From contig NW_006281102.1 of assembly GCF_000203795.2 (NCBI RefSeq), positions 1,034,567 through 1,098,566 on the forward strand: a stretch of 64,000 bases of DNA. The letters run 5' to 3'. A model generated the notes under the pieces. The model did not search any database, was not told where the DNA came from, and saw only the letters and a list, made by a program, of their open reading frames with translations. The position numbers and the translations under genes are program-made. Position 1 is the stretch's first letter; each line of letters opens with the position of its first letter. Source of the stretch: Batrachochytrium dendrobatidis JAM81 (Eukaryota; Chytridiomycota; Chytridiomycetes; Rhizophydiales). Positions 1 to 64,000 of this stretch are shown here, in pieces.

Positions 1-812
1 TCATCATTTATTCATTACAATTACAGCAACTTGTAATCAACGTCGGATCAAATATCTCACAACTGGAGTCGCCATTGTCTGAATCGAACTTTAAAATATC
101 CCATTCTAAACAAAAAAGTATGAGAGCAACTCGATCAAATACTTGAAAAGAACAAAGTCAACCCCCACTGATTCAACACTTGTATGTATGTATGTTGGAA
201 TCAGGTCAAGCCTGTGCTGTAAACTAGTTGTTACATCAATCGTCAAAAACAATCCCAGAAAACAAATTCAATATTTCACACTATTTGTCGTTTGCTACAA
301 CATGCTTTGATTCAGTTACATCAGGCAATGAGTCTCGGACTTTATTCGATTGCTCCACTCATCATTTGTCTGTTTTTACCCGAAACGGTCAGATACAAGT
401 GGAAAAAGATTGGATGGTGATTTCTTAAAGGTTCATGGTCACTTTGAATGTTTTACGTCGCGGAAAGAGTTTATATTACTGAAGCAAGCAAGGATGACAT
501 GAGACTGGAAATGTCACAGTATTTGATTGGATGTAAAGTTGCAGCAGAGATTAGTCATTTGAACTCGGTGTATGGAATTGTTACAAACTATACGCAGTCG
601 AATTTCTTGCATAGTCTTGATGAAAAGATTGGATTGGACGAGTGCGTTGTGGATATGGATACGACTGGACCTAGTACAGATTATCTTGTTGATATCACTG
701 CCAAAATCTATACAATATTATCTGATGAATGACATGGAGTTGATAAGTATATTGGGCTACAGGCGAACAAGTATCAAGGTTTTGACTAAACTGATATTGA
801 AGGATGCTGTTG
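1..812 (+). repeat. Left arm of inverted duplication carrying a Crinkler-like gene end
   Basis: This segment is the reverse complement of 34572-35383. The two copies are collinear with no insertion or deletion: every matched pair of positions adds up to 35384. They differ by scattered single bases, seen as only a few residue changes in the shared reading frames. Homology starts at base 1, so the arm may extend beyond the window. It ends near 812, about 80 bases past the shared stop codon at 730-732. The reading frame at 448-732 in this arm resembles the C-terminal nuclease-like part of Crinkler effectors, but frames before it are broken. Confidence 0.9.
228..732 (+). pseudogene. Crinkler-type PD-(D/E)XK nuclease domain remnant, broken
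   Basis: Two open stretches in different frames (228-428 and 448-732) are separated by stop codons, so this is not an intact gene. The second stretch reads YITEASKDDM, then a run ending in a Gln-x-x-x-Gly-like block, then VYGIVTNY and a C-terminal KIYTILSDE followed by a stop. The order acidic-x-Lys-like motif, Q-containing helix, VYGIVT strand resembles the restriction-endonuclease-fold domain that follows the P-loop in many fungal Crinklers. That is recognition of pattern, not a search result. The motif here is EAS-K rather than E-x-K, another sign of decay. The second copy at 34652-35156 has the same breaks, so the gene was broken before it was duplicated. Confidence 0.45.
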
Positions 813-3542
813 TTTTAATTTTGCCATTTCTATCTGAACGTTGCAACAATGGGAAATGTGTAATATTACAACTGTAATGTCTGGACAACTGACTGTCTGA
901 GTAACAGTAACTATTTCCAGTGATGCTGATTTGCAAACACTCGAATTATTCAACAACACTCCATCAATGCATTTGCAAGAGTCATTGGACGTATTCGTTG
1001 TTTGAATGTTGATTCTCATACATTCAGAAGTGGAAGTTATGAAGCTTATTTCCATGCAGACACGATCAATGTATTACTTTTTGTTGGATAGGCTGTATCG
1101 TCTGGCATCAATCCAGACACACTTGTCAGTCCTGTTCCGTATACAATGAGTCACATATGGACACATATGGACACCAATGCAACAATCAAGAATCAATTGT
1201 CATTTACAAGTCCGAATTGCCAACCAACAATCGTACTAATGGACCAACGGACCAATGCCAAAACACCTGCACATCAGACAGTTTATTGGACATGACTTGA
1301 TTGTTCTTGACAACTGTTTGATGACTGATTGATAACTGATTGATGACTCGAGTAATCCAATCACACATTGCTGGCAATTAAATGTAACTATACAATGTGT
1401 CATGTATACATTGGATACCATCAGTTTATCAGTGACTATCTGGTGTTTGTTTATGCATGATTACTTGGACTACTATTTGCAATCAATGCAATCGCTGGTA
1501 TCAATGACCGATAACAATGAAACCAAACGATTGACCACATCAGATTATACACATTCATTCTGGAATGCAACTTTGCATCGATATCGTAAATATCAACCAG
1601 AATACGAGCCAAACGAGTCAAGCGAGTGTCGCAAGCTTGCATTCATTTGAAAATACTCAATATCAGGCTAAAGTTGATGTGAAATGGTCATTTGTACAAG
1701 GTTAAACAACCTCGACATTTACAAAGATATACCACATAAATATGATACTGCTCCCATCAATTCGATTTGGCATATTGGTAGCAGTAGAGTACAGCAACAA
1801 TGTTGATTCCTCTCAAAACATTTATTACCACACCAATTGTCATCAACATTGCCATTGCTCTTTATGCAAGAATTGATGTCAAAGTTAGATTTGACAATGT
1901 GTACTTGTTCATTGGTGATGAATTTGGTACCGATCGAGTGCAGCCATTGACCACTACTAAGCCTGATGGGATAAGTGAAGATTCTCTTGGTGTATCTGGA
2001 TAAAACAAAGGGATTGACTGTGCCTATACAACTCCACCGACTGTGTTTTCAGCGAGTCTGCGGCCTGTGTCCGATTCTCAAAATGTATTGAGTGAGGCTT
2101 TTGCCTGATTGTTTAGAAATAAAAATGCATACTAGTTTATAGATGATTAAAAACGATGTGGCTTTGGGTTGAATGGCCCATACAGATGCTTTCAAACAGC
2201 TTAGCACCACTACTTGTGGCAATCTTGACATTCCAAAGACGCCACATCTACCATTAAGAAATTTATGACGTTGCAACAGTTTGATACTTTCAGATACGAT
2301 ACCAACAGTGTTTTTTAATTTTTACTGATGATGTCAGCCTTGAGAAATGGACGACCAAACAATTTTACCAGGTTCTACAATAGCTGAATCTCTTGCGGCT
2401 AAAAAGCAAACAGAGCCGAGCGGGACCTGACAAATGATTGAATTTTGAAAAATGGTGCTTTGCCATCAGAATTCAAAGTTGCAGTGGAGTTTGCCATGCT
2501 GATACTTACAATAGTCAAGGGTGCCGCATTTAATAGGCTGATGAGTGAATGGTGGAGATGCTGTTCTAGTTTATTTGGACAACTAATTGGGCCAGCTTTT
2601 GCAAACTACCAAACTGGCATTTTAGCGGAATAATCTGCCGAGTGGGGTGTTTCGACACTAAATGGCAACAGCTCATTCAGACCATTGCAGCAAGATTTGG
2701 GATGTGACTATATCGATCATGGAATTAGACCTACCACTCAACTATAAGCTAGTTTTGCTTTTTTTTAATTTAAACAGTGTAAAGCATAGAAGGGATTAAG
2801 GATGAAAAGCATGCATAATCACGCATGAGGGTTTAAGATTTAGGGCGGACAGCCAAGGCAGTGTTTAGATTAATTTGGAGGTAGTGTGACTCCAGTACTC
2901 GATACGAAGAGACCAAATAAAGGAATATGCATAGAGCCAGAGTTAAATGGCACCAAAAAACGTCAGTTGCAACACACAAGCAATGGGCTGAATCTAGACA
3001 GATACAATACGGTTGAATGGCTTGAATTACTGAGCAAGAGTTTGCAATAAAGCTGATGCCAGTGGCATAGTTTCACGTTATCACTCATGCCATTAGACAA
3101 CCCAATCGGCCAAATAGCCTGTCCAATGAGCAACTTTCAGTCGTGTGGCCCTGCGCTGGTCGCATAACAAAATCGGCTCCCGTCACCTGCCCTTCTAAAT
3201 GGAATATTCGGGGCGTCCGTTTGCTCAAGCAAATTCATTGGCCTTGTTTAGACTTGAAAAGCTTTCATTTTTATACGAGAACCGACGCCGCATTCTTGTG
3301 CTATCGCTTTGATTTGGTCTTGTTTCGACCTATTGTAATCCATTGTTACTGCAGTTGCCATTGTCATTTAATCCGTCTTTGTGGTTAGACTCGAAAGAAA
3401 CAAAACTACTTTGTTCTTGCTCAAGTCATTGCATTCAGTTATCAGGCAAGCCGGTTTCCAACTTTGTTTCCAGCTTTGTTTTTAACTTTGTTTCCAAGAC
3501 TCGTTTCCATACAAAATCCAACTGTCAACTTATCAAGTGCAG
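813..3542. other. Intergenic, decayed sequence; no supported gene
   Basis: This 2.7 kb stretch has only short reading frames of up to about 90 residues without recognisable domains, many of them lacking an ATG. The part up to about 2000 has the homopolymer-poor texture also seen at 28.9-30, 37.9-39.9 and 41-47 kb. The part from 2600 to 3500 looks like ordinary intergenic DNA and should hold the promoter of the gene starting at 3543. I see no RNA gene in it. Confidence 0.5.
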
Positions 3543-5873
3543 ATGTCATTTGTCCAGCAACAGCTCGGAAATGTGTGGGCTACTGCTACGTATCAACACT
3601 ATGATAATGATGCCATGATAGCTGGTAAACCAATTCATCCTGCTGCTCCTATTTCTATTGCTACTCCTTCCCATTCACCTATAGGACCCATTCGATCCGT
3701 CATCAACCGCTCTCATGCTAAAGACATTGCATCACTCAAGCGTCGTCGTCGCTCTTCATCTTCAGGACATGTGCTTCTGACTCCTGAACCAAACGAGGTT
3801 GATGTCCAATCACACCCACATCCATTTCAATCTCAACAGTCGCCTTTACATCAGTCGGACACTATTCAATCACAGGATCAACAGAATCACTATCTTCAAC
3901 CAATGCCTCTCTTGTTCTCCTTTGACGATCAGCCTCAGCATGATTCGCCTATGTTAATGCCTTTGGATTTACATTTTCCCAAGCAGTATCAGAAACAAAT
4001 GCTGCGTCCACGCCCATCTTCAACTCAGTTCAATGCAGACTCGAGACACTCGTGGGCATGTTCATCCGTCACCCTTTCTGCAGAAACAGGATTGGCTGTA
4101 TTGGATCCATTTGTATCAGACTATTTACGTGAATCTAGTGGGTGTGGTGGTTATATTGATGCTTGCCATAGCACAAACCAAGTTGGATTTGATGATCAAA
4201 AAGAACTAAATTTAGACTTGCAGGATCCTTCCACTCCCACTACAGCCGTTGACTCTATGAATGCCCTTGACTGTGCTGAGATGTTAAATACCGTTCACTC
4301 AATTGGCACTGTTGACTCGCGAGACACGTTGGATGATACATTGTTGCTTCTCCAAACTGCACCTCCTACATTGGCTCTATTCCAAACACTTAATCTGAAC
4401 AATGACTCTAATTGTATCCATAGTGACATGGATCAAAAACCAACCCAATTTCTCATGGCCACTGCCAACAGTATCGACCAGCAAAATCCTGTAAATGTAG
4501 CTGATGAATCTTTTGGCTGTTGCAATTCCGAGTTGTGTGCTGGTAACATGACTGCTCAGGAATTTGCTCGTGCTGTCGGTATAGAAATTTTGGCGAGTTG
4601 TGACGATGAAGATGACATGTTGCGTGAAACGGCCTCTCAACTTTCCTCATCTCGTACACTATATCAACACGTAGAATCTAGTATTCATTCTACATCTCCA
4701 ATAGATTCAGCAACCATGTCTTTTTTGCCATCTCCGCAATCGTCCAACCAATATTTGACAGTTTCAAGCAACTCCATCTCTACTTTGACTACTTCCCCTC
4801 GGTTGGCGCACTCTGATTATCATCTATCCGTTACGTCACAATTGTCAATTTCATCCAATCGCAGCTCAAAATACAGTTCCGGCCCACGGCTGGACATGAG
4901 TATTTTTGAGCCCCCTCCTCATTTAATGGTTCAAACACCTCCCACGCATAGTGGTTCTGACATGCGACCACTCGTGTCTTTAAATACTGTGCCAGCTGGA
5001 TCTTTTTTTCATACATCGCCTCCAGCCTCGTGCTCTACTTTGTCTCCTTCAGCCTACGCTGGATCTGCACGATTAGGCACTCCTTTAAAGCCAGCAACAC
5101 CATGGCTCACTACTACCTCATCAGAATCGCCCTTGCCAGAAAAAAATACAAACAAAAGCATTGAACAACTGAATATCAACACTACTACTAATAGTAATAC
5201 TACTGTTGGGATTCGCAGAGGGCTTCGCCGTCTTCATCCATCCGTTATTACACCCACCGACTGTTCTAGTCTGTCCGGAACAGATTCAGACAACGATCCA
5301 TCCACTCCAACCAAGGCACCATTGCCCAGGCGTGGATTTCGACACAATTATACCAAAAGTTGTGCTCCATCAAGATCATCTATGGCTTTGTCCCCATTAA
5401 TTGGGTCACCTTCATCCCCATCCTTACAACAAGAACTAGGTTCAGAGGATTCTCAATCAGAATTACCGTCCAACTTTATGATGTTTTCTGGTATAATGCC
5501 AAACCAAACAGTGATTCCTCCATCCCATCGCAAACCATCTCTTGGCCATTTGAGACGACACTCGGATGGTACAGACGCGTTCTCATCTTCAACGCGACAG
5601 TCATCATCAGTGGGTAAATCTCCACTATCGATGCTGGACGAATTTGCTCAGATTCATCAAAAGGGAAGGTTTACAGTCACTCGAGAACAGAGTTCGTACT
5701 GGAGACCTTTGCAACGACGAACCATTAGTAGATTCTCTCTAGTGGATGAGTGTATTGCAGATGAGGATGAAAAAGAAGTATCATCTGTATGTGTTGATTC
5801 GCATAATGATGGCAATAAGAATGTTGAAAACGAGCTTGGCCGACCCAGTCGGTTTAGGTACGGAACGCAATAG
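3543..5873 (+). CDS. Ser/Pro/Gln-rich low-complexity protein, function unknown
   Basis: Single exon, 776 residues from the ATG at 3543; the frame is open two codons further upstream but without an ATG. The protein is rich in Ser, Thr, Pro and Gln through most of its length and is probably largely disordered. Early on there is a basic patch SLKRRRRSSSS (about residues 60-70) that could be a nuclear localisation signal. Many Ser-Pro and Thr-Pro pairs suggest a substrate of proline-directed kinases. The only segment that looks conserved is near the C-terminus, about residues 700-730: KGRFTVTRE, then SSYWRPLQRRT and an acidic stretch. I do not recognise the family; a transcriptional or signalling regulator is possible but unproven. 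A terminal-inverted-repeat element starts about 50 bases past the stop codon. Confidence 0.8.
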   Translation: MSFVQQQLGNVWATATYQHYDNDAMIAGKPIHPAAPISIATPSHSPIGPIRSVINRSHAKDIASLKRRRRSSSSGHVLLTPEPNEVDVQSHPHPFQSQQSPLHQSDTIQSQDQQNHYLQPMPLLFSFDDQPQHDSPMLMPLDLHFPKQYQKQMLRPRPSSTQFNADSRHSWACSSVTLSAETGLAVLDPFVSDYLRESSGCGGYIDACHSTNQVGFDDQKELNLDLQDPSTPTTAVDSMNALDCAEMLNTVHSIGTVDSRDTLDDTLLLLQTAPPTLALFQTLNLNNDSNCIHSDMDQKPTQFLMATANSIDQQNPVNVADESFGCCNSELCAGNMTAQEFARAVGIEILASCDDEDDMLRETASQLSSSRTLYQHVESSIHSTSPIDSATMSFLPSPQSSNQYLTVSSNSISTLTTSPRLAHSDYHLSVTSQLSISSNRSSKYSSGPRLDMSIFEPPPHLMVQTPPTHSGSDMRPLVSLNTVPAGSFFHTSPPASCSTLSPSAYAGSARLGTPLKPATPWLTTTSSESPLPEKNTNKSIEQLNINTTTNSNTTVGIRRGLRRLHPSVITPTDCSSLSGTDSDNDPSTPTKAPLPRRGFRHNYTKSCAPSRSSMALSPLIGSPSSPSLQQELGSEDSQSELPSNFMMFSGIMPNQTVIPPSHRKPSLGHLRRHSDGTDAFSSSTRQSSSVGKSPLSMLDEFAQIHQKGRFTVTREQSSYWRPLQRRTISRFSLVDECIADEDEKEVSSVCVDSHNDGNKNVENELGRPSRFRYGTQ

Positions 5874-5923
5874 CATTCAATCGAGTCTGGATTTTCCCAA
5901 AGTGTTTGATGTCGATTATTTTA

Positions 5924-6318
5924 CAGCCGTATTCACTTAGTATGGAGCACTTTGTATCATCTTGCAGGAACTGCCTTTATTTTACCTGGAATAGACAATA
6001 ATTAAATATTCGCTGCGCCTTACTACAAATTGGCTGTTTCTTCAATAGACACTTTCGACTCTTCAAACAAGATCCATCATGATACTATAATTTTGAATTG
6101 AAATTCTCAACTTATTTTTCCATTTTTGGCAGTCATACATTGTATGATCATCAAGCTTGCTCATTGTGTGCTCTAATTCAAACATCGTACATTCCAAAAT
6201 ACAATTGCTGTTTCCACGCCAATTATTCAATGTTTGTTGGGTTTGGAGATGAACTGAAACTGTGACTCAATATTCGGCTAGTTTTTGTTTAGTGTTCCAT
6301 TTTGCGTAGGCATGACTG
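5924..6318. mobile_element. MITE-like element, Tc1/mariner-type ends
   Basis: The left end reads TA then CAGCCGTATTCACTTAGTAT; the right end is its approximate inverse complement, ending GTAGGCATGACTG followed by TA (6319-6320). The TA on each side fits a two-base target duplication. Length is 395 bases and there is no coding capacity, so this would be a non-autonomous element. Related ends occur at 8353, 16349, 17530, 19086, 22737, 24720 and 54033. Confidence 0.7.
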
Positions 6319-6411
6319 TAATACTAATGAAATAGTTTCCTTGGTGAATTTCATTAAGAAATCTAATCAAACATGTGGGTGGATTAAGAGTGCGGTTGTG
6401 AAAAGGGACAA

Positions 6412-6817
6412 TTAGCCTGGATAGATCAGTGCATCCATAACATGCTTGAGTTCAAGACACTTTGAAATGGATTTCAAGATGGACGAATCCAACTCGACAA
6501 CTCGCTGCGACAGATCTACACCGCCTGTGCTCTGAATGATTTGATTTGCCATCTATTTTAAATGCATTACATGGTTAGACCACGGGCAGGTTTTAGTCAG
6601 CAAGACAGTGTTGGTAGATCACCTTTAATGATTCAGCATTTGCAACCTTGTGAAGCAAAGCGAGAATCTGTGAAAGCAAAGGTTGAGGATGTAATGTGTC
6701 TGATGGAGAGTTTGGAACAGAAGCAGCCATGACAGGGTGAGGACTGTACGGAGCCATTAATTTGTCGGTGAGTTGAAGCAACGAGTCTATATCAGATATG
6801 GTTTGAGAAGCATTCAT
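6412..6817 (-). CDS. Small two-exon protein, function unknown
   Basis: Predicted exons are 6815-side 6623-6817 and 6412-6552 on the minus strand, joined by a 70-base intron (AAG|GTGATC to AAATAG|ATG), giving 111 residues. The start is the only in-frame ATG below an upstream stop. The protein has two helical, leucine-rich halves (LLSQILALLHKV and VVELDSSILKSI) linked by a polar region, which suggests a small helical subunit of a larger complex. A Mediator subunit of the MED9 kind crossed my mind because of the Gly-Val-Asp-Leu segment before the last helix, but I cannot support it. It is transcribed divergently from the copper transporter gene, with about 250 bases between the start codons. Confidence 0.5.
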
Positions 6818-7070
6818 GGCAAGTGTTGGGTGAAGCCAAAGCTGGCCGTTCAACAATGTTTCAAGGATTGCCTCATGAGTCCCTCACAAGTCCCTCAAAC
6901 GTTTCTTGTTCATCCCGAATCACGTGATTATCCATTCAAGTGCCACGCGAACGTGGCGGTCACATTTTGTAAACTTTGACTTTTGCCATCTAGACTGGAC
7001 TCGACTCTCATCAACTCACTACTGCATTTTAATCCAACTCGCCATTATTCATTCTCCACATACTATCTCT

Positions 7071-8218
7071 ATGGCTTCTGCCAATCCCGATGTCAATTCC
7101 TTTGTCGCTGGCTCTAGCATGGTTTTGAACTGGGAAATAGGTAATGCTCTTGTCAGGGTGTATGCAATCATGCATTGAATACTGATTTTTTTGTATGTTC
7201 TTGTAGATGTCAAGGTCTTGTTTCCATTTTGGAGAACTTATGGTAATGCTTAGTCTAGGTTTCATATTGCAAGAAATGAATGCCTCAAGGCGATACTGTC
7301 ACTGCAAACATGCTCGGTTTGAGCTAAAGTTGTACTAGTCGCTTTGAATCAACGATTTACTGATAATCCAATCTATATGAATCTGTAAACCATAGGTATT
7401 CCTGGAATGCTGATCACTAGCATCTGCATTGGAGTGTCCTGCTTTCTGTAAGTGCAATTCACGATATATTCTTATCTACTGGATAAGACGATTCGAGTGT
7501 TTCTACGACTCTGATCCTCGATACTAACCTGCTTTTTATTACTCTGACTTGGGATACCACTCAGTCTCGAATGGTTTAGAGAGTATCGACACCATCAAGA
7601 TCCACAGTGGCTCAATCAATTAGAATCCTTTGCATACACCAATACACCCTCAACGCAATCCATAGATGACATTCCTCTTCATACCCGATTGCCAACTCAT
7701 ACACCATCTACACTCCATATGTCTCATGAATCAGTCTTGAGCAATTCAGAATGGCAAAGTGCAAATACAGATGTAGAGCCTACTAACCCATCCTGGGCAA
7801 CTTTGCAAGAAGTCCCAATTGCTCATGGGTTTGGAACCCCAGGTGATACCAACAGTGTTAATTTGAAGTCTCCAATAGTACCTCCTATGCGACATTTGGA
7901 TCGGTAGGTTTCTGACTCGACAGTGTTGGTTTTGAATAGCTTGGTTTTAACTCGTCAAGCTTGTCCTATTTCTCACATAGAGCGTCTATTTGGCGTGTTC
8001 AACTCATTCGCACTATTGCCTATATGACTGAACTCGGCTCAAGCTTGGTGATCATGTCCATATTTATGCTGTTGAATGGATGGATTTCACTGGCAATCAT
8101 TTGTGGTACATCATTGGGTTTCTTTTTATTTAGAATGGGTGGTAGCAAGACTTCACGCAATGGTAGAGGTATCTATGACAGCGGAACAAGACGAGTGGCT
8201 GCCAGTGCTTCATGCTAA
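7071..8218 (+). CDS. CTR-family copper transporter
   Basis: Five exons: 7071-7140, 7207-7242, 7396-7447, 7565-7903, 7981-8218; all junctions keep frame and give 244 residues. CTR proteins are trimeric membrane channels that take up Cu(I). Visible: a short N-terminus, a first hydrophobic segment after LFPFWRTYG (about residues 30-55), a long polar loop (about 60-165), then two close hydrophobic segments. The second holds M-x3-M (IMSIFMLLNGW), the hallmark copper-conducting pair of CTR transmembrane helix 2, and the third holds G-x3-G (GTSLG), the helix-packing motif of helix 3. The N-terminus lacks the Met-rich clusters of plasma-membrane CTR1, which hints at an intracellular (vacuolar, CTR2-like) transporter; that is inference. 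Confidence 0.8.
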
Positions 8219-8352
8219 GATGGTTTCACCACAAAAGTAACGGGATCATGCTCATTTTTTTAAATACATTTATTTTATTATTCATGAGTATAATGATTCC
8301 TGTAATCCATTCAATTATGACCTGATACAAAAAAACTTATTTGATCATCTTA

Positions 8353-8762
8353 CAGCCGTATTCATGTAGAACATTAAATAGGTGATAAACAGTCAGTATC
8401 ATGTTTGATACCAACCTTGTTGAGCAGCATTGTGTCCTTTAAACTCTAATTCACTAGTCTTTTTTCGTGCTTGTATAAAAACTGTTGTCTTTTTGTTCCA
8501 ATACGCTCCACATTCTTGACATTTGTTAATCTCCAATTCTTCAAACTGGACACTACATCATTGGATGATTGGCATGCATTTTTTGGGTTCTTGGACTGGA
8601 GCGCGAGTGTACAAGGTTTGGCATACAACAGAGCTTTATAAAAAGCTATACAATCAATTTCTAGTAGGAAAGTACACCGAATATTTAACCATTGTTTATT
8701 CCGGGAAAAATAGAGTCATTGCAAAATGCATACAAGTGTTTCATTTTACGTGAATACGGCTG
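8353..8762. mobile_element. MITE-like element with matching terminal inverted repeats
   Basis: The left end CAGCCGTATTCATGTAGAAC and the right end TTTACGTGAATACGGCTG are inverted complements over about 18 bases and are both flanked by TA (8351-8352 and 8763-8764). Length is 410 bases with no coding capacity. It fills the gap between the converging copper transporter and RPN2 genes. Its right half is related to 59190-59315. Confidence 0.75.
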
Positions 8763-8850
8763 TAAATCTTAAACCCTTGTTCAACTTTGCGACGATTCTG
8801 TTTTTAAAAAGCAAAAAGATGAACTAATCTGGAAGTTTTCTAACAGGACT

Positions 8851-11800
8851 TCACATATTCCCGGGGTTTTGGGGTGGGGCCGGTGGTGGATCGACTGGAG
8901 AAAGTACAGGAGTTTGTGAGTCCAAGGTCGTGTTTTTAGGTCCAAACAAACCTAGACAAATTCAAAAATAAGTAAACCATACACCAAATACTTTTCAGCA
9001 CTGTACTTACTAATCGCAATCAACTCCTCAGCCTCAGTAGGACGTGTATCCATCAGCATAACAATGCCACCAATTGACTCTTTCTTGATAGGCACATACC
9101 GAGACTTTTCCTTGAATGTTACATACTGAACATGAGAAGGTACAACTCGCGAAAAGTTTTCAACAAACTCTTGCATAACTTCAACCTCAGGCAATTCCTT
9201 CTTTTTGCGCTTGCGATCAGGACCAGCAGCAGGACTTTCAATAGATTCCAGTAATGCATCCTTTTTTTCGTCCTAACAATTGGGTTTATAAATTTGATTT
9301 ACAATTCAGTAAGATAAACAGTCATCACAACACAAATCCTGCACATATCTTCAAATAAACATACGGTATCCATAGCATCATCAGCACCATCCTTGTCTTT
9401 TGCTTTCTCGGCCTTCTTAGCACGAGCCATGGCCTTGATAGTGGTACTTAATACGGCAGTAGCAACCTTTTCAACTACTTCAGCTGTGGGGACTTTGGTT
9501 GGAGGAACATATGCGAATAATTGCTGATTCGCTCCAGACACTCCAAACTCAAATTTAGGCACTTCCAATTTTTGATTTAAACCAATTACACCTGTTGGAG
9601 TGAATGCCAACGAAAGCATGTGTGTCAGAGGAAACCAGTACCAGAAATGGGTAAACAGTATTGTACCGACAATAGCGGGAATGTTGGGAAAGCCTGATCG
9701 TGTTTGCATTGAGATGGTGACATTGCGACCACCGGCGTCAATGATACCTTGAGCAAGAACTGCACCATAGCGGGACATAACCTCCTCATGCTTATCAGAG
9801 ATGGTAGTTTCAAAAAGCTTGCGAATAGTGTTAAGCTTGGGTGCAGAGGCCTCATTATGTTGAATAAGAATCATACCCAGAGCAATCATGGCACCTTGAC
9901 GAACAAAGTCTACTGGATCTTTAACCATGGGTTCAAGAAGTGCAATGGCTTCCTTCATGTTGGTTGATGCACAAGAAATGCCCAAAGCAAGTGTAGCTCC
10001 ATAACGGACATGAGGATTAAAGCTTTCTGAAAGAAGTTGTACAACACGAGGTACTTGCTGTGGAGATTTGTACAATACAAATCCAATGGCAGTTACAGCT
10101 GCACGACGCGCATCATCACTGACATCGGAAACAGCAACGTGAAGCAAGCGACGAATAGCCTTGTTGTTTCCAGTACCTGCATAAGCCAGTGCAACAGTGT
10201 ACATTCCACCATATCGCAAAATAGGATCCTTGTCGGTAGAAAGTAGTTCAATAAACTCATCAGCCTGATCTTCACGGCCAAACATAATCAAAGCGAGACC
10301 CAATGCCAGTCCGCGAATGATTTTCTCGTGCTGGGTTTCTCGTGCATACTGAAGCATCTCCTCTACAGCCTTTGTAGAGGCAGTGCCAAGCATAATCAAA
10401 CCCATGGCAATACCAGCAGCCTCACCAGCAACAGCACTGTCATTGAAAAGAACATTCTTGAGATCGTCATATAGTTCTTCATTGCCAGTAGACATGCCAG
10501 CAACACCAAGACCAAGAGCTGCACCGTGTTGAATAACTTCGTCCTGAGTATCTTTAAGAGCCTTGGAAAGATAGGGAAGAACCTGTGTTCCATGATTGGC
10601 ATTAATCAAACCAAGAGCAAAAAGAGCACCACCTTCCGAATAAGGTGACCCAGCCACCCCTTCACGGGGAAGATAAGGAGCTAGTAAAGCCATGGATTGA
10701 GAAATCTGTCCCTTGTGAATCACACCCAATGCAGCAGTAGCACTGAATTTGGTCCAGTTGGTAGCACGGGACAACCATTCAAGGTTCTGACGAAGAAATT
10801 CATCGCTGGTAGTGCCAGCATTCATAAATGCGTTGGAGAAAGTAACAGCAGTATGGTATACAGAGTTGCGCGAATCAAACACTGCCTTTGTGTTTTTAAG
10901 AATCAGCAAGTCTGCTCGATTGTTACGATGTAGGAATTCAAGATTCAATTTGATGGTCAAATCTCCTGCTAAGATTTGGCGGATCTTGAGCAAAAAAGAG
11001 TCGGTTGTACTAGGCTCAGTCTGTCATGTTGAAAACAATATTTAAAAGTTTGAGTAAAAGTCAAGAGACCAACACAAAGCCATTGGTTGACCTACCTTGA
11101 GAAGTGGAGTCTGTTCATCAGTGTCCATGGCAGTTGAATCTGCAGCAACAGGTGCTTCTGCGACAACAGCTGATTCAGCTGGAGTAGGAAGTGCAACAAG
11201 AACCTTGAGAATAAAGTCTTGCGGAGCACTGTCTTCAATATCAAAGGCAATTTGATATGCAGTTATAACCTGGGTCTATATTGTATTCAACCAAACATGC
11301 CAAGTGTTAGATCAATCTGTTTTAAAACTAGATACAATACTGATCTAGTGACAAATATACCTCATTTCCAGCTATCAAAGTATTCAAAAGGTTGGTAGTT
11401 CCGGCAGTATCGTTGACATGAACCATGCATTGACTCATGGAAATATAGTCTGGTGAATCTAAAACGCCATAGAGCTTAACAAGCAGATGGAAAACCTAAA
11501 AATTGAGCAAGATTGAATGTTCAAAAACAGCCATCAGTCATTCAGATATTTTAAATAGAAACTCAATCAACGCAAAGTGATTACTTTTGTACGAAACACA
11601 ATATTCTGCATAGTCTTTGTGTTTGCTTCGTAGACATATGCGAGCAACTCACGAGTGTTGCCGTTTGTAATGACTTCTTCAAGCAAATCCAAACGAAAGG
11701 TTTCTAGTGCAATGCCAACAACCTGATAAAATGGCACGGTTAGTTGGAAATCGATAAACACATCAAAGTGCAGTAGAAATGTGCACTTGCCTCTAAATAC

Positions 11801-12894
11801 TCCTTCAAATCATAACAGCGAGCAACCATTCTATGAACAATGCTCTCTAGATTGGCATTAATAACCACTTTTCTATCAGGAACCTCTTGCATCTCGGCAC
11901 GAAGACCAATATACTTGTCGATACATTTAGCTAATGAATAAAAAGTATTAGTACTTGCTCAAAAAATATACACATTTCAAAAATAGCCTTGACATTATAG
12001 GATTGTGACACATGGCGGATCTGGATGTTCCAAAACTACTTACAAACAATAGTTTCAACATATTCAGAGCGCTGGTTCAGATCAAACAACTTTCCAGCAC
12101 CCAAAGCAAATGTAAGCGATTCTTCAAACTCTCCGAGATGATAGTAAACCTAGCTTACAAAGTAAACGCATTGCCATTAAAAATGATTAGTGTATGCAGA
12201 ATGATATTGTGAAATATAATAGTCAATCTATAACCAAAATAAAAGTCGAGTAGATATAATCAAAGATTGAAACTGGCAACTATGAAATTCAGATTGAAAT
12301 GTACTGAATAGCATACCAGTTCAATGCAATATACCAATATAATGACATGATGGAGTCAGTGAGCAAAACAGATTTACCTTTGAAGCGACCAGGGCAGCCA
12401 GCTCGCGGTCCTTGAAAGAAGCGTCTTCATAAAGAACTTCGCTGTGGGTTTGATAAAATGATAGAAAAACAGATGCCATTCAAACTATTAGAACACCAAA
12501 AGAAACGAATCATCAAGTGCTAGTGTACAGGTTCAAGTGTCTGCAAAGGACTACAGCGATGAATATCTAGTTCCATGAAAATTCCGCCTGTTCCGGCTGA
12601 CATTACTAGCAGCCTTGCATTCAACTGCAAGCATCTCCACTTTTCAAAAACAGCAATATGAACAACAGCCAAAATCAGCCTACATCTTCGAAACAGAGTC
12701 GGACACCTCAGCCCAGAACAGGTCCACCAGACTATCCAACTTGGACAGCGCGTAAGCCTTGAGCTCATCCTGTGGTTCGTCCAGCAACGAAAGAATACCA
12801 GCTAGAGTAAACAGTGTGGGTTAGCATTCATGTATGCGGGAATCAGAACGAGTTCAATGCAGTTACCGGCAGAAGTCAATGGAGCAGCAAGCAT
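8851..12894 (-). CDS. RPN2: 26S proteasome regulatory subunit RPN2 (PSMD1)
   Basis: Eleven exons on the minus strand, all in frame: 12867-12894, 12684-12801, 12378-12441, 12044-12149, 11791-11930, 11585-11722, 11361-11495, 11096-11275, 9365-11020, 9011-9272, 8851-8951; 975 residues, the usual size. RPN2 is a scaffold of the 19S regulatory particle base that binds RPN1, RPN10/13 and substrates. The N-terminus ([18 protein letters not shown]) and the helical proteasome/cyclosome repeats ([55 protein letters not shown]) in the large exon are characteristic. The C-terminal part has a Lys-rich linker (DRKRKKKE) and PTEAEELI, followed by a Pro-rich end. Intron 5 starts with GC (GAG|GCAAGT) instead of GT. 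It is divergent from the GATD1-like gene, 128 bases apart. Confidence 0.95.
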
Positions 12895-13022
12895 CGACAG
12901 CAGTTGTAATAGTTTGATAACAAATTTGTAGATTTGCCGTTCAAACCAAACACTGTTCACGTGGATATCACGTGTATGATATTTGACTTTTGAACTCGGT
13001 CAGATTTCTTGAACCTAATCCA

Positions 13023-13989
13023 ATGTCCTCAGCACATCCTGCCACGAAGCAGTCAACTCCCTCCAAGGTGCTTATACTACTATCTTCTGTCGAGCCTGGA
13101 ACCTCTCCAAAGCATTTTGTTCAAGTCTACTCTGTGTGCTCCACCGTATTTCCCACCGTACATATTTCCACCGCAAATGGTCTGCCTCCAATCTGGTCTA
13201 CAAAAAACACTCCCCACACCACTACCCACATGGACGATGCCACTTCTAAATGGATCGCTGATAAAAAAAATATTTTATCCAACCCTTTATCTTTAGAGGA
13301 TCTTGATCCTGCTATAGAAAACTACTCTGGACTTGTCGTGCCTGATGCTGATGGCTTTTATTTTGAGCCTTGTTGCCAGAAAATTCATTCATTCATGGAA
13401 TACTTTCTAAAGTTTAAAAGTAAGCTTGGAATATTCTTTAATATATCACTTTTAACCATATTTCACTAGATCTACTAGTCTGATTTTTAACTTTAATCCC
13501 TTTGAACGTATCTGTTACCTACCATCTTTAGAACCCATTTGCATGATTGGATCTGGCACCGCTGTGCTGTTCTCGACAGAGCCAAAGACTGGTGATATGT
13601 GGATATTTAGAAAGTTTGCTCTCACTGCTGTACGTTATCTATGGCTTTATATACATTGGTGTACCTGTAATAAGCTAGAGCTGACTTGTTTTCAATCCAT
13701 ATAGCCTTCAAATGTATCGCTTATTCAATCAGATCAGTATCTTACAAATAGATCGATTGAAGATTTTATATCCGATATGTACGGAAGATATTCTACAGGG
13801 AAATCCGAGTCGTTGCATGTTGTTATTGGTAAGTTTTTGTATAAATGTTTGGATCCTATTTACAACATTGAAACATGCTAAATCACATTTGTAATGATTT
13901 AATTTGTAGATGACCACATTGTTACTGCACAAGCAAATACCAGCACATTGATTGCCATTCAGACTTTTATCCTACTGTGCAATCGATAA
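13023..13989 (+). CDS. DJ-1/PfpI-like protein, GATD1 type
   Basis: Four exons: 13023 to about 13410-13419, about 13471-13629, 13705-13828, 13910-13989. The protein matches the pattern of animal GATD1 (glutamine amidotransferase-like class 1 domain protein 1, formerly PDDC1), a DJ-1/PfpI-fold protein: a first strand VLILLSSVEPG, DDATSKWIADKK, a GLVVPDADG strand, PICMIGSGTAVL at the nucleophile-elbow position, then LHVVIDDHIVTAQ. The elbow has Gly-Ser-Gly where catalytic members carry Cys, so enzymatic activity is doubtful. The molecular role of this family is poorly known. The first intron is awkward: the strong donor at 13420 (A|GTAAGC) puts exon 2 out of frame with the acceptor at 13470, while a weak donor at 13411 (AAA|GTTTAA) keeps frame. 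Confidence 0.75.
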
Positions 13990-14521
13990 TAAATGTAAAG
14001 TATATTTTTTGAATTAGAATAATATCAAGCCGTGTTTTTTAAAACACGATGGGTATGGCTGCATAATAACGTATGTTTTGAATACTATTCCGTTGTTGAC
14101 TGTATATTTCTAATAAACTGCGCATATGCTTTAATCGCCCAGACAATACTGCAAAAATTCAAATATTTAATATCAAACCCTAGGACTGGAGTTGTTTATT
14201 CAAAACGTAAAACCATCAAAAATAGTTTTTTAGGGACAAGCTTGACTAGACTCTATTTCGCATTTCAAAAAACTCTAGTATTATGGAGCCTGACTTGGAA
14301 TTAAATCCAAAAACATATACGATCGCACCAACAATTCACAACAATGAAACAGTTCATCACTCAACGACTTGTAGTATTAAATTGCATAAAGTATGCGTCT
14401 TGAGGAGCATTAGTGTATAACACCTTGTCGATATAAGTCCTTCTGTAAATACCACCAAACCATACTGAAATTAATCGGCGTGTTTTATATATGCCATAAA
14501 CAGATACATGAATATACGAAT
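13990..14521. other. Intergenic, nothing recognised
   Basis: AT-rich gap between the convergent GATD1-like and RIB43A genes. It holds many A and T runs and a reading frame of 90 codons (14032-14304) without similarity I recognise. It probably contains the two 3' untranslated regions. Confidence 0.5.
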
Positions 14522-16227
14522 CTACCGTTTTTTATCCTCAATTGCTTTGGCTTCATTTTCTCGGCGAATCTGGATGGCTTTTTCACGAGAGTTACGGACA
14601 CGCTCGCGCTCAAGAAGATTTAGTGCTCGATTGTTCATAGTTTCTTGTATGGCCCAGCGCTCCTCCTCTTTGATTTTTTCATCCAATCGTTTCTAAATTT
14701 GCAAATAATATAATGATTAATATGCTGTAGTAATTGATGCTATATGAATGTGCTGAATTTCAATTGAAAAACCTGTTGTTCCATTCGCTGGCGTTCTTGG
14801 GTATCTAGAATTTCTTTTCGTTGCTCAGTAGTGATTCCCTTGAACAGGTCCGCTCGCATTCTATTACATTTTTATCACTGCAGTATTAAAATCTGACAAA
14901 CTTGATCATTGTAACCACATATCTCAGTCAAAAAGGCATATGTACATGCTTATTGGACTGCATAGTAACTACTCACTTTGAAGATTGTCTGCTGGCTGAC
15001 GTACCTGAAGCTTCAGTTAAAAAAGTACTATTAATATGACTGACAATCTCGTAAGTATTGAGATTGTTGTCGTATTCCTTTTGTTGCTGTTCACGCAATC
15101 GTTTCTCTGCGGCCTGTTTTACAAACCCATGTATAGTCAATTAGAAATAAATTTAAAACCCCTGACATACATTAAATTCAATAAATAAACTAGTAAAAAG
15201 TGATACTCACTAAAGACTGATTGTATTCGCTATCAAGTCGAGCCTGTTCGCGCTGAGCCTGTTCGACAGAACTCTGCAAAGCAGCCATTTTATCACCAAT
15301 ACTTTTTTGAAACTCCTCATATCTTTTTTTCTCATCCAACTCTTCCTGTCGTCTACGTTCTTTTTCAAACACTTGTTCGTTGGCCCAAACACGCATCTGA
15401 TCCTTTTGCAGCATAGTTCGTTTCTCTGCTGCAAGATCTTCACCCTCGAATCGTTGAAGACTACTAATTCCTATGGGATGGTCTTTGGATTGCCCGTTGG
15501 TAACGCGTGTAGAAACATCTTTTTGGAGTGCTTTGGGATCATAGAGGTCATAATCACGACGTTGGTGTGGTTGCTGATGATCGCGACGGTACTGATTGGT
15601 TTGTTGTAAGCAATGACGACGAGCTTTTTGAACCTGCTCGTCCATGAGTTGCAAAATATCATTATTGAGTTTGGAAGATTTGTCTTGAAATTATAGTCGG
15701 ATTAAAATGAAAATTTAACTATTTGAATCAATGCAAACTTGATTGCCAATAGAATAAATTAATATATCTACCTAGAGCGTCGTTGCGCTGCTTATCAATT
15801 TCCTTGAGTTCGTTTTTGATCTGAATCTGCTCATCCAAAGCTTGGAGGTCAATCTGCTCAAGCCAATATTATTTGTCATTTTCATAAAGATATGCAATTA
15901 TGGCACATTTACAATGTATTAATAAGTTTGTAAAGTATTTCAATTTGTGTTAGTTTTGAATAAACATGCCACGTCAAGCATTGTATACTGTTGACATATT
16001 AGTAGGCAACATGTATTCACATCTGCTACCAATCAAAGTTTACATTATTTGAAAATATCTATTCCAATAGTCGACTAAAAGCAAATACGCTTTAATAAAT
16101 CGAGACTTACACCTAGAATACGGACTTTTGGGTTAAAAATGCGTTGCTTGCGCTCCTCATCCAGTCTCTGTCTACGCTGAATGGCTGCATTATGCAGAGT
16201 ATCTCCTAGGATTTCGACCTTGTACAT
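14522..16227 (-). CDS. RIB43A-like flagellar doublet microtubule protein
   Basis: Six exons on the minus strand: 16111-16227, 15772-15853, 15211-15683, 14977-15113, 14773-14860, 14522-14692; frame is kept throughout, giving 355 residues (RIBC family about 380). RIB43A/RIBC proteins are filamentous inner proteins of ciliary and flagellar doublet microtubules. Visible hallmarks: an N-terminal RRQRLDEERKQRIFNPKVR block, RRDYDLYDPKALQKD, LQRFEGEDL, a long charged coiled coil, and FKGITTEQRKEIL with a Gln/Arg-rich helix at the C-terminus. The intron after SSK uses GTGAGT; the nearer GTACGT would break the frame. Presence of this gene implies a flagellated life stage. Confidence 0.92.
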
Positions 16228-17251
16228 GGTTAAATACTACTTTTAATAGCTATTGTTTTTATGTAGACGACTTTGTTATCTCAAGTCGTGATTGTACTAT
16301 TCATATCAATAGTATAATTACACGTGATGTACTACATTTATTCATATACCACTATATTCACGTAAAAGAGTATTTACATTGTCTTGTACTGTTTTTATTT
16401 GGTTTGGAATATACAGTGGTTAGATGCTCGTTGTGCTTTCTATTACACATTGACTGCACTTGCTTTTTGGTTGACATGATCAATTCAAAATAAATACAAT
16501 ATCCATTATATGATGCACACAAATCAAACTATGGTTTAAAGCTGCTCCTTCCTTTACTTTTTGCATAGCTATACGTTGTACGATCATCAGATTCATGCAT
16601 TGCAATCCAGATATTAGGGTTGACTATTGATATCAATGCAGTTGTACAAACTGATATTTGCTGTATTCTAATCTCGGATACGTTTGCGCTCCAGTTTAAG
16701 AAAATAAAGATTGCATTTCCGGGATATGCAATTGTTGTTTGCATGCCAATCACCCAGTAGTGTAATGTTCAGTTTGAAGAATTGAGGATTAACCAATGCC
16801 AAGAATGTGGGGTGTATTGGGGCAGAAATGCGAGGATTGCTTTGAACATGTCAATTGTTTATGCAAAGATAAGCATGAAGGAGAAGCCAGTAAGCCTTGT
16901 CAGTGAGTTCAGATGGCACAATATTGTCCAGTAAATTTAATGGGAACTGGCTGCTTACTATGTACTTTGGCACCTTTGATGCTCAGTTTACGTGGATATG
17001 GCGGTAAATGAAGGCTGTTCTAATCTGCGATCGGCTGGAATCAGCCGATCTTACAACATAGTGGCAGGCACTGATTTCAGTAAATATTTGAGAATGTGGC
17101 CATATAGTGGAGAACATACTATTGAGATTGCTAAGCCTTGTCGGCATTTATTAGCCGTATACAATTCAGAAATACCATATCAATCGCTTACAAATTCCTA
17201 TAAATACTCTCAAGATCACATTACATATATTATATCCCGACTTTATTTCCA
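16228..17251. other. Promoter region and MITE between RIB43A and chitin deacetylase
   Basis: Most of the gap is occupied by the element at 16349-17004. The remaining roughly 250 bases before 17252 should be the chitin deacetylase promoter; AT-rich stretches such as TATAAATACT at about 17201 are candidate TATA sites. No other gene is seen. Confidence 0.5.
16349..17004. mobile_element. MITE-like element, longer family member
   Basis: The left end CCACTATATTCACGTAAAA and the right end TTTACGTGGATATGGCGG are imperfect inverted complements, each bordered by TA (16347-16348, 17005-17006). The interior at 16500-16745 shares long stretches with 17640-17830 and 37525-37780, including TGATGCACACAA and CTCGGATACG, which ties these sequences into one family. 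There is no coding capacity. Confidence 0.6.
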
Positions 17252-18992
17252 ATGACAATCATACACACACTTGTATGTACCACTGTGCTCATATCCACTC
17301 TGGCATCTGCTGGGACTCTTAACCCTGCCATGTATCCAGTAATGGACAAGCTACCTCCTGCAAATGCATCGTGGTCTGCTGCCATTTTAAAAAATATTCC
17401 CAATCTTCCAGTGAACCAAAAAGGTCTGCCCAACCCAGACTGGTCCAAGGATGTTACCAACTGTCCCAAAGCCAATCAATGGGGTTTGTCATACGATGAT
17501 GGTCCTGGGTAAGTGAACTGTATTGAATGCTTGCCATATTCACGTAGAATGGAACACCTGCATTATTTTATGGTGACGCCTCTTGTTTTGGAATGTACAA
17601 TAATGTGTTTTTTCAATACATTATCAATTCTTCAAGGCAGTGTCCATCATATGATGCACACAATCAAACTGTAGTTTGAATTAAAACTATCCCTCTCTCC
17701 TCTTTTGATACAACTGTACATGGCAATTCAGATATTGGACTCGACTGTCTTGACACTCTATTCTAAAATCTCATGTCCGCGCTCTAATTTGAGAAGCAGA
17801 TTGCAGTCTTGGGAATGCAACTGTTCCATATGATTACTGGAAAAAGATCAGTGAACACACCATTTTCAGTAAACTGACACCAATCATTCCATGGGACCAA
17901 CTGTTTTTATGCAGACACCCTTATTTAATGCTCTGTCAAGTGAATATGGCTGTACAGATGTGCAATTTGGCTGACTTCATTTTTTTATTCATGACACTGC
18001 CACATATCTGTCAATTAAATCCGTTTCTGGTTATTGTGGTTTAGACCTTACACTGCAGATCTGCTGAGTGCCCTTAAAGCCAGGAACCAGCTTGCAACTT
18101 TTTTTATTATAGGTTCTCGTGCCATTGAGTATCCCGCACAGCTACTTCAGACATACCAGGCAGGCCATCAGATCGGTATGTCTACAGAGTGACTTTGTCA
18201 ATGCAATCTCAGTACAACTGTATTGAAATTAATTCCTGATCTTTATTCCTGATACCAGGTATCCACACTTGGTCACATCCCCAGGCCACCACTGTTTCAA
18301 GCGAGCAGTATGTTGCTGAAATTGTATTTACTGCCCAAGCTATCAAGGAGATTATTGGTGTGACTCCTCGTTTTTTCCGTCCTCCATGTAAGTGGCTTAC
18401 CAAACTGATTGCTAGTCTTTAAAAGTGGATGCTAGATTTTAACTGATTGTCAATCCTATAATGGCTGCTAGATGGAGATATTGATGACAGAATTCGCGCC
18501 ATTCTACAAAATCTTGGTTTAACCATAGTTGAATGGTCTCTGGACAGTAAAGATGCTGATGGCGCTCTTGATGTTGTTCAGCAATTCCAAAAAGCTGCAA
18601 ACGCTGGTAGTGGCCCAGTTATTTCTCTCGAGCACGATCTGTTTGCCACCTCTGAACCACAGGCTGCTCCGGCTCTTGATGCGATCCTTGCTGGATCTGG
18701 TAAATATGTTCCCATGCCTATTGACAAGTGCCTTGGATATGCTGCTTACGATGAAGGATTCTGGGATCGTGTTGCTGGAAAGGGTCTTCCACCAGTCAAT
18801 CCTCTTCCTGTTAGTACGGCTTCTGCTGCCGCCACAAGTCATTCCACATCTCCAGCACTTCCTACTGGCTTGGTAAACAAAAATCCTGCTTCAAGTAGTA
18901 CAGGATCGGTAGCCAAAAGTGGTAGCATTGCTAGCCAGATCTCTTTTGGAGTCTCTGCTATTGCTATTGCTGTTGGTTTGGTTTTTGTCTAA
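17252..18992 (+). CDS. Chitin deacetylase (polysaccharide deacetylase, CE4)
   Basis: Four exons: 17252-17508, 18045-18175, 18259-18387, 18472-18992; 345 residues. The enzyme removes acetyl groups from cell-wall chitin to make chitosan. A signal peptide covers about residues 1-20. All CE4 motifs are present: YDDGPG with the catalytic base and metal Asp (residues 82-83), the metal-binding H-x3-H (HTWSH, 132-136), RFFRPPYGD, and ISLEHD with the late catalytic His. A Ser/Ala-rich linker and a final hydrophobic tail (about 325-345) suggest GPI anchoring at the cell surface. The first intron is unusually long (536 bases) because a MITE sits in it. Residues DDGPG are split by that intron, so correct splicing is essential for activity. 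Confidence 0.93.
17530..17952. mobile_element. MITE inside intron 1 of the chitin deacetylase gene
   Basis: The left end CCATATTCACGTAGAATGG and the right end AGTGAATATGGCTG (then TA at 17953-17954) are inverted complements. The left TA is not preserved. The interior at 17640-17830 is related to the element at 16349-17004. It accounts for nearly all of the 536-base intron. Confidence 0.6.
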
Positions 18993-19085
18993 AAATGTCT
19001 TGGCCTGGAATCTTACATCAACTTATTTTCATTGATATTGAGTTCAAATAATAAACTAGTACTTTTGAACGTATCAGTTTTGTTT

Positions 19086-19356
19086 TGCGGTTGCATTCAC
19101 GTAAATGAAACTTGTATTTATCTTGTGATTACCTCTTCATTGCGGCTCAGATATTGGTGTTGATTGTTTGGATATTGTCAATACAGCTTCTCTTTGCTTA
19201 TCCTAACTCTCAGATACCATGACAGTCATCAAAAGACCAGCGAGTTTCGTCAACAGGTTTAAAAAGCACAATATTGTCCAATAAACTGCCAGCCATTTTA
19301 TGAGACTGGCCGTCTATCATACACCACACTTGATTCATTTTACGTGAATACGACGG
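19086..19356. mobile_element. MITE-like element downstream of chitin deacetylase
   Basis: Left end TTGCATTCACGTAAATGAAA and right end CATTTTACGTGAATACGACGG followed by TA form inverted complements over about 15 bases. Length is about 270 bases with no coding capacity. It lies about 90 bases past the chitin deacetylase stop codon. Confidence 0.55.
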
Positions 19357-19827
19357 TATAATGGCTTGATGATTGCAGTGTCTATGCCATGGGCATTTAG
19401 ATTATAAAAACTTGGACATCAGCATATCAAATCGACATCATTCTATTCTCAAAAATAAAGACAAACAAACACTGATTTATTCAAGTGCTCATTTAGTAAT
19501 CGGATTGGTAAAAGCAGTACTAGATCATAGTAGGATTGACGGCTTAAAACCAGTCAAGACAACGAATTTGAGTCATTGTGATGGAGTTCAATGGACAGAT
19601 TAAAAAAAAGAGGGTGAAAGTGAGCAATAGTTAGTAACCAATTGTATACAACTCAAAGCAAGAGTCAGCAGTATACAAAACAGCACATCAACTAGTCCGT
19701 TTAGATACTTGTGCAATGGGTTCAAGAGAGTAGCCTGTTTGAATCATAAAGACTATCAACATCGACTTACTGAAACAAACGTAACAAGTCATCCTGTAAC
19801 GACCAAAAGACGACCTCTTTATCAGTT
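19357..19827. other. Intergenic, nothing recognised
   Basis: A 76-codon open stretch at 19373-19603 has no recognisable feature. The region lies between a MITE and the 3' end of the cytochrome oxidase subunit gene. Confidence 0.5.
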
Positions 19828-20043
19828 CTACTGCTGTTGCTGCTCCTTGAGCCATGCATCTCTTTCAGCAATGTTTTCAATCTTGACCTTGGCGTCGTGG
19901 GCTTTCCACTTGCTCATAGTGGGTCTAGAAACAGTGTACCACCAAGTATATGCAGCAACAGTGCCTATGCTGATACTAACAACAATGTCTCTCACAATAC
20001 GGCCTCGAAAGCGACCAGTAATAGGGGCGATTGCAGAAACCAT
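19828..20043 (-). CDS. Cytochrome c oxidase small subunit (yeast Cox9 / VIIa type)
   Basis: Single exon of 71 residues with an ATG at 20041-20043. Pattern matches fungal Cox9: N-terminal IAPITGRFRGRIVRDIVVS, one membrane helix ISIGTVAAYTWWYTV (about residues 24-38), then a Lys/Glu-rich tail ending KIENIAERDAWLKEQ. This nuclear-encoded subunit is part of complex IV in the mitochondrial inner membrane and is needed for its assembly. The length fits (yeast Cox9 is about 59). It is divergent from MON1, 389 bases apart. Confidence 0.85.
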   Translation of the reverse strand: MVSAIAPITGRFRGRIVRDIVVSISIGTVAAYTWWYTVSRPTMSKWKAHDAKVKIENIAERDAWLKEQQQQ

Positions 20044-20432
20044 GACGAGTGTAGTTGTTTGGAAAAGAAGATTTGAATATTGCTGAAAACTAAATCCTTG
20101 AAAATGCCAATGTCGAGTCTAAATATGCCAAGAGCAGCTGCCATCTGGGATAGACTGTCTGCTAGTAACTGGTTGTCACTTTACTATATTTTTTATAGAA
20201 TATTAAAATTCTTATACTGTCTGTCGAGTATATTTTGAATTTCTGGCAGTGTATCGAATGCATGCACTACGCTGATCAATGCATTGAGAGCATGACAAGC
20301 CAAAAGTCTATCCAGCTTACAATGTGTCGCCATGTATAGTAAAGTTGGTTTCTATTCAGATTCCACAGGGAATGATTTTATAGATGGAGTTTGAGCAGAT
20401 GTGTGCTTTACTTTAAACTTGCCATTTCAACA

Positions 20433-22644
20433 ATGTCAGACTGCAGTCCTCTCCCTCCTGATATCACCTCTTTAGAAACCAGTAATGACCCTTCACACAC
20501 TCAATCGTATACTGAACTTGCATTGCCTACTGCCTCTACTTTTGTATCTACGGAAGACTCGCATGACGCTCGTCTAGTTGCCATGTCTGCTCTTTCGCTT
20601 TTAGAAGAAGATGCACGTCCAAGTTGTCGAGATGGATATCAACGCAAGCATGGTAACCAAGGTATTCTTGAATGGGTTTTGATGTCTGTGAATGATTGGT
20701 GTTCTGATTTATTGCATGATGCAAGTTTTCAAACTACCAACTGAATCATTATGATTTATTTGAAGCTCATTTCAAGGTGATTGAACATGCATTTGATCTA
20801 ATAATGTGATAATAAATAGGTCCAAATACTTCATTGTGGAAAACACACAAGAAACACTTTTTTATTCTGAGTGCATCGGGGAAACCTATTTACACTAGAT
20901 ATGGTGACGAAACAAAGCTGGCATCGTTTATGGGTGTCATTCAGGCCATTATCTCGTACTATGCAGATGAGGATGATTCAATCAGGTCGGTTTTCTCATT
21001 ACATTGATTTTTAATATTTGTATCAATGCATTTTAATCTAGAAATCAGCTTGTTCAAGTGTAATGGTGCAGGTTACTAACATATCTGATGTGTGAATTAG
21101 GAGTGTTTGTGCTGGCGGACATTTGTTTGTCTTTCATGTGCGTGGACCTTTGTATCTTGTAGCAGTATCCTCTACTGGAGAGAGCGAGTACCAGGTAAGT
21201 AACGATCCAGAAACTGGATCATATTTTACATTGTGGTTTCAGTCCATATGTTACATTGATTAATAAATACGCTGTTAGTTAAGGAAACAGTTGGACATGC
21301 TGTTTGATCAAATCACTCTTACTCTCACAGCACTGCAACTGGATCGTATTTTTAAACAGCGAGTAAACTATGATTTACGCAATTTGATATGGGGTTAGTT
21401 GATTCTTTTGTATTTGCCATCGAGTTTAACTCTACAATAGCTTGACATTTTTAACAGTTTTACTGTTTTCATGCATGATACAGGAACGGAGATTTTTATG
21501 GACACTTTGTGTAAATCATTTCAACGGGACTCGTCGATTTTTTTAGAGTCAATGCAATGCACTCGAATCCCATCCCGTCTTAGAGATCGTCTGACCCAGG
21601 CATTAATCGATGCAGCACCTCCAAAAGATCTTTTATTTGGTTTGCTCTTTGCAAAAGATAGACTGGTCACTTTGCTAAGGCCGCGAAACTATACCCTCCA
21701 TCCAAAAGGTTAGACAAAGTTTCATAATACACCCATTTTATAAAAGGGTTTTATTATTGAATACTAATGCTTTTCAAACCAACATATTCTGATTACTTTT
21801 TCAAAATATCAGATATATATTTGCTTGTAAATATGATCATGTCATCTTCTACGTTTCGAACTGTACAATCGTGGACTCCAGTGTGCTTGCCTCATTTTAA
21901 CAATCGTGGGTTTTTGCACACATATGTATGCTTTATCACGTCCGATTTGTGTCTGGCGCTCATGTCAACAGACAATAGTGCATTTTTTTCTCAGAGTGAA
22001 TATAAACAGCGCATAGTTCATGCTTTCAATTCCAATGGTATCATACCTGCTTTAGATGCAGCGATCCATGTGCGTGATTTTAGTGTTTGTAAGTAGATTG
22101 CTATACTATAACCTTGACGGAGTGATTGCGTGTCTGTTATGAATTAGTTTTGAATGTTTCTGATGGTTGTGCTATAGTTGAATTAGGTATTTCAGAACTG
22201 CGACACTTTATTATCAAATCACGGACAATGGGACAATTTGTTGAGCCACAGCCAATCGCTCCTTATACACGTAGTCAGGATCGCAAGCGACTACAGCGAT
22301 TGTATCAATATGCACTCGAGCTTGGCAGTCTGCGACCTACTATATCTAATGTTTCGTGTTTTTCTACCCATCACGAAACCGTAGTATATCAAGTACGTAT
22401 CAAGTCCCTGTTTTTATCGACAAAATCTGTAGTGCACAATTGATTCATGCCTACATCTTTTGTATCGAAATACTAACCTGATATATATGTATCATACAAG
22501 GCAACGTCTACCATGGAGATCTACGCAGCGTTTGGACCTATAGTAAAAAAGGATATAGTCGTGTCGGCTCTTGTTGAGCTAAAAAAGTGGGCAAAGCGAA
22601 ATGATGAAACACTTTTTATGAAGTCAAGCCCACTATTATTTTGA
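20433..22644 (+). CDS. MON1: Vacuolar fusion protein MON1
   Basis: Eight exons: 20433-20652 (or 20661), 20820-20985, 21101-21194, 21279-21393, 21484-21708, 21813-22088, 22187-22392, 22501-22644; about 481 residues. With CCZ1, MON1 forms the guanine nucleotide exchange factor that activates RAB7/Ypt7 on late endosomes and vacuoles. The longin-type domains are visible: HKKHFFILSASGKPIYTRYG, GGHLFVFHVRGPLYLVAVS, then LLFAKDRLVTLLRP, GFLHTYVCFI and the C-terminal LRHFIIKS with HETVVYQATSTMEIYAAF. The acidic/Ser-rich N-terminus (about 70 residues) is typically variable. Two donors in the same phase, GTAACC at 20653 and GTATTC at 20662, make the end of exon 1 uncertain by three residues. A RAB7 gene is in this same window at 62019. 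Confidence 0.92.
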
Positions 22645-22736
22645 GCAATAATGATACATTTCTATTGTCACGCATCATGGTTTTTAGAATATATAGCTGG
22701 TGATAGTTTAAACAGTAAATCTTCAAGTATAAAGTA

Positions 22737-22897
22737 CAGCCATGTTCACGTAAAATAAAATACTAATAAGGATGTCTGCATAACAGACAGCCAGTCTGAT
22801 CAAATGATAATATCCATCATATTTACTAAACAGCATCGTGTTTTTTGAATTCGATATGCAAAACAAGTACAGGTTTCATTTTACATGAATCCGACTG
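22737..22897. mobile_element. Short MITE, 161 bases, TA flanked
   Basis: Left end CAGCCATGTTCACGTAAAAT and right end ATTTTACATGAATCCGACTG are inverted complements with a few mismatches, bordered by TA at 22735-22736 and 22898-22899. It is the shortest complete member seen and lies 92 bases past the MON1 stop codon. Confidence 0.7.
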
Positions 22898-23240
22898 TAA
22901 ATATATTTACCGTTAATGCAGGTTTGTAGTCGTGTATTATTTTATCAGATGTGTTCATGATCAATGCCAAGCAGATGAATCGATCAACAATCCATACACA
23001 CTATGGTTTCAGTGACGTGCTCTCTTTTTGCAAGTTTGAGTACTAAACAGACTGGATTTCAATGCACTGTAGATTCAAAATAACTCTATTGCATTGATAC
23101 ATTCCACTATCATTTCAATTAATACATTGTACACATTCAAGAACCAGTATAAAAGATAGCTATTTGGTATGCTAGTACATTTCAATTTATTAATAAGCTA
23201 CATAGCACATGAGGATCAACCAAGTACTAGGGCAAGTGGC

Positions 23241-24947
23241 TTATTTCTTGACATCGAGAAGCTTAATCTCAAAAACAAGTGTAGCATTGGGGGCAATGTC
23301 AGGAGGAGCACCCTATTTTACAAATAGCCATCCATCAGATAAAATATTAGCTACAATACTATATTTCTCACAAAATCCATTTCAGTTAAAAAGTATACAA
23401 CATACCCGGCCGCCATAAGCAAGGTGGGGAGGAATAGTCAGTTTTCGTGAGCCACCAACGTGCATGCCAGCAACACCAAGATCCCATCCTTTGATCACTT
23501 CACCTTTGCCTAGTTTAAACGTGAATGCACTTCCCTTGGTGTTGGAGTCAAACACCTTTCCATTGGTAAGACGACCAATGTAGCGAACAGCAACCTAAGA
23601 GAATGAGGGTAGTAAAAAGTCAAACATTAGTTGCATGTAAAATCAAACACACGCCAGATCTGTATTAAAGTTACCTTGGAGCCGCTTTTAGCAACGGGCC
23701 CAGTTCCAACAACAGAATCCTCGACAATAATGCCAGAAGAAAGAGTGCGTTTAGCAGGAGTGCTTTCTTTAGCAGGAGATTCTTTGGCAGAAGCCTCTTT
23801 TTTAACTGGAGTCTCCTTTTTGGCAGGAGCTTCTTTCTTGGCAGGAACTTCCTTGGTTTCCTTCTTGCCCTTTTTTGTCTCGGCTTCTTTTTCAGAAGTA
23901 AGCTCCACCACCTTGGCCTTTTTTCCGCTCTTGTCGGAAGGAATAGGTTCAGGCTTGCGCTTGTTTTTGCTTTGTGCAGCCAAAATGGCTTCAATAGTGG
24001 CATCGTCAAGCTCTTCCTCTTCTTCAGAGTCATCGTCTTCATTCGAATCCTCGTTCATCTCGTCAGACTCTTCATCACTGCCTTGATCGTGATTACAGTT
24101 TGAATCGTGATGATGATCTTCATGGTGAGTTTTATATTCACTTGACCATTAACAAATATGTAAAGTATATGGAATACATCTAGAATATAACAAAAACCAA
24201 CTCTAAACTCACCCATCATTTCCATGTCATCCTCATCGTCTGAGCCAAAATCGTCAGCAAAAACAATGTGATTTCCAGTAAGATCGACGCTGCAGTTTCC
24301 AACCGAATGAAAAGATATTTCTTCTCCAGCAACAAGAGTCAGATCTAGACTTTGGTTCTCTAGTGTGCCTGGAGTCAATGAACACAAAGTAAATTCACGA
24401 TCACCAAGCTTGATAATCACAGATGTCCTCTGGGGCTTATTGGGCAGCTTAGTGCTAAGAGAAGCCTATATTCAAAATATCATTGAGCCATGTGAGTATA
24501 TGGTTTTAGTTTGGACATACTAGACCAAAGTGAATTGGCAGTAGTATTAGAGGCAGATGATGCAATGCATGCAAACAAGTGGTGAATCTGCGTTCAACAA
24601 TCCATCTTCAACTGGATGAATACCATCACTAACAAAGTTGAACATGACATTCAAAATTCGGACATGACGAATTCTACAAGACAGCCATGCATCGTGGCTT
24701 ATTGTTGAATTTATCATTACAGCTGTATTCACGTAAAATAGAACACTCAATAGAGTGATAAATACATATAAACAGCCAATCCATGCATGTTATCTCGAAT
24801 GGTTTAAAGAAATTGAAGGATAGCAAGTCACACAATCTACAGTAATCAACACACCATGGTAAGACGAAAATCATCTTCAACTGTTTGACTGTATTTCTTG
24901 TCGGCATCGATGGTGAGACCAAAGAACGAAGCAGGAATACTGGCCAT
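23241..24947 (-). CDS. Nucleolar FKBP-type prolyl isomerase (FPR3/FPR4, FKBP39/46 type)
   Basis: Five exons on the minus strand: 24855-24947, 24213-24465, 23675-24117, 23406-23594, 23241-23312; 349 residues, in frame. Order: a nucleoplasmin-like N-terminal domain ([14 protein letters not shown] to [11 protein letters not shown]), acidic tracts ([10 protein letters not shown] and [13 protein letters not shown]), a His/Asp segment, a Lys/Ala/Pro-rich basic stretch with PAKKE-type repeats, then a C-terminal FKBP domain ([55 protein letters not shown]). Relatives act as histone chaperones and proline isomerases in the nucleolus and on chromatin. The first intron (24466-24854) contains one end of a MITE. 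Confidence 0.92.
24720..24750. mobile_element. Solo MITE terminus in FKBP intron 1
   Basis: CAGCTGTATTCACGTAAAAT preceded by TA (24718-24719) matches the terminal repeat of the MITE family. I find no matching inverse end to the right before the exon at 24855, so this looks like a truncated copy. Confidence 0.5.
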
Positions 24948-25103
24948 TATGATAATAAAAGTCAGTTTTTGGCTGATTAGTAGAAAGGAAAAAGAAAATT
25001 TATTGGCAAAAAAATGTCTGGATTGTGATTGGTTTGTGCAATTCACATTCTTATTGGCTGTTTGATTTCATTCAACTCGATGAGCCTTTCAAGATTTTCG
25101 AGT

Positions 25104-26273
25104 CTATTCACTCATGCTTACTGATACAGAGTGCGACTGCCATGGTTGAGCTTCGGAATCATCCAAAGCATCAACTTCTCCCGTATACTTTTCAAACTCG
25201 GCAATTTCATCCTCGTTCAAATCTATATCTACTCCAACAACCGCCGAGTTGCATAATGGACACAAGTTGCGCACATTTAGCCAAGACTTGATACATGCAG
25301 CATGAAAGTGATGTGAGCAGTCAAGACGATGCAGACGATCTCCAAGAGAGTATGAACCGAGACAGATGGTGCAGAGGGCATCGTCTATAGGAACACGAAG
25401 AATACGAGGTTGTTTAGTTAGACTGAACCGTCTAGACCAAAGGTTCGAACCTTGGTATTTTGTACAGGCTTCAGTAAGACTTGGACGGCGTTGAATAGCA
25501 ATGGGAAGTACATCCATACTACCAACATGGCAGGACTTGAGGCAGTATGGGTCATTGGTTTGGGTGTTTTCACAGCAAGGTGTAGTTGAGAAAGTAGACT
25601 CGCTGTCCTCCATGATCAATGGCAATTTCTGAAGTGCTGCATCGGTCGTGCTGGGCTGAATTGATGCAAACATCTTGTCGTCAGTGTCGCCCGGTAGCTC
25701 GAATAAAAACACTTCAAGCTGCTTTCCAGTTTTTGCAAGTGGTTGGCTAATCGTTTCTTCGCAATAATCAAGCTCTGCTTCATCAAGATACACAACGATA
25801 ATAATCAGTAGCCCAAAGGAAAGTCCTGTGGTCCAAAAAATGATTCCTCCTGCAACATCAATTAAAAGTGTCCATCGCAAAACAAGACTCTGACTGTTTG
25901 AATGTGGATCTTTAGTACTCTCCATCATATAATAAGCGCATGCACTATATAGAAAGTTTATAAATCCTAGTACGCATTCATATTTGCTAAATCTAGATGT
26001 TTGTAACCAGTATCATTGCGATCAGTATGTATAAACTGATTATAAAAGCTGGGAACCATAAAATACTACTTACAAATTCATTGTGATTGAAAACTGTTTT
26101 TTGATATCATAGCAAATCAGTCCAACAAGTAGCGACAGATGTAGTGTAAGCGATGAATATGCCCACAAGGAAATTTCGCCTCGTACTAATGCAGTGCCTA
26201 GTATAGCCACGAGAATAACTGCGTTTAGAACTTTGAATGCGAAAAGTACCTTGAGCAGAGTAGTATAAATCAT
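25104..26273 (-). CDS. Membrane RING-H2 ubiquitin ligase
   Basis: Two exons, 26074-26273 and 25104-25944, minus strand, joined by GTAAGT...TATAG in frame; 346 residues. The first exon adds hydrophobic segments (FKVLNAVILVAILGTALV and SLTLHLSLLVGLICY), and the second starts with two more (about residues 90-120), so a four-pass membrane protein is likely. The RING-H2 finger lies at about residues 258-298: C-T-I-C, C-S-H-H-F-H, then C-P-L-C with standard spacing and the Trp (SWL) that contacts E2 enzymes. An acidic tail follows. Fungal proteins of this layout are E3 ligases of the endomembrane system; the substrate is unknown. If splicing fails, an in-frame ATG at 25926-25928 would give a 274-residue form. 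Confidence 0.85.
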
Positions 26274-27266
26274 GCTTTTGGTAGTCTAAATGTATCAGTG
26301 AAATAATAGAATATGGTTAAGTGGGAAAGATATATTTTGACTAGTCTTGGTTTTGATTGATGCATGTGGCTGGACTAGAGTGAGATTTCCTTTCAAAACA
26401 AATATAGGCACAGTATGGCTCCTGATAATCGTATGCGTTTAGATTAACGGCACTTGATAACTTAGGCATCCAGTGTATTAAAGATTGCTCATTGCAATGC
26501 CGGCAAATCGTGTCAGTCAATATCAGTGATGTGGCACTATACACGCCACTTGGACTCGTGCATGGTTTTGTTGTGAATATTGAAAGTAGAGTATATGCAA
26601 TATACAGTCATGAAGTCGTAGTAAACTTGATTAGATTACTCGAGATTGAACTCGACTTGTAGCTTTAAACATGTGCTTTTTAGAAACTTTAATCTGAATA
26701 TTTGATATTACAATGTTGAGTAAAAGACTTGATCCGAGTCATTATATGAATGTTGTAATCAATTAAAATGATAGTATTGACCAGTTGGATTGAATTGACA
26801 ATTGTTGATCTCATTGTCTTGATGAATAGACTATTTGTCTAAAATGCCAAGATTCCAAACCTATTTGGAATTGCTAATACTGAACAATTAACGAGTCCAA
26901 CAGTCTTTTAAAAGTAAAAAGCTTCTTTCCCTTGTATTTACTTTTTATTTCATCATTTCTAATACTTTCAACAGAACATCAACCAAACCCAAGAAAACGA
27001 CCAATCAGTCAAGTAACTCCAGAATTCCCTTGTCTGCCTCTTTCATCACTAAAAGCAGTTCAAGAGTTTGCTAAAAACCACAAGTAGTGCTGAATCCAAT
27101 CCCTTGTATTCCACTCTCATTTTGTTTCTTCCTTTATTTCTCCGTATCACCTTCAGTACAGGTTTGATGTTGGTAATGAAGGCTGTATGTGATTATGTGA
27201 TAGTCTTACACTGCTTTAAAAAATCAAGTTATTGACCTCGATAACAAGAAATACTGGGATTGATGT
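26274..27266. other. Intergenic boundary of the housekeeping block
   Basis: No gene recognised. The stretch 26560-27250 is AT-rich. An open frame of 67 codons on the minus strand at 26341-26544 contains several Cys/His but no domain pattern I can defend. From here the window changes from dense intron-containing genes to decayed and repeated sequence. Confidence 0.45.
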
Positions 27267-28481
27267 TTGAGGTCCTGTAAGAGTTGGAGAGAGCTGTCTG
27301 CTGATTATTGCATGAATCGATCAAGATACAGAGTCACCTGCATCAATGATTGTGCCGTGTGGAGACATTGCTCTTATTATTGCTTGTTGAATGAGCCTGT
27401 AACGACATTCTACAATGACTCGTTTGATGGGGAAACTATTGTGGATTGGTGCGAAGCCGTCGTCGAATCAGAAAAGCAGGAAATGATGGATACTCTAATT
27501 CCATACATCAATACCAGGAATCTTCAACAGATTGACATTTTCAACCAGCACAATGCACTATTTAATGCATCTGTTGTCAAGAACTTTCCATTCAACATCA
27601 TCAATACTCTTGCTGATAACCGTGAATCAAACATCAAACTCATTATTTCAGCATCAGTCAATAACGATGGATATCATACCAAAATGAAAGGATGACATAC
27701 TCGATATTTCAAACCACCGATTTGAAGATGGTGAATTCAAAGCCTGGTGTGCTCATTACTTGCTTGAAAATGTCAAGATTGAGCATAAATCATTACTATC
27801 TTGAATTCCGTTACTCGCGAGGTATTGCTGGAATACTATGGTAAAAATCTTGCGACTCCTTTTGGATCTGTTGCCGAGCTTGTTTTGAAGGGGCATGATT
27901 ACACCAACGATGCCAAAGTGAGAATCATTCAAAAGTATATCACGACTATGTTGGAGCTGTCATTTATTTCCACTTTGATTGAGCAATACTACCAATATCG
28001 AATTTCCAACTGGAAATCTTGTTCCAAAGAACGATCAAATCGAAAATAGTGTTTATTTCTTTGGAAACAAGCTGCCTCCAAAATCATCATTCAAAAACAA
28101 TGCCACGACTTTTCCAAATCTCTGAACCATTTTGAGTTTGATTATTTCATTTGGAACCCAACTGATGGCATTTCAAGTGACTATCAAACAACCATTTACA
28201 CCCCATCCCAAAACTGATGACTGCAAGACGTGATTGGATATGTGTTTTGGCAGTTTGAATCAAAACCTAATGCAAGTATATTGGATAATTCCAAAATGTA
28301 CTGGAAACCTCGAGAGTCTCGGATCATGTTGTTTTTGACAATCTACAGTGATTTTACAGCATTGAAACACTTGGTTTTTAAAGTGGCATTTGATTGCTTC
28401 CTGTTTGGATTCGATATGATTCTGAATATGTTCCAATTAAACCATAATACACGGCGAAATATCACAAGTCAATGTGATTAG
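27267..28481 (+). pseudogene. Crinkler-like P-loop NTPase gene, multiply frameshifted
   Basis: At least three open stretches in changing frames (27267-27695, 27713-27804, 27801-28049) and further short pieces to 28481 together resemble the P-loop NTPase module of fungal Crinklers. A Walker A-like GPVRVGES is readable at about 27270-27293, in a different frame from the stretch that overlaps it and with Glu where the ATP-binding Lys should be. Downstream are IDIFNQHNALF (a Walker B-like position followed by QxNAL), FPFNIINTLAD, IKLIISASVNNDGY (sensor-like), FEDGEFKAWCAHYLLENV and GSVAELVLKG. Stops and frameshifts rule out a single intact protein, and no standard intron set repairs it. It belongs to the effector-type family whose nuclease part is seen at 448-732. 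Family identity rests on pattern only. Confidence 0.5.
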
Positions 28482-30622
28482 AAATCGGTTATTTTTCATT
28501 AAATAAAACCATACACATTCCACTGCTAAAGCTATCAACAAGAATTTTGACTTTTATGGTACAGGCCAATCCAAAATAGATATGGACCAAACGTTTGCTT
28601 GCCATTGATCTTGGACACAGTAAACGATACTCGCCACTTTGTTTGGTGTGACTGATCCAATCCAGTTTGGGTTATTTAGGCTTTTCAAATGCAGTTTGAT
28701 CAGCAGTGCAGTTGTAGACTGACACTTGATTGAATCGATTGTTTTTGTCGGTTTCAAAAGCGTATTGAACTATTGTGACCATTAAAAATAATGATTGTAA
28801 ATGGGATTTATTTTGGGACGAGTAGTATGGTTTTGCACACAATGTTGGTCGATTATCCAAGTATCGAGTACATTGTTATTCAGATCACTACACACAAGTC
28901 ATGACCAATACAAATACATTACTGCCGACACTGATCAACACCATAGATGAAGTCAGACAGCACAGCAAATCACCAGCATGCTATTGACCGTGTTGTAATA
29001 CAGCTGACCAACATATCATGCTCATCAAGTCACGACATTCAATATTACTGACTGAATACAAGTCACAGCTGCAAGTATCCATGTGGTAATGGACTGACAT
29101 TGGTGTTGATATCCAATCGATTGACTAATCGATCATCATCAATTGAATCAGTGACTGGTATATGCAACTGATATACACCATATTTGAGTCTGATACATGT
29201 TGATATATGCGTGTCGATCAACAATGCATATTTGTAGCATTACAGTTGAATGTGACCACAAGTTGTATAAATGTAAGTCGAATCGATCACTAAACCAACA
29301 AATTAATGATTGCAGTCTAAATGTAGTGCGATTTGATGCGACATGACAATATATTATCCAACAGGTTCAACATATACAAACGGTAGCAATGACCAACTCA
29401 AACCAACAATGACCGAGTTACACATCAACATATAGTCGATCATCAGTCGAATCTGCATATATCAAACAGTTGCAACACGTCATAATCAATGTGAATTGTA
29501 TTCCTCACCAATCGATCATGACAGCTAATCAATACCAATCATGTAGTCAATACAATCACCAGCATATCGATGATTGTTGACTGGTGGTTACAACTCGTCA
29601 ATTGCATCCAATGTTGCAGGTGATGCACATCTGATTACTGCAAATCAACAACTTGTCCAGCAAACAGTTATACCGTTATTGGACACTATTGAACACTGTT
29701 GGACATTACGCTTGTCAAGCATATCATAGTGTCGTTCAAGTTTGCACAATGATATCCAATAGTTTGTACTGTGGAACACTCGGCTATACAACAATCAATG
29801 TTGTTCATTATCGATCAAGTAATCAGCGGTATTTAATCGTATAATTCAAATCTTCATTCAATCATTGATTGCTGATTCCTGTACGATAAACACATTTCAA
29901 CATGTTGATTAAAGTTGGTTTTGGCAGTGTCTTTTATGACTGATACAATACTGATGCAGTGTTGTGTGCTTTGATATAATATGATATATAGCGGTATATT
30001 TATTACTAATGTTTTGAGCTGATGTGGCAAATATTGCTTTATGATGGCCGCATTATTATCAGTAATCCTCGTATATGGTTTGTACTGGCCATCACTACCA
30101 AAAAGCATCAACCACGTACTAGTTGTGACAATGCAGCTCGATACGGTCCATTATTGTAAATATGTTTAGATTACTAAACACATCTATTGCTGTAGTCATC
30201 CGAGTAAACCCAGAGTATTCTTTCAAAAACAGCGCATCACCAACCAGTTACTCGACATGTTTGAGTAGATATTGGTGTTGTAGTTTGGACCGCATTCAAA
30301 CTCATGTATTTCGTTTAGACCAAAATTTAATCACACAAAGATCCAATCTGCCAATGGTTCATGTGTGGTAGATACTGATATAGTTGATTGAGCTGACATT
30401 TTATATCTGATTGAGTAGTTTGAAATATAACACCAGCCACAAGTTTAGTAATATCACCGAGATGGCATCACAAGTGATCTAGCAGTATTATCCTACACTC
30501 CAGCAATTATATTATACTTGCATTGCTGACATTCGAATTTGCAATACAACTTGTCTAGAATAATACTCCAGTCGCTATTGAATTGTGTTGACCAAACTAA
30601 ACAGGAGTCCACAATTGTCATG
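28482..30622. other. Decayed, homopolymer-poor intergenic sequence
   Basis: About 2.1 kb without a supported gene. From about 28900 to 30100 the sequence is made largely of short words such as TGAT, ATCA, CATC, TCGA and has few runs of four or more equal bases. A short phrase, CGGTATxxAATCGTAT, recurs at 29827 and 38151. No RNA gene seen. Confidence 0.5.
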
Positions 30623-31002
30623 ATTCCAATATGCATTTAAAACATATTACCACGCTTAAATGGATCAGGGTCAGGGTTGTGATCGAGCTTTGATAGTCAA
30701 GCAAAACAGATATTCCAGTAACGGATATTTTATCCTGACACTTGGACACCCTGACCACTAAAACCAAAAGCACCCTTTTAGCCCTGCTTGTTGTTGTTTT
30801 GCGGAATCTATGCTCACAATCAGGCCGCTCCACAATCCGGTGTTTGAATGCACTGCTAAACAGTGCCTAAAAGCATGTGCACTTTGTTTGACTGAAATGT
30901 GCAAGTAAATGTAGTTTACTTGGCGTCATACTGGTTTAGTTTAGTCTCCCTTTGTTGTGATCACAAGTACGATTTTCCGGATTGTCTCGGACAAATTTGT
31001 AA

Positions 31003-31010
31003 TATAAAAA
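31003..31010 (+). promoter_or_regulatory. TATA box of the left secreted-peptide gene
   Basis: TATAAAAA lies about 80 bases before the start codon at 31091 and is preserved in the other palindrome arm (32492-32499 on the minus strand), where the segment between this box and the ATG is also nearly unchanged. Confidence 0.5.
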
Positions 31011-31090
31011 GACAGGGTTTACCGAGATTTTAAACTCATCAAACATCATCTCGATCTACTCCAATCCAATCCAATCTAATCCAACCAACT

Positions 31091-31258
31091 ATGCAATTCA
31101 CTATCGTCGCATTCATCACTGCTCTTGTCGCATGTGTCGCTGCTACTCCTAGTCCACTTACTGCTCCACGTCGTTGCATTGATGACACAGATTGTCACAC
31201 AGGACAAAGATGCGACATTGCTATTAACGGTGGATCAGGACACTGCGTTGATGAATAA
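31091..31258 (+). CDS. 55-residue cysteine-rich secreted peptide, copy A
   Basis: Single exon, ATG at 31091, stop at 31256-31258. Residues 1-18 form a signal peptide (MQFTIVAFITALVACVAA), followed by TPSP and a mature part with four cysteines in the pattern C-x5-C-x5-C-x10-C. The last part reads GQRC..., then GHC and an acidic end. Such small secreted cysteine-rich peptides are typical candidate effectors or extracellular defence peptides; no family is recognised. The paralogue on the other arm (32244-32411) has the same first 22 residues and the same cysteine spacing but only 15 identical residues out of 33 in the rest. The gene is in a region with no other gene for several kb. Confidence 0.75.
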   Translation: MQFTIVAFITALVACVAATPSPLTAPRRCIDDTDCHTGQRCDIAINGGSGHCVDE

Positions 31259-31688
31259 ATGTTTTGGTTATATTTGTGTGCCAGCATTCGTTCTAGAGCC
31301 TGTTCAAGTTGCATCAACTAGCTTAAACTTGAATTTTGGAATGAATAAACTCCATTTTACAATGATATTTGGCTGATATTGTATAACATGACTTTGCATA
31401 GATTTAATCACGAACGGTTGTTTTGTGTTGAGTGGCTTTGTATAGTAACGATCCAAACTGTTGAGCCTGATTGATCAGCATATAAAACGTGAATATGATA
31501 ACTTGTGCAGGTTTAGAAACGCATACTGTGATATTCACCAGTATTGATGTTCCAGATTGCAACCAAAAACTGGCAGTTTTTGTACCAGACTATCACTCAT
31601 GAATGCAGAATGATTCGACACGATTATATTATTTTGGTCGTCAATCTATCAGATAAACCTTGTTTGTAAATAATCGGAAATTGTGAGT

Positions 31689-31813
31689 CGATTACTAAAA
31701 TGGTTTCATTTTAAACAAATGCAGGCTTAATAATAAATTCAGTTTCAGCAAACTGTTTTATAATTGTTTGTTGTTTTTAAAACGCAATAGTCCAAAATAA
31801 GCTTTATATTGGC
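31689..31813. other. Spacer at the centre of the palindrome
   Basis: These 125 AT-rich bases separate the two arms and show no match to either. They would form the loop if the arms paired. Confidence 0.7.
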
Positions 31814-32906
31814 ACTCGCAATTTCCGATTATTTACGAACAAGGTTTATTTGATAGATTGACGATCAAAACAATATAATCGTGTCGAATCATTCTGCATT
31901 CATGAGTGATAGTCTGGTACAAAAACTGCCAGTTTTTGGTTGCAATCTGGAACATCAATACTGGTGAATATCACAGTATGCGTTTCTAAACCTGCACAAG
32001 TTATCATATTCACGTTTTATATGCTGATCAATCAGGCTCAACAGTTTGGATCGTTACTATACAAAGCCACTCAACACAAAACAACCGTTCGTGATTAAAT
32101 CTATGCAAAGTCATGTTATACAATATCAGCCAAATATCATTGTAAAATGGAGTTTATTCATTCCAAAATTCAAGTTTAAGCTAGTTGATGCAACTTGAAC
32201 AGGCTCTAGAACGAATGCTGGCACACAAATATAACCAAAACATTTATTCAAAAGCGCAGTGTCCCGTTGTCTGACCCTCAGCGATCTTGCATCTTTGTCC
32301 TATGGGACATTCAGCATCAACACTGCAGGAGGGTGGAGCAATACGTGGGCTAGGAGTAGCAGCGACACATGCGACAAGAGCAGTGATGAATGCGACGATA
32401 GTGAATTGCATAGTTGGTTGGATTAGATTGGATTGGATTGGAGTAGATCGAGATGATGTTTGATGAGTTTAAAATCTCGGTAAACCCTGTCTTTTTATAT
32501 TACAAATTTGCCTGGAACAATCAGGAAAATCGTACTTGTGATCACAGGGCTTTGCATGTAGATAGGGGTGCTCGCAGCAAAGAGGGACTGGATTAGACTA
32601 GTACAAAGCCAACTGTATTTAGCCACCTGTTTCAAAGTCAAATAAAGTGCACATGTTTTTAGGTACTGTTTAGCAGTGCATTCAAACACCGGATTGTGGA
32701 GCGGCCTGATTGTCAGCATAGATTCCGCAAAACAACAACAAGCAGGGCTAAAAGGGTGCTTTTGGTTTTAGTGGTCAGGGTGTCCAAGTGTCAGGATAAA
32801 ATATCCGTTACTGGAATATCTGTTTTGCTTGACTATCAAAGCTCGATCACAACCCTGACCCTGATCCATTTAAGCGTGGTAATATGTTGTAAAAGCATAT
32901 TGGAAT
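31814..32906 (-). repeat. Right arm of the 2.3 kb palindrome
   Basis: Inverse complement of 30623-31688. It carries peptide copy B and shows extra sequence in the promoter (net +27 bases) relative to the left arm. The outer end lies about 25 bases before the region with copia-like motifs begins. Confidence 0.92.
32244..32411 (-). CDS. 55-residue cysteine-rich secreted peptide, copy B
   Basis: Single exon on the minus strand, ATG at 32409-32411, stop at 32244-32246. The signal peptide and the TPSP that follows are identical in sequence to copy A. The mature part keeps the four cysteines (C-x5-C-x5-C-x10-C), the GQRC core and GHC, but 18 of 33 residues after position 22 differ, including charge reversals (Asp to Lys after the third Cys). 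The 3' untranslated part and several hundred bases beyond are almost identical between copies. Likely a secreted effector-type peptide; function unknown. Confidence 0.75.
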   Translation of the reverse strand: MQFTIVAFITALVACVAATPSPRIAPPSCSVDAECPIGQRCKIAEGQTTGHCAFE

Positions 32907-32929
32907 TGGCAATCAAGTACTCGAGAGTA

Positions 32930-34290
32930 CAATCCAGCAAGAGCATCGACACAAACATGGTCGATCACTGTGGTACTGTGCAATTGGAATTCACAAAAAG
33001 CTTCCAAAGCGACGGTAAATTTACACTAGACTCTGGAACCACAAGTTGCATGGTTTGCTGTAAACAATGGCTTACAAACTAAACTATACCACAATTCAAG
33101 AGTAGTCATCAAGCACAGACGACTACAGTGCAAGGTGCTGGCACGGTCAATCTGACCTGCAACATCAAATGTATGGAGCAAATAGTTGCATTACCAATGT
33201 CATATTCATACCTACATGCTCAGCAATCTCGTTTCCAAAAACACGATGCTTGACGAAGCTGTAATATTTCGGTCTTCAACAACGGAAAATATCTACCAAT
33301 ACAAAAAGTGTACCGCTGATGACTGCCTTTCAAGCGAATGGCTTGACATGGCTGATTTCAGGGTGTTGTCCAGACCAAACAACTTGCAATAGACATCAAT
33401 CACCATGCATCAAGTTTGGAATGTCGAGTGTCAGTGGATATAGACGCACAGTACAAGAGATTGGCCATATTATCAAAAAGCATCAGAGCGCTTCAAAAGA
33501 GTCATGACTTGACGTTGCAACAAATACCGAGCATGAAAAACGCAGCATGTCATGCACCAAAAGAAAGTCGACGAAGCTCCCATTCACTGAAAAGTCAAAT
33601 CATTGGTAAATACAAACCAACGTGCTCCCGCATATGGACTTGTCAGGTTTCTTGTCCGTTAATCAATAGGTCAATCAAAGTGCTGTCATATCATTGTATA
33701 TGATTTATGAAATATGCACATGTGTGTATGCTACACTCCAAACATCAAGTGTTGGACGAGCTCAAGGAACATGTCGTGCTGGTTGACAATCAAACTGAAT
33801 TACCAGTCCGGATGATGTGCACCGACAATAGAGCAAAGCTCAGGTTTCTTCTATTCGACCAGTACTTGGCGGGAACAGGGATCAAGAGGCTGCCAACACC
33901 CTACACATACTGGTAAAATGGTGTTACTAAGTGCAAAACTGACCAATCATGGATGTGATAAGGTCCATACTAGTTGAAGCCAAGATCATAAAGTTATGGC
34001 AGTAACAGTGATGACGGTGGTATACCTGCAAAATAGGTCGCACACTCGGCTATAAACAACTGGACGCCTTACGAGCTATGGTATGTATTCGAGTCAGTTA
34101 TGGCTCACCTACGTCCAGATGGATGTCAGACACATGTACTTTTTCCAGTATCGTCACTCGAGAAATTGACTCTAGGACGATACCATGCGTCGGGGTTGGG
34201 TACTAACTGAAATCAAAGGAATACACATTCTATAACATCGAAACGGCAAGGTTTGTTGTATATCGTGATGAATGCAGGTTTACGTTGTTA
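32930..34290 (+). mobile_element. Degenerate Ty1/copia-like retrotransposon fragment
   Basis: Several broken frames carry copia-type landmarks in the right order. At about 33023-33055 LDSGTTSCMV resembles the aspartic protease active site (DSG variant), followed by a GAGTVNL-like segment at about 33131. Around 33700-33920 a stretch with DNRAKL, LAGTGIKRLPTPYT and then an NGV-like end resembles the integrase core near its last catalytic residues. Many stops make it non-functional. No long terminal repeats were recognised, and the reverse transcriptase part is not convincing. It adjoins the right palindrome arm. Confidence 0.5.
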
Positions 34291-34571
34291 AGCTACATTG
34301 CTTTGTTACCACACCAACAGTATTTCAGAAAGCAGTCATGGGTATATACAACAATGCTCATATAATGGACAATACTGAAAATGACTGAATTCACAGCAGT
34401 GGAACACATGTCGACACACAGAGCATGCCACAAGACTCGAAACAACTCAACCAACAAAATCAGTTGAGAAATGAACATATAGTCGAGTGTCCCAACTGGA
34501 AAAGACTCGATCACTGTCATTGAAAACACTGGAAACGGGTATACCTCGACGTGTCCAGATGGATGATCAAA

Positions 34572-35383
34572 CAAGAGCATCCTTCAATATCAGTTTAGTC
34601 AAAACATTGGTACTTGTTTGCCTGTAGCCCAATATATTTATCAACTCCATGTCATTCATCAGATAATATTGTATAGATTTTGGCAGTGATATCAACAAGA
34701 TAATCTGTACTAGGTCCAGTCGTATCCATATCCACAACGCACTCGTCCAATCCAATCTTTTCATCAAGACTATGCAAGAAATTCGACTGCATATAGTTTG
34801 TAACGATCCCATACACCGAGTTCAAATGACTAATCTCTGCTGCAACTTTACATCCAATCAAATACTGTGACATTTCCAGTCTCATGTCATCCTTGCTTGC
34901 TTCAGTAATATAAACTCTTTCCGCGACGTAAAACATTCAAAGTGATCATGAACCTTTAAGAAATCACCATCCAATCTTTTTCCACTTGTATCTGAACGTT
35001 TCGGGTAAAAACAGACAAATGATGAGTGGAGCAATCGAATAAAGTCCGAGACACATTGCCTGATGTAACTGAATCAAAGCATGTTGTAGCAAACGACAAA
35101 TAGTGTGAAATATTGAATTTGTTTTCTGGGATTGTTTTTGACGATTGATGTAACAACTAGTTTACAGCACAGGCTTGACCTGATTCCAACAAACATACAA
35201 ACAAGTGTTGAATCAGTGGGGGTTGACTTTGTTCTTTTCAAGTATTTGATCGAGTTGCTCTCATACTTTTTTGTTTAGAATGGGATATTTTAAAGCTCGA
35301 TTCAGACAATGGCGACTCCAGTTGTGAGATATTTGATCCGACGTTGATTACAAGTTGCTGTAATTGTAATGAATAAATGATGA
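34572..35383 (-). repeat. Right arm of inverted duplication with Crinkler-like gene end
   Basis: Inverse complement of 1-812 with the same length and no gaps. The inner boundary near 34572 abuts the decayed copia-like region. The outer boundary coincides with window base 1 in the other copy, so its true end is not visible. Confidence 0.9.
34652..35156 (-). pseudogene. Second copy of the broken Crinkler nuclease-like gene end
   Basis: Same two broken frames as at 228-732: 34956-35156 and 34652-34936 on the minus strand, with the stop codons between them in the same places. A few residues differ (for example Glu to Val and Gly to Val in the first frame, Thr to Met in the second). Identical breakage in both copies shows it was a pseudogene before duplication. 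Confidence 0.5.
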
Positions 35384-35844
35384 TTTCCAGTATTTTGAAC
35401 AAGAAATGGGCAGTATGGTTGTAAAGGAGGTCCTCGATCAGTCAGTCAAAGTGAGAGTTGGTCAGCACTGTAATAGCCAAGTCTTGATGATAACTCATTG
35501 TTTAATTTAAAGTCATCACATCTGTGCAGTCTTGTAGAAACTCTTGCGTTGTTTCACCCGAGTTTGATCCAGAGTTGTCATTTTTGTGGAATCAGTGTCG
35601 CAAAACGTAGCAAATCTATAGCTGATAATTCCAACTGCCATTCAAATTGAAATTCAGTTTTATAGTTTATATGAACAAGCAAATATCATTTGAATGAGCC
35701 GGTGTTGTATGGTGCTATTGATATACTACTAATATCAAGCTCAATATACACAATCAATGCTATAGTTGTTGGATCATTCAGAATACTCGACAAATATCAA
35801 AAAGTTTAAATTTATTCAAAATACTCGAGTTTCTTGACACATCA
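35384..35844. other. Intergenic, 3' side of secreted protein gene
   Basis: About 460 bases with no gene recognised. It should contain the 3' untranslated region of the gene ending at 35845. Confidence 0.5.
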
Positions 35845-37113
35845 TCAATCCGACTCTGCCCCAAACTCTAAATCATTCTTTTTCGAAAGTCTTTCTAATC
35901 GTCGTTTCAGACGGTCTACTTTTCCCTTTTCCTTTTTACACTCTTTATCCAATTTCTTTCGAGTCTTCAGGATGTATTCTGAATCTTGTTCCACTTCAAA
36001 AGACATGGACCTACGGTAAGCATCGCACTTGGCTGTTTTTGCTCTTATGGCCTTTTCAACTTTTTTCATTAGTTTACGAAGGTGCCTGTTTGCTTTTCTT
36101 GACATAACCTTTTGGTTTAAATCAGCATTGTTTGACTGATCTTCATCAGATGGGCGTTTCCCGCCTCGTCTGGAAGTACTTGGACCAGATTTATCAATCG
36201 AGTGTTTCCGACCTCGACCGGAAGTGCTCGACCTGGCTTGTTGTAATTTTTGTTCCAAAAATTCTACTTTTCTCCATGCCGTTTGCCATTGACTATCCAA
36301 TCGATATTGACGTTGTTTGCTATGCTTTTTCCCAGATATCGGTTTTCCCTGCGATATTGACTTTTCTTGTTCATGTTCAACAACCCTATACCCATAGGAA
36401 GTATCACACGCGACTGTTTCTGCGGTATCAGCAGCTTCAAGTTCTTGCACTAATTGCTGAATGAGCTCACGGGTTTCTCTTGGATATTCTCTATCAGATG
36501 GGAGTTTTCGGCTTGGTTTGGTAGTGCATGGACTAGGGTCAATGTCAGGGTATTGCTCATCTTGTTTGGAAGTACTTGGACCAGGTTCATCAATTGAGTG
36601 TTGCTCATTTTGTCTGGAAGTACTTGGACCAGGTCGAGCACTTCTGGTCGAGACGAGCAACGCCCGATTGGTGCGCCTGGCTTCTTGTAATTTTTGTCTC
36701 AGAAGGTTCATTCTTTTATCTGCAGCATGCCACTTTTTTTTCAACTCTTGTTGACGTTGTTCGCTATGCTTTTCTCCATATATCGGTTTGCCCTGCAATA
36801 TTAACCTTTCTTGATGGGGCCTAAGAGCCCTATACTTATAGAAAGCATTAGCTGCGACTTCTTCTGCATTATTAGCCTCTTCAAATTCTTTCTCTAATTG
36901 ACGAATGAGCTCATTGTCTCCTCCTGATGCAGTCCCTTGATTCGAGTCATTATTGCCTGACTGATCTTCATCAGATGGGGTTTCCCGACCTCGTTTGTAG
37001 ATGCTTGAACTGAGTCCAGATGTTTCGGATAAACCATTGCTACCAGTCGAAACCAGTACTGCATTGGCGGTTACTGCCGCGGCCAGTAAGAATAAAATGT
37101 CAGTGAATTTCAT
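35845..37113 (-). CDS. Secreted repeat protein with three coiled-coil units
   Basis: Single exon of 422 residues from the ATG at 37111-37113. A signal peptide occupies about residues 1-19 (MKFTDILFLLAAAVTANA). The mature protein consists of three related units of about 70-80 residues. Units one and two each hold a heptad-like helix, a GKPI(Y/S)G(E/K)KHS(E/K)QRQ block, then a second helix ending in LxQKLQxAR. Unit three is more divergent and strongly basic. The linkers are Ser/Pro/Thr-rich and carry repeated GPSTSR motifs. This architecture (signal peptide, acidic linker, charged coiled coils) is typical of the expanded secreted families of Batrachochytrium; the function is unknown. A TATAAATACGAT core lies 75-86 bases before the start. 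Confidence 0.8.
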   Translation of the reverse strand: MKFTDILFLLAAAVTANAVLVSTGSNGLSETSGLSSSIYKRGRETPSDEDQSGNNDSNQGTASGGDNELIRQLEKEFEEANNAEEVAANAFYKYRALRPHQERLILQGKPIYGEKHSEQRQQELKKKWHAADKRMNLLRQKLQEARRTNRALLVSTRSARPGPSTSRQNEQHSIDEPGPSTSKQDEQYPDIDPSPCTTKPSRKLPSDREYPRETRELIQQLVQELEAADTAETVACDTSYGYRVVEHEQEKSISQGKPISGKKHSKQRQYRLDSQWQTAWRKVEFLEQKLQQARSSTSGRGRKHSIDKSGPSTSRRGGKRPSDEDQSNNADLNQKVMSRKANRHLRKLMKKVEKAIRAKTAKCDAYRRSMSFEVEQDSEYILKTRKKLDKECKKEKGKVDRLKRRLERLSKKNDLEFGAESD

Positions 37114-37187
37114 CAAGCCAATAAATGAGTTTAAGCAGTTAGTGCAAAAGCAGATTGCCGAGGTTGATTCTAAACTGAATGTACTGC

Positions 37188-37199
37188 ATCGTATTTATA
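37188..37199 (-). promoter_or_regulatory. TATA core TATAAATACGAT of secreted repeat protein gene
   Basis: On the minus strand TATAAATACGAT lies about 75 bases before the start codon at 37113. The same 12 bases occur at the same relative place before the secreted genes at 40882 and 47212. Confidence 0.6.
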
Positions 37200-38199
37200 T
37201 GGTTTGTATAGTAAACCAACCCTGATCCTTTTAGATTGACCGACTACACAGGGCTACTTGGTTGTCTGTAGTGTATCACTGTCAAACCACAGTATGCTAC
37301 TCCCTATTCATAATACCATATTGTGCTCACATGACCCTTTTATCAGGTGTCTTGAAAATACACCCTTTAAGAATGTTGTGTAGTTTTACAAAGACTCCCT
37401 TTTACCACCATATTCGCATAAATGAATCACATCGGTATTCATCCTACAGCGATTTTGCTTTGAAATACACAATGGTTACAATTCGGTCGACTCTACTATA
37501 CATTGACTACGTGTTTGATATACAAAAACCATCATATGATGCACACAATTAGACTATAGTGTTGAACCTGCCTTTTCTCTACATTTGGCATAACCATGCA
37601 CTACACAATCATCAATCCTGAGCCCTGATTCATGTATTGTGCTTGATTGTCAATGTTGTCAATACAACTCTGTACACACATTTGTTGTACTCTGAATCTC
37701 GGATACGATTGTAATCTAGTTCAACAACAATGATTGCACATGTCAGTAATGCAACTGTTGTTTGCATATCCATGACACTGTTATTCAGTGGTTCATTTGC
37801 ATCGATACGGCTGCAAGTTGTTGTTATATCATGCATTCTGCACATGATTTTGATATTGCCATTCAATTCCATCACATTGTTACTGACCCATCATTGTAAC
37901 GATGTATGTATCAAACACTGGCATGTCCCCATAACTATAATCATGGACATGGACATGTGGTCCGACGTATAATATTACAACCACGCATGTCGTTCGTTGC
38001 ATCATCACTACTAGTGTACACTACACTACAATACATGCATATTGACATGCATTGTACCAAGTTGATTGCATTGCTCCAACCTGTTTGGATTACAGTCGTG
38101 CAACATATTGATATTGTACACATGTGATACTGACCACCAACAAAGTAATCGGCGGTATACAATCGTATCATACAATTGATTATGCAATGTTGACATGAT
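37200..38199. other. Intergenic with MITE-related sequence
   Basis: 37403-37800 begins with TA CCACCATATTCGCATAAA, a diverged MITE terminus, and its interior (37525-37780) matches the elements at 16500-16745 and 17640-17830. No convincing right end is found. From about 37900 the homopolymer-poor texture begins. Confidence 0.5.
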
Positions 38200-38740
38200 C
38201 AATGCATTTCAACAATTTTACAAGATATCATTTTACTATTTGGAAAAATATCCAATCATGACATTTCAATCGAGTGTCATGAAATGCAACACGGTTGTAA
38301 CCCATTCAGATATGCATACATGTGTAGTCACAATGGTATTTGTTGATTATTCAATCCAAATGACAATGATTCGTGCAGTATCTGTTCAAACATATGCCAT
38401 GGTACACAATCCGTACAGATACAGTGATTTGTTGGTTGGTTCTGACAACTTGCATCAATGCACACCAACCAACACGAGCATGTTCAACAATCGGTATGTA
38501 TGACTGTTGATGTGTCAATGGAATCTATTTAGTTGTAACATATTATACTGAATTGGTTCAGATAGTTGTCAGCATTGTAATACAGCTGTATTGCTGAATT
38601 GAATGTGTGTATCAATGGCATAGTAAATCATGCAGTGTAGCTCAGTTGATGATGTGCAGTTCATCCCACAAACCGTCTGTAATCAAACATGTTTGAACAT
38701 GTGGTTGAATACATTTTATTTTGAATAAACGAGTGCTGAG
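38200..38740 (-). pseudogene. Truncated relic of the F-box-like gene at 48760-50004
   Basis: 38215-38520 aligns by eye with 48818-49170, and 38530-38740 with 49790-49980, in the same orientation, with the middle of the gene missing. Examples: GTTGTCAGCATTGTAATAC against GTTGGTCAGCATTGGAATAC, and CATGCAGTGTAGCTCA in both. Most differences are G-to-A or C-to-T relative to the intact gene. All frames are broken. Confidence 0.7.
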
Positions 38741-39859
38741 ATACAGATTGTGTGATGATTTGATGCAAACAAACCATATCCGTACTGTGCAAACATTGGC
38801 TGGCAGTGTTTTTTGTCAGTTACATCGAGTGTTTGTTCAAATAGGTCGATTCAAACGAGTTGCATATAACTGACTAATCCAGCATTCATCCATTGTCAAA
38901 CAACTATAATGCACAATACCACCAAGTGTGCAATCACACTCGCACTGATCAGTCGTTGCACAGTATGCATCAGTCAATGTCAAACATATGTGTGTCTGCA
39001 ACTAAATTGCAGTCCATGACACATCCACACGATCCAACATGACAAATCATGTATCATGAGTCCAAGATTGATCAAAAACCTGATCATGGTAAACACAGCA
39101 TGTTGTTGCATATCAGAGTCAATATATCAAGTGACAGTTGCACACTGGCTGATGGTGCACAGCGTATCAATCACAATACATGCACGGTATTGCATTGCAG
39201 TCATTGGATGATAACCATTTGCAATGTGATACCGATCGACATACATCAGCATGGTGTGATGTGACCATAATCATGGTGGAATGTGTTGGAGTTGACATTG
39301 TGAGTTGAAAATCGATACACCATGCACATGACTGGAACATATATATTCGAGTGTGGTTTGGTTGGTGTCAGGTTGATCATGCAATCACATCGGTGCAACG
39401 AGTGAGTGAGCTGATGGTGATCTGAACCCATTTCAACAACAAGTATTGACAGTTGTGGATTTGCATGCATTCAATATGTGTCGCACACCGTTGTTGACTG
39501 TTGACTGTGTATGCAAGTCAAGTCATCACCAACCACCAACCAGATCCAGTGCATACATGATCATTACTAGAATGACTGCCAAGAATATTCGCATCCGAAA
39601 GTTGACTGTGAGTTGGTGGTTTGCAAGAACCAGACAAAACCAACATGCTATTGCATACAGCAACCTGATTATAGTCCAGTCGCATGGTGTGATACAGTGG
39701 TTTGTGCAATACAACATCCAGGTATTTGTAGTGTTGAACACGACGAATCTGTTGTTCGTGTAGCATCATATCAATTGGTAATTTGGAATGAAAGTGTTGA
39801 CTAACGCTTTGCAAGTATTAATGACTGAATCAAAAGGCATAGTGGTTCCAAAGAGTCGC
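38741..39859. other. Homopolymer-poor decayed sequence
   Basis: About 1.1 kb of sequence rich in TG, CA and TGAT words, with few runs of four equal bases. No gene is supported; open frames of about 70-105 codons lack any domain pattern. Confidence 0.45.
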
Positions 39860-40121
39860 TTGCAGCATGCCAGGCAATATCATATCGACACAATACATAC
39901 ATGCATATCTGCATCATCAATGTGTACAACTATGCAATATACAATCAACTGTATTGTATTGTATTGGAAATACAAGTGTCAATGTACAATATGATATCAT
40001 GCCAACCAAAACTGGAATAATCAGATACAATATTAAACGGCGATTGTATTGTATTGTATTCAAACAAAAATACAACATATTCGGTTGAAACCAATACAGA
40101 TTAGCAATCAAATCAAATCAA

Positions 40122-40360
40122 TCAGATGAATCTTCATTTTCAAATTGGTTCCAGCTTGGTTCGAGGTTATTTCTAACTCTGGAACAGGCTCTGCGTAAAT
40201 GAAAACAAGATCTGGAAGTTTTTCGTGTACTGGATGAAGTTGCCTATGTATTGAATGATGTTTGAGTGGGTTGGACTGTAGGCGTTTCGCTTGATGAGTG
40301 CATAGTATCAGAATTTCCTGAAACTCTCATTCCATCATCATAGCTTTGAGGTGCTTGTTG
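40122..40360 (-). pseudogene. Stranded C-terminal tail of the 40.4 kb effector gene
   Basis: Read in the same frame past the stop codon of the gene above (TAA at 40361-40363), the sequence stays open apart from one TAG and ends in acidic codons Glu-Asp-Ser-Ser-Asp and TGA at 40122-40124. The segment SSSETPTVQPTQTS corresponds to LSSQTPTVQSTKAS in the paralogue at 47.9 kb, whose end is also acidic. So the present gene lost its tail through a nonsense change. Confidence 0.7.
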
Positions 40361-40882
40361 TTATGGACTCTGGGTTCCACTAGTAGAGGCTTGCTCGGAT
40401 CTTGGCTGTTGAACTGGTGGAGAATTGAAAAGTGTGTCGGCGAGTTCCAAAAAGTCGGGATCTGTTTCCAAAAATTGCATGTAATATTCGATTGGTTGAT
40501 CCATATTTCCCTTGAACAGGCGTTCTAGAAGCAGTGTCTCGATTTCACCCAATCTCCACTTGAGATCTAAAAAATCCGGATCCCACTGCTCCTCTGCAAG
40601 TTCATCGAGAGTTTCTTTTTGTTCAAGTTTTTCAGATTGTAGCGAGTCGTGTATTTTCTCTTCATCGTTACAAGCCTTCTTTATATGTGCGTATTCTTTG
40701 ATCAAATCCATATCCTCTTCTGAAAGTTTACTAAGATCAACTGAAAGTGTAACTTGTGCACTGGGAACAACTGTCGAAGTGCTAGCTCCGGCACTTGCAG
40801 CTGCACTGGGAAGGACTGGGCTGGCTGTAGTAACCGAGCAGATGGCCAGGATTGATGCTAATACTGTGACTGCGAGTTTCAT
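40361..40882 (-). CDS. Secreted effector-like protein, shortened paralogue
   Basis: Single exon of 173 residues with ATG at 40880-40882. Signal peptide about residues 1-20 (MKLAVTVLASILAICSVTTA), then an Ala/Ser/Thr stretch and a helical acidic region (LSEEDMDLIKEYAHIKKA, later YMQFLETDPDFLELADTLF). Compared with the paralogue at 47212-48138 (308 residues) it lacks about 60 residues in the coiled-coil middle and ends early at a stop codon. The signal peptides and LSEE(D/G)M(D/N)LIKEYA block are closely alike. It belongs to an expanded secreted family of unknown function. Confidence 0.75.
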   Translation of the reverse strand: MKLAVTVLASILAICSVTTASPVLPSAAASAGASTSTVVPSAQVTLSVDLSKLSEEDMDLIKEYAHIKKACNDEEKIHDSLQSEKLEQKETLDELAEEQWDPDFLDLKWRLGEIETLLLERLFKGNMDQPIEYYMQFLETDPDFLELADTLFNSPPVQQPRSEQASTSGTQSP

Positions 40883-40942
40883 TGTATTGGTTTGGTTTGG
40901 TCGAGCAAGTTGTAATTATTGGTATTCAACAAGCAAGGCTGG

Positions 40943-40954
40943 ATCGTATTTATA
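40943..40954 (-). promoter_or_regulatory. TATA core TATAAATACGAT of the shortened effector gene
   Basis: Lies about 61-72 bases before the start codon at 40882 on the minus strand. Upstream, the segment GGGTGATCATATAAAGGGA and the phrase ACCAACCCTG are shared with the paralogous promoter at 46990-47100. Confidence 0.6.
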
Positions 40955-41640
40955 TCCATTATTGAGTGGATAATATTAAAAGCACGTTCCTTGGGTGACC
41001 GTTTTAGGGATTGGCTTTATTGACAGGGTTGGTGATGACTTGTTATTAATGTCAACCTTTGAAGGGATCTCCCTTTATATGATCACCCGCAATATTGATT
41101 GAACCGCTGCTTGACTATGCATTTGAGTATCATATGGTTGATTATGCAGTTTTACACCTTTATCCACCCTAAAAAGGGTTGGTATGCCAAAATATGAACA
41201 AATATATACATGTTTAAACAAGACTATATGCAACTGAGCTGATATTCAGTTGTTGGATGGTCATCAATATGTGTTGTGATTTAGTGATGCTCTGCATTCA
41301 ACTTGACACGATCAATCATCACTACACATTGTACAGTAATTCAATCAATCAACTGAATCAATACAATGCAGTTCATGTTGCAACCACAATGTCACATTGA
41401 TGATCAATGACTTGCAACTGTTGTGTTGGCATTGCATGTTGTGTGCTAATATATCAACATCGATTGTCACTATATAGTTGTATCAACCACACATTATGAT
41501 CATATGTCATGGTTGACTCGTATTCTAGATTGATGCACTCATTCCACTCCATTCCATTGTATTCCATCACTCGAACACAAACATCGTATGACTTGTTGAT
41601 TGCTAATACCCATATTGATCAAATACACACTACATGACAC

Positions 41641-41858
41641 ATGTCAGGTTAGCGTATACATTCCACTATATAGCACATCATGTTGCTGATACCACGCATT
41701 GTGATTCTACAGCCAATCTGTATTCGAGTTCAACTACAATTGTTCGTGCCAATCATAATATACACGACCAATTGTAGTCGAGTTGATCCGACTGAATAGA
41801 GTCCGAGTTATCATGTTCATATCAAACCATTGCAACTCATTGTTGTAAAATCACAACC
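41641..41858. other. Intergenic, homopolymer-poor
   Basis: No feature recognised between the left effector repeat and the 3' end of the DUF4246 gene. The sequence continues the texture with almost no single-base runs. Confidence 0.4.
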
Positions 41859-43876
41859 TCACAATAAACCAAGATTATACACTCGCTCATATATGTCCTT
41901 GTATGCTGCTGTGATTCGAGTTTGGTCGCTTGTCAATTCATCTCGATAGTGTTTGGCTTCAGCTGGTGATTGAACACCTTGAATATACTGCGTGATATCA
42001 TTCCACAGTTCAGGCAGTATGTGTGTCTTGTCAAGACTCGAGTTGTACCATTGTGGTTGTTGTGGAGCCACATGCGCAGTCGAAACAATCCGACGAGATG
42101 GATTCACTACAAAAAATGTCAGAATCTTGCAGTGTCCTGGTTGAGTTGGATCTGCAAGTTCAAATGATTGTTCTTTGTGTTGGTATCGATTGGGATAAAC
42201 TACACATCGACCATTTGATACTTCAAGCGATCCTATATACTGACTGCGTGGTGATTCTAGATCAATAATGCCATACACATCTTTCCAATACATATCAGAT
42301 GCTTTTTGACGATCAACCCGATCAACAGCCTCGCGGAAATCGAGTTCGGGTGTGGTGATATTTTCCACGTCGTAGTAATACAGTCCAGTTGCAACAATCG
42401 ATTCGTTAATTGGACCTTCAATGTGCCAGTTTCCCTCGTCGTATTTAGGTTTGGATGGTGTCAGTTGAATGTTGGTGAGTTTGACAATGACTTGTAGATT
42501 ACGACCACGCAGTGACACTGGCTTTGCTGATTCATATTTGGATTTGAAATGTTTCGGAAGTGTTGGTACATACACGGGACGAATGACTCGAGTGTATGGT
42601 TCCATACCACCACGACTTGATTGGCTTGATGGTTCATATCCCTTTGTGCCATTGTGAATATCAATATATTTGAACATTGGATCCATCGTTCTGAACAGAC
42701 TTTCAAACATCGGGACAAAACATTTGAATATTTTGGCAATGCATTTGTACATGTCTCGATGCCATATCGGATTCAGATTGTTGATGTATGAGTTGATGGT
42801 CACACTGCCATCCTGTTCGACACAGAATTCACTCGGAAGACATTGGAACTTGCGTGATATAAACTTGGAACTGCTGTCAGTGATGGGCGTATCTGAAATA
42901 AGTCGAGTCGATAACAATATATCGCATGGTACCATTGTGGTGTATTCGAGTCGTATACTCAGTGGTACAATCATCGTTTGTCCATATACAGCACTGTACA
43001 TTGATGCATCAATCAGATTGTGCACCATTTGACCAGTGTTGTGATTTGATCCATGTTCAATATCCGATACATTTGTCATCAATCGCGTGTATACATTGTC
43101 AGGTATGCCATTGTCCAGTATATACGTCAGTTCAACAGGTCCTGGGACAATTGTACCAAATCCATCACTGCCATTACAAACAAGCTGTTTGACAAAAACC
43201 CGAGTTGTTCCAATGCAAGATTAAATGTTGATGGTGATATATTCCGATCGAGTGAGTCAGCCCTCCATTGCTCCACAATATGCTGGTTTGTGATATCGAT
43301 CCACCACATGGGTTTGCAAAGTATACATTGCATATACTGGATATACCGCATCTCGACAAGTGTGCGTGCATCTCCATGTACATATCCGGCCATTCCAGAT
43401 TTCATATCAATTTCGGCATTGTTGTCGTATGGCTGAATGCTCGAATTAGCAACATGAACCCGATGCTGAAAGCACGTTTCAATGATCTGGCCAGCAACCC
43501 TTTTTCCATTGCAGTCAGTATCCGATTGTACAATAGCCATTAGACTTTCAAATATCCCGCCTTGCTCCAACTCGGTACGTATTGAACTGTCGGGATGATT
43601 GTCGGCAAAATCAGCAAGTGTTTTGATTAGTTTTACAGTACCATCATAGTCACACAAATCCATATCTCTACATGAAAGAACAGTGTTGAGTTGGTTCACA
43701 ATTCCATATTCTCGAAACACCTTGATCATCTCGTCCTTGTTTGTAGATTTCTCAATCATGTCGTTGACATAATCAAACATATGTACAAATATTCCCCATA
43801 CCCCAGCATCACACATCGATATTGTCAATTGCTCAAAAACCAACGATCGTACAAGCGATACAGGAAACTCCCGCAT
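41859..43876 (-). pseudogene. DUF4246 family gene with one frameshift
   Basis: Two long frames on the minus strand cover one protein of about 660 residues. The first, from ATG 43874-43876 to about 43190, carries the N-terminal part (WWIDITNQHIVEQWRADSL). The second runs from about 43190 to the stop at 41859 and has the DUF4246 landmarks: NWHIEGPINESIVATGLYYY, the RCVVYPNRYQHKEQSFEL segment and DPTQPGHCKILTFFVVNPSRRI, then STAHVAPQQ. The two frames overlap around a GGGTTTTTG tract at about 43190, where a one-base change would restore continuity. The H-x-E plus later His pattern resembles a 2-oxoglutarate/Fe(II) oxygenase core; that activity is inferred. Either a recent pseudogene or a sequencing error. 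Confidence 0.75.
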
Positions 43877-46439
43877 ATTGGATGCAATTGTTCCAGCTAT
43901 CCAGATTATGCATGCTCTTAGTCCAATGTCAAGTATACAATCAACAAAACAAAACTCGACACGCTATCCAAACTGATTCAATACTGTATTGTTGTAAACA
44001 TACACTTTCATCGTCAATATCACTGCAAACGGTCGATAATAGGCCAGTCGACAATGTGGACACTTGTTGATCGAACTCGTAACCATATCGACTATAAACT
44101 CGACGCTGCAGTTATACTCATGATTGAGCAACTGTGTATATCGCCTACATACATATCGACACTAGATGAGTTGAATTTCAATCATTTGATCAATATCAAT
44201 CATGGCTTGCTGTCATTTTGACTTGATGGTTTGGTGATTGCATGCATTGTGCAAGTTGGTTGTTTAATCGATGTGATACTTTGAACCGATCATCACTGTA
44301 TACCATACTCGCAATCATTGTAAACTCTGAACTACACAATCAATATTGGTCATGACATGATCAACAAGCAATGATGTCTGTAAAATACGTTGACCATCCA
44401 ATACATGAATGACCGATATTCCATTGTCATACTTGGTCTGTGTTTGACAGCTTGATTTACCTGTTGTTTGTACAACATTACACAATCAATCAACCATATT
44501 TGAGTGCATAGTCTGCAGTTCAACCAACATTAGACACCATCATATACATTAACATGGACATCAGTTTACACTTTGACATTGATAACAATAACACCAATTG
44601 GTTGCAATGACCATTCAACATTCAATCATACTTGACAACATAAATACAATACAATGCAAGACCTACTTGTTGAATGACAACTTGCTTGGATCCAGTAAAA
44701 TGGCACTCGAGTTGTTTACTGTGGTCAGTATATGCAACCCAGTGTGACTACACATACTGAATCCAATCTGTTGATTGTTTCAGTTGATCTTGATTCACTT
44801 TTGATGTTCTGTCCGAGATTGACAATAAAAATGTGTCGAGCTGAAACCAAACTACACAACTCGACTGTTTGTGTCAATTGGATCGTGACTGAACTATGCG
44901 ATCATGATATGGTTCATCAAACTAAATGTCTGAATTCCAATACCGAGTATTCAACTTGAACATCAACATTCCGATGTTGTCAAACCCAAATGTGATTGTA
45001 TTCATACATGTAATGTCAATCAGATCAGTCAGATACAACACTCGTGCTATCCATCGTGTGTAATGTCCAACAGCACAATAATTCATGTGTAGATGTTGGC
45101 AAGTGGTTAGTATATGGCTTGATCGCTAATCATACAATGACACAATTACACGGTCGGCTGATTGATGTCATGATTGTGATAATGGGTCCATGGATCATGA
45201 ACGTTGTGTCAAGATGATGGTAGTCTACACCCGATATGATTGATACGCATATAGCTCAACGCACTCAAACTGATCAAACAACGTTCGGTGTACAGAGAGT
45301 TTCGTGTGGTACACAGTGATATGTGTGATGAGTAGGGTCAACCCAAACATGAAGATTCATCTGATTGATTTGATTTGATTGCTAATCTGTATTGGTTTCA
45401 ACCGAATATGTTGTATTTTTGTTTGAATACAATACAATACAATCGCCGTTTAATATTGTATCTGATTATTCCAGTTTTGGTTGGCATGATATCATATTGT
45501 ACATTGACACTTGTATTTACAATACAATACAATACAGTTGATTGTATATTGCATAATTGTACACATTGATGATGCAGATATGCATGTATGTATAGTGTCG
45601 ATATGATATTGCTTGACATGTCGTATTGACACATGCAACACCAATACCAACAATAGTAATGTGTGTTGATATCAGATCTGACCAATTTGACTGGTTTGAC
45701 TCGTTGATTGTGCTATCAAAAGGTTGCATCAATAGCCTGACTGATCACACACATCAGTTGCAGTATCAACTTTGTCGTGTGTCAAGTATCACATGTTGAA
45801 TATACAATGCCAACAATATGATCAGATATGCTAATGGAATGTAGACCATCATATACTTGCAGCAGTATACCATATTCCAACTATTGATATCGCGCATTCG
45901 ATGTCAATGCAATGTATCAACTCACTCGGTATGGTTGGTATCGATCGTTGTGGTCGTCGAATGCTATCATTGGTCATGCATTACCAGCTGTGTGTGGTTG
46001 ACATTGGCCATCATGATATGTATTCAAATGCAGCATACACCGTGACATTTGTAATTGACTATAGCTGGTGTGGACTGAAATCGATTGTGCACGGTAGTTT
46101 GATATTGATTGCAGTTGTTGATCAATACTCGGACTAATCGAGTTTGGTTGGATGTTTGACATGACTGGTCATATATGGTTTGCACAACATCCTGGATTGT
46201 ACAATGATCACTGTCCAGATGCACATGTCAAATGAGTGTATAATCAGATTTGACGATATTGACCAGATGACACATGCTGATCAACGCAACTGGTGTGAAT
46301 CGTATGCATATACAATGTATGATTTGATCACTCAGATGTATATACTCGACACATGTATCCAATATATCAATCCAAATACACCAACACGATCATCAGGTTG
46401 ACCATCAGATCGACAACCACCATCACAATCAGGCTATAT
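43877..46439. other. Homopolymer-poor decayed sequence with repeat copies
   Basis: 2.6 kb without a supported gene. It contains the repeat at 45345-45913 (listed separately). From 44101 to 44700 only three runs of four or more equal bases occur. Open frames here do not exceed about 95 codons and overlap on both strands. Confidence 0.5.
45345..45913 (+). repeat. Repeat copy carrying the last codons of an effector paralogue
   Basis: 45345-45620 matches, almost base for base, the inverse complement of 39865-40130, including ATGAAGATTCATCTGATTGA, which corresponds to the final acidic codons and old stop of the 40.4 kb gene. 45400-45913 is also a direct repeat of 48205-48697. No effector body adjoins it upstream, so this is a 3' remnant. 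Confidence 0.8.
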
Positions 46440-47146
46440 TCGATCAATGTGGGTATTAGCAATCAACAAGTCATACGATGTTTGTGTTCGAGTGATGGAA
46501 TACAATACAATGGAATGAGTGCATCAATCCAGAATACGAGTCAACCATGACATATGATCATGATGTGTGGTTGATACAACTATATAGTGACAATCGATAT
46601 TGATATAGTAACACACAACATGCAATGCCAACACAACAGTTGCAAGTCACTGATCATCAATGTGACATTGTGGTTACAACATGAACTGCATTGTATTGAT
46701 TCAGTTGATTGATTGAATTACTGTACAATGTGTAGTGATGATTGATCATGTCGAGTTGAATGCAAAATATTACTAAACCACATGTTTGAATCATGTCAAT
46801 CACTTGCTACTTTGAAAAGCATAAAATATCACAGCGGATATTGATGACCGTCTAACAACTGAGTGTCAGCCCAGTTGCATATAGCCCTACTTGATCTATA
46901 TTTGACTACTGTAGTTCACTAGCTATTTTCAGGGTGGAAGGGTGATGAACACACAATCGATCAATCGTATGGTGTTCAATGCATAGCCGAACAGCGGCTC
47001 AATCAAGATTATGGGTGATCATATAAAGGGATGTCCCTTAAACTTTGACGTCGATAGCAAGTCAACACCAACCCTGACAGCAACACTAGTTCCTTAGGAC
47101 GATCATCCAGGGAACATGCTTTTAACACTATTCCCTGAACAACGAA

Positions 47147-47158
47147 TATAAATACGAT
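47147..47158 (+). promoter_or_regulatory. TATA core TATAAATACGAT of the 308-residue effector gene
   Basis: TATAAATACGAT lies 65 bases before the ATG at 47212. Upstream at 47031 is GGGTGATCATATAAAGGGA, also present in the paralogous promoter at 41070-41090. Confidence 0.6.
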
Positions 47159-47211
47159 ATAAACCCGACTTGTCAGATAACAATCATCCACAACTTGATC
47201 AAATCAATACA

Positions 47212-48138
47212 ATGAAACTCGCAATCACCGTTTTATCATCAATTCTGGCCATCTGCTCAGTTACTGTCGCCAAACCAGTTAATCCCAGCGCGACTACAAG
47301 TGTTGAATCTAGCACTTCAACAGCTGTTCCCAGTGCACAAACTACAGGCTGGATTGATTTTGACCAACTTTCAGAAGAGGGCATGAATTTGATCAAAGAA
47401 TACGCACGAGTGAATAAACAGCATAATGAGGCAAAGGCAATGTGCGACTCGACAGAATCTTTAATATTTTCTCAAGAAAAATTGGTAAAACAGCTAGGTG
47501 ATGAGCTTGAAGATTTGATGGATAAATCTCACAAAAGCAAGCAAGGTTCAAAGTATGAGGAAGACGTCAAAAAAGCCAATTCTTGGCTTGCAGAACAACA
47601 TTCCGTTCTTATCCAGCTTGAAAAAAAGTGTATGGAGTCTTATTGGGACAATTCTGGAATTCGCTCGCAGCTCACTAAAATCAAAAATGAGCTCGTGAAG
47701 TCCCTGTTCGGAAAGCATATTAGTGCAGAATCAGTCGAGGATTACATGCAACTTTTGGAATCGGATTTCATGTTTATGAAACTCGTCAAAGAATTTGAAG
47801 CTCTCGTATCTGGCCAACAACTAGAACCCGAGCAACCTAAGAAATCTGAGCAACCTAAGAAACTCGAGCAACCTGAGCAACCCTCTACTAGTGGAATCCA
47901 GAGTCCACAACATCATGAAAGTTCGCTCTCATTATCGAGTCAAACACCTACAGTTCAATCTACTAAAGCATCTTCCGGTAAACATAAGGCCCCCAAACAT
48001 CCTTCTGGTGGACAAAGATCTCACAAATATTCTCGTGTGCAGAAAACTCACAAATCCTCCCATCCAAAAGGAAGTGCTAAACATAGAGAAGAGCTTAAAT
48101 CACTTTCAAATCAATCCGACTCTGAAGATTCGGATTGA
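47212..48138 (+). CDS. Secreted effector-like protein, long paralogue
   Basis: Single exon, ATG at 47212, 308 residues. Signal peptide about residues 1-20 (MKLAITVLSSILAICSVTVA), then a Ser/Thr region, the shared LSEEGMNLIKEYA helix, a long charged coiled coil (about 60-205), a short tandem repeat EQPKKxEQPKK (about 205-222), and a basic Ser/His/Lys-rich tail (about 240-295) that ends in acidic SDSEDSD. The basic tail could bind nucleic acid or host surfaces, but this is speculation. It is a paralogue of the gene at 40361-40882 in an inverted duplication. The frame is open upstream of the ATG but without a better start. Confidence 0.8.
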   Translation: MKLAITVLSSILAICSVTVAKPVNPSATTSVESSTSTAVPSAQTTGWIDFDQLSEEGMNLIKEYARVNKQHNEAKAMCDSTESLIFSQEKLVKQLGDELEDLMDKSHKSKQGSKYEEDVKKANSWLAEQHSVLIQLEKKCMESYWDNSGIRSQLTKIKNELVKSLFGKHISAESVEDYMQLLESDFMFMKLVKEFEALVSGQQLEPEQPKKSEQPKKLEQPEQPSTSGIQSPQHHESSLSLSSQTPTVQSTKASSGKHKAPKHPSGGQRSHKYSRVQKTHKSSHPKGSAKHREELKSLSNQSDSEDSD

Positions 48139-48204
48139 TTCAATTGATTTGAATGCTAATTTGAACTCATTCCGACTGATTCAATTGGATTTTCGGTTAA
48201 ATAA

Positions 48205-48697
48205 AATAGAATAAAATAAAATACAGTTATCACTTGCCGTTTAATATTGTATCTGATTATTCCAGTTTTGGTTGGCATGATATCATATTGTACATCAACA
48301 CTTGTATTTCCAATACAATACAATACAGTTGATTGTATATTGCATAGTTGTACACATTGATGATGCTGACATGCATGTATGTATTGTGTCGATATGATAT
48401 TGCTTGACATGTCGTATTGGCACATGCAACACCAATACCAACAATAATCATGTGTGTTGATATCAGATCCGATCAATTTGACTGATTTGACTCGTTGATT
48501 GTGGTGTCAATAGTTGCATCAATAGCTTGACTGATCACACACATCAGTCACAGTATCAACTTTGTCGTGTGTCAAGTATCACATGTTGAATATACAATGC
48601 CAACAATATGATCAGATATGCTAATGGAATGTAGACCATCATATACTTGCAGCAGTATACCATATTCCAACTGTTGATATCGCGCATTCGATGTCAA
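48205..48697 (+). repeat. Direct repeat of 45400-45913
   Basis: Near-identical over about 490 bases to 45400-45913, including AATGCCAACAATATGATCAG and GTATACCATATTCCAACT. The first 250 bases also match 39865-40100 in inverse orientation. It ends within about 65 bases of the F-box-like gene's stop codon. Confidence 0.85.
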
Positions 48698-48759
48698 CAA
48701 CTAATACGTAAACCAAATATATTCATTAGTTAACTAATTCCAACCATCAGCTACTTTGT

Positions 48760-50004
48760 TTAGCCAAGTAACAATCGCAGCGAAGATGATTGACGACAGT
48801 GTGCCATTTTAGGAGGTATCATTTTTCCATTTGGAAGAGTATCCAATAGTCGAGTAATGATTGATGATGACATTTCTTCGGATCCATTCGTATCATGAAA
48901 TGCAAGACACTCGAGAGATTGGAATCCATTCAGATCTCCATACAGGTGCGGCACACACTTTCTATTTGTATGTGCAATAAAATCCAAATGCAGTCCCAAC
49001 GGCCCTTGCTCATTATTCATTACAAACGACGACGATCCAGGCAACTTCACATGAAATTGCACAGAAAGCTGCTTGAGTTTAGGCAAGATCCGTGCAATGT
49101 CGTTCAAATGTATACCATTCCGCACAATCCCTACAGATAACGAAGTAATTGCTTGGTTGGCTTCAAGAACTCGTACAAATCCACTCCATGAGAAACTATT
49201 TTCGCCAAATCCATCGAGAAAAAGATGTGTAAGATGGGTCATGGATCTGGCAATCATACGTGCAGCTTTGTTGTCGAGTCCATATAGCGCACCACCAGTA
49301 GGGTTGAGATTAAACTTATGCATGTGTTGACTACCTCGGATATAGCCTTGACCTCCTTGTATATAAAGTCTATTACAGTGAGAAAACCGTTTCGAGATGG
49401 TTTTGATAAGATTGGGATCACCATTGGCATCCCACCGCATTCTCAAGACAACGGTATGCACTCGATGTGGACAGTGGATTCGATGTAGGATAGACGAGAG
49501 TCGGGATGATTCTAAAATATGATGCCAACAAAGCAAATCAAGATGAATGTGTCGAATACGGACCAATCTAGATGGTTCTGCTGCCATGCATTCCAGAAAC
49601 TGTGAAATATCTCGTGCTGGTTTGTGTAATGGACGACGAGGAAGCAGTCGATGCCATGCCAACTCAGTCCAAAAGGAATGCAACATCGTCACTCTTCGCC
49701 ATTGTCGACACACTCCACCAAAAATGAGCATATCCGGTGCTTGATTATTTATGGCTCTATTGATGTTTCGATGGAATCCGCTCAGTTGGAACATATTGTT
49801 CTGAATGGGTTCGGATAGTTGGTCAGCATTGGAATACTGCTGCATTGCTGGATTGGACGTGTGCATCAAAGGCATAGTGGACCATGCAGTGTAGCTCACT
49901 CGAGGATCAGCGGTTTGTTCATTCCACAGGCTATCCGTCTGTAATGGAACATGTGGTTGAATATATAACAAGACATTCAACAATATTTCATCTGCAAAAA
50001 ACAT
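48760..50004 (-). CDS. F-box-like protein with leucine-rich repeat-like C-terminus
   Basis: Single exon of 414 residues with ATG at 50002-50004. The N-terminus (MFFADEILLNVLLYIQP) fits the first helix of an F-box; after a Gln/Asn-rich insertion of about 75 residues comes MLIFGGVCRQWRRVTMLHSFWTEL (about residues 90-113), which fits the remaining F-box helices. The rest has leucine-rich repeat-like strands (MTHLTHLFLDGFG, AITSLSVGIV, LPKLKQLSVQFH, FQSLECLAFHD). Such proteins usually recruit substrates to SCF ubiquitin ligases. The split F-box is unusual, so the call is moderate. A truncated relic of this gene is at 38200-38740. Confidence 0.6.
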   Translation of the reverse strand: MFFADEILLNVLLYIQPHVPLQTDSLWNEQTADPRVSYTAWSTMPLMHTSNPAMQQYSNADQLSEPIQNNMFQLSGFHRNINRAINNQAPDMLIFGGVCRQWRRVTMLHSFWTELAWHRLLPRRPLHKPARDISQFLECMAAEPSRLVRIRHIHLDLLCWHHILESSRLSSILHRIHCPHRVHTVVLRMRWDANGDPNLIKTISKRFSHCNRLYIQGGQGYIRGSQHMHKFNLNPTGGALYGLDNKAARMIARSMTHLTHLFLDGFGENSFSWSGFVRVLEANQAITSLSVGIVRNGIHLNDIARILPKLKQLSVQFHVKLPGSSSFVMNNEQGPLGLHLDFIAHTNRKCVPHLYGDLNGFQSLECLAFHDTNGSEEMSSSIITRLLDTLPNGKMIPPKMAHCRQSSSLRLLLG

Positions 50005-50225
50005 TTAATAAATTGTCTAGTTACAAAATTCTGTTTTGAAAATGTCAAATTTCTCCATTGCTACAATTTGAATGGCTAATCAACAGTCATACAGGTCTGG
50101 GTTATTGATGGCTTCAAGCACATCAAGATATGCTGTTTATTTGATAAACCCTGAAATGTATCGAGTTGATCAATATCACTGATTGCATCACCAGCAACGA
50201 AAAGCCAGATATTTCATCTTGACTA

Positions 50226-52808
50226 TCAATCTGTATGGCGTTTCCGCATTTTGGAAAATGCCCATTCAAGTGCAGGTTGAACTGGGTTATTTGATACAGC
50301 AATGATCCCATCAAGTAAATACTGCTGATTATTTGCTTCAACATCATCCAGGTTATAGATATAATTGACCATCATGCCAAATGACTGCTTGGTGCCTTTA
50401 TCTAACAATTACATTCCAATAGTTGTAGAAAACAAAGGTAAGCACTGACCAAACCAATAACAGCTTGTCCAATCTCGACAACATACCTGAAGTGTCTGCT
50501 CTCCAGTTTAATTGATGGATAGCTGCTCCATTTCGAAGATGAAAGTTTCCAACTGGATCTAGCGCAAACGATCGCTTGCTTTCCAGAATTAAATATTGAG
50601 AGCACAGCCGTTCAATCATGGGTTGATAGTGACGTGACAAGTCTGGATCATCAAGCCATCGAGTATCCTCGGATATCATCTAAAGCGATCCAAACAGTGA
50701 TTTAGCATACAATACAAACCAAACTTGATCCAGGTATTTAAACTAGACAATGCACTTTAACATCCCTACCTGCAATGACTCGAGTGATGACCGAGATGGC
50801 CACAATTTCTCAAGTTGCTCAATCTCGCTTGAAAGTAAAAGTGGTTCATGGCTTGCATTGGAAACACCGGTTAATTCACCATTCACAATAGTTTTAAGCC
50901 AGGAACGGAATCCAGGAATTGGGGACAAGGTAGAAAACGTGGTGATTGTTGGGTGATTCAACTGGATTTCCTTGACAACACGCTTGATCAAAAAATTGCC
51001 TAGATCCACACCTCCTAGTCCTATACATGACATGCATTAAACTACTACGTGCCATCACAAATACCATGCACTGTTCAACACATACCACGTTGAGATGATG
51101 TAATAGAATAAAATATGGCAACTGTGGGATCCTTGGTGTCGGGATGTGGATCTGTCAGTATATTTTGAATCCGAGTCGATATTTCATTGACAAGTGCTAC
51201 CTTTTACTCAAGCAATGTGTTGTTGGCTATAGATTAGCCAAGGTGCTGCAAATGAGATTGCAAACTAAAATGATCGGGATACACACCTGCACAAATGTAA
51301 GTGGTTCCTGTGGAATACCACGATGGAAGAAGCAGTAGCAAAGACGACCAGGACCAAGTCGCTGTTTAAGACCATCCCACGACCCAATAGCATGCACAGC
51401 TTCATAGGAAATGATCTAAACCATTCAATTTAGCAAATAAGCTATTTCATCACATTAATGTAAAGCGTTGCAAAATATCCGCAAGAATCTACCTTTTCAA
51501 GTATGCTTGCCGGTGTGTGCCAAGTAATGCGTTCCAAATCAAGGAATCCCATGCCAAACCACTCCTGTAGTCGGTTTTTAAGAGAGTCACCAAGTGCTTT
51601 CAAATGCACACTGGTCCTCTCCCCATCCAAAATACTCTGATAGCAGTTTCAATAATATATTCATATTGGAATACTCCAATTATATAAAACATGGCACTGT
51701 TTTGGCACACTTACCAAGATATCTGCTCGCATGTTTACAAGAAACTGCATTCCACCAGGAAGTTGGTTGATTCGTGCAAACAGAGTATCGTAAGCAGGTA
51801 TCAATGCTTCTCGTAGTCTTGCTGATGATCGTAAAACTGTACGATCTGTCATGCACTATAGTTTATATCTCAGCACCAAATATCATTTAGAGCAATGTGA
51901 AATCAACATGTATGATTGCTCTTACTAGCGATTCTTCAAACTGCTGTACAGCAGATGCCGTTTCCTGCAAATCAATACAGAAATCCTTGGCCAGTATATG
52001 CAAAAATTTAGATCGTCCAGTCTACAATACACAATTGGGTCAATCCAATATTCCAAACATTCATTTCAAAACCAGTTGTCATTGTAGATTTCAAGACGTA
52101 CCAGATCTTGGTTTTCATAAAACTCGCAGAGTTGACGAGTCAGTAACGATGGCCAGATATCTCCATCCTCTCGTTTTGCCTTGACAACCCCAGCTACTAG
52201 TTTTCGAACACCTTTTTCATTGTTTTGAACATTCATCAATTCATCATCATTCGTGCTGGAATGGGGTTCATCTCGATATCCGAGTGTATAATAGTCTAGA
52301 AACCAAATTGTGAAATCAACAAGAGCATATTAGATGTCAATGTAAAACAATCCAAATTGTAATGATCCAACTGGCAAGTTTTTGGAAATACAGTGAATCC
52401 AGCAAGTTGAATTCCAATAGCAAATCTGAAATCAGTGCATTCAGATATTACAAGTCGTCAATAGTACTCACCAGGATAGTTTGAGTTCAACATTACATCG
52501 TCCCAATATTTTTCAACAGTAGAGCTGGGTGGAATTGGAACTTTTGTTGATAGTTTATGGACAGAAGTAATGGGTGAGGAGGACAGACAAGCTCTCAAGA
52601 ATCTTGAGTGAATTGGGTTGCTCTGAATAGATTGGCAGGCTGGATATAAAGAGTTACGATGATGTATCCAGCTTCTATTGGCAGTAGTCGAAACTACAGC
52701 ACGAGTAGATTGTGTGGTGATGGACTGATATCCCTTGTGGCTAGTTCTTTGTAAACAGCCAATATCACATCTCATCTTGACAAGCAACTTCAAATGTTGG
52801 TTATACAT
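50226..52808 (-). CDS. MLYCD: Malonyl-CoA decarboxylase
   Basis: Ten exons on the minus strand: 52472-52808, 52102-52295, 51926-52021, 51715-51855, 51493-51636, 51287-51415, 51086-51200, 50770-51020, 50487-50679, 50226-50401; 591 residues, all in frame. The enzyme converts malonyl-CoA to acetyl-CoA and CO2. Landmarks: a helical N-terminal domain (INQLPGGMQFLVNMRADIL), RITWHTPASILEKI, CYCFFHRGIPQEPLTFVQVAL, SITSSQRGLGGVDLGNFLIKRVVKE, TFSTLSPIPGFRSWL (with the catalytic Ser region), and NFHLRNGAAIHQLNW. About 100 N-terminal residues rich in Arg/Ser/Thr and low in acids suggest mitochondrial import. The C-terminus ends KRHTD, so the peroxisomal SKL-type signal of many homologues is missing. Confidence 0.93.
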
Positions 52809-52970
52809 CAAGGTTAGAATATGCTTGGATCGTATCTATTCAAGACATTCCTCATGAACAAGCCATCAACCCATTTTCAACAGTCCAACCGTATTATAAC
52901 TTTCAATTCATTTAGAAAAGCTGGACAATGCAATATTCTATATTAACAAAGTCCAAGTTATTATCAGGCA

Positions 52971-53774
52971 TTAGCCAGTGTGACAAAGCCGAATCTCAAA
53001 TGTCATTACACTTGTAATGCCTGATTGAGAATGGCTTGATTCTTCGTTGGAGATCTGCTGAATAGGCAGCTTGCATATGTCGTCTATGTCATACTGATCT
53101 TTGTGACATTCATTCTCTGTGGATCGAACATTGTAGGATTCCAAACTTTGAATCATCATCATATCTTCCATCCAATCCAGTGTATCAAATAAATCCAAAT
53201 GAACTTGTTGGCAGCAGAGTCCCCACTTGTCCAGCAACCATTGGATCGATCTGCGTGAGCTTCGCTCCTGGTATGTCATCAAAAACACTGCATTGGGTGG
53301 AGACGCCTTTAGAATAACTGATACAGTTGAAAGCAGAATCTCAAAGTCCTTTGGGTCGTACATGACATCAGCACCAATAATCACATCAAATCCATCAGGA
53401 TGGCATTGAAGCAGTTGTGCTATCGATCCTGAAAAGTCACCCCATATTAATGGTTTAACAGTGCAGTAATCTTGTACATGGTTCAGTTCAATTGCATACT
53501 GTAAATTCTGTATCACTTGTGAGTACATGGGATGATCTGTAAAAACAACAGTTGCAGCATGAACAACTTTGGCAAGTGTCAATCCAGCAAGAGCGGTGCC
53601 TGCACCCAACTCTAGTATATGCTTTCCGGCGTACTTGTTTTTTGATTGAACTAGCAATGCTGCCAACACTTTTGCTGATGGCCATGTGTAACAGCCATAC
53701 GATGAATGGCCAAACTCACTGATAACCACTGATTTGGAGTGTTTCCGAAATACAAACCGTTTCAATTGTCGCAT
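52971..53774 (-). CDS. METTL23-like class I methyltransferase
   Basis: Single exon of 267 residues, ATG at 53772-53774. Visible: GCYTWPSAKVLAALL (about 27-41), the SAM-binding loop ILELGAGTALAGLTLAK (53-69), an acidic residue at the end of the next strand (VVFTDHP), PLIWGDF, and the family motif IIGADVMYDPKDFE (132-145), followed by LMTYQERSS. This order matches METTL23 of the METTL21-like group; animal METTL23 methylates histone H3 arginine, others in the group methylate lysines of translation factors. Substrate here is unknown. The C-terminal 60 residues with Ser/Glu-rich sequence are longer than in animal METTL23. Confidence 0.85.
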   Translation of the reverse strand: MRQLKRFVFRKHSKSVVISEFGHSSYGCYTWPSAKVLAALLVQSKNKYAGKHILELGAGTALAGLTLAKVVHAATVVFTDHPMYSQVIQNLQYAIELNHVQDYCTVKPLIWGDFSGSIAQLLQCHPDGFDVIIGADVMYDPKDFEILLSTVSVILKASPPNAVFLMTYQERSSRRSIQWLLDKWGLCCQQVHLDLFDTLDWMEDMMMIQSLESYNVRSTENECHKDQYDIDDICKLPIQQISNEESSHSQSGITSVMTFEIRLCHTG

Positions 53775-54744
53775 ACAATTGGTTCAAGAATTAAAAGGTT
53801 GAATGTGAGTATCAAGATACTACCAACAGATTCATTCAACTCGATGGGATTTTAGGATAGTACAGAATTGTATCTGGATAGTTTCATTTTCCGATTATTG
53901 ATAAATAATTCATTGGTTTGGTATATTGTTCATGACATTTTGAATTGAATATGGAAAACTTGCACTACCTTCAAATATGTTTACATATCTGGATAACTGC
54001 GATGAGTTGAAAAAATGCAACATTCCATTATACATTCACGTAAAATGCAATACTAAATAAGGATACCAAAATACATAGTAAGCGACCAATCTCATGAAAT
54101 GATGAGTGTCAGTCCACTGAACAACAGTACTCTTTAAACTTTTTGACAAAATTCACCAATTAAGCATGACCTGCTAACCATTCAACAAACAGCAATATCG
54201 CGAGATATAAAACTCCAATTTCTTATTAACCCCTGCTGAAAACTACTCAATAAAAATGGTTTTGTACAGCGTGCAATTTCAAACATTTAAAATGTTTATC
54301 AAAGAAGCAGTGTTTAGTAGCAGAGCCAAACGAATATTTAATCGCTGCTATTCCAAAGCAAAATAGAGGAATTATTGCCAGATAAATGCAAATGTTCTAT
54401 TTTACGTAAATACGACTGATACTGGCTTTATTTGATTACGTACTTAGATGCCAGGATATATATTAATGCCATTTTTATATATCATCATGAATGTTTGTTA
54501 TTTTTGGCTACCACCATACTCAATCTCTTGGTTTACGAGTTTCATGGAAAGCGTTCCACGTGATGGGATTACCACACCAAACTGCTCATCCTTTTTGCTT
54601 TCAGCTGTAAAGTTGATTAAGGTGGTTTTACAATAGACATTCGCGATTAGTAACATTTTCATTTTCCTTCGAAATATTTGATTTTTACTTTAGCCAGTTA
54701 TAGTTTAGTCAAATTGCTTATTATACTCGGTATAGCAGCTATTC
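53775..54744. other. Promoter gap with a MITE
   Basis: Divergent gap between the methyltransferase and RhoGAP genes. The middle is occupied by the element at 54033-54419. A 62-codon open stretch at 54448-54636 has no recognisable feature. Confidence 0.5.
54033..54419. mobile_element. MITE-like element, TA flanked
   Basis: Left end CATTCACGTAAAATGCAATA and right end TGTTCTATTTTACGTAAATACGACTGA are inverted complements, bordered by TA at 54031-54032 and 54420-54421. Near the left end it shares the phrase AATACTAA-TAAGGAT with the element at 22737. Confidence 0.65.
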
Positions 54745-57700
54745 ATGCCAGAACAGCCATCTGGTACCAACGTATCCACATGCAAAACATGTGGACAGGG
54801 GTTTGAAATTGGCGCAGCAATTATTTTTAAAGATGCTCAATACCATTCCTGGTGCTTTCACTGTTCTGCTTGCGCTACAAAACTTGACCCAGAAAATAGT
54901 CTTGTTCCATCATTGACAGCTGGAAAGGTATGTTTGGATTTTAAACTAAAATTTACAACACATTCAATGTAGATCCAAATTTATTATATTCAATATGGCA
55001 ACAGGCCCATATCTAGATTTATCACAAAATACTGACTTATTGTCACTGTGTTTACACTGATGTCATCTTGATTAGTTACTGTGTCAAAATTGCGTTGCCA
55101 AGTGCCAGAGTTGCAAAAATTGTATCAATGACTCCGCCATTATTGTTGGAAATCTACAATACCATGATACATGCTTATACTGTCGAAAAGTAATCTTGTC
55201 TAGTTATTCCTGGATGTAATTTAAAATCATGGTTTATTTACTAGCCACTTTTATTCCAATATATTGATAGTGCAATCTTCACATAACCGATCTTCAGTAC
55301 GCATTGATTGGCACAGTAAGTCACACTATGCAACTTTGAACATATTCCACAAAAATGATAATCAAGATAATGGCTGAAAAATTGTTGTTACTAGAGCATA
55401 TATTGTTTTGGGTGTTATCAAACCCAACGACAGGCAATGGCAGTTTCAGCAACATCGACAGCCGCTCGAGGCATTTTATTCAAGCAACAGTCATGTCAAC
55501 CGCGACTAGGTAGTATATCTCACAACACGACTAGTTTGTTCCAACCTCAAGCTGAATTCTCTCGGTCTTCATCTTCGGCGTCTATTTCTGTACCAACATC
55601 TAGTTCCGCTGCATGTGAAAGTGATTTCTCACTTATAAATTTCAAATCGGATAAGAGTATCGATGAAGATACCAAGACTGTGACAAGCTTTGCTTTACCG
55701 CTAAAATCTACAGTTATTTCCTCGTCAGATACAAAGATAAACAGAGATGCTACAAAGCAGAATGATCAAACATCACCAGTTTCAGAGCAACAAAAAACCA
55801 TTGCATCTGCGTTGGTACAGCCAGTGACGGCCGAGCCTTTTAATATAGCAATTTCTGCTCAACAAGTCAACATTCCGGTGCCTGGTATCACCATTGAAAA
55901 CAACAACAAGATATCTCCAGATACGATTCCAACCATTGTGTTTCCATCACAAGAATATATCTACAGGCCCACCTCATTTGAGTATGTGAACAAATCTGAA
56001 ACTGGAGAATTTATCGTTTCACAAGGTAGCAACTTTGATAAGCAATATCTACACGTGCTTAAATATTTAAACTAATAATTACCCAATCTGTAACGTTTAT
56101 TCTCATGATATTTATAAAGAATTAGTATTACCGAATCAATTGACAGATAAAGTAGCATTTCAGAATTCATTGGATAAAAACCAGATGGATATAGCTACAC
56201 TGAAAGTCAGTAATACGTCGAGTGGGCTCCCTACACGACATTCGTTTGATGCAAACTCTTCATTCAATAGAAAAAATACGAATATGATACGTAGTAATAA
56301 AAGCGTTCAAGAAATTGGTGCTATCGGATCTGATTATGAAAGTAAAAGTAGTTTTATCAGTGAGCCAGGTACTTTTTATCAATAAGCATTATTTAATGTA
56401 TACTTTGATGTGGTTTATTAAGAAATACAATTTACATGGCTAATTTTAGGTGATCAGGAAAAAGTAATAACCAGTGCTGCAAGTTCAGTTGGTTTCAATC
56501 ACCCTTCTCCATTACACAGCATATCTAGTTCACCATCAGATAATTATCTTGTAAATATTTAAATTTAACCTTTGTGTTTGCATCTTCAATTTTCTAGTAT
56601 TTATGCATCAATTACTCGTCTGTTATTATTAAATAGGTTGAGATGAATCAACTTAAAGCCAAGTTAAAATGGGAAATTCAGCTTAGGGAAGATGCAGAGT
56701 TCAAGGTCAAAAAACTAAGTGGAGTGATTGATTCATACCATCAAACGATTTCAAAAGAGAAGACAGCCTCGGATTTGGATAGTTTATGTGCACAACTGAC
56801 ATTGCGACGACAGGCTTTACGAGATGAAGTAGAGTTGCTGCAAATGCAAGCAGATGTCTTGTCTCAAGATGTGCAAAACTCGTTTCAAAAAATATTCGGG
56901 CTTATCCAAAAGTAATTCAAGGCATTTAGATTATTATAAAACTGTATTTTGATACATGCTAACACCTGAATGCACATTTTTGATAAAATGCATTGCAGTT
57001 ACAATCATGCAGCATGTCCAGCACAATCAGTAGATTTTGCCACCCACCCACTAAAATGTGAAGTAGATTTATTAATTGAAACATTTAAACAAGACAGTGC
57101 CAATCTTTCCGAAAACCGAAGCAAGTTAAATGAAGAAATAGATCGACTTTCTCAACAAAAAAGTACTGTTGAAAAAGAGCTTGAGCAAACCAAGGAGCGT
57201 ATTACTGCAATTTATACCATGGTTACTGTGGGTGGTATGACAGCAAGTCCATCTGCATCTCCTGTACATCAATCTTCTGATTTAAACACTCATCGCATAC
57301 AGCGAATGGATACGTTCCCAATTTCACGCTGCAGTGGCGACGTATCGCCCGTACACGAGTCACCGCAAGAGGCTTGGGGGACCGAGCCTTTCAAGAAGCG
57401 CACAATGCTGCTGTCTCCAGACCATAAACGGGATACGTCTCCAACGGCGTTTAGTGACACCAGTCCAAAAGGTCAGCTCCCGACAGAGAGCAAACGCATG
57501 CAGCGTGGAAGATCACAAACCATGACAGGAAAAGCCAACGAAGCTGGAAAGGAAACTATAAAATGGGCCAAGGAATTGAAAAACAATCTAGTAAAGGCTA
57601 CAAATCATTCGGTAAAGAAACCGTCAGATTTGCAGATTTCCCAAAGTGCGCTAGATGATACCATGATGTCAGGCATGAATGCATCTTTATATAGTGCTCT

Positions 57701-58891
57701 GACCATTCAGGCTTCTCCAAGTCGATCAAAATTAGGCAAGTGATGTTTTACCACCACGCTGACTATTTGAAGCATAAATTCAATGTTTTATTAACACCAA
57801 ACTATAGGACCTAAAAATGCTCGTGATATTGAGCAAGTATTGCCATACCATCGATTCCTTCCACATTCTTACATTTCTCCAAGAAAATGCGATTTATGCC
57901 AAGAAAAAGTATGGGGAAAGGAACTGCGATGCGACGGTATGTATGCGATCGAGTGTCTTGTGCTTAAGCTTTTAAATCTGCCCGACTTATGATCTACATG
58001 ATTTTATTGATTTAGTGTGTGGGTACCACTGCCATAGTAAATGCTCTGCTAGTGTTACTGGTGTATGCTCAATATCAAATATGCATAATCAAAAAAACAA
58101 ATCCAGCATGCAAGTGTTTGGTAAGTTGCGAGACTTTAGATGTAATACATTTACCTTGTGGAAAAAACAAAGCAAATCACTCACTCAATCATGCATTTCA
58201 ACATATCAGTTGATACATCATTGGTATTTGGTGTAGAGTTGATTAGTCTAGTCAAACAAGAAGAGGTTGACGTGCCCAAATTTGTTAAAAAGTGCATCGA
58301 TTATGTCGATCGTAAAGGTAGATTCTATCAGTATGCTTCTTCAACTATTGATTTCATCTGTTCTACAGTAACCAATATTATCTATTCAAAGGAATATCAT
58401 ATGAAGGGATATACAGAAAATCAGGACCAGTGACACAAATTAACCGAATTGTGTCAGCAGCCAACAAAGGCGAGGATCTTGATTTTGACGATGAAGAAAA
58501 CCACATTGATGTAACTGCCATCACCTCTGCTCTTAAGCAGTTCTTCCGGGAGCTTCCTGATTCGCTTATATGTAGCAAATTTTACAATAGCTTTCTTGAT
58601 GCATTAAAAAAACGGTCAGGCGAGGAGCGAGATGCTGCATTTAAAGAGATTTTGATTCAACTTCCAAAGGAACATTTTGTCACACTTTCATTTGTAATGT
58701 GGCATTTACACCGAGTACAACAAAATTCTCCGATAAACTTAATGGTTGCTTCAAACCTAGGAGTTGTGTTTGGACCGACGCTATTGAGACCAGCCGTACA
58801 GGATCCCCAACTGGATCTGATTGATGCGAATTCAAAATGCGGAGTGATTGAGTATTTTGTTACTAATACGCCTGCATTTTTCCAAATATAA
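54745..58891 (+). CDS. LIM, C1 and RhoGAP domain protein (Rga type)
   Basis: Twelve exons: 54745-54927, 55076-55189, 55271-55315, 55395-56025, 56126-56368, 56450-56550, 56637-56911, 56999-57735, 57808-57936, 58016-58120, 58210-58317, 58392-58891; 1056 residues. N-terminus: two LIM zinc-binding domains (CKTCGQGFEIG...WCFHCSAC, then CQSCKNCI...CLYCRKC...CFGCY). Middle: long Ser/Thr-rich region and a coiled coil (about 440-620). Then a C1-type domain (HRFLPHSYISPRKCDLCQ...CGYHCHSKC...GVC) and the RhoGAP domain (VFGVELISLV, GIYRKSG with the Arg finger, LKQFFRELPDSLI, NLMVASNLGVVFGPTLLRP). It should stimulate GTP hydrolysis by Cdc42/Rho GTPases in polarity. Intron 8 begins with GC (TTAG|GCAAGT). 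Confidence 0.92.
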
Positions 58892-59361
58892 CTGATTTTA
58901 TTATTGACAGTAAATATTAGAGTTTGTTTTGTATTGACCACAGTAGGGTTAAAATAGTTTATCAACATACGTTTATCTGAGCTAAACTTGCATCAAAGAC
59001 AAATAAAGTGCATCAGATATTCAAACACACTTATTTGAGCTATTGGACACAATTGCAAGTTTCTCGGACCAAGTTGATTTACTAAGATGATTAGGTGGAT
59101 TGCAATGGATGAATTCGAGGTCAAATCTGGATTGTGCAATGACTGCAAAAAGGACACGTTCAAACTATAGTTTGTATTATATGATGGACATTATGTTTTG
59201 AAGAATTGAAAATATCAATCTCTAGTAGGAAAACACAACGAATATTTATTATTTACTTCAAAGAGGCAATGACTGCAAGATGAAATACAAATGTTCTATT
59301 TTACATAAATCGGCTGCAAATCAAAATCTTGGTTACATACACATAGACGAATTATTATCAA
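58892..59361. other. Intergenic with a partial MITE
   Basis: 59190-59315 matches the right half of the element at 8353-8762 (ATATCAATCTCTAGTAGGAA region) and ends with TTTTACATAAATCGGCTG. The left end was not found, so the copy is truncated or diverged. The acyltransferase gene starts about 45 bases later, so this element may overlap its promoter. Confidence 0.5.
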
Positions 59362-60789
59362 ATGATACCACTACATAGTCAGCGTCCCTTGAATGCAAAA
59401 GAGGCTAGCTACCTGATGCAGAAATTCACTAATAATATTGTGGTATGTGGCTCAGTCCATATAGAACGGTCAGTATTTTCAGTAAGTGCAATTCAAGAAG
59501 CATTTGTAAGAGCATCCAGACAGCTGCAACATGAATATCCACTCTGGGCATCCACTATAATCAACACCGGAACCAATGAATCTCCCAACTATGTGTTTGA
59601 AATGAATGATGCAGACCAAGACTCGATGAATTTCACCACTGTTTTGGTTCAGCAGACATTGAACCTCGCATCAAAAGAGCAACTGTGTCGTATCTGCGCT
59701 GATGAAGTCAAAGCATCGCCAATCCAGCTGCCTCGGATCCGATTGCTAGTGCCATCACTCATTGAATCAGACCTACTTACAATGGACCCAGCTACTTTAA
59801 ATATCAATCGTATTGTTGTTATCATGACTGTCCCGCACACAATGGCAGATGGTCGTAGTGCAATGGAGATGTTTCGCCGACTGCTGACGTGTGCATTCAC
59901 TACACAGGATCCAATTGCATCAGAGCTGCCTCAAACTCTCTCAGACAGCAACTTGCTCATTGTCCCTAAAAATGCATTGCCTTTATGGTATATTATTGGC
60001 ATTTACATATACTATATCTGCTTTCTCATTTGGTACATTCATCGAGCACATCCCGTAACACTGCCAAGAATATTATCATCAGATCCGTCTCCAGTTCTTC
60101 AGAATCACAGACAATTACCACAGGATCTGATAGCAGCAAGTTCACATTTTGATATCCTTTTACTAGATGCAGCCGAGTCAACTCTTCTTCTGGTTGCTTC
60201 TAAAAAACTTGGAGCAACAGTCACGACTCTCTTGGCATTTGCCATTGCAAAATCAATCGCGACAGTGACTATGGCGCCGATAAATTCCAACATGATTGGT
60301 GGAATTGCTACTGATATACGACCACGACTTGGTATACCACGGCATATCAATGGATGCTTTACTTTGGGCGTATTGATCCCGCATCGTATCCACCAATCTG
60401 ATTTTGACACACTGGCAGATATTGGACGGACAATCAAACAGCGTGCATATGGTAAAGCACAATTCCTTAGCTCTTTGTTTCTTGACAAAAAACCAAGGCA
60501 GACTATAGTCGAAGCCAAAAAAAAGCAGTCTGATATTCATCTCGCCTATGCTGTAAGCTCCTTGGGATTGTATGATGCAATCGAGCTGGGTGAGGATGTT
60601 TCTGTTCATGGTGTGTTTTTCGGTACTGCCGCTTCACCGCTTATGGGTGCTCATGTCCAACTTCACGCAATTACGTTTGATCACTGTCTATCAGTATCTG
60701 TTTCTGCACCCGAAATTTTAGTCGGAAAGAATGATTTTAATGCATGCATGACTGTACTCAGACAATACATCTCCAAATTATGTCAATAA
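59362..60789 (+). CDS. BAHD/alcohol acetyltransferase-like acyltransferase
   Basis: Single exon, 475 residues from the ATG at 59362. The condensation/acyltransferase fold is indicated by VVIMTVPHTMADGRSAMEMF (about residues 152-171), which carries H-x3-D-G with the catalytic His, and by a C-terminal half with LGATVTTLLAFAIAKSI and GGIATDIRPRLGIP, typical of alcohol acetyltransferase and related CoA-dependent enzymes. A strongly hydrophobic segment LWYIIGIYIYYICFLIWYI (about residues 209-227) sits between the halves and probably anchors the protein to a membrane. Substrates are unknown; esters, sterols or lipids are possible. No introns, unlike its neighbours. Confidence 0.75.
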   Translation: MIPLHSQRPLNAKEASYLMQKFTNNIVVCGSVHIERSVFSVSAIQEAFVRASRQLQHEYPLWASTIINTGTNESPNYVFEMNDADQDSMNFTTVLVQQTLNLASKEQLCRICADEVKASPIQLPRIRLLVPSLIESDLLTMDPATLNINRIVVIMTVPHTMADGRSAMEMFRRLLTCAFTTQDPIASELPQTLSDSNLLIVPKNALPLWYIIGIYIYYICFLIWYIHRAHPVTLPRILSSDPSPVLQNHRQLPQDLIAASSHFDILLLDAAESTLLLVASKKLGATVTTLLAFAIAKSIATVTMAPINSNMIGGIATDIRPRLGIPRHINGCFTLGVLIPHRIHQSDFDTLADIGRTIKQRAYGKAQFLSSLFLDKKPRQTIVEAKKKQSDIHLAYAVSSLGLYDAIELGEDVSVHGVFFGTAASPLMGAHVQLHAITFDHCLSVSVSAPEILVGKNDFNACMTVLRQYISKLCQ

Positions 60790-60925
60790 AACCATACGGA
60801 TTATAAAAATTGCCTTTGTAGAGCAACTATGATCAAGTTTTCAAAGTGTATGTCGCTCGTCCAGTCTCCAATGCATTTATTTTAAAGTGTTGGATTCACC
60901 TTTTTGATTGATGAGTAGCCTGAAT

Positions 60926-61637
60926 CTAGCGAGACACCTTGGGTTCCCACGCGGTAATCTTGGAAACTGTTGTGTTGTAGGTTTTAAATGCACCACGAGT
61001 GCCCGTCATGTTTTCACGACTTTCTTGAGCATAAAAGGGTTTGGGAAGTGTTTTTTCAGTTGGAATATCATCTGAGATGCGGTGAAGCCATTGATGCCTG
61101 ATTTGTTTAGAAGCAGTAGTGACTTAGTACAGTCTATGGTATAAATCACTTTAAAAAGTAGTAGCATTGTTTTACCATTCGGGTGGAGCTTGCGTTGCAT
61201 CAAAATCTGGTCTTTTATAAAAGACCCAACGATTACGACCTAGTTGTATAGTGGTTGCAGTCACAGAATGAAAAGTCAAAAAGTTGTCACCAAGCAACAA
61301 ACACCCATGGATTGACAACTACAGCAATATATGAACTGGGCCATTCAATGAGATCTAGATGAATAGACTTTACCCTGCATGTCTTCGGGGTTTTCATAGT
61401 ATTTGTTGCCAAACTTGTCGGTTCCAACTAAAGTGCCGGTTTTGGGCTGACCACTACCAAAAAAACATGAGTTGATCAGAATAAATAAAGATACGCAAAC
61501 ATATGGATTATTTTCAATAATCGGCTCTTGATGCAGAGGAATTCAAATTGCAATACAGATTCTTCAAGCCAAATTTCGTACATATACATGGCTTCCTTTG
61601 CAGTTTGAAAGAGACCTTTGTTTTGAATGCTCTTGGC
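60926..61637 (-). CDS. NADH dehydrogenase subunit NDUFA12 (B17.2), N-terminus unresolved
   Basis: Four exons on the minus strand are clear: 61588-61637, 61374-61453, 61176-61239, 60926-61097, giving 121 residues in frame. Complex I accessory subunit of the mitochondrial inner membrane. Landmarks: SIQNKGLFQTAKEA, KTGTLVGTDKFGNKYYENPEDM, GRNRWVFYKR, PPEWHQWLHRISDDIPTEK and MTGTRGAFKTYNTTVSKITAWEP. The first coding exon with the start codon must lie upstream, between about 61640 and 62010; one or more small exons there (for example 14 bases near 61780-61800 reading Ile-Val-Asn-Tyr) are plausible but not proven. Confidence 0.85.
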
Positions 61638-62018
61638 CTAGTGATGAAATAGTCAGATAAAATGAATGAGCAAATGAAGAGTTGAGAAACAAGTAGATTG
61701 AGCAGTCAATGAAGTAGTTGGAAGTTTCAGGTTTAGATTCCAGGCAACTCCAAATTCAAATAGCAAGATAGTTTACATAGTTGACGATGGCTAATATATA
61801 CAATAAAAAGCAAGCAGAATAGTTAGCAACACATGACTGAATCACACATCAGATAAAAACAGCACAACCACACCATTTCTGTAAACAGACATTTGAAGTA
61901 GTGACAAGTTGATGGAGAAATGCAAGTCACCAAGACTTACGAGAGCGTGGACGATCAAAGATTGGGTTGATGTGTTTACAGCAGTACTCTTGCCATCTAT
62001 TCTAGTCTAATACAAAGC

Positions 62019-63460
62019 ATGTCAGGGTCTCGTAGAAAGGTCTTGCTCAAAGGTATTTTGTACTATTCTGTTCAAATCCGTCTACTGCTTCATTACTGTT
62101 TTCTTACTATGATTGTTTATGCAGTTTATCAACCAGTTGAGCTAACCTGCTTCTGATACTCGACTACTATCTGAAATCAACTTTAGTCATCATCCTTGGA
62201 GATAGCGGGTAAATAGTGTCTCTTGTCGCTGCAAACATGTATTGAAAACCAGTACTTTGACAATTCCATGCATCATGGATTGGATGCACCAGTTTAATAG
62301 CTACTTGCAAAATCTCATTTTTGCTGAATAGCCATGTTTTTATTATTTGAACTCTGAGCATGAGCTGCATTGAGTACTGGAGAAGCATATTTGCTATTTT
62401 ATTGCTTCCTTTTTGCTACTGCAATTGCTATCAATCCCACTACAACTGGAGTTTAAAAACATATTTGTCTTGAAGATTACTGGCATCTAATCGCATTCAT
62501 AACTATAGTGTCGGAAAGACGTCGCTCATGAACCAGTATGTCAACAGCAAATTCAGCACTCAATACAAGGCAACTATTGGTGCTGATTTTTTAACAAAAG
62601 AGGTTATGGTCGAGGAAAGATCGGTTACAATGCAGGTATGATTCTGTTGTCATTTTTACTAGTGTAGTTACTATCGTGTCGTGAGCATGCATTTTATAGT
62701 AGCTCAGTGTTGACGTTATCTTTGCAAATATGCATTCATTTGATGGGTGCTTTAGATTTGGGATACTGCTGGACAGGAACGATTTCAGAGTCTTGGAGTG
62801 GCATTTTACAGAGGCGCCGACTGTTGTGCACTCGTGTACGACGTCAACAATGTTAAAAGTTTTGATAATCTGGATAGTTGGAGAGACGAGTTTCTGCTTC
62901 AGGCAAATCCTAGAGATCCGGAAAATTTCCCTTTTGTAGTCATTGGCAACAAAGTAGACGTTGAGGACTCGAAGCGACAGGTAGTTTGATTTTCATGTTG
63001 AAACTGGCATTCATGATTACAATGCAATGATCTAGCAAGAGCTATTGCCTAAATTAAACTTTTCTAATGGCAATTTCATTAATAGGTGACCCAAAAGCGT
63101 GCCATGACATGGTGCCAGCAAAAAGGAAACATTCCTGTATGTGTCGAGTTTAAATTATTTGGATCGTAGTCGTTGAAATTTCATATCATGAGCTAATTGT
63201 CCGCTGGTATATTTTAGTATTTTGAAACCAGTGCAAAGGAGGGTATTAATGTAGAGCAAGCATTTCACACCATTGCAAAGAATTCCTTGAAGCAAGAGGC
63301 AGATATTGAGCTATACAGGTAACACAACAGTGCAATTCATGTAAAGGCAATACAAAAGACTGACACTAGTACTGTTTGTTTTGTATAAAGCAGTGATTTT
63401 CCAGATCCAATCAAGATTGACGGGGACGTAACACCCAAGAATGCAGGCTGCGAATGCTGA
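62019..63460 (+). CDS. RAB7: RAB7/Ypt7 small GTPase
   Basis: Seven exons: 62019-62052, 62187-62208, 62509-62635, 62756-62980, 63086-63136, 63218-63318, 63394-63460; 208 residues. All guanine-nucleotide motifs are present: GDSGVGKTSL (P-loop), YKATIGADF (switch I, with the effector Thr), [13 protein letters not shown] (switch II), NKVDVE and ETSAKEG. The RAB7-typical [27 protein letters not shown] stretch and the C-terminal Cys-Glu-Cys for double geranylgeranylation support the assignment. It acts in late endosome to vacuole fusion, activated by MON1-CCZ1; MON1 is at 20433. The initial exons are very short (34 and 22 bases). Confidence 0.95.
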
Positions 63461-63614
63461 TTAGGCATGCTTTACAAATGGGTTGGCCAGAGTGTTTGAG
63501 ACTAAGAAATGAATTGGTTTACACTTGAATGTGCGATGAATTGTGGATGCAATATCACGTGATGTCGATGGATTTGAAAATAAAATTTAAGAATTCGACG
63601 CTCCGATTGCAGCG

Positions 63615-63928
63615 ATGGAAATGACGGTGTTTTTGCAATCTGACTCGACTACTCTCTCTGAACGGTCTGAAATATGGAAGACTGTGTTTCAGACGTTGCG
63701 GAATGCTCAGACCACTTTAGATACGCAAATATCTCATGATGCTTTAAAAGAACCAGCGGTTGCAGATCTGCAGCTTACTTTGTCTGCAACTGGATCGTCT
63801 GCCAAGTCGGCGATACTCTCCACCGCTCTCGACTTTTCTCAAGAAAAACTGTCCGGTTTGGTTTCTGCATGGGAAAGAGATTTGGCGCCTACTTTCATCT
63901 CTTCCCGAACTGAGCTTTCCGACACACT
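63615..63928 (+). CDS. First exon of an unidentified gene, cut by the window end
   Basis: ATG at 63615; the frame runs to a likely donor CT|GTAAGT at 63929, so about 104 residues belong to exon 1 and the rest lies beyond the window. The visible part is polar and helical (QSDSTTLSERSEIWKTVFQ, then SILST-like and WERDLAP segments). I do not recognise it. Without splicing the frame would stop at 63930-63932. Confidence 0.45.
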
Positions 63929-64000
63929 GTAAGTTGCTCATGACTGAGTAGCAAACTCGTGTCCGAATGACACGAGTTGATTATTCTTTATCGCTGCGAT

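What the first reader, a model, noticed from the sequence alone, without database searches (positions are those of the whole stretch)
30623..32906. Palindrome with identical flanks but strongly divergent secreted-peptide genes
Two inverted copies of a 55-residue peptide gene face each other across a 125-base spacer. The first 22 residues, the 3' untranslated part and about 550 bases beyond are almost identical without gaps, yet 18 of the remaining 33 residues differ while all four cysteines and the GQRC and GHC motifs are kept. This is the pattern of fast adaptive change of the mature peptide, or of gene conversion that homogenises everything except the mature coding part. It looks like an undescribed effector or defence-peptide pair with a built-in diversification arrangement.
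Basis: seen in the sequence. Interest (0 to 1): 0.88.

Follow-up and report, generated by a model that had tools for sequence, protein, structure and literature searches.

The report
Hypervariable peptide genes in fungal palindromes
A frog-killing chytrid fungus appears to carry a small family of secreted peptide genes, mostly in mirror-image pairs, in which the DNA around the genes is kept nearly identical while the short stretch encoding the finished peptide changes very fast, much as in cone-snail venom genes.

Summary
Window 30623-32906 is a palindrome with two convergent 55-codon genes, A (31091-31258, +) and B (32244-32411, -). Over 684 gap-free bases the arms differ at 40 sites; 35 lie in 99 bases of mature coding sequence, with 0 in the 148 bases before and the 379 after. 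The genome, apparently Batrachochytrium dendrobatidis, has 18 intact members; 12 form six inverted pairs. The spike recurs: an inverted 3.8-kb duplication differs at 28/3613 sites outside two mature segments and 71/216 inside. Four palindromes share one asymmetric centre, so the palindrome is old, yet arms agree within palindromes (downstream A/B 0/320), not between (A/C1 68/295). Best reading: arm-to-arm gene conversion homogenises flanks and signal peptide; mature segments mostly escape, are exchanged in pieces and diversify under selection. Against: A/B has dN 0.41, dS 0.47, only young pairs show an amino-acid excess; F1/F2 have identical mature parts; mature and flank distances correlate (rho 0.57), so a local fast clock is not excluded. 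Function is inferred. No description was seen in nine paper searches.

The parts
30623..31688 (+). left palindrome arm (gene A side)
   Evidence: inverted repeats I1-I3, base-by-base alignment
31814..32906 (-). right palindrome arm (gene B side)
31689..31813 (.). asymmetric spacer at the palindrome centre; with the inner arm ends it is homologous, in one orientation, to the centres of the C, D and E palindromes
   Evidence: 193-195 of 254 core positions identical in one orientation, 155-157 in the other
31091..31258 (+). gene A, 55-codon cysteine-rich peptide with signal-like start
32244..32411 (-). gene B, 55-codon cysteine-rich peptide with signal-like start
31153..31251 (+). hypervariable mature segment of gene A (35 differences to B in 99 nt)
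32251..32349 (-). hypervariable mature segment of gene B (mirror positions of the segment in A)
31005..31152 (+). 148 nt identical in both arms: most of the TATA-like box, 5' leader, signal-peptide codons
31252..31630 (+). 379 nt identical in both arms: end of coding part, 3' region with AATAAA
30894..30955 (+). second divergent island upstream of gene A's promoter region
32547..32635 (-). second divergent island, gene B side
31003..31008 (+). TATAAA 88 nt before the ATG of gene A
   Evidence: pattern match only
32494..32499 (-). TATAAA 88 nt before the ATG of gene B
   Evidence: pattern match only
27009..35881 (.). segment repeated in inverted orientation about 137 kb away on the same contig (A2/B2 palindrome), about 98% identical
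   Evidence: 192 differences in 8831 aligned sites; the copy holds an N run at its palindrome centre

Best explanation
A and B belong to an 18-gene family of short, apparently secreted four-cysteine peptides. The ancestral unit is an old tail-to-tail palindrome that has been copied around the genome. Recombination between the arms (ectopic gene conversion) keeps homogenising promoter, signal-peptide codons and 3' flank. The mature coding segment of about 100 nt usually escapes: conversions that overwrite it are probably lost because two different peptides are worth more than two identical ones, and its many mismatches probably stop conversion tracts at its edges. When pieces of the mature part are exchanged they make new combinations, and amino-acid changes are then favoured. 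The disulfide frame and the expression unit stay fixed while the loops diversify. Most likely use: a small arsenal of extracellular peptides aimed at changing targets (host skin molecules or competing microbes). Shown: family, spike, shared centre, within-palindrome homogeneity, amino-acid excess in young pairs. Inferred: conversion as the agent, selection as the reason for sparing, secretion and function.
For: 18 of 18 loci are open frames of 52-58 codons with signal-like start and four mature cysteines; three further queries return the same 18 loci. Spike: A/B 35/105 mature against 0/60 signal and 0/320 downstream; C/D block 71/216 against 28/3613; E arms 12/99 against 11/3307; S12/S3b 40/108 in a block with 122/2881 outside. 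Of 42 gene pairs with flank distance under 6%, 34 have mature distance of 25% or more and 8 under 15% (17 genes, S31 left out). Old palindrome: centre shared in one orientation with C, D and E. Within-palindrome homogeneity: four-arm sites AB x C1C2, upstream 95 concerted: 2 same-arm: 1 cross-arm, downstream 64:0:0, mature 11:3:3. Synonymous excess in unchanged residues of mature parts: A/B 3 of 18 codons, expected 0.15; C2/D1 3 of 15, expected 0.09. Young pairs: pN/pS 2.5 over all 8 low-divergence pairs, one-sided Fisher p 0.027; 4.2 and p 0.007 for B/B2, D1/D2, E1/E2 alone. Exchange in the mature part: D1 is 86% like D2 but 59% like its positional partner C2, and in C x D flanks keep arm identity (upstream 19 same-arm: 0) while mature sites are 6 concerted: 1: 1. 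Two Bd proteins from other records differ from B and E2 by 5 and 3 residues, all in the mature part (compared by eye). Mitotic recombination and possible short conversion tracts are reported for Bd (PMC2680619, passages seen).
Against: F1/F2 are identical in the mature part (0/105) though flanks differ (9/284 downstream), A/A2 are identical (0/108), and S23, S3a and S3b differ by only 1-4% in the mature part, little or no more than around it. A/B itself has dN 0.41 < dS 0.47. Over the 42 close pairs mature and flank distance are positively correlated (Spearman 0.57; pairs share genes), which a fast local clock would also give. Mature parts are also partly concerted (AB x D 18:0:0, AB x E 20:0:0), so they do not wholly escape. 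The three-pair selection test was chosen after looking; over seven pairs p is 0.042. If the palindromes had formed separately in each clade, homogeneous arms would need less conversion; the right outer flank of the C palindrome shows no match to the window's beyond 32906. One assembly only; the A2/B2 centre holds an N run. No expression, secretion or activity data.
Confidence: 0.66

Rival explanations
1. Positive selection on ordinary point mutations after recent duplication; no conversion needed.
For: Amino-acid excess in young pairs; cysteines conserved 18 of 18.
Against: Synonymous divergence in mature parts far above flanks; A, B and S12 mature parts are about equally distant (31-32%) although flanks of A/B are nearly identical and those of A/S12 differ by 12-25%; the palindrome is old by its shared centre.
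Confidence: 0.12
2. Local hypermutation or a dedicated diversification process aimed at the mature codons (mutator, templated editing).
For: Sharp edges, high dN and dS together, several multi-hit codons; young C/D block with 33% mature divergence; mature distance rises with flank distance in the 42 close pairs, Spearman 0.57, pairs not independent.
Against: A/A2, F1/F2 and S3a/S3b show 0-1% mature change at 2-6% flank change; in B/B2, D1/D2 and E1/E2 silent changes are too few for a blind mutator (2 of 36, p 0.009; three pairs chosen after looking).
Confidence: 0.15
3. Assembly artefact (fold-back reads, collapsed haplotypes).
For: An N run sits at the centre of the A2/B2 palindrome; S23 is on a 13-kb contig and could be a haplotig.
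Against: A fold-back artefact gives identical arms, but mature parts differ; outer flanks differ; the centre recurs at three further sites, about 76% identical to the window's; B-like and E2-like proteins exist in other Bd records.
Confidence: 0.04
4. Same evolutionary mechanism, but the peptides serve self/non-self signalling (pheromone-like or kin recognition) rather than attack on host or microbes.
For: Hypervariable secreted cysteine-rich ligands with a fixed frame also occur in recognition systems (recalled, for example plant S-locus SCR); paired loci could hold alternative specificities.
Against: Weak: no receptor domain among the Pfam hits of 10 window ORFs, 5 of which had no hit at all, and neighbours of the other loci were not scanned; Bd is described as primarily clonal with no known mating-type alleles (PMC11115238, PMC2680619, passages).
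Confidence: 0.15

Closest known systems
Conotoxin gene superfamilies
   Same: Conserved signal, hypervariable short disulfide-rich mature part, cysteine codons kept by position, dN and dS both raised in the mature exon (PMC3862624 and PMC3823881, passages seen)
   Different: Here no intron and no obvious propeptide, four cysteines, a fungus, and genes in palindromes whose arms are homogenised; no sequence relationship shown
Gene-converting palindromes of mammalian Y chromosomes (recalled)
   Same: Old inverted repeats with arms kept alike by arm-to-arm conversion
   Different: Arms of about 1-3.4 kb; a coding core of roughly 100 nt differs by up to 44% between arms (C1/C2)
Small secreted proteins (SSPs) of Batrachochytrium (PMC9926174, passages seen)
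   Same: Short, at least four cysteines; SSPs of B. salamandrivorans are enriched in gene-sparse regions, and here the loci lie in multi-kilobase repeated segments
   Different: The main text has 0 occurrences of 'palindrom', 'inverted' and 'gene conversion'; only four family proteins, one of them peptide A itself, were found in the protein collection
Pfam DUF7107, WAP, Dickkopf_N
   Same: Weak partial matches to the cysteine spacing
   Different: All below the curated cut-offs (3 of 18 peptides scanned)

Membership tests
Small secreted proteins (SSP) as defined in PMC9926174: <300 aa, at least 4 cysteines, secreted | length under 300 aa and at least four cysteines | tested here: met
   18 of 18 genes are 52-58 aa with four mature cysteines
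Small secreted proteins (SSP) as defined in PMC9926174: <300 aa, at least 4 cysteines, secreted | functional secretion signal | tested here: inconclusive
   hydrophobic start ending before an invariant Pro20 in 18 of 18, judged by eye; no signal-peptide predictor or experiment
Pfam WAP / DUF7107 / Dickkopf_N | score above the curated cut-off | tested here: not met
   3 of 3 peptides scanned (of 18 in the family) are below the cut-offs
Conotoxins | sequence homology to a conotoxin superfamily | tested here: not met
   no conotoxin family among Pfam hits of 3 peptides; none of 21 PDB sequences at E<=10 is named a conotoxin (profile of 17 of the 18 peptides)
Conotoxin-like mode of evolution | conserved signal, hypervariable mature part, position-specific cysteine codons | tested here: met
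   Cys codons TGC 18/18, TGT 16/18, TGC 14/18, TGC 18/18; distances; codon conservation may be plain ancestry
Gene-converting palindrome | palindrome older than the divergence between its arms | tested here: met
   shared asymmetric centre at about 76% against arm identity 320/320 in A/B downstream
Gene-converting palindrome | conversion tracts seen directly between isolates or generations | not testable with these tools
   no DNA of other isolates at hand; only four proteins

The most novel reading that the evidence does not exclude
The palindromes are a built-in diversification device: paired arms act as mutual templates that lock the expression unit and signal peptide while mature cassettes are swapped piecewise between arms and loci, so a largely clonal animal pathogen keeps producing new secreted peptides without sex; there may also be a focal process that raises change in the mature codons.
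Probability: 0.25. Interest if true: 0.9.

Novelty: new variant of a known kind. Interest (0 to 1): 0.74.

Why it matters
A mainly clonal fungus implicated in amphibian declines would have a compact, apparently almost unannotated peptide family that diversifies like venom genes and is arranged in arm-converting palindromes. This gives a testable genomic system for how a conserved frame and a hypervariable core are kept apart, and a marker family that may differ sharply between isolates.

Tried and rejected
Positive selection alone: rejected as sufficient. Transposon cargo: the loci share multi-kilobase segments with window 27009-49962; none of the 10 window ORFs scanned had a transposase or reverse-transcriptase domain, but other ORFs were not scanned and one ORF in the E arm (L023:7801-8208) reads by eye like a reverse-transcriptase piece, so this stays open. 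Reading the drop of B2 downstream identity (80%) as a conversion border: rejected, because it comes from an N run in L019. Cysteine-codon conservation as proof of a special mechanism: not claimed; PMC3823881 (passages) explains it by ancestry. Fold: not obtained, because the structure predictor was busy at all 8 attempts; sequence search of solved structures gave only weak matches, best E 0.021. Homologues beyond Bd: none in three protein searches (with a profile of 17 of 18 peptides, A2 being identical to A; two searches found no candidates).

Literature: nine answered searches, five of them with the species name among the terms. Listings and passages seen do not describe this family; I read no paper whole. 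Passages were seen of PMC11797018, PMC9926174, PMC3862624, PMC3823881, PMC11115238 and PMC2680619. A nematode hypervariable effector family that I recalled as a comparison was not found and is not used as evidence.

Full report
What is there. The window lies at G000:C21:1034567-1098566 of a 23.49-Mb, 33-contig genome. Proteins like B, E2 and S31 found in public records are labelled Batrachochytrium dendrobatidis, and S31 is identical to one of them, so the genome is Bd or a very close relative. The palindrome 30623-32906 holds two convergent 55-codon genes. In the gap-free core of 684 nt the arms differ at 40 sites, 35 of them in 99 nt of mature coding sequence (31153-31251); the 148 nt before and the 379 nt after are identical. 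TATAAA at -88, AATAAA at +163 and +253, and a CCAATCCAATC leader repeat are the same in both copies (pattern matches only).

The family. A protein search of the genome finds 18 loci; three other members used as queries return the same 18. All 18 are open frames of 52-58 codons with a conserved start, four mature cysteines and G39 (alignment numbering), and G51 in 17 of 18. Twelve form six inverted pairs about 1.1-1.6 kb apart: A/B, A2/B2, C1/C2, D1/D2, E1/E2 tail to tail, F1/F2 head to head; six are single. Flanks fall into three groups: A-B, C-D-E-F and S; S31 stands apart.

The spike recurs. Between the C and D palindromes, an inverted duplication of 3.8 kb, the two mature segments differ at 71/216 sites and everything else at 28/3613. 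S12 (contig C12) and S3b (contig C3) differ at 40/108 in the mature part; the 420 upstream nt nearest the gene differ at only 3 sites, though the whole block outside differs at 122/2881 with a further divergent patch upstream. The two 3.4-kb arms of E differ at 12/99 in the mature part and 11/3307 elsewhere. Of 42 pairs with flank distance under 6%, 34 have mature distance of at least 25% and 8 are under 15%; S31 was left out of this count. Exceptions: F1/F2 0/105 with 9/284 downstream; A/A2 0/108; S23, S3a and S3b 1-4%. B/B2 differ at 8/108.

Why conversion. The centre between the arms is asymmetric. The window's centre matches those of C and E in one orientation (194/254, 193/254 against 157/254, 155/254 in the other) and that of D in the opposite orientation (195/254 against 157/254), as expected because the D block is inverted. 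So one palindrome was probably inherited by both groups, whose flanks now differ by about 23%. Yet A/B differ at 0/320 downstream while A/C1 differ at 68/295. Counting four-arm sites for AB x C1C2, 95 upstream and 64 downstream sites are concerted, against 2 and 0 same-arm and 1 and 0 cross-arm. By contrast C against D and AB against A2B2, the recent block copies, keep arm identity upstream (19:0 and 22:1 same-arm to concerted), so no exchange between arms is seen there since those duplications. Single S loci look like separated arms: S3c matches the left flank, left arm and half of the centre (28908-31754), while S12, S23, S3a and S3b match from 31866 into the right flank. That last reading is inference.

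Why not selection alone. In A/B the mature part has dS 0.47 and dN 0.41, against 0 changes in the signal. Among codons whose residue is unchanged, silent changes are 3 of 18 (A/B), 2 of 22 (C1/D2), 3 of 15 (C2/D1) and 3 of 13 (S12/S3b), against 0.09-0.23 expected at the flank rate (approximate, using 0.75 silent sites per codon; four pairs chosen from those with diverged mature parts). Mature lineages thus look older than the flanks that carry them. Selection shows in young pairs: over all eight low-divergence pairs pN/pS is 2.5 (p 0.027); over B/B2, D1/D2 and E1/E2 alone 4.2 (p 0.007); over seven pairs without S23/S3b 2.4 (p 0.042). Some of these pairs share sequences, so the p values are rough. 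Against a full decoupling, flank and mature distance correlate in the 42 close pairs (Spearman 0.57, pairs not independent). On rechecking I added this result and therefore moved the local-hypermutation rival from 0.13 to 0.15 and the best explanation from 0.68 to 0.66.

Exchange inside the mature part. D1 sits at the position of C2 but its mature part is 86% like D2 and 59% like C2. C1 and D2 share 30 identical nt late in the mature part, next to a 30-nt bin with 15 differences. A protein from another Bd record (P0002) is B-like with an A-like end (CVDE), and P0003 mixes E1-like and E2-like stretches (by eye); ancestral polymorphism could also give this. All 8 residue differences of P0002 from B and of P0003 from E2 lie in the mature part.

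Mechanism and function. Most likely, arm-to-arm and locus-to-locus conversion homogenises the expression unit. Conversions through the mature part are disfavoured, or stop at its mismatches, and new variants are selected. Mitotic recombination and possible short conversion tracts are reported in Bd (PMC2680619, passages). The product is probably a secreted peptide of about 32-38 residues with two disulfides (inferred from the alignment). No Pfam family passes its cut-off for the 3 peptides scanned and no solved structure matches well. A host-facing or microbe-facing role is inferred from the mode of evolution; signalling among the fungi is a rival.

Limits. One assembly; an N run at the A2/B2 centre and further N runs in L024-L026; S23 may be a redundant contig; no expression data; no fold; DNA of other isolates was not available.

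Noticed in passing
window 27009-35881 and G000:C21:1199729-1208999 (L019): An inverted segmental copy about 137 kb away, about 98% identical, carrying a second palindrome (A2/B2) with an N run at its centre.
   Followed up: partly
window 30894-30955 and 32547-32635: A second arm-to-arm divergent island upstream of the promoters; A and A2 share one version, B and B2 the other, while the E arms are identical there. Possibly regulatory.
   Followed up: partly
L022:4507-5815: F1/F2 form a head-to-head palindrome with identical mature parts, unlike the five tail-to-tail ones.
   Followed up: partly
L020-L021 (about C1:3.7158-3.7261 Mb): Two palindromes that are inverted copies of each other, a nested palindrome.
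   Followed up: yes
L023:1453-8560: The E palindrome has arms of 3.4 kb, about three times longer than the others, and an ORF (7801-8208) that reads by eye like a reverse-transcriptase piece.
   Followed up: partly
window 40361-40915 (-) and 47152-48138 (+): Two related-looking proteins with signal-like starts (MKLA.TVL.SILAICSVT) and no Pfam match, in the same repeat-rich neighbourhood.
   Followed up: no
window 35845-37194 (-): A 449-codon stop-to-stop frame with a signal-like start and charged repeats; no Pfam match for the 423-aa part scanned.
   Followed up: no
window 41859-43963 (-): DUF4246 protein split over two overlapping frames (the N-terminal match is just below its cut-off); intron or frame break not resolved.
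   Followed up: no
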